From positions 1-24,398 of the IMG/VR virus record IMGVR_UViG_3300007346_000228: 24,398 nt of DNA; one strand, written 5' to 3'. The translations under genes were made by a program, and so were the position numbers. Of the stretch, positions 1 through 24,398 are shown one piece after another; the stretch's first letter is position 1; each line of letters opens with the position of its first letter. This DNA is from a virus. The notes under the pieces were generated by a model, which had not been told where the DNA came from, did no database searches, and saw only the letters and a list, made by a program, of their open reading frames with translations.

Positions 1-1668
1 AGAGTTATATCTCACTTTGCTACAAAGAACTCAGAAGGAAAGTTAGAGTTAAAAGCAGACCTAAAGACGGGCTCCAAGTTATTAGAGACTATTTGCAAAA
101 AGTTCTTAATATCTAATAACCCTAAATTTATAATAGGGAGCTCTCAAGCTTTTGAAGGTTTCGATATACAAGAGCCTAATATAAGGGTTTACTTTTTTCA
201 AGACTTAGACAATGACTCTGAAGACTCTTTTAACGCAGGGAATATATACCAAGCTATAAACAGAACTCGGAACGGATATAACTCCGCTACTTATTGCAAG
301 TCTCCTAAGAGGGAAGTATTAAGTAGTATAGAAGGAATAATACATAAGATAAAAAACAGTAAGGTCTCGTCCTCAGATTGGGGTACATACTCAAAACTGA
401 GTAAAGTACCTAACCTAACTCACGAAGACAGATTTAGATTTTTAAAGCTTTTAAATGTAAAGAGGACTCATTTAGGGTGTAGGTATAGTATAAATAAAGA
501 CCTATTGGATTTAGAGAGAGAAAAAGAGGTTATGATTAATAAAGGTTTGTTCGCTTCGGAGTATAGTGGTTTTCTTAGGAATAGGAATATAAATCTAATA
601 AGTAGCAAAGAGGTTTCTAAGACTATTAAAATGATTAACACAAGACAGACGGAGTATTACTGTTATGTTAATAGGGACTTAATATTAGAGCATAAGTTAA
701 ATGAAAGGTTTTTTAGTTTTAAAGTTCCAAGCGACTACCACAAAGATAGTACACTCGATAAGATTTTATCCTCTTTTTTAAGTCAATACAAAGAACATCT
801 ATGTTATATTAATTATATGCAGTACGAGGATAAGAGTATAATCTATGCAACACAAAAACAAATGCAGATATTAGATAATGCTTCAAATGGCATTTTAAAG
901 GGGTTTTTAGAGCGTTTAAAAGATTCTTATAGGTTAGACAAGAAAGAAGAGTTAAGAGCTCTTAGAAACTCTCCTACGAGGAAAGCGGAGTTAATTGATA
1001 AAATACAGCGATACGAAAAAAATATATACGCTTGGGCTCTATCGTTGATAGGTATCCTATCTAATGAAGAGTATATTTTCCCTGAGAACTACGTAGGCAA
1101 TAGAGACTACAACTTACTAACAAAAATAAATATAGATACGATAGTAGAGATATGTTCTTTTGTAGGGGTTTCTGTTAGAGAGTTCGATATAAAAAGCTGT
1201 GCTCCGAGAGTTATTTACGCTTCAGTAGGTTTAGAGTTACCTTCGGATTTTTACGGAGAGAATAAGGTTAATAAAGATAAGATTAATACATTATTGAACT
1301 TAATATCTAACGAGCATAGAGGCAGTAATACTGAGAGCAGACATAAAGCAAACCTTAGATATAATTTAAAGAGCTTGGGTTTCGATAGTATGGTAATATC
1401 TTTTTTATTGAGAGAGTTTTATAATAGAGAGAAGGGAGCTATATTTCAGTACTATACCTTCCACGAAATGAATATATGTAATAACGTAAACGATTGGCTT
1501 TTTAATGGAGTAGGAGTAAGAAGGCACGACTCTATTATACTATTCGACAGCTTATTCCCTTCAGACGATTTAGATAAGTTCAGATACTTAGGGCAAAGGG
1601 GTTGGTTTATAGCTCAGGCAAAAACAGAGAAAATAATAACAAATAATCAATTAAAGTTAGAATTATGA
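1..1668 (+). CDS. Helicase-type replication protein with polymerase-like C-terminal half (5' partial)
   Basis: The frame is open from the first base, so the start lies upstream; 555 residues are visible. The early part looks like the end of a superfamily 2 helicase: a motif V-like stretch, SSQAFEGFDI (nt about 139-170), and a motif VI-like stretch, IYQAINRTRNG (nt 244-276), with the arginines that contact ATP in this superfamily. The C-terminal half has, in order, DIKSCAPR (from nt 1186), RYNLKSLGF (from nt 1357) and HDSIILF (from nt 1525). These match the spacing D-x6-R, R-x3-K-x3-F and HD-(E/S) of motifs A, B and C in family A DNA polymerases and T7-type RNA polymerases. The likely role is phage DNA replication. 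The helicase call is fairly firm; the polymerase call is inference from motifs. The next gene starts within the stop codon (ATGA). A TTG at 505 is in frame but is not a credible start, because the upstream sequence is continuous with it. Confidence 0.72.
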   Translation, partial: RVISHFATKNSEGKLELKADLKTGSKLLETICKKFLISNNPKFIIGSSQAFEGFDIQEPNIRVYFFQDLDNDSEDSFNAGNIYQAINRTRNGYNSATYCKSPKREVLSSIEGIIHKIKNSKVSSSDWGTYSKLSKVPNLTHEDRFRFLKLLNVKRTHLGCRYSINKDLLDLEREKEVMINKGLFASEYSGFLRNRNINLISSKEVSKTIKMINTRQTEYYCYVNRDLILEHKLNERFFSFKVPSDYHKDSTLDKILSSFLSQYKEHLCYINYMQYEDKSIIYATQKQMQILDNASNGILKGFLERLKDSYRLDKKEELRALRNSPTRKAELIDKIQRYEKNIYAWALSLIGILSNEEYIFPENYVGNRDYNLLTKINIDTIVEICSFVGVSVREFDIKSCAPRVIYASVGLELPSDFYGENKVNKDKINTLLNLISNEHRGSNTESRHKANLRYNLKSLGFDSMVISFLLREFYNREKGAIFQYYTFHEMNICNNVNDWLFNGVGVRRHDSIILFDSLFPSDDLDKFRYLGQRGWFIAQAKTEKIITNNQLKLEL

Positions 1669-2120
1669 ATATAGAAGACAGAATTAAGAGTCTATATCCT
1701 TTAGTAGAGGATATAAGGAAAGTAAGTAGGAAAGCTCATTATATTAATGCTCGGATGCTTTACGCTAAATATAAGCACTCAATAGAAGGCAAGAAGCTTG
1801 AGGAGATTGCTAAGGATTTAGGGTATAAAGAACACTCGACTATAATAAACCTATTAAGGAGGTTCGATTCTTTTTGGGATACTGAAGAGGGGTTTATTCA
1901 AGATTGGTATTTCATATCGGGAGACTCAGAATTAGAGGAGACGAATAAGCTTAAAGAAGAGATTAAGGAGCTAAAAGCCAAACTCTCTAAAGTTGAAGAG
2001 GTTTTCCCCGACATATACAAGTTAAGCGAGACAAGAAGGGAAGAGGTAGTTAATAAGGTTAATATAATAATAAAAGCAACTTTAAAAAATGAATTGGGAA
2101 GACAAAAAGAAATTAGATAG
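1665..2120 (+). CDS. DnaA domain IV-like DNA-binding protein
   Basis: This 151-residue protein has a helix-turn-helix close to the C-terminal DNA-binding domain of DnaA. Residues about 17-72 contain an ARMLYA helix, then KKLEEIAKDLGYKEHSTI, where G-Y-K-E-H-S-T-I parallels the DnaA signature (G-x-R-D-H-S-T-V). No AAA+ ATPase domain is present, so this is not a full DnaA. Residues about 90-115 are charged heptad sequence likely to form a coiled coil, which could support dimerisation. It directly follows the helicase-type gene with a 4-base overlap, so binding an origin or loading the replication machinery is a reasonable inference; a transcription regulator is the alternative. Confidence 0.65.
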   Translation: MNIEDRIKSLYPLVEDIRKVSRKAHYINARMLYAKYKHSIEGKKLEEIAKDLGYKEHSTIINLLRRFDSFWDTEEGFIQDWYFISGDSELEETNKLKEEIKELKAKLSKVEEVFPDIYKLSETRREEVVNKVNIIIKATLKNELGRQKEIR

Positions 2121-2643
2121 CAGTATAGAACTTAATAGGATGTTTAGTACTAATAACGTCGGGAGCTGTATTAAGCTTCTTAGAGAGCTTAAAAACAGTC
2201 TTAAAAGACCTCCCTCTTTTGAAGAGTGGAGGGGGTATTACTTTAAAAAAGTAGACTTAACTAAGTTATCTGAGATTAAGGCTTATATAATGTCTTTAGG
2301 ATATTCGGAGAAGGTCTCTAAAGAGTATGTATTTACGAGAACAGTAAAGCAGACATATAACGGCACTTTAATGGAGGCTAAAGCTAAAGAGCACTTAGAA
2401 AAAGAGAGGGGACTTAATCTTAGGTACTCTACAGAGGAAGAGGATACGGTTTACTGTATAGACTTAGTAGATGACGCTAAGAACTTAGCCTTTCAAGTAA
2501 AGCCTATATCTTATTTACATGGGAGCAACCCTTCACTAAATAAAGACAAAGAGAGAAATAAAGAAGCTCATATAAAAAGTAAATTTAAAGTAGAATTTAT
2601 CTACTACAGTAAAAAAAGAAACCAAATAACCTTTACCTTGTGA
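2089..2643 (+). CDS. MjaI-family-like PD-(D/E)XK restriction endonuclease
   Basis: This 184-residue protein has the features of the MjaI type II restriction endonuclease family. These are an early P-x-S-F-E-E-W-x-x-Y segment (residues 42-51), a helix with E96 (NGTLMEAKAKEHL), then R112, E117 and a nuclease core of D125 (CIDLV) followed by Q136-V-K138-P-I-S-Y. The D ... QxK arrangement fits the PD-(D/E)XK metal-dependent nuclease fold, and the KPISY stretch is typical of the family. MjaI itself recognises CTAG. No DNA methyltransferase gene is present in the window, so it stands alone here. Likely roles are degrading host or rival DNA. The gene starts 32 bases inside the previous one, suggesting translational coupling. 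The family call is from memory of its conserved blocks and the specificity is inferred. Confidence 0.68.
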   Translation: MNWEDKKKLDSSIELNRMFSTNNVGSCIKLLRELKNSLKRPPSFEEWRGYYFKKVDLTKLSEIKAYIMSLGYSEKVSKEYVFTRTVKQTYNGTLMEAKAKEHLEKERGLNLRYSTEEEDTVYCIDLVDDAKNLAFQVKPISYLHGSNPSLNKDKERNKEAHIKSKFKVEFIYYSKKRNQITFTL

Positions 2644-2645
2644 TT

Positions 2646-3191
2646 ATGAATAAATTAGATATTTTAAATAAACAGTACAATAAATGGGAGAGAACAGCTT
2701 ACTCTTTTATAAGTAGTTCTAACGGAGTATTAGAAGCTTCTGATATAGTTCAAGAGGCTTATATTAAAATAGTTAATACAGATAAGTTAGACCATATAGT
2801 AAACGACGAAGGGAAAGTTAACCCTTCATATATGTATTTAACTATAAGGTCTGTAGCTACTGACTATCTTAGAGTAAATCAAAGAGACACTAAAAGGACT
2901 AATAGATTAGACGAGGACGAAAACGTCTTTCAATTAGAGAGCGTAGGTTATTGCGAGCACTCAGCTAAATTTAATGAGCTAATCGATAAAATGAATGAAG
3001 AGGTTAACTCTTGGGCTTGGTACGATAAACAACTATTTAAGCTGTATAAAGATACGGGCTTCTCTATGCAGAAGCTATCAGAAGAGACTAAGATAAGTAA
3101 GACATCTATATTTACAACTCTAAAGAACTGTAAGGAGAAGCTGTTAACAGTCATAGGGGAGGACTATTATAATTATCTGAGAGGCATATAA
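2646..3191 (+). CDS. Phage RNA polymerase sigma factor (sigma-70 family, ECF-like)
   Basis: This protein of about 181 residues has two sigma-like blocks. Region 2-like sequence includes ASDIVQEAYIKI followed by a Y-M-Y-L-T-I-R-S-V-A-T-D-Y-L-R helix, as in ECF sigma factors, where this part binds the -10 element and core polymerase. Region 4-like sequence near the C-terminus, LFKLYKDTGFSMQKLSEETK and on through ISKTSIFTTLKNCKEKL, is a helix-turn-helix for the -35 element. There is no region 1 or 3, which fits the ECF group. An in-frame GTG at 2640 would add two residues; the ATG at 2646 is preferred. It is the last gene before a strong terminator and the structural genes, so it is the natural candidate for controlling late transcription. 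Confidence 0.72.
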   Translation: MNKLDILNKQYNKWERTAYSFISSSNGVLEASDIVQEAYIKIVNTDKLDHIVNDEGKVNPSYMYLTIRSVATDYLRVNQRDTKRTNRLDEDENVFQLESVGYCEHSAKFNELIDKMNEEVNSWAWYDKQLFKLYKDTGFSMQKLSEETKISKTSIFTTLKNCKEKLLTVIGEDYYNYLRGI

Positions 3192-3196
3192 ATAAG

Positions 3197-3231
3197 AGGG
3201 GCTTTTGTATTGAATACATTAGCCCTTTTTT
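3197..3231 (+). terminator. Rho-independent terminator after sigma factor gene
   Basis: AGGGGCT at 3197-3203 pairs with AGCCCTT at 3221-3227 (one G-T pair). An inner GTAT/ATAC stem (3207-3210 with 3214-3217) closes on a 3-base loop. A T run follows, up to 3231. It ends the replication/regulation unit. Confidence 0.85.
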
Positions 3232-3238
3232 CGTTATA
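3210..3238 (+). promoter_or_regulatory. Weak candidate copy of the phage bipartite promoter motif
   Basis: TTGAATA at 3210-3216, 15 bases, then CGTTATA at 3232-3238. It resembles the stronger motif seen at 12929, 15639 and 18601, but the boxes are one base closer. It overlaps the terminator hairpin and lies 22 bases before the ATG at 3261. Confidence 0.35.
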
Positions 3239-3260
3239 TATATAATTAAAACTTCAATAT

Positions 3261-3395
3261 ATGGCTAAGGCAAAAAAACTAACCACAACTCAAAGGATAG
3301 CTCAATTAGAGTCTTTATTTGTAGACTTAACTGTGACGCTAATGAATATGGCTCAAGAGATAAAAAACTTAAAAACAGATAAAAAAAATGATTAA
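3261..3395 (+). CDS. Small hypothetical protein (44 residues)
   Basis: A short open frame starts with ATG-GCT-AAG just after the terminator and AT-rich leader and ends with TAA at 3393-3395. The product is 44 residues: a basic N-terminus (KAKKLTTTQR), then a hydrophobic/acidic helix with regular L/I/M spacing and a lysine-rich end. It overlaps the next gene by 8 bases, which suggests coupling and supports it as a real gene. Such small coiled proteins are common ahead of terminase genes. Function is unknown. Confidence 0.55.
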   Translation: MAKAKKLTTTQRIAQLESLFVDLTVTLMNMAQEIKNLKTDKKND

Positions 3396-3807
3396 AGACG
3401 AAGCTTACTATCTATCTTTAGATAAAAGAACTAAGGAGTTCAAGCAATGGAAACAAAACTACCAAGCCTCTAAAGGAGTCGGGGACGTAGTAGCGGATAT
3501 TACAAAGATGAGCGGTATTGATTATATGGTTAAAAAACTATTCGGAGAGGACTGCGGATGTAAAGAGAGGCAAGAGGCTCTTAATAAATACTACGGCAGA
3601 CCGATTAACCCACTAACAGAAGAGGATTATATTTTTTTAGATAGCGTTATAAATGGAGGTCAGAGAATAAACCCTAAGCAACAACTAAGGATGCGAGAGA
3701 TTTACGAAAGGGTTTTTAATGTCTCTTTAAAAGGAGCTTGCTTAAGCTGTTCTTTTGTTAAAACTATTTACAATCCTATGGAGAAACTATTCAATAAGTA
3801 TAAGTAA
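3388..3807 (+). CDS. Conserved phage hypothetical protein with CxC and CxxC pairs
   Basis: The 139-residue product contains a G-D-V-V-A-D-I-T-K-M-S-G-I-D segment (residues 32-45), then ExCGCKERQ with C56 and C58, and later C118-L-S-C121. The four cysteines could bind one zinc ion. The pattern of an amphipathic ITK...GI stretch followed by DCGCxxRxxxLN recurs in hypothetical proteins next to terminase genes of Bacteroidota phages; this is from memory. Position just before the terminase genes suggests a packaging or DNA-binding role, but no function can be assigned. Confidence 0.7.
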   Translation: MIKDEAYYLSLDKRTKEFKQWKQNYQASKGVGDVVADITKMSGIDYMVKKLFGEDCGCKERQEALNKYYGRPINPLTEEDYIFLDSVINGGQRINPKQQLRMREIYERVFNVSLKGACLSCSFVKTIYNPMEKLFNKYK

Positions 3808-3843
3808 AATCTATATTAATAATAATTTTAATTAATTTTTTCT

Positions 3844-4137
3844 ATGAGCGATAAGATAGACAAGAGGATTTTCAACGGAGGACATAAGACAGCGGGAAGG
3901 AAGAGTAAATCTGAGGAGCTACAGCTTATAGAGAGACTAACCCCTTTAGAGGCTACTGCGTTTCAAAAGTTAAAGATAGGTATCGAGTCGGGGGATTTTA
4001 AGTTTATTAAATTATTTTATGAATACTACTACGGAAAGCCTAAAGAGACTAAGGACGTAAGGATAACTCAAGAGCAACCTATATTCAATATAGACTATAA
4101 TAATATATCTGAAGACATAGAGGGAGATGAGATTTAA
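3844..4137 (+). CDS. terS: Putative terminase small subunit
   Basis: This 97-residue basic protein begins with a G-G-H-K-T-A-G-R-K-S-K-S-E-E-L segment followed by two predicted helices (LTPLEATAFQKLKIGIESG and FIKLFYEYYYG) and a GKPKE motif. That arrangement is common in short terminase small subunits of Bacteroidota phages. It would recognise the packaging site and recruit the large subunit. It sits directly before the large subunit gene and overlaps it by 11 bases. The leader (3808-3843) is only A/T, with no ribosome binding motif. The call rests mainly on position and size. Confidence 0.65.
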   Translation: MSDKIDKRIFNGGHKTAGRKSKSEELQLIERLTPLEATAFQKLKIGIESGDFKFIKLFYEYYYGKPKETKDVRITQEQPIFNIDYNNISEDIEGDEI

Positions 4138-5302
4138 AGTAACTACAGCTGTAGAGAAGCTCTTAAAGTTAACTAAAAGGAAGAGGGTTATTCAAGGGGG
4201 TACTTCTGCGGGTAAGACTGTAGGGATACTCCCTATATTAATAGATAAGGCTATTAGAGAGCCTATGTCTGAGATAAGCGTAGTGTCTGAGTCTGTACCT
4301 CATCTAAGGAGAGGAGCTTATAAGGACTTCTTAAAGCTAATGGTTAGCTTAAATAGATTTAACGACTCTCAGCTTAATAAGTCTACTATGACTTACACCT
4401 TCACAAACGGAAGCTATATAGAGTTCTTTTCAGTAGAGCAGTCGGATAAACTTAGAGGAGCTCGAAGGACTGACTTATACATTAATGAGGCTAATAACAT
4501 ATCTTTTGACGCTTACAAGCAATTATCTATTCGTACTTCGGGGACGATATGGATTGACTTTAACCCTACTTCTCGCTTTTGGGCTCATGATGAGGTGTTA
4601 AAGGATAACGACTCTGAGCTTTTAGTAATAACATATAAAGACAACGAAGCTTTACCTCAGACTATAGTAGATGAGATTGAGTCGGCTAAAGAGAAGGGTA
4701 AAGATTCTGAGTATTGGGCGAATTGGTATAACGTCTACGGACTTGGTAAAATCGGCTCTCTTCAGGGAGCATGTATAACAGAGTGGTCTGAGATTGACTC
4801 GTTACCTAAAGAAGCTAAATTAGTTAGTGCGGGTTTAGACTTCGGGTTTACTAACGACGCTTCGAGCCTTATATCAGTATATAAATACAACGGGCAATAT
4901 ATTGTAGATGAGGTCTTCTATCAAAAGGGGTTATTGAATAGCGAAATAGGAGCATTAATTAAAGATAGTAATTTAGAGGAGATATGTATCTACGCTGACT
5001 CCTCAGAGCCTAAGTCTATAGCTGAGCTAAAAACCTACGGGATTAATATAGACTCTGTATCTAAAGGGCGTGACTCTATAGTCTACGGGATTAACCTGAT
5101 AAATCAAGAAGGTATATTAGTAACTAAGAGAAGTAAAAACCTTATAAAAGAGTTAGGTAATTATATATGGAAAGTGGATAAGACGGGAGCTACTATTAAC
5201 GTCCCTATCGACGCTTTTAACCATTGCATCGACGCTCTTAGATATGCTATTGTAAGCCTATTAGAGAATAAACATAAAGGAGAGTATAACATATGGTTTT
5301 AG
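4127..5302 (+). CDS. terL: Terminase large subunit (ATPase and nuclease)
   Basis: This 391-residue motor protein packages phage DNA into the prohead. Walker A is GGTSAGKT at residues 24-31, and a Walker B-like hydrophobic strand ends in the catalytic E121 (TDLYINEANN). A coupling-like segment GTIWIDFNP follows at about 139-147. The C-terminal RNase H-like nuclease domain shows acidic residues at the expected places: D238 (AGLDFGFTND), D291 (IYADSSEP) and D369 (CIDALRYAI). The length is slightly short but complete for the PBSX/Terminase_3 type. The start lies inside the small subunit gene, in keeping with coupled translation. Confidence 0.93.
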   Translation: MRFKVTTAVEKLLKLTKRKRVIQGGTSAGKTVGILPILIDKAIREPMSEISVVSESVPHLRRGAYKDFLKLMVSLNRFNDSQLNKSTMTYTFTNGSYIEFFSVEQSDKLRGARRTDLYINEANNISFDAYKQLSIRTSGTIWIDFNPTSRFWAHDEVLKDNDSELLVITYKDNEALPQTIVDEIESAKEKGKDSEYWANWYNVYGLGKIGSLQGACITEWSEIDSLPKEAKLVSAGLDFGFTNDASSLISVYKYNGQYIVDEVFYQKGLLNSEIGALIKDSNLEEICIYADSSEPKSIAELKTYGINIDSVSKGRDSIVYGINLINQEGILVTKRSKNLIKELGNYIWKVDKTGATINVPIDAFNHCIDALRYAIVSLLENKHKGEYNIWF

Positions 5303-5305
5303 CGG

Positions 5306-5335
5306 GCGTTATAATATAAAAGTTATATCGTATTA
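5306..5335 (+). promoter_or_regulatory. Weak candidate copy of the phage bipartite promoter motif
   Basis: GCGTTATA at 5306-5313, then 15 bases, then CGTATTA at 5329-5335, seven bases before the ATG at 5343. The spacing equals that of the better copies, but the first box matches TTGATATA at only five of eight positions. Confidence 0.35.
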
Positions 5336-5342
5336 TAAGAGT

Positions 5343-5843
5343 ATGGAGATAACTATAGGAGATTATATAAAATACAGTAAGCTACCTGAAGACGCAAGCG
5401 AAGACAGAGTAGTTTCTACTTTGTTAGGTTTTGATATTAAGAGCTTACCTATAGATAAAGCTGAAGCATTGCTTAAAGAGGCAAGAGAGTGGTTCTTTTT
5501 AGAGGAGCGTCCTTTTTTTCAAACCTTCACTCACAAGGGGGTAGAGTATGGCTTTATTCCTAATTTAGACTCTGAAATTACATACGGAGAAAATCAGGAT
5601 TTATGTAAGTATATATCTAACGCTGAGGATTTACATAGAGCTATGGCTGTAGCTTACAGACCTATAACTTCAAAACAAGGAGGTAAGTATTCTATAGAGA
5701 AGTACGAGGGCTCTTCTAAATATGCTAACGAGATGTTAGACGTAGATGTTAATATAGCTTTAGGGATGAGGGTTTTTTTTTGGACTTTAACAAGGGAATT
5801 ACAGAGTTATATCCTGAGATATACGACTACTCAGGAGAGGTAA
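5343..5843 (+). CDS. Tail assembly chaperone, short form (gpG-like)
   Basis: This 166-residue protein has the blocks of a tail chaperone family found in Bacteroidota phages: residues about 70-80 GFIPNLDSEITYGE, then D-L-C-K-Y-I, an A-M-A-V-A-Y-R-P-I segment at about 101-109, a Y-x-I-E-K-Y-E-G segment, and ALGMRVFFWTLTREL near the end. In lambda-like phages the G protein and its frameshifted GT form bind the tape measure protein and guide tail tube assembly. A run of nine T near the 3' end (5773-5781) precedes an overlapping frame that lacks an ATG, as expected for a G/GT pair. The family recognition is from memory; the frameshift layout is visible in the sequence. Confidence 0.68.
   Translation: MEITIGDYIKYSKLPEDASEDRVVSTLLGFDIKSLPIDKAEALLKEAREWFFLEERPFFQTFTHKGVEYGFIPNLDSEITYGENQDLCKYISNAEDLHRAMAVAYRPITSKQGGKYSIEKYEGSSKYANEMLDVDVNIALGMRVFFWTLTRELQSYILRYTTTQER
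5773..5781 (+). other. Candidate -1 frameshift site (T9 slippery run)
   Basis: Nine T occur in a row. In the upstream frame the codons are GTT-TTT-TTT-TGG. A slip of one base back at the heptamer 5774-5780 (T TTT TTT) continues as TTG-GAC-TTT-AAC in the downstream frame and yields a fusion of about 222 residues. Confidence 0.65.
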
Positions 5844-6010
5844 CTTCTTTTGGTCAAAAGTGGGGAAGCTATAGAGGATTATATACTTTAGCTCAAGGAG
5901 ACGTTAGGAGATTTAATGAGATAACCGAATTACCTTTGCATCAGTGTCTAATGTATTTAGCTTATGAGAGCGATAAAACAGCAGAATTTAACAAGAAGAT
6001 AAAAAAATGA
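5780..6010 (+). CDS. Tail assembly chaperone C-terminal extension (gpT-like, by frameshift)
   Basis: This frame of 76 codons begins within the T run and its only early start option is TTG inside the run, so independent initiation is doubtful. Its sequence, with FGQKWGSYRGLYTLAQGDVR and a leucine-rich tail PLHQCLMYLAYESDKTAE, resembles the T part of GT proteins: a compact helical domain with the pattern gw-x-LaxGD-x-lp-x-vl-x-L. It would normally be made as the C-terminal part of a longer chaperone that recruits tail tube subunits to the tape measure. It ends four bases into the next gene (ATGA). Alternatives are an assembly error in the homopolymer or a separate small gene. Confidence 0.65.
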   Translation: MDFNKGITELYPEIYDYSGEVTSFGQKWGSYRGLYTLAQGDVRRFNEITELPLHQCLMYLAYESDKTAEFNKKIKK

Positions 6011-6465
6011 CGGGATTTTATAATTTTTTAGACAAAATAAAAGAAGCTTTAGAGAGCTCTAACTTTGTTAATACTGTTACTTATGGGGATATAACCCGAA
6101 TAGACTTAAACAAAACTACTAACTTTCCTTTATCTCATTTTATGGTTAACAATATCTCCTACGGAGAGAGTACTCTAACCTATAATGTTAGCTTGCTTTG
6201 TATGGATATAGTAAATGAGTCTGATTCTGATACTGTAGACTTATTCGTAGGCAACGATAACGAACACGATATATTCAACACTCAACAAGATGTTGTTATT
6301 AGTGTGTTAGATAATTTATTATTAGGAGACTTATACGCTTCTAAGTATCAGTTAGCGGAGGGTAGTTCGACTATAGAGCCTTTTGTAGATAGATTTGAGA
6401 ATAGGTTAGCGGGTTGGGTTGCGACTTTTGACGTATTAATAGTAAACGACCGAAGCTGTGAATAG
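6007..6465 (+). CDS. Putative tail terminator / tail completion protein
   Basis: The 152-residue product shows a conserved series of blocks I remember from Bacteroidota siphophages: TYGDITRIDLNK (24-35), FPLSHFMVNN, a strand with LLCMDIV, GNDNEHDIFNTQ, and a C-terminal RFENRLAGWVATFDV stretch. The size and alternating strand/helix pattern fit the lambda gpU-like tail terminator fold, which caps the tail tube and joins it to the head. It starts inside the stop codon of the frameshifted chaperone gene and lies before a gp10-like protein, a usual neighbour. The function is inferred from position and fold pattern; it could be another neck protein. Confidence 0.6.
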   Translation: MTGFYNFLDKIKEALESSNFVNTVTYGDITRIDLNKTTNFPLSHFMVNNISYGESTLTYNVSLLCMDIVNESDSDTVDLFVGNDNEHDIFNTQQDVVISVLDNLLLGDLYASKYQLAEGSSTIEPFVDRFENRLAGWVATFDVLIVNDRSCE

Positions 6466-6982
6466 TGTAGAGGATGTTTTAAATGAGTTTAAGGCTCGGG
6501 TTATACAGCAAGCGAGAACGAGGCTAACTAAGGGAGGTAAAAACCACACTAAAGAACTCTACGACTCAATCTCAGGGACTGTAACCGTATATCCCAACTC
6601 ATTTTCTTTAGAGTTTTATATGAGCCCTTACGGGGTTTTTCAAGATAGAGGGGTTAAGGGTACTGATTCGGGTAGGTCTCTCTCGGGTTTCTCTTACAAA
6701 CCCTCATCTAATTTAGTAGGGGTTGAGTATCATACGGGAGCTTTATCTAAGTGGGCTAAATTTAGAGGCATAAGACCAAGAGATAAAAAAGGTAGGTTCG
6801 GGAGTTATAGGACTATGGGATATATCTTAGCTAACAGTATTAAGAAAAAAGGAATAAAGCCGAGTCTGTTCTTTACTAAGCCTTTCGAGGAAGCTTTTAA
6901 GGATGTCGATAATGAGCTGATAGAGGCTTACGGATTAACAGTCGAAGGGCTATTAAATGAAGCATTAAATATAAAAACATGA
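6458..6982 (+). CDS. HK97 gp10-like neck/tail protein
   Basis: The 174-residue protein starts with GTG, 8 bases inside the previous gene. Residues 20-32 (ARTRLTKGGKNHT), the LYDSISGTV strand, and YGVFQDRGVKGT around residue 58 match the pattern of HK97 gp10-like proteins, in which a helix with LxxSI is followed by a Y-x-x-F-x-D-x-G segment. Such proteins sit at the head-tail interface or the top of the tail tube. The C-terminal half has a basic RPRDKKGRFG loop and a final helix pair. Its placement beside a putative tail terminator supports a neck role. Confidence 0.65.
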   Translation: MNSVEDVLNEFKARVIQQARTRLTKGGKNHTKELYDSISGTVTVYPNSFSLEFYMSPYGVFQDRGVKGTDSGRSLSGFSYKPSSNLVGVEYHTGALSKWAKFRGIRPRDKKGRFGSYRTMGYILANSIKKKGIKPSLFFTKPFEEAFKDVDNELIEAYGLTVEGLLNEALNIKT

Positions 6983-8103
6983 ATAGATTAAAATCTCGCT
7001 CCCCGTACTTAGTGACGTATAATATAGCTAACTTAACCTCAGCGGTTATAGAGCTATTTGTTTATGAGGGGACTCAAACAACGAGTAGACCTCCTACGGC
7101 TACTGTAACTCTACAGATAGAGGCTTATAACGACACTATTAACGCTGATTTATCTCCGTTTGTAGAGGATGCTTTAGAGGTTTCTTTTGACGGGGCATAT
7201 AACTCTTTAGTCGTTTGGGTAGATTATCAGATAACTCCGTATGTCTCGGAGGTAGCTCAGACTCCTTTAACTATGGTTCAGTTAAGCGGGTTCTCGGGGT
7301 TTAGAGACTTTACTGAGGGAGCTCAGAATATCTCTTTAGCAGACGATACTAATAAAGTATTAATTAGTAACCGTAAGATATATATTCCTAAAGACAAGTA
7401 TATTAACTTGCCTATAGTTAAAGACAGCTCTTACTATGTCTCTTTTATTGATAAAGATAATAAGGTCTCATATAGTGAGAGTATTACTTCTACTACAGCG
7501 TCAGCCAATAGGATGTATTGTATAAGTAATTCGGGGACTGCGGGGATTGATAGCTTTATAGATAGGGTTACTCAAGACGGAGGAGTAGTAGAGTCTATTG
7601 ACTGTTTAAACAACTCTCTTTGTGTTTACAGTTTCGACCTTAGTAAGATTATAGTAGATGACGAAGTTATAACTATAGAAGAGTTACCTCCTTCTATATA
7701 CCCTTATTACAAAGTGACTTTTATAAATAAGTTCGGAGCTCCCCAAGACGTATGGTTTACGGGCAAGTCTGACATTAAGTTAAAAACAACTCAGACTAAT
7801 ACATTTAAGAAAAATATACTAACTAACGACTCCTACAGTATTAGCGACCACTCTAACGAGACTCAGAGCAAGAACGGTATAGAGTCTATTAGTTTGTCTA
7901 CGGGGTTTTTAGACGAAGGACATAACGAGGTATTTAGACAGATGCTTTTATCAAAATACTCTTGGGTAGAGATTAACGGGGATACCTTACCGATAACTAT
8001 AACTGATTCAAGCCTATCTTATAAGACTATAGCTAATGATAAGCTTATAGTATTCAGTATAAAAGCGGACTTCTCTTTTAACACTATTAACGATATAAGA
8101 TAA
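6979..8103 (+). CDS. Putative distal tail / tail-tip structural protein
   Basis: This 374-residue protein is dominated by predicted beta strands, begins with SPYLVTYN and contains YYKVTFINKFGAPQDVWF at about 244-261. That last block is typical of a tail component in Bacteroidota phages that precedes a large tail-tip protein. It overlaps its neighbours by 4 bases upstream and 1 base downstream (TAATG), showing tight coupling with the next gene. The C-terminal ~100 residues contain a strand-rich region with a conserved-looking WVEINGDTLPITITDSSLSY. A distal tail protein at the baseplate is the best guess; no enzymatic motif is seen. Confidence 0.55.
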   Translation: MNRLKSRSPYLVTYNIANLTSAVIELFVYEGTQTTSRPPTATVTLQIEAYNDTINADLSPFVEDALEVSFDGAYNSLVVWVDYQITPYVSEVAQTPLTMVQLSGFSGFRDFTEGAQNISLADDTNKVLISNRKIYIPKDKYINLPIVKDSSYYVSFIDKDNKVSYSESITSTTASANRMYCISNSGTAGIDSFIDRVTQDGGVVESIDCLNNSLCVYSFDLSKIIVDDEVITIEELPPSIYPYYKVTFINKFGAPQDVWFTGKSDIKLKTTQTNTFKKNILTNDSYSISDHSNETQSKNGIESISLSTGFLDEGHNEVFRQMLLSKYSWVEINGDTLPITITDSSLSYKTIANDKLIVFSIKADFSFNTINDIR

Positions 8104-10739
8104 TGAGTAAGTTAGCACTATATATAGACGGTATTAAAGCCGAGTTATTTGAGGATGAGACTATAACTATAACTCAGACTATTAGGAATATAAGAAAATT
8201 AGATACCGTCTTCTCAAACTTCTCACAAGACTTTACGCTTCCCGCTTCGTCTAAAAAAAACCAAGCTATATTCAAGAGGTATGAGAATATAAATGTAATA
8301 GGAGGCTATGATAACAGAGTTAAACACTCAGCCTCATTAACTATAAACGGGGCACTATTTAAGAAGGGATATATTCAGATTAATAAAGTAAATTTAAAGA
8401 ACAATAAAGCAGACTCTTACTCGGTTAGATTTGTTGGAGGCTTATCTAATTTAAAGTCTAAACTAAAAGAAAATAAGTTAACGGCTTTAACTGTCTTGGA
8501 TACTGAGGCTAATAGTTTTTCTTTATCTGCAAGCTCTGTAAAGAGTTTGTTAAAGAGAGACTCAGCTTTTACTTCTACTGAAGTCCCTAACGGATTCGAC
8601 TTATTAGCGTCTCTAATAACTACAGAGGGAGGGGTTTTTTATCACTCAACAGTACACGCTAACGACACTCCTAACGCCCACTATAACGGAGCTACAGACA
8701 ACGGGTTATATTATAAGAACATAAAGCCTTCTATTAGGCTTAACGCTATTATAAGAGCTATAGAGACTACTTACGGAATAGAGTTTTCTAATGATTTTTT
8801 TAAGAACGATTCTATTCCCGAAATGAATAGGCTCTTTATGTATCTTAACAAGGAGAAAGGAGAGATTAAGTCTTCAGATGAAACCGACTCTTATTTGCAG
8901 TCTAACTATATCTTTAGAAATTGGTCGGACAGCTCAGGGGTTAACGCTGACTCTTCTACATGGAGTTTAGCTGAAGGAGATAACGGCATTATCTACGCTT
9001 TACCTAACCCGTTCCCTGATTTTTTAAGTAGAGCTGAGGTAAGGATAACTCCTGAAGACACGAGTTTAGAGTATCAGGTAAGGATATATAAATTAGATAC
9101 GGGAGAGTCATTAATAGATGAGTGGCGAACGGGAGAGTACACCCTTAATTTTGGAGGAGACTCTTTAACGGGTAGAATAGGGTTCGCTTGCGGAATTGAA
9201 GGCGATAATAATATAAGCTTAGATATAGAGTATTTTATTAATGGAGTAGATAATAACTTCACTCTATCGGGCTCGGCTCAGTCGTTAGAGGATATTCCTT
9301 ACTCTATAGCTAATAACCTTCCCGATATGTCTGTAATAGACTTTTTAAAAGGGCTCTTTACTTTATTTAATTTAGTGGCTTATGAGGATAACGAAGGCGT
9401 TATAGTAGTAGAGCCTTTAACAGATTATTTGTCTGCGGGTACTGATATTGATATTAGCAGATATGTAGATGAGTCTTCGTATTCTGTAGACGGAAGCTAC
9501 CAATACTCAGGGGTTAGGTTAGAATATAAAGAGAGTAAAGACAAAAACTCTTTGTTATTACGTAACTTTCAAGGCAAACCTTACGGAGCTTATTTGTATT
9601 CAGCTGTTAATATAGATACGGGAGGGAGTGAGTTCTCTATAAAGACTCCTTTTACCTTGCTGAGATATAGGAAGCTTACAGATAACTTAGACGGCTCGGG
9701 TACTGATATTCAGATAGGAGAAGTTGTAGACGAGAATAACAACCCTATAACAACGAGCCCTATAATTTACTACCCTCAAAAAGTAGACATAACCTTCTCT
9801 TATAGAACTTCTGTAAGTACTTCGGAAGAGTTTACGGGAGTTAATATTCCTTCTAATAACTTAGAGCTATACTCCGCAGACTCAGATAAAACTTTAACCT
9901 TTGGAGTCGAAGAGGATTCGTATACGAGAAGTAGAGGTTTTACGGGTACACTATGGGACAGATACTATAATAGATTTGTATCTCCTTTATTTAATTTAAG
10001 AAGTAGGCTTATTAATATAGATGCGTTTCTACCTACTACAGTTATATTAACCGCTACTTTAAGAGATAGATTTGTAATTAAAGGCATCCCTTACAGAATA
10101 AACTCTATAAAAACAAACCTACAGACGGGTAAGAGTAGCTTAGAGCTTTTAACGGATTCTGTTTTTCAAAATGAAGAGTTCTCTGTAGCCACTATAGGAG
10201 ACGCTCCCGTTATAACTATCTTAGGTTCAAACCCCGATACAGTTAACGCTTCAGGTATTAGTTACATAGACTCGGGGGCTACAGCTACAGACACTGAAGA
10301 CGGAGCTCTATCAGTAACAACTATACAAGACTTAACAGATATAAGCTCTGTGGGGACTTATTACGTTAGATATAAAGCTGTAGATTCAGATAATAATATA
10401 ACTATAGCGACGAGGACAGTAATAGTAGAGGACACTACAAACCCCGTTATTTTTACTTGGGCTTATGACGTAAAAACATCGAGCACAGTACGAATAGATT
10501 ATAGTATAGAGGATTCGGGCTCGGGATTAAATAAGGTAGTTTTTCAGTATAAAAAAGCTGTAGACTCAGATTGGATAACGGCAAAAGTAACCTCCTTTGG
10601 AGACACTAAAGTAAACCAAACCTCAGAGATTACTTACAAAGGTTTAGACTCAAGTACTTCTTATGATTTTAGATGTTTAGCTTACGATAGCGTATTAAAT
10701 GAAACCATATCGAGTACGGTAACACAAACGACGCTATAA
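8103..10739 (+). CDS. Large tail-tip / baseplate protein with C-terminal Ig-like and FN3-like domains
   Basis: The protein has 878 residues. The N-terminal ~700 are a tail-tip type protein: an opening LYIDGIKAELFEDETITIT strand series, an FSQDFTLPAS motif, and later MSVIDFLKGLFTLFNLVAYE, a segment recurring in tail proteins of Bacteroidota phages. Residues about 701-775 match the DUF5011/bacterial Ig-like pattern (PVITILGSNP, then SGATATDTEDGAL, then VGTYYVRYKAVDSDNN). Residues about 781-878 resemble an FN3-type sandwich (LDSSTSYDFRCLAYD). Such surface modules often bind glycans or cell-surface proteins, so this may be the tail tip that first meets the host. It shares 1 base with the previous gene. 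Confidence 0.65.
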   Translation: MSKLALYIDGIKAELFEDETITITQTIRNIRKLDTVFSNFSQDFTLPASSKKNQAIFKRYENINVIGGYDNRVKHSASLTINGALFKKGYIQINKVNLKNNKADSYSVRFVGGLSNLKSKLKENKLTALTVLDTEANSFSLSASSVKSLLKRDSAFTSTEVPNGFDLLASLITTEGGVFYHSTVHANDTPNAHYNGATDNGLYYKNIKPSIRLNAIIRAIETTYGIEFSNDFFKNDSIPEMNRLFMYLNKEKGEIKSSDETDSYLQSNYIFRNWSDSSGVNADSSTWSLAEGDNGIIYALPNPFPDFLSRAEVRITPEDTSLEYQVRIYKLDTGESLIDEWRTGEYTLNFGGDSLTGRIGFACGIEGDNNISLDIEYFINGVDNNFTLSGSAQSLEDIPYSIANNLPDMSVIDFLKGLFTLFNLVAYEDNEGVIVVEPLTDYLSAGTDIDISRYVDESSYSVDGSYQYSGVRLEYKESKDKNSLLLRNFQGKPYGAYLYSAVNIDTGGSEFSIKTPFTLLRYRKLTDNLDGSGTDIQIGEVVDENNNPITTSPIIYYPQKVDITFSYRTSVSTSEEFTGVNIPSNNLELYSADSDKTLTFGVEEDSYTRSRGFTGTLWDRYYNRFVSPLFNLRSRLINIDAFLPTTVILTATLRDRFVIKGIPYRINSIKTNLQTGKSSLELLTDSVFQNEEFSVATIGDAPVITILGSNPDTVNASGISYIDSGATATDTEDGALSVTTIQDLTDISSVGTYYVRYKAVDSDNNITIATRTVIVEDTTNPVIFTWAYDVKTSSTVRIDYSIEDSGSGLNKVVFQYKKAVDSDWITAKVTSFGDTKVNQTSEITYKGLDSSTSYDFRCLAYDSVLNETISSTVTQTTL

Positions 10740-10741
10740 TT

Positions 10742-10909
10742 ATGGAGATAGATATTGTAGAAACATTAAAGCTATTAAGAGAGCATCCTTATTACGGAGG
10801 AGGAGAAAGTATAGAGATAGCAAAGGGTAGATTTTCTCAACCGAAAACAATAAAAGAAGGAATTGAACAAATAAAAAGAGAGTATAAATGGCTGACAAAA
10901 AGAAAGTAG
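10742..10909 (+). CDS. Small hypothetical protein before the tape measure gene (55 residues)
   Basis: An open frame from ATG at 10742 to TAG at 10907-10909 encodes 55 residues: an acidic start (MEIDIVETLKLLREHPYYGG), then a helix-forming, lysine-rich end (KTIKEGIEQIKREYKWLTKRK). It begins two bases after the stop of the tail-tip gene and overlaps the tape measure start by 22 bases. Without it the interval between the two genes would be an unusual non-coding gap of about 150 bases in an otherwise gapless operon. Function is unknown. Confidence 0.55.
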   Translation: MEIDIVETLKLLREHPYYGGGESIEIAKGRFSQPKTIKEGIEQIKREYKWLTKRK

Positions 10910-12924
10910 TAGAGTTAGAAGTAAAGTCTAACTTAAAAGAAACTACTAAAGACGTAGACAACCTAAATAATAAGCTAAAAGAGAATAGCGACGCTAATAA
11001 AGATGCTTCTAAGTCTTTAGGAGGCTTATCTAAAAGCTCTGAATTAGCCTCTAAAGGGATTAAAGGTATAGGGACAGCTATGAAAGTAGCGGGAATAGGG
11101 CTTATAGTTTCATCTATTGCGGGGCTTATGGCTGTTTTTTCTAAAAATCAGAAGGTAGTAGATACGCTAACTACGGCAATGAATACCTTGCAGTTAGGTT
11201 TTAACGCCGTATCTGACGTAATTTCGGGTGTATTTAAGAGTGTTTCAGAGGCTACGGGTGGTTTTGAGTCTTTAAAAAAGGTAGGTTTAGGGCTTATAAC
11301 CTTAGTATTAACCCCTTTACGTCTTCAGTTTAACGCTTTAAAGTTAGGACTTCAAGGTCTTAAATTAGCTTATGAGAAGGTATTCGGGGACGACGAGGGC
11401 GTAGAGAAGGCTAAAGCCGACATAGAGGAGACAAAAAAAGCTATAAAAGAGTTGGGAGAAGGCTTTGTTAAGGCGGGAAAAGACGTAGTAAAAGAATTTG
11501 GAGGAGCTGTTAGCGAGGTAGGTAAGTTAGCTGTAGGGGTAGCTGACGGTATATCTAAGATAAACCCAAAAAAGCTTTTAGACTCAGCTAAAGCTATGAC
11601 TGAGTTAGCTAATAACTCTCAGTTAGCCGAAGCTCGTATAACGGGATTAATAGAGGAGTACGATAGGCAAGCTGAAAAGCTTAGACAGATAAGAGACGAA
11701 GAGAGAAACACTATAGACGAGAGAAGAGACGCTAACAACAAACTTAAAGAGGTTTTAGAGGAGCAGACTAAAGCTATGCTAAGGCAAGCTGAGGTAGTAG
11801 TAGCCAACGCTCAAGCTCAATTCAACGCTAATAAGAGTATAGAGAACGAAGTCGCTTTAATAAACGCATTAAACGAAAAAAAAGGAGTCTTAGCTCAAAT
11901 AGAAGGCTTCATATCTGAGCAAAAGGTAAACGATTTAGCTTTAGATAAAGAAGCTATAGAGTTAGTTCAAACGAAAGCAGAGGCAGAGAACTCCTTAGCT
12001 ATACAAAAAAAGAGATTTACAGCAGAGCAGATAACTAACGACGAGATGAGGTTAGAGGCTTTAAAGTCTGTTTTAGAGGAGGAGAAACTTATAGAGCTTC
12101 AGAGGTTAGAGGATAAAAAAGCATTATATAAAGAAGGGACTCAGGCTTACGTAGATGCGGAGATAGAGTTAAATGCTAAAAAGCAAGAGTTTTACGAAGC
12201 TGAAGTAGAGTTAGAGAACGAAAGGAAGGAAGCTAAGGCTCAGAAGGAAGCGGAAGAGAAGGAAAAAGCAGAGGAAGAGAGATTAGCAGATTTAGAGAGA
12301 AGGAAGACTATACAAGAGGAGAGAATAGCTTTAGAAGAGGAAGAGTCTCAAAAGAAAAAGCAAATTAACGAGCAATATATAGGGTTTGCTCAAGGATTAA
12401 CGGGATTACTTAGTCAGATAACGGGCAAAAATAAAGCTGTTGCTTTAGCGGGCTTATTAGTAGAGAAGGGCTCAGCTATAGCTAAGGTTATAACTTCAGC
12501 TCAGGAGTCTATAGCTCAGCAAGTGGCTCAAGAAAGTAAGATACCCGCTCTTATTCCTACGCCTTCGGGGTTAGCTGTACCTAACCCTACTAAGGTAGCT
12601 TCTGCGGGGAAAACCTTAGCGTCAATATCTAAAACAAAATTAACAGCGGGGTTATCTATAGCTCAGATAGGAGCTACTACTTTAAGTTCTACGGGAGGTA
12701 GTGTTTCGGGTGGTGGCGGAATTAGTGGCGGAGGAGCTTCCGCTACATTTTCTCAAGGAGCTCAAGACAATACATTTGACGGTCTTAATAACGATACTAA
12801 CTCTCAAATAGCTATAGCAAATGCTAATAACTCAGGGCAACCCGTTCAAGCTTATATAACTTCGACGGAAGTAGCATCGGCTCAAGCTTTAGAACGAAAC
12901 AGAATTGAAGGAGCGGGGTTTTAA
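10888..12924 (+). CDS. Tape measure protein
   Basis: This 678-residue protein sets tail length. It starts with a lysine-rich amphipathic helix rich in N, D and K (residues 1-55), then a hydrophobic segment, AMKVAGIGLIVSSIAGLMAV, at about 64-83 that could insert in a membrane during DNA ejection. A long helical and coiled-coil region rich in A, E, K and Q follows, to about residue 500 (for example RKEAKAQKEAEEKEKAEEER). A glycine/serine-rich stretch lies near 610-630. It is the longest helical protein of the window. At the usual 0.15 nm per residue it would suggest a tail of about 100 nm. It starts inside the 55-residue gene. Confidence 0.85.
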   Translation: MADKKKVVELEVKSNLKETTKDVDNLNNKLKENSDANKDASKSLGGLSKSSELASKGIKGIGTAMKVAGIGLIVSSIAGLMAVFSKNQKVVDTLTTAMNTLQLGFNAVSDVISGVFKSVSEATGGFESLKKVGLGLITLVLTPLRLQFNALKLGLQGLKLAYEKVFGDDEGVEKAKADIEETKKAIKELGEGFVKAGKDVVKEFGGAVSEVGKLAVGVADGISKINPKKLLDSAKAMTELANNSQLAEARITGLIEEYDRQAEKLRQIRDEERNTIDERRDANNKLKEVLEEQTKAMLRQAEVVVANAQAQFNANKSIENEVALINALNEKKGVLAQIEGFISEQKVNDLALDKEAIELVQTKAEAENSLAIQKKRFTAEQITNDEMRLEALKSVLEEEKLIELQRLEDKKALYKEGTQAYVDAEIELNAKKQEFYEAEVELENERKEAKAQKEAEEKEKAEEERLADLERRKTIQEERIALEEEESQKKKQINEQYIGFAQGLTGLLSQITGKNKAVALAGLLVEKGSAIAKVITSAQESIAQQVAQESKIPALIPTPSGLAVPNPTKVASAGKTLASISKTKLTAGLSIAQIGATTLSSTGGSVSGGGGISGGGASATFSQGAQDNTFDGLNNDTNSQIAIANANNSGQPVQAYITSTEVASAQALERNRIEGAGF

Positions 12925-12928
12925 TATA

Positions 12929-12958
12929 TTGATATAAACTAAATAAAAAAGCGTTTTA
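12929..12958 (+). promoter_or_regulatory. Phage bipartite promoter motif, copy A
   Basis: TTGATATA (12929-12936), 15 bases, CGTTTTA (12952-12958), five bases before the protease ATG. Both boxes and the spacing are identical to copy B. The CGT-containing second box resembles the -10 element of ECF sigma promoters. Confidence 0.6.
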
Positions 12959-12963
12959 ATATT

Positions 12964-13614
12964 ATGAAAGGATTAAAATTAATAGAGTTATTTATAGACG
13001 ATAACGAAAAAAACGACGGGATATTTGCTATAAGCTTTGTAGAACAACCCGCTATAGAAGAGGACTTTATTCACTTGAATAAGCACGAGGTTAAGTTCAA
13101 GTCTATAGACTCAGAAAAAAGGTTGGTAGTAGGCTTTGCTTTAGTACCCGATAAAAAAATACTTAGAGTAAATAAAGGGGAGCAGTACGAGGTAGTTTTT
13201 TCTAAAGACACTGTCTTAAAAGCTTCTCATTTATATATGAAGCACCTAAACTTATCTAATACAACTGTAGACCACAAAGACAGAGTTAACGATGTTACTG
13301 TAGTAGAGTCTTGGATAGTAAACGACATTGATAATGACAAAATAAATACCTACGGACTTAAAGCGGTAGAGGGTGGTTGGGCTGTTATTTTTAAAGTAGA
13401 GAACGATGACGTATGGCAAGAGGTTAAAGAAGGTACATATAAAGGCTTCTCTATAGAGGGGAGATTTTCAGATAAGTTAGTAGAAGCGTCCGCAGACGAA
13501 GTTATAACAGAAGAGGTTATGACAGAAGAGAGAGCGGGAGAGCTTTTAGATTTAGATAGAGATTTAACTGAGGATGAGATTCAAGAAATAGTAAATTATA
13601 TAAATTCCATATAA
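12964..13614 (+). CDS. XkdF-type prohead protease
   Basis: The 216-residue protein matches the phage XkdF serine protease pattern: VDHKDRVNDVTVVESWIV at residues 102-119, GGWAVIFKVENDDVWQEVK at 137-155, and YKGFSIEGRF at 159-168. H104 and S163 are the probable catalytic residues, as in related herpesvirus-type (S21-like) prohead proteases. It would cut scaffold and capsid N-termini during head maturation. The acidic C-terminal tail (DRDLTEDEIQEIVNYI) may be autocleaved. It opens the head module behind promoter copy A, in line with control by the phage sigma factor. Confidence 0.8.
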   Translation: MKGLKLIELFIDDNEKNDGIFAISFVEQPAIEEDFIHLNKHEVKFKSIDSEKRLVVGFALVPDKKILRVNKGEQYEVVFSKDTVLKASHLYMKHLNLSNTTVDHKDRVNDVTVVESWIVNDIDNDKINTYGLKAVEGGWAVIFKVENDDVWQEVKEGTYKGFSIEGRFSDKLVEASADEVITEEVMTEERAGELLDLDRDLTEDEIQEIVNYINSI

Positions 13615-13629
13615 ACAAATAAATAAACA

Positions 13630-14049
13630 ATGGCAAACGTAAAGTATAATAAAGGCAAAGAAGCTTTTTTAAAAGGAGACTTAAATTTCGGCACAGATAC
13701 ATTTAAAATAATGTTAGTGACTTCGGCTTACACTCCTGACAATAATCACGACTTTAGGAGTGAGGTTACAAATGAAGTCGTAGGAACGGGATATACAGCG
13801 GGAGGAAAAACCTTAGCGGGAGTAACAGCGTTAGAGAATGACACTAATGACAACGCAGTATTAGACTGTGACAATATAACTTGGACGAGCTCTTCTATAA
13901 CAGCGAGAGGGTGCGTTTTATATAAAGATACGGGGAACTCAGCTACCGATATATTAGTAGCTTACTATGATTTCGTAACTGACAAAACATCCTCTTCAGG
14001 AGATTTCACTTTAAATATTAACGCTTCAGGATTGTTAACTTTAGCGTAG
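13630..14049 (+). CDS. Phage structural protein, function unknown
   Basis: The 139-residue beta-rich protein begins with YNKGKEAFLKGDLNFGTDTFKIMLV and continues with GTGYTAGGKTLAG, DCDNITWTSSSITARGCVLYKDTG and a final GDFTLNINASGLLTL. This chain of blocks is familiar from small virion-associated proteins of many siphophages, usually without a proven role. It lies between the protease and the repeat protein and shares an A-rich leader (AAATAAATAAACA) typical of Bacteroidota genes. A decoration or fibre-anchoring role is possible but unproven. Confidence 0.7.
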   Translation: MANVKYNKGKEAFLKGDLNFGTDTFKIMLVTSAYTPDNNHDFRSEVTNEVVGTGYTAGGKTLAGVTALENDTNDNAVLDCDNITWTSSSITARGCVLYKDTGNSATDILVAYYDFVTDKTSSSGDFTLNINASGLLTLA

Positions 14050-14053
14050 TAGT

Positions 14054-15625
14054 ATGGCTCAATTTGGTAGAGCAATATCGACTATACTTTCAAGTGTAGC
14101 TATCGGCGGAGGGACTCATTTAGACGTAGATGAGGTAACTCCTAACGATAGCGATTACGTTTGGTCTGCGGATAACTCTACCGCTAATTTTGAGGTTTTA
14201 TTAAATCCATTGACAAACCCCGAAGTCGATACGGGGCACATATTAAGGTTTAGACATAGTAAAGCTGACGGAGGAGTCCCTAATAATAATTCAGGGAGTA
14301 CTTCAACTATCGGCTATGAGTTAAGACAAGGAACTACTATTATATCTTTTGGCTCAGGTTTTACTATGGGCTTATGGGGTACTGTAGTAGTAAATCTTTC
14401 GTCTGCAAGTATATCAGCGATTACCGACTATTCAGATTTAAGAGTTAGGCTTACTATCGAAGGAGGCGGAGGCAAGCCTTCAAGTAGACGAGGTGGTGCT
14501 ATTTCTTGGATAGAATTAGAAATACCCGACGCCCCAACGGGAGACGCTACTATAGAATTAGACTCTCAGTCTTTTATAGAGTCTTTAAATGATATAACGG
14601 TTTCAACCCCTATTAACGAGTCTTTTACTATAGATTCGTTAAGCTATTCAGAGACTATTAATAATATAGACGTAACTATATCGACGAGCGTAGCTACAGA
14701 TTTAGAGTCAATATCTTTAGTAGAAAATATCAACGATATAGCGGTAACCTCTACAGAGAATATATCTACAGACTTAGACTCACTATCTTTAACGGAGGTA
14801 GTTAATGACATAAGCGTAACTTCTTTTGCAAATGTATCTACAGATATAGACTCCTTATCCTTAGTAGAAAATATTAACGATATAGACGTAACTATATCTA
14901 CAAATGTGTCTACGGATTTAGACTCATTATCTTTAGTAGAAACGGTTAACGATATAGGCGTCTCGGTTTCTGTAAATATATCTACAGATTTAGACTCGTT
15001 ATCTTTAGTAGAAGGAATAAATAACATAACCGTAAACACTACAGAGAGTATATCTATAAGCTTAGACTCTTTAGGTTTTGCGTCTTCATTAGAGGATTTG
15101 TCTGTTATTACTGAAGGGAGCTCTGTTACAGAATTAGATTCATTATCTTTAGTCTTATCTCAATTAGATATAGCCGTAGTTAGCTCAGGAGCTACTACTA
15201 CCTTATTAGATTCTATTTCGTTTAGTGAAGACATAAAAGATATATCTGTAGAGACAAGTTCTAATATAGATTTGGAGCTTTTAAGTTTTGATTTAATTTT
15301 AGATGACATAAGTGTAGACTCAATAACTGAGGTTAATATAGATTCTATAGACTATATTTTTGCATCTAACAATATAGATGTTTTTAGTGTAGCTAATATA
15401 TCGGAAGACCTAAACGCTATAAGCTATAATATAGACTTAGGAGCATTATCAGTGTCAGTACCTACAGTATCAAACTCAATAACACATATTTCAGAGTCTA
15501 TACCGTATCCTAATTTTTATAAAAATGTATTAAAGCAAAAAGAAATTAAAGTAAAGACAGATAACAGAGTCGTTAAGAAAAAAAGAGGTAAGACCTACAA
15601 AGAGCTTACGGGACAAAATTATTAA
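14054..15625 (+). CDS. Repeat-containing virion protein (candidate head or tail fibre)
   Basis: This protein has 523 residues in three parts. Residues 1-165 form a probable beta sandwich (VDEVTPNDSDYVWSADNS, TGHILRFRHSK, ISWIELEIP), similar to lectin-like modules of phage and surface proteins. Residues 169-471 are 12-13 tandem repeats of about 24 residues with consensus LDSLSLVExINDIxV(T/S). Residues 472-523 are basic and end in VVKKKRGKTYKELTGQNY, probably an anchor. Regular short beta repeats suggest an extended stalk. The neighbouring protease, scaffold and capsid genes point to the head, so a head fibre is one option; a tail fibre is another. It starts 5 bases after its neighbour. Confidence 0.7.
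   Translation: MAQFGRAISTILSSVAIGGGTHLDVDEVTPNDSDYVWSADNSTANFEVLLNPLTNPEVDTGHILRFRHSKADGGVPNNNSGSTSTIGYELRQGTTIISFGSGFTMGLWGTVVVNLSSASISAITDYSDLRVRLTIEGGGGKPSSRRGGAISWIELEIPDAPTGDATIELDSQSFIESLNDITVSTPINESFTIDSLSYSETINNIDVTISTSVATDLESISLVENINDIAVTSTENISTDLDSLSLTEVVNDISVTSFANVSTDIDSLSLVENINDIDVTISTNVSTDLDSLSLVETVNDIGVSVSVNISTDLDSLSLVEGINNITVNTTESISISLDSLGFASSLEDLSVITEGSSVTELDSLSLVLSQLDIAVVSSGATTTLLDSISFSEDIKDISVETSSNIDLELLSFDLILDDISVDSITEVNIDSIDYIFASNNIDVFSVANISEDLNAISYNIDLGALSVSVPTVSNSITHISESIPYPNFYKNVLKQKEIKVKTDNRVVKKKRGKTYKELTGQNY
14558..15466 (+). repeat. Tandem 72-base coding repeats (24 residues each)
   Basis: Eight to ten consecutive units are exactly 24 codons; the last three shorten to about 23, 21 and 19. 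Each starts with (L/I)(D/E)S(L/I)S and contains NDI-x-V. Units 3-7 are most alike; the outer ones are diverged. Confidence 0.9.
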
Positions 15626-15638
15626 TACTTTTTAATAA

Positions 15639-15668
15639 TTGATATATAATAGATTAATAGACGTTTTA
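15639..15668 (+). promoter_or_regulatory. Phage bipartite promoter motif, copy B
   Basis: TTGATATA (15639-15646), 15 bases, CGTTTTA (15662-15668), 23 bases before the scaffold ATG at 15692. Same boxes and spacing as copy A at 12929. Confidence 0.6.
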
Positions 15669-15691
15669 TTACTAATTAAACAAATGTAAAT

Positions 15692-16291
15692 ATGAACACA
15701 AACACAAAAAAGAGACTTAATAAACTCTTAACCCTTTTGGGGGCGGATGTTTTCTTAGAGAGTGCTAAATTAGACAACGGTACTGTTGTAGAAGCAGAGA
15801 GCTTTGAGGCGGGAATGGAGGTCTTTATAGTGTCAGAGGGAGATAGAGTAGCTCTTCCTATTGGGGAGTACACTTTAGAAGACGGTAGAGAGTTAGTCGT
15901 ATCTGAAGAAGGTCTTATCGGAGAAATTAAGGAAGCTTCAAGCGAAGAGGATTCTGTAGAGCCTGAGGTAGCACAAGAAGAGGAGCTTCAAGACGAAGTT
16001 AAGACTCAACCTAAAAAAGTAGTAGAGACTACTGAGGTACATTTTACTCAAGCTGACATCGACGCTAAGGACAAAAAGATAGCTGAGTTAGAAGCTAAAA
16101 TCATAGAGCTATCTGAAGTTTCAGTATCTGAAGACGTAGTGTCAGAGGAAGCTACAGAGGAAGCTACAGAGGAAGAGACTAAGTTAAACTTTCACAACCC
16201 TTTAAAAAATATGAAGCTAAGCAAAGAAGAGGCTTCTAAACCAAAAACAAAACTACAATTTATTCACTCACAAATTAGAAACAACATTTAA
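15692..16291 (+). CDS. Putative capsid scaffolding protein
   Basis: The 199-residue acidic protein lies directly before the major capsid gene. Its N-terminal part (residues 24-75: LDNGTVVEAESFEAGMEVFI, then LPIGEYTLEDGRELVVSEEGLIGEI) is a small beta domain seen in scaffold-like proteins of Bacteroidota phages. The middle is rich in E, V and S, and a predicted coiled coil (AKDKKIAELEAKIIELSE) is followed by another Glu-rich stretch. The C-terminal helix KTKLQFIHSQIRNN is basic, as in scaffolds that bind capsid protein. The role is inferred from position and composition. Confidence 0.65.
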   Translation: MNTNTKKRLNKLLTLLGADVFLESAKLDNGTVVEAESFEAGMEVFIVSEGDRVALPIGEYTLEDGRELVVSEEGLIGEIKEASSEEDSVEPEVAQEEELQDEVKTQPKKVVETTEVHFTQADIDAKDKKIAELEAKIIELSEVSVSEDVVSEEATEEATEEETKLNFHNPLKNMKLSKEEASKPKTKLQFIHSQIRNNI

Positions 16292-16293
16292 TT

Positions 16294-17220
16294 ATGCCTA
16301 CAACAACAAATATTACAACAACTTATGCGGGAGAGCATGCGGGTAAGTTTATTTCGGCTTCTTTACTTACAGCTAATACCATTATGGGAGGCGGTATCGA
16401 AGTTAAACCTAATGTAAAATACAAAGAAGTTATTTCTGTATTAAATACAGACGACTTATTAAAAGACGGAACTTGTGACTTCACAGCGACCTCTACAATT
16501 ACTAAAACAGAAGCTATTTTAGAGCCTAAGTCTTTACAAGTTAACTTGCAAATCTGTAAGGAAACATTAAGAAGCGATTGGCAAGCTGTAGAAATGGGCT
16601 ACTCAGCTCACGACGAAATCCCTAAGAGCTTTAACGAGTACTTAATCGGATACGTAAGCGACAAGACAGCCTCAGCGGTAGAGACTGCTATTTGGCAAGG
16701 AACAGCGGGAGGAGACGGTTCTTTTGCGGGGTTTGAGACTTTATTGAGCCTTGACGCTAATTTACCTTCAGCTAACGAGGTAACGGGTACTACTGTAACT
16801 TCAGCTAACGTAATTGCTGAAATGGGTAAAGTCCTTGACGCTGTGCCTGATACTATGTTCGGTAAAGAGAATTTATATTTATATATCTCTCAAGACGTTT
16901 ACAGAAAATACGTTAGAGCTTTAGGAACTGCGGGACATCTTGACAGATTCAATAATCAAAGTTTAGATAACGTAGTATTCGACGGAGTTAAGGTTTTTGT
17001 AGCTAACGGAATGTCAGCCAATACAATGATTTGTACTTATAAAGAGAACTTGTTTTTTGGTACGGGATTATTAGCAGACCATAACGAAGTGTCTGTTATT
17101 GATATGGCTATGATTGACGGTTCTCAGAATGTAAGATACGTAGCTCGATTTACTGCGGGAGTAGTTTACGCTAACGTAGAAGACATCGTGACTTACGGAA
17201 TTGTTAACGCCTTGAATTAG
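16294..17220 (+). CDS. Major capsid protein (HK97 fold)
   Basis: The 308-residue product has the pattern of HK97-fold capsid proteins of Bacteroidota siphophages. The early part has SASLLTANTIMGGGIEV and VNLQICKETLRSDWQAVEM, a long helix follows (FNEYLIGYVSDKTASAVETAI), a P-domain-like part has LYLYISQDVYRKYVRAL, and an A-domain-like end reads NVRYVARFTAGVVYANVEDIVTYG. No long N-terminal delta domain is present, consistent with a separate scaffold gene just upstream. It starts two bases after the scaffold stop, and a strong terminator follows, so the pair is well set up for high expression. Confidence 0.85.
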   Translation: MPTTTNITTTYAGEHAGKFISASLLTANTIMGGGIEVKPNVKYKEVISVLNTDDLLKDGTCDFTATSTITKTEAILEPKSLQVNLQICKETLRSDWQAVEMGYSAHDEIPKSFNEYLIGYVSDKTASAVETAIWQGTAGGDGSFAGFETLLSLDANLPSANEVTGTTVTSANVIAEMGKVLDAVPDTMFGKENLYLYISQDVYRKYVRALGTAGHLDRFNNQSLDNVVFDGVKVFVANGMSANTMICTYKENLFFGTGLLADHNEVSVIDMAMIDGSQNVRYVARFTAGVVYANVEDIVTYGIVNALN

Positions 17221-17249
17221 GATTAAATAATAATTAACTAACAAAGACA

Positions 17250-17288
17250 AAGGGGAGGTTTATCTAAAGATTTTCCTTCCCTTTTTTA
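17250..17288 (+). terminator. Rho-independent terminator after the capsid gene
   Basis: AAGGGGAGG (17250-17258) pairs with CCTTCCCTT (17275-17283) over nine positions with one G-T pair. A 16-base loop separates the arms and a T run ends at 17287. Confidence 0.85.
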
Positions 17289-17310
17289 ATAACAAATAAT
17301 ATTTTTTTTT

Positions 17311-17832
17311 ATGGCGTGTGATTTAACAACGGGAAGAGGGATAGCATGTAAGAGTATAGGAGGCATCAAACATATAGAGTTAGCTAACTTTAACGGAGCG
17401 TCAGCTACCTTTTCAGCAGAGGGCTCTATAAGTGCTTTCGATACAGCTACAACCTTCTATAAATTTAACCTTAGAGGAGCTAACAACTCAATAGACGAGA
17501 CGGGAGAGTCTTCAAGAGATAATAATACAAGTTTTCAGACTATATCAGGCTCTATACAGCTTCCTTATCAAGAGGAAGACACTCGTAAAGAGTTGGAAAC
17601 CTTGTCTAAAGCGAGAGTTTACGTTATTGCCGAAGACTATAACGGAGTCCGTAAATTATACGGATACGACGACGGTTGCGATATTTCAGTAAGTACTAAC
17701 TCGGGTTCAGGTATGGGAGACTTTAACGGCTACACTTTAAACATATCGGGAGTTAATACTACATTAGCTCAAATAGTTTTAAATGGAGCTACTAATATTT
17801 CATTATCAGCAACACAAATAACTCCTAACTAA
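17311..17832 (+). CDS. Major tail tube protein, paralogue 1
   Basis: The 173-residue protein resembles tail tube proteins of Bacteroidota siphophages, with conserved-looking blocks FNLRGANN, DETGE, DTRKELETLSKARVYVIAED, KLYGYDDGC and a final TNSGSGMGDFNGYTLNIS. The next gene encodes a paralogue sharing all these blocks. Three cysteines (positions 3 and 13 and one near DDGC) are kept in both copies. It is separated from the capsid gene by a terminator and a short leader ending in nine T directly before the ATG. It would form the tube through which DNA passes. Confidence 0.75.
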   Translation: MACDLTTGRGIACKSIGGIKHIELANFNGASATFSAEGSISAFDTATTFYKFNLRGANNSIDETGESSRDNNTSFQTISGSIQLPYQEEDTRKELETLSKARVYVIAEDYNGVRKLYGYDDGCDISVSTNSGSGMGDFNGYTLNISGVNTTLAQIVLNGATNISLSATQITPN

Positions 17833-18365
17833 TGGCGTGCGATATTTCAAAAGGTCGTTTAGTTGGCTGTAAGACAGTAGCGGGACTAAAAAGCATAAGT
17901 TTTATAAATTATGCTGAGGGGATTTATGGAGATTTAGAGATTAATGTTACTACAGAGTTAGTAGAAGGTACGAGCTCAGGTAATATAACGATGTATAAGT
18001 ACGATTTAAGAGGTGCTAATACTATGGACGAAACGGGAGAAACTAACGGAGATAATAATACGGCTTTTTGGTCGGCTTCGGGTTCTTTAACCCTTGCCTC
18101 TCAAGACGCAGTAACTCGTAAAGAGTTGAAGTTATTATCTTATGGTAGACCTATAGTAATAACTGAGGGTTGGGACGGCGTTTTTAAGCTTTATGGAGCT
18201 CAAAACGGTTGCAATGTTTCAGTAAACACTAACTCAGGTTCGGGATTGGGAGATTTTAACGGATATACATTAACTATATCAGCCTCAGAAAAAGAGCCCG
18301 CTTTTATAGTTGACTCAGCTATTATAGATGACGGGATTAACTTTACTACTGTAGAGGGAGTTTAA
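17832..18365 (+). CDS. Major tail tube protein, paralogue 2
   Basis: This 177-residue tandem paralogue of the preceding protein shares the MACD start, YKYDLRGANT, DETGE, DNNT, TRKEL, KLYGAQNGC and TNSGSGLGDFNGYTLTIS. The N-terminal third (residues 20-55) and the last 20 residues differ most. Its ATG overlaps the upstream TAA (TAATG), so the two are translated together. Either both build the tube in different amounts or one forms a special ring or decoration. Which copy is the main tube subunit cannot be told from sequence alone. Confidence 0.72.
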   Translation: MACDISKGRLVGCKTVAGLKSISFINYAEGIYGDLEINVTTELVEGTSSGNITMYKYDLRGANTMDETGETNGDNNTAFWSASGSLTLASQDAVTRKELKLLSYGRPIVITEGWDGVFKLYGAQNGCNVSVNTNSGSGLGDFNGYTLTISASEKEPAFIVDSAIIDDGINFTTVEGV

Positions 18366-18387
18366 CAGAAACTTTATTTATATATTG

Positions 18388-18416
18388 AAAGGAGGCTTAT
18401 ATAGTCTCCTTTTTTT
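18388..18416 (+). terminator. Rho-independent terminator after the tail tube pair
   Basis: AAAGGAGGCT (18388-18397) pairs with AGTCTCCTTT (18403-18412), with one G-T pair and a 5-base loop. It is followed by a T run to 18416. Confidence 0.88.
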
Positions 18417-18427
18417 GTGCCAAAAAG

Positions 18428-18441
18428 ACGTTTTAAAACGT
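18428..18441. repeat. 14-base perfect palindrome
   Basis: ACGTTTTAAAACGT reads the same on both strands and contains the CGTTTTA promoter box in both directions, but no TTGATATA box lies at the required distance on either side. A dimeric protein site is plausible. Confidence 0.6.
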
Positions 18442-18481
18442 GACACTTTTAATATTTTTGTCACGATTCAAAACAACGTAA

Positions 18482-18504
18482 ATAACTGTCGTTAAGATAG
18501 TTAT
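18482..18504 (+). other. Strong hairpin without T run
   Basis: ATAACTGTC (18482-18490) pairs with GATAGTTAT (18496-18504), with one G-T pair around loop GTTAA. No T run follows, so it is not a normal terminator; it may be part of a structured RNA or a binding site. Confidence 0.5.
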
Positions 18505-18546
18505 CTAAAAAGTGAGTTACTTAAATATATTAACTAATAAATATAT

Positions 18547-18600
18547 AAAAAGGTATCCTCAAAAAATAAAAAGCTGAATTAACGGGGGGATTCTTTTTTT
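18547..18600 (+). terminator. Possible terminator or attenuator before the portal unit
   Basis: Bases 18547-18560 can pair with 18586-18599 (14 positions with one T-T mismatch and two G-T pairs) around a 25-base A-rich loop. The outer arm is A5 against a T run. The loop is long for a terminator, so confidence is modest. Confidence 0.4.
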
Positions 18601-18630
18601 ATGATATATTAATACTAAATTCTCGTTATA
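18601..18630 (+). promoter_or_regulatory. Phage bipartite promoter motif, copy C
   Basis: ATGATATA (18601-18608), 15 bases, CGTTATA (18624-18630), five bases before the ATG at 18636. Each box differs from copies A and B at one position and the spacing is the same. It follows two terminators, so a promoter is needed here. Confidence 0.58.
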
Positions 18631-18635
18631 TTAAT

Positions 18636-19028
18636 ATGATATATATAAACGATTCGGGACTCTCTCAGAGTATAAACTATATAGGAAGAGACGGAGACGC
18701 TTACTTATTCGAGTTTACGGATGAGCAGTCTAACGAGAGTTTTTATAAATTAGCTAACGGGTTTGTAGTAGCCTCTCAGGACTTTAATACTTTTACGGAT
18801 GTTTTTGATTTCGCTATATTAGACCATGTTTATAATGTAAAGGTATATTCTGAAGGGGTTATTCCTTTTCTCGAAGTAGATAATTCTATAAATGATAAGA
18901 GGGCTTCGGATGAGTTTATATTATATAGAGGTCTATTAAGGGTGGTGTCAGCTTCAGAGAATACTTCAGGGAACTTTAGCGATATAATAGAACATAAAAG
19001 CTCTAACGAATATATAATACTAAATTAA
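18636..19028 (+). CDS. Hypothetical protein upstream of portal (130 residues)
   Basis: This protein has no family I recognise. It is acidic and strand-rich, beginning with MIYINDSG and containing YLFEFTDEQSNESFYKLANGFVV, VFDFAILDHVYNVKVYSEG and LYRGLLRVV. There is no signal peptide or membrane segment. Its stop shares a base with the portal start (TAATG), so it is translated with the portal, and it is the first gene behind promoter copy C. A minor head or neck role is a guess from position. Confidence 0.62.
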   Translation: MIYINDSGLSQSINYIGRDGDAYLFEFTDEQSNESFYKLANGFVVASQDFNTFTDVFDFAILDHVYNVKVYSEGVIPFLEVDNSINDKRASDEFILYRGLLRVVSASENTSGNFSDIIEHKSSNEYIILN

Positions 19029-20785
19029 TGAAAAACGATAATATACATTTTATAAACTTGTCATCTTACGAAGCTCCTTCTATTGTCGAGAACGCAAGGG
19101 AAGGTATTATAGAGTATGGGGAAGACAATAACTACTTTCAATATTTAATAGATAGATATATAGGAAGCACTACAAATCAAGTTATAATCTCTCAAATATC
19201 AAAAAAGATATACGGTAAAGGATTAGACGCTACCGACTCCAATAGAAAGCCCGAACAATACGCTCAAATGATGAGTTTGTTAAAACCTAAAGACCTTAGA
19301 AAGATAATTTTCGATAGGAAACTTTTAGGTATGGGAGCTATTCAGGTTGCTTATAAAAATAAAAAAGTCTCTTCTGTGTCTCATTTCCCTATGAATACAT
19401 TAAGAGCGGGAACTCCTAACGATAAAGGGGATATAACTCGTTGGATGTACCACCCTAATTGGTTAGAGCGAAAGCGAAGCGATAAACTAAAACCTATTCC
19501 CGTATTCGGAACTACAAATAAAACACAAACAGAGGTTTATATAATATCCTCTTATATTTCGGGGTACGTTTTTTATCAGCCCGTAGATTACGTAGGAGCT
19601 CTTCCTTATGCTTACTTAGAAGAGCAAATTTCAGAGTATTTAATCAACGACATAGATAACGGTTTCTCGGGAACTAAGATTATAAACTTTAACAACGGTG
19701 TCCCTAACGAAGACCAACAAAGAAGGATAAAAACAGAGACCAAAAACAAGTTCACTTCAGCAAAAGGAGATAAGGTAGTTATTGCTTTTAACAATAATAA
19801 GGAGTCGGCGTCAACTATAGATAACATCCCTTTAGATAACGCTCCTGAGCATTATAGGTATTTATCTGAAGAGTGTAGGAGTAAGCTAATTACAGCTCAT
19901 GCTGTAACCTCTCCTTTACTATTAGGGGTTAGAGACGGAGGTAATGGGTTAGGCTCTAACGCTGACGAGATTAAAAACGCTTCTTTATTTTTTGATAATA
20001 GCGTAATAAAATCTTATCAAGAGGAGCTTATAGACGCTTTAGATGAGATATTATCTGTAAACAGTATATCTTTAAATATGTACTTTAAGACTATTCAACC
20101 TTTAGAGTTTATTGATTCTGAAGGTATGGACGGCGAAACAAAAGAAGAGCAAACGGGCGTTAAAATGGCTAAGGAAAACGAAGGTTTTAACGATAAGGAT
20201 ATGTTAGACTCTTTAGCGGGAGAGCTTTTAGATTTAGAGGAGTGGGAGTTAGTGGATTCGAGAGAATACTCGGAGGATAACGAAGACTCGGAGGATTGGG
20301 CTAACAGATTAATTAAAGAAAAAAGCTCTGTAATTAATAAGCTGTCGGCTTTTATAAAGTCTAAACCAAATGAAAAAAGCTTTTTAGATAAATCCTTTTA
20401 CAAGATTAGATATACATACCAAGAAAAATACAGCTCAGATAATAGTAGAGAATTTTGCAAAACTATGATGAACAGAACAGCTAAAGGTGTTGTATATCGT
20501 AAAGAAGACATAGACCAAGCTTCCTTCTCGGGAGTTAATAAATCTCATGGGCATAAAGGACAGAATTATAGTTTGTTCAAGTACAAAGGCGGGGTTAACT
20601 GCGGACATTTTTTTCAAGAGGAGCTATATAGATTAAAATCTAAAACAGAAAAACATATATCTAAAGGGGAAGAGGTTAACTCTATTCCTAAAACATACAC
20701 TCCAAAAGGCAAGGAGTACGAGACCTCAACTGTAGCTCCAAAAGATATGCCAAGAAACGGACATCACCCAAAATATAAAGGATAA
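19028..20785 (+). CDS. Portal protein with additional C-terminal domain
   Basis: The 585-residue protein forms the ring at the head vertex for DNA entry. The portal part (about 1-430) shows AREGIIEYGEDNNYFQYLID, KLLGMGAIQVAY, DNAPEHYRYLSEECRSKLIT and HAVTSPLLLGVRDGGNGLGSNADEIKNA. This last block is typical of phage portals, where the fold's long helix follows. A Glu/Asp-rich linker precedes a C-terminal domain (about 452-585) with SREFCKTMMNRT, VVYRKEDIDQAS, KGGVNCGHFFQEELYRLK and a Gly/Lys/Pro-rich tail. The C/H pattern resembles head morphogenesis (MuF-like) domains that in other phages are separate or fused to portal; this part is inference. Confidence 0.8.
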   Translation: MKNDNIHFINLSSYEAPSIVENAREGIIEYGEDNNYFQYLIDRYIGSTTNQVIISQISKKIYGKGLDATDSNRKPEQYAQMMSLLKPKDLRKIIFDRKLLGMGAIQVAYKNKKVSSVSHFPMNTLRAGTPNDKGDITRWMYHPNWLERKRSDKLKPIPVFGTTNKTQTEVYIISSYISGYVFYQPVDYVGALPYAYLEEQISEYLINDIDNGFSGTKIINFNNGVPNEDQQRRIKTETKNKFTSAKGDKVVIAFNNNKESASTIDNIPLDNAPEHYRYLSEECRSKLITAHAVTSPLLLGVRDGGNGLGSNADEIKNASLFFDNSVIKSYQEELIDALDEILSVNSISLNMYFKTIQPLEFIDSEGMDGETKEEQTGVKMAKENEGFNDKDMLDSLAGELLDLEEWELVDSREYSEDNEDSEDWANRLIKEKSSVINKLSAFIKSKPNEKSFLDKSFYKIRYTYQEKYSSDNSREFCKTMMNRTAKGVVYRKEDIDQASFSGVNKSHGHKGQNYSLFKYKGGVNCGHFFQEELYRLKSKTEKHISKGEEVNSIPKTYTPKGKEYETSTVAPKDMPRNGHHPKYKG

Positions 20786-20786
20786 A

Positions 20787-21296
20787 ATGAAAGCTCTCTT
20801 TATCAGTATTCAAGACATAAAAAGACATAGTCTAATTGACGGAAACTTAGACGCAACTAAGATAACTCCTTACATAGAGAAGGCTCAAGATATTCACGTA
20901 CAGTCCTATTTAGGGACTGACTTGTACGAGAAATTTCAGAGTATAATAATAGCTCAGACTATGGATGAAGTAGAAAACGCAGACTATAAACTACTAATAA
21001 ATAATTATATAAAACCTATGTTGGTCGAGTGGTCGTTAGTTATGTATCTGCCTTTCGCTTCTATTACAATCGCTAACGGTGGTGTATTTAAGCATAGCTC
21101 AGAGAACTCTGAAACATTAAGCAAAGACGAAGTAGATTATATACAAGAGCAAACGAGAATTAACGCTAACTTCTATACTGATAGATTGGTTAAATATCTA
21201 TGCGACAACTCTACTAAATTCCCTGAATATAAAACTAACTCGGGCTCAGATATATCTCCTACGGGATACGTAGACTACTTAACTTGGTTAACTTAA
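20787..21296 (+). CDS. Head-tail connector-like protein
   Basis: This 169-residue, mostly helical protein starts with SIQDIKRHSLIDGNLDATKI and contains a TPYIEKAQDIHVQSYLGTDLYEKF segment, the mark of a connector-type family (DUF6712-like) of Bacteroidota phages. A hydrophobic helix block (YIKPMLVEWSLVMYLPFA) follows, and the C-terminus has W and Y in a G-x-x-x-Y-L-T-W pattern. In related systems such proteins form the ring under the portal (gp6-like). It starts one base after the portal stop. The family name is from memory and the role from family plus position. Confidence 0.72.
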   Translation: MKALFISIQDIKRHSLIDGNLDATKITPYIEKAQDIHVQSYLGTDLYEKFQSIIIAQTMDEVENADYKLLINNYIKPMLVEWSLVMYLPFASITIANGGVFKHSSENSETLSKDEVDYIQEQTRINANFYTDRLVKYLCDNSTKFPEYKTNSGSDISPTGYVDYLTWLT

Positions 21297-21306
21297 AAGT
21301 GATAAA

Positions 21307-23079
21307 ATGATAAAAAGACCGTCTTTAGAGATACTCCCTATAGCTTACAAAAATAATAGAGTTTACTCTCCTATTCCTAACGAAGCTCACGCAGACCAAT
21401 TTTCTACAATATCTACAGCCTCTACAAAAGTTAATAAAGACGGTTATATAGAAACTATTGGCGTTAACGAGCCCCAAATAGATTGGAGGAATAGTTATCA
21501 GATTCCCTATAGAAATTTACTTATTGATACAGTAAACTTTAACGGTATTACTTTCGGAGCGGGAGTAACAGCAAGCATAAATACAGACGATACGACTCCT
21601 TTAGGGAATACAGTAGCTGAAGATAAAGGCTTGCTTTTAGATATATCTTTATCAGGAACTACCAACCACCAAATAACACAAGATTTAACCGAAGCTTTAA
21701 CAGTAGGAGAAACTTATACGGCAAGCGTATGGATTAAGACGTCTTTTACGTCTCCGTTTCAAATTGCTTATTATAATTCGGGTAGTGCTGTAATATCTGA
21801 TACGCTTATACCTGAAGGAACGGGAGATTGGGAAAAACTCACATATACTTTTACAGTCCCTTCGGGAGTGGTATCTACTCCTAATATTAGATTCAATGGC
21901 TCTTCTAATGGAGCTGACGGAGATAATTATCAGCTATGGGGTATGCAATTAGAGGTAGGTAGTAATTCTACAGAATACCAACCAAGAGGGAATTATGGAT
22001 ATTATTACGACAACTCTGTAAGTGACTGCCCTTGCCTTATTTTAGAAGACGAGAGAATTAATACCGCTGACTACGGACAAACTTTTAACAATGCTCTTTG
22101 GGTTGAGTCGAATTTAACTAAAGAGTATAATAAAGCTATAGCTCCAAATGGATTAAACGAAGCTACTAAAATAACAATTTCAGGAGCATCTACTTCAAGC
22201 ACATTAGTCAACTTTGGGACTATAGACTTAAATAGCGACGCTGTAGTTAGTTTATTTGTAAAAAAAGATACAGCTCAATATATTTTAATTGACGTTCAAG
22301 GGGTTTACGGTGTTACTTTTGACTTTTTGAACGAAGCTGTTTTTCCTTTGGGAGCTGTAGATAATTATGGAGTCGAAAAGTATAACGACGGTTGGTTTAG
22401 GATATGGTTTTATAAAGCGTCTACGGGAGCGGGTTCTCAAACTTACTCTATAAGATTTTCAGACGGAGTAGGGGTTTTTGGTTTTTCAGGAGGAGATTCT
22501 CCTATAGGTAAGTCTGCATATATTTGGGGAGCTCAAGCCACTATCGGAACTTATCCCGTTAATTATATTCCTAACGATACCTCAGGAAGTGTAACAAAAG
22601 CACGAGCAAACTTCTCTAACGGAGCAATGGATTTTACTAAAGATTATTTCGATACGTCTGCGGGGATTTCAGTTGTTTTAGAATTAGCTCCTTCTTACAT
22701 TAATGCTTCGGGCACAAGTGTAGTCCCTTTATTAGTGAGAAACCAAACCAATACGGATTATATAGGTTTCGGTAGTTCTGCGGGTTATTGGAGAAACAGA
22801 ATACAAATCGGAGGGACAGCTATATTAGACACTCATATACAGACAGAGCCTACTTTTTCAGGTACTCAAAAAATATACGTAGGAGCTAATCAATTTGGCT
22901 TTTACAATGGTGCAAACGGAACTAATACAGATTCGGGGACTAACGACTGTTCGGTTATAAATAATATAGAAAATACGAGTTGGTACGGGTTCGAAACTAC
23001 GGGGCAATGGAGAGTTAAAAGGTTCAGAGTTTGGAACGAAAAACTCCCCGAAACAACCTTACAAGAATTAACAAGATAA
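21307..23079 (+). CDS. Carbohydrate-binding-type tail fibre or spike protein
   Basis: The 590-residue protein appears to have three beta-sandwich modules. The first (about 75-225) contains TYTASVWIKTS, GDWEKLTYTFTVPSG and YQLWGMQLEVGSNSTEYQP, a CBM4/9-like pattern. The second (about 250-425) repeats it: VVSLFVKKD, DGWFRIWFYK, YIWGAQATIGTYPVNYIPN. The last (about 430-590) looks like a concanavalin/LamG fold (ISVVLELAPSYI, IYVGANQFGFYNGANG, KRFRVWNEKL). The short N-terminal part may be an anchor. Binding of host surface glycans is the probable role. The gene follows the connector by 10 bases and precedes the lysis genes. Confidence 0.68.
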   Translation: MIKRPSLEILPIAYKNNRVYSPIPNEAHADQFSTISTASTKVNKDGYIETIGVNEPQIDWRNSYQIPYRNLLIDTVNFNGITFGAGVTASINTDDTTPLGNTVAEDKGLLLDISLSGTTNHQITQDLTEALTVGETYTASVWIKTSFTSPFQIAYYNSGSAVISDTLIPEGTGDWEKLTYTFTVPSGVVSTPNIRFNGSSNGADGDNYQLWGMQLEVGSNSTEYQPRGNYGYYYDNSVSDCPCLILEDERINTADYGQTFNNALWVESNLTKEYNKAIAPNGLNEATKITISGASTSSTLVNFGTIDLNSDAVVSLFVKKDTAQYILIDVQGVYGVTFDFLNEAVFPLGAVDNYGVEKYNDGWFRIWFYKASTGAGSQTYSIRFSDGVGVFGFSGGDSPIGKSAYIWGAQATIGTYPVNYIPNDTSGSVTKARANFSNGAMDFTKDYFDTSAGISVVLELAPSYINASGTSVVPLLVRNQTNTDYIGFGSSAGYWRNRIQIGGTAILDTHIQTEPTFSGTQKIYVGANQFGFYNGANGTNTDSGTNDCSVINNIENTSWYGFETTGQWRVKRFRVWNEKLPETTLQELTR

Positions 23080-23083
23080 AATA

Positions 23084-23290
23084 ATGAAAACCTTTGAAAC
23101 CCTTATTTATAAAATGGGCACATTTGATACGATTAAAATATACAGCATTAATACACTCGCCTTTTTATCAACGCTTAGCAATATTGACGCTTTACTTAAA
23201 ACTGCTTTGCTTATGGTATCTATTGCTTACACTATTTTCAAGATAATAGCTATAATAAAAAACGATTTAAGAAATAAAAAACAAAAATAA
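23084..23290 (+). CDS. Holin-like small membrane protein
   Basis: The 68-residue product has a hydrophobic segment at residues about 37-58 (LLKTALLMVSIAYTIFKIIA), possibly a weaker one at 20-33, and a basic C-terminal tail ending in NDLRNKKQK. Size, charge and the position two genes before the M15 peptidase fit a holin that permeabilises the inner membrane and releases the endolysin. It could instead be another small membrane protein of the lysis region. The gap to the previous gene is four bases. Confidence 0.6.
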   Translation: MKTFETLIYKMGTFDTIKIYSINTLAFLSTLSNIDALLKTALLMVSIAYTIFKIIAIIKNDLRNKKQK

Positions 23291-23292
23291 AG

Positions 23293-23886
23293 ATGAAAAA
23301 AATTATTACGATTCTATTATTAGCATTTTCTTTAAGTGCGTTATCTCAAACATCTATAGGAGATGTGTTAAATGATTTACAATGGGACTTACGATTAGGT
23401 TGCTGTTCTACAGATGACGACAACCATTCTGACTTTCCTGAATGTATTTATTCTGAATATCAAAATTATTATACTAACGGAGACGTTAATATAAATGACA
23501 ATCATTTAAGACTTAGTAACACTACACTAACAGTTAACGGAGACTTTTACGCTTTAAATACTGAAAGCCAAGTGACATTTAGCAATAATTGTACGAGCGA
23601 ATTAATTATAATGGGCAATTTAATAATAACGTCAGGAGCTGTAGATACTGAAGCTGAAGGCTTAATTGTTTACGGAGATATAATTACAGATGCCTCTCTA
23701 AGCGTTTTAGAGCACTCTAAGAGCCTTAAAACTGATGAGCCTTATATTATATACGATTTATTAGGAAAAGTCGTTAAAAAGGGCTTATATAGGTCTAAGG
23801 AGGATTTATTTAGTAAAGAGCCTATGATAATATTATTTCCAAAACTTAACCTATCATTTAAAACCGTAATAGATGCGTCTAACTGA
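23293..23886 (+). CDS. Secreted protein with T9SS-like C-terminus, in the lysis region
   Basis: The protein has 197 residues. Residues 1-18 form a clear Sec signal peptide (KK start, ITILLLAFSLSA core, cleavage likely near LSALS-Q). No lipobox cysteine is present. Residues about 60-135 are strand-rich with short repeats such as NGDVNINDNH, VNGDFYA and MGNLIITSG, like a small beta-helix. The end (150-191) reads YIIYDLLGKVVKKG, then DLFSKEPMIILFPK and FKTVI, similar to type A sorting domains of the type IX secretion system. It sits between holin and endolysin, whose start overlaps it by 14 bases. Export or a lysis function is possible; no enzyme motif is seen. Confidence 0.6.
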   Translation: MKKIITILLLAFSLSALSQTSIGDVLNDLQWDLRLGCCSTDDDNHSDFPECIYSEYQNYYTNGDVNINDNHLRLSNTTLTVNGDFYALNTESQVTFSNNCTSELIIMGNLIITSGAVDTEAEGLIVYGDIITDASLSVLEHSKSLKTDEPYIIYDLLGKVVKKGLYRSKEDLFSKEPMIILFPKLNLSFKTVIDASN

Positions 23887-24256
23887 GAACTTTAACTTAT
23901 GGGAGTTTGAATGTTCTTGCGGTTGCGATATGCCTGAAGATGTTTTAGATAATATAAAAAACTTAGCTAAAGAGCTTCAAAAAATAAGAGAACATATAGG
24001 CAAGTCTATAAGAGTTAACTCGGGCTATAGATGTATAGAGTATAATAGGCATATAGGTTCTAATGATAGTTCTCAGCACGTTAAAGGCAAGGCTTCAGAT
24101 ATAGCTGTAGAAGGACTGAGTCCTGAAGAGCTATTAGATGAGGTTCGATATTTAAAAGACTGCGAGGACTTGAATATAAAAGGTATAGGTATATATAACA
24201 CTTTTTTACATTTAGACACTCGAAAAAACCCCGCTTATTGGGACTATAGAACATAA
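23873..24256 (+). CDS. Endolysin, peptidase M15 family
   Basis: The 127-residue single-domain enzyme would cleave peptide crosslinks of peptidoglycan. The M15A metal site is visible: H69 (SSQHVKGKASDI), D76 in the same block, and H113 (FLHLDTR). VNSGYRCIEYN at residues 48-58 is also typical of the family. Two N-terminal cysteine pairs in ECSCGCD are a feature of related phage enzymes. The length matches phage endolysins of this type. There is no signal peptide, so a holin is needed for release. The start lies 14 bases inside the secreted protein gene. Confidence 0.88.
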   Translation: MRLTENFNLWEFECSCGCDMPEDVLDNIKNLAKELQKIREHIGKSIRVNSGYRCIEYNRHIGSNDSSQHVKGKASDIAVEGLSPEELLDEVRYLKDCEDLNIKGIGIYNTFLHLDTRKNPAYWDYRT

Positions 24257-24301
24257 ATTAAAAAAAATCGTTTTAAATTAGAATATGAATAGTTAAATTA
24301 T

Positions 24302-24398
24302 ATGAAGATGTACACAGACCACATAAAAGAAGAAATACGCTTTGTTGCTTTATATAAGCCAAATGAAAAAATAAAGTGTCTTGTGAAAACGTATTACG
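24302..24398 (+). CDS. Partial hypothetical gene at the window end
   Basis: An open frame begins with ATG at 24302 and continues to the last base (32 codons, MKMYTDHIKEEIRFVALYKP and onward). The leader (24257-24301) holds CGTTTTA at 24269-24275 but no matching first promoter box. The product is unknown because it is cut off. Confidence 0.5.
   Translation, partial: MKMYTDHIKEEIRFVALYKPNEKIKCLVKTYY

Follow-up and report, generated by a model that had tools for sequence, protein, structure and literature searches.

A solitary MjaI-family nuclease gene in a phage genome devoid of CTAG sites

The nuclease gene and its neighbours

The stretch of phage DNA analysed here in full, referred to as the window, is 24,398 bp long. 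Positions 2089-2643 (+ strand) carry an open reading frame (ORF) with an ATG start, encoding 184 amino acids, which matches the Pfam family RE_MjaI (PF09568) with an E-value of 2.4e-10 and a score of 41 bits, the curated cut-off being 22.7; this bears out the original prediction of an MjaI-like nuclease at the locus. The alignment places residues 21-180 of the ORF on positions 16-162 of the 164-position profile, and 14 cellular members of the family all share V24, G25, W47, Y51, T89, G92, D125, K138 and P139 with it. The catalytic D plus (E/Q/S)xK pattern is present as D125 and Q136-V-K138, the phage protein having QVKP where the family has QIKP or SIKP. Judged by these sequence features, the ORF is a divergent RE_MjaI with an intact catalytic pattern, and it is open in both contigs that carry it, namely the window and the near-identical contig G001 described below.

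The extent of the divergence is evident from the tree, in which the phage protein sits on a very long end branch (4.23; placement unsure) and, in the underlying alignment, shares no more than 24% identity with any sampled member. Profile comparison puts it nearer to the Bacteroidota long-form branch of the family (E 2e-9) than to the short-form branch (E 1.8e-5). Searches of phages, plasmids and genomes with the protein returned no relative beyond contig G001, and no relative of solved structure was found by sequence. The AlphaFold model, examined for a PD-(D/E)XK nuclease fold, is weak (pLDDT 66) and gave no significant fold match in Foldseek. CTAG is the site cut by MjaI; since the window enzyme is very divergent, its own cutting site could differ.

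Upstream of the nuclease gene lies a DnaA-C-like helix-turn-helix gene (1665-2120, + strand), the last 32 bp of which run into the start of the nuclease; its Pfam match is weak (E 2.3e-5) and falls short of the cut-off, and it is not a methyltransferase. Downstream, a sigma-70-region-2-like gene (2640-3191, + strand), assigned through a Pfam match below cut-off (3.3e-4), overlaps the nuclease stop. The ORF at 505-1668 (387 amino acids) matches no family significantly, its best Pfam E-value being 0.078. The part of the phage lying outside the window includes genes for an ERF recombinase, a dGTP diphosphohydrolase-like protein and a DUF3799 PD-(D/E)XK protein, as well as a possible HNH gene.

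In a profile search, no match to the PF01555 methylase family was found in the window or in G001, nor were other methylase families found among the ORFs of the window phage that were scanned. The cognate methyltransferase that a type II restriction-modification system calls for was thus not found in the phage, as the original prediction had held. One candidate was considered and rejected: the head maturation protease-like ORF at 12964-13614 (+ strand) matches PHROG 1530, annotated 'DNA methyltransferase', but only over the end of that profile (226-371 of 379), and it also matches head maturation proteases.

Cellular members of the family are common. RE_MjaI scores above cut-off in 60 of 395 Bacteroidota genomes and, in all three of the Bacteroidota loci read, the gene adjoins an N4/N6 methylase. 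Among characterised enzymes, the CTAG methylases M.MjaI and M.BfaI belong to the type II beta 4mC class (PMC5867850). Profiles of the Bacteroidota long form found no viral copies.

Missing tetramers in the phage and its kin

The window contains no CTAG, against about 89 sites (178 strand-matches) expected from dinucleotide shuffles and 111 under a maximum-order Markov model. The trinucleotide CTA is followed by A 212 times, by T 201 times, by C 117 times and never by G; the absence of CTAG first noticed is thus real, and much greater than chance would give. Coding constraint does not account for this: when the synonymous codons of 27 genes were shuffled in 200 runs, with proteome and codon usage kept, a mean of 66.7 CTAG and a minimum of 44 were obtained, against none observed in the coding DNA (z -10). 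The shuffles therefore rule out base composition and coding constraint as the cause of the absence, the latter having been thought insufficient from the outset. Contig G001 (IMGVR 3300034374_004719, 32,319 bp) is 99.95% identical to the window and circularly permuted relative to it, so that together the two describe a circle of around 33.7 kb. Across this union CTAG is again wholly absent, with 137 expected, and is thus not frequent elsewhere in the phage.

CTAG is not alone in being absent. Six further tetramers, passed over in the original prediction, have counts of zero in the union: CCAG/CTGG (85 expected), GATC (60), CCGG (42), GGCC (26), GCGC (21) and CGCG (19). The region lacking all seven spans the whole window (1-24,398, without regard to strand), as seen in word counts and codon shuffles, the latter giving extreme values for CCAG (z -13) and GATC (z -7) comparable to that for CTAG. 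The longer words GCNGC, GGNCC, CCNGG, CCNNGG and GATATC are also missing from the union, while AGCT, TGCA, TATA and TTAA occur at ordinary counts in the window phage. No relative examined has more than five zero tetramers, against seven here. CTAG was accordingly not accepted as exceptional in the phage: it is the largest entry in a list of at least seven purged tetramers, and no singular event. With at least six other common tetramers also missing, the enzyme probably accounts for only part of the CTAG loss.

The non-palindromic CCAG/CTGG deserves separate mention. ACAGG and GCAGC are likewise absent, although the NCAGN words are for the most part common. We know of no 4-bp enzyme for CCAG/CTGG.

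Kin of the phage were found through the terminase large subunit (4127-5302, + strand). PF09568 was found in none of the 48 terminase-sharing contigs. By tblastn, the nearest kin have in common with the window phage the sigma-like gene, the small terminase gene and those genes that follow the terminase, and have no nuclease beside the sigma-like gene. As no relative but the near-identical contig carries the nuclease, its gain or loss cannot be traced inside the lineage.

The nuclease-free kin differ widely in their CTAG content. Sites are kept, as observed over expected, in G006 (87/133), L021 (37/55) and L019 (36/31), but depleted in L003 (0/19), L007 (0/25), G040 (0/53), G012 (0/36), G032 (2/74) and G015 (1/40), contigs which may be incomplete. 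Comparison with relatives thus gives a divided answer to the proposal that avoidance follows the nuclease: G006 conforms to it, and G040 and G012 do not. In the window phage, the purge is neither specific to the site of the enzyme's family nor absent from gene-free kin. Since these kin either lack or keep CTAG, the window genome alone cannot tie the loss of CTAG to the gene, although enzyme gene, want of a detectable methylase and a zero count of the family's site do occur together in it.

Sub-clades of the near kin also lack different palindromes. CATG is missing from all of L003-L018, CTAG only from L003-L007, and GATC and GGCC are nearly or wholly absent from L009-L018. Such differing sets of missing sites fit what changing host restriction would leave.

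The same pairing in cyanomyoviruses

Short-form RE_MjaI genes are present in viral contigs and in named cyanomyoviruses. Synechococcus phage S-SM2 has such a gene and no PF01555 methylase, and its whole genome of 190,789 bp contains no CTAG where 299 are expected. CTAG is, moreover, the only missing tetramer in S-SM2 among those with an expectation of at least 8, which makes the S-SM2 enzyme itself a better candidate for the purge there. In S-H9-2, S-RIM32 and S-CAM3 the RE_MjaI gene is followed directly by a DNA methylase gene and CTAG stands at 0.13, 0.08 and 0.21 of expectation, respectively (S-H9-2 counted whole, S-RIM32 and S-CAM3 in samples of 100 kb). In ten cyanomyoviruses lacking RE_MjaI, CTAG stands at 0.81-0.96 of expectation (80-100 kb samples), so the S-SM2 purge is both specific to the enzyme's site and absent from gene-free relatives. 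Among the viral contigs, CTAG observed over expected is 4/82 for solitary copies of RE_MjaI and 73/206 for copies with a methylase, the contigs with solitary copies being mostly fragments and 'solitary' meaning that no methylase lies in the record. The cyanomyoviruses, to which the window phage is unrelated, provide strong independent support for a link between solitary RE_MjaI and zero CTAG. The suggestion that site loss is tied to the nuclease therefore holds well in S-SM2, and less well in the window phage with its seven purged tetramers.

Apart from S-SM2, where CCGG stands at 0.44, all the cyanomyoviruses examined have no or almost no CCGG, a sign of a host restriction pressure common to them.

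The same pattern recurs with two other sites. GTAC is exactly zero in S-SM1 (500 expected) and Syn1 (583 expected), which have no PF01555 methylase and have in common with S-SSM5 and P-RSM4 an ORF of 199-203 amino acids (41593-42189 in S-SM1); in the latter two an N4/N6 methylase lies a few kb from the ORF, and GTAC is kept at 0.52 and 0.31, respectively. A prediction for GTAC was written down before testing on S-RIM44, P-HM1, MED4-213 and S-WAM2. S-RIM44 has the ORF, no PF01555 methylase and no GTAC (0/235), while P-HM1 and MED4-213 have both ORF and methylase and GTAC at 0.24 and 0.25. S-WAM2 fits only in part, having the ORF, another type of methylase annotated close by, and GTAC at a low but non-zero 0.06. 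The ORF is accordingly a candidate solitary GTAC nuclease in S-SM1, Syn1 and S-RIM44.

TTAA is missing altogether from S-ShM2 (598 expected) and stands at 0.79 of expectation or above in the phages counted other than S-ShM2 and S-BM3. S-ShM2 has a unique ORF of 165 amino acids (47039-47533; L204 7039-7536) with a D..EIK nuclease pattern, the homologue of which in S-BM3 is annotated as a restriction endonuclease; there a methylase is present and TTAA stands at 0.16. Neither the GTAC- nor the TTAA-associated ORFs have a Pfam nuclease match, so their role is deduced from co-occurrence. S-SSM4 carries a distant homologue (31%) of the S-ShM2 ORF and lacks TCGA (0 against 111 expected in 60 kb); this homologue possibly has another specificity.

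Origin of the site loss and relation to known systems

The explanation we favour, with confidence a little better than even, is that the window phage carries a solitary MjaI-family type II enzyme for use against host or rival DNA, to which a genome without CTAG makes the phage itself immune, and that the sites were purged mostly by host restriction, the enzyme then being retained. The host would be Bacteroidota-like and the gene would have been taken from a CTAG restriction-modification locus, the methyltransferase being left behind. Host restriction systems would have imposed most of the purge, so pre-adapting the phage to retention of the enzyme; as kin without the nuclease are CTAG-free already, host restriction probably cleared the sites first and made the gene affordable. 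The enzyme would afterwards stop CTAG from returning and, in the infected cell, is predicted to cut host or rival-phage DNA bearing unmethylated CTAG. The loss of CTAG was thus probably as much a pre-condition for retention of the nuclease as a result of it.

Rather unlikely, but the most serious competitor, is the possibility that host restriction-modification alone removed CTAG and the other words, the nuclease being of other specificity or inactive and hence irrelevant. That phages avoid sites when under host restriction is well established (PMC6286503, PMC4687349), and the seven zero tetramers, the CTAG-free kin without the nuclease, the differing site sets of the sub-clades and the frequency of RE_MjaI systems in Bacteroidota would all be expected. 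Against it stand the intact catalytic pattern and an ORF that is open in two contigs; the meeting of a CTAG-family enzyme with the lack of both a methylase and CTAG would have to be coincidence, albeit a likelier one given the general purge. Less probable still is that the nuclease was acquired first and removed every site by self-cutting. The case of S-SM2, lacking CTAG alone, points at the phage's own enzyme rather than at hosts, and several gene-free near kin of the window phage keep CTAG; other such kin have lost it, however, and no phage enzyme was found for the six further missing words. Structural, mutational or coding causes (kinked DNA, VSP-like repair, TAG stops) are scarcely credible. 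Many prokaryotes do show CTAG depletion that restriction does not explain (PMC4687349), but such causes are contradicted by the codon shuffles and by the enzyme-free cyanophages that keep CTAG, the count is exactly zero rather than low, and CCAG, which VSP repair would make more frequent, is zero as well.

It is already known that phages avoid restriction sites, and the S-SM2 gene is annotated as a restriction enzyme. In the open-access papers searched we found none that connects a restriction enzyme carried alone by a phage with the complete disappearance of the enzyme's site, and PMC6286503 yielded no mention of CTAG or of solitary or phage-owned restriction-modification enzymes. We consider the chances evenly balanced that solitary type II enzymes are a recurring phage weapon or tool of host takeover, methylase-free in unrelated phages of up to about 190 kb and with immunity through site absence; CTAG (window phage, S-SM2), GTAC (S-SM1, Syn1, S-RIM44) and TTAA (S-ShM2) would be its members. 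The suggested route would allow a restriction enzyme to be used without antidote, the site being erased from the phage's own genome. If this is true, a missing word in a phage genome may betray an unrecognised enzyme together with its specificity. If it is general, missing-word counts would give a direct prediction of what unannotated phage nucleases cut, and a testable account would follow of the means by which some phages might break down host DNA or shut out rivals.

Several known systems resemble the present one in part. With the CTAG type II systems of MjaI and its RE_MjaI (PF09568) relatives, the phage protein has in common the V-G, W..Y, T..G and D..(Q/S)xKP pattern, but it lacks a partner methylase and is of low identity to the members sampled. 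A second counterpart is S-SM2 gene SSM2_066 ('restriction enzyme type II R/M system 1'), likewise an RE_MjaI borne by a phage that has neither the methylase nor any CTAG; it differs in belonging to the short-form branch, in being found in a large T4-like cyanophage and in the restriction of the purge to CTAG. S-H9-2, S-RIM32 and S-CAM3 also combine an RE_MjaI gene on the phage genome with depletion of CTAG but, unlike the window phage, they have a methylase and retain some sites. Phage nucleases that destroy host or rival DNA, such as those of T4 and the homing endonucleases, similarly combine a nuclease with a protected self. The T4 nucleases are paired with modified phage DNA, and homing endonucleases likewise spare self; where these systems rely on base modification or site interruption, the window phage would be protected by loss of the site.
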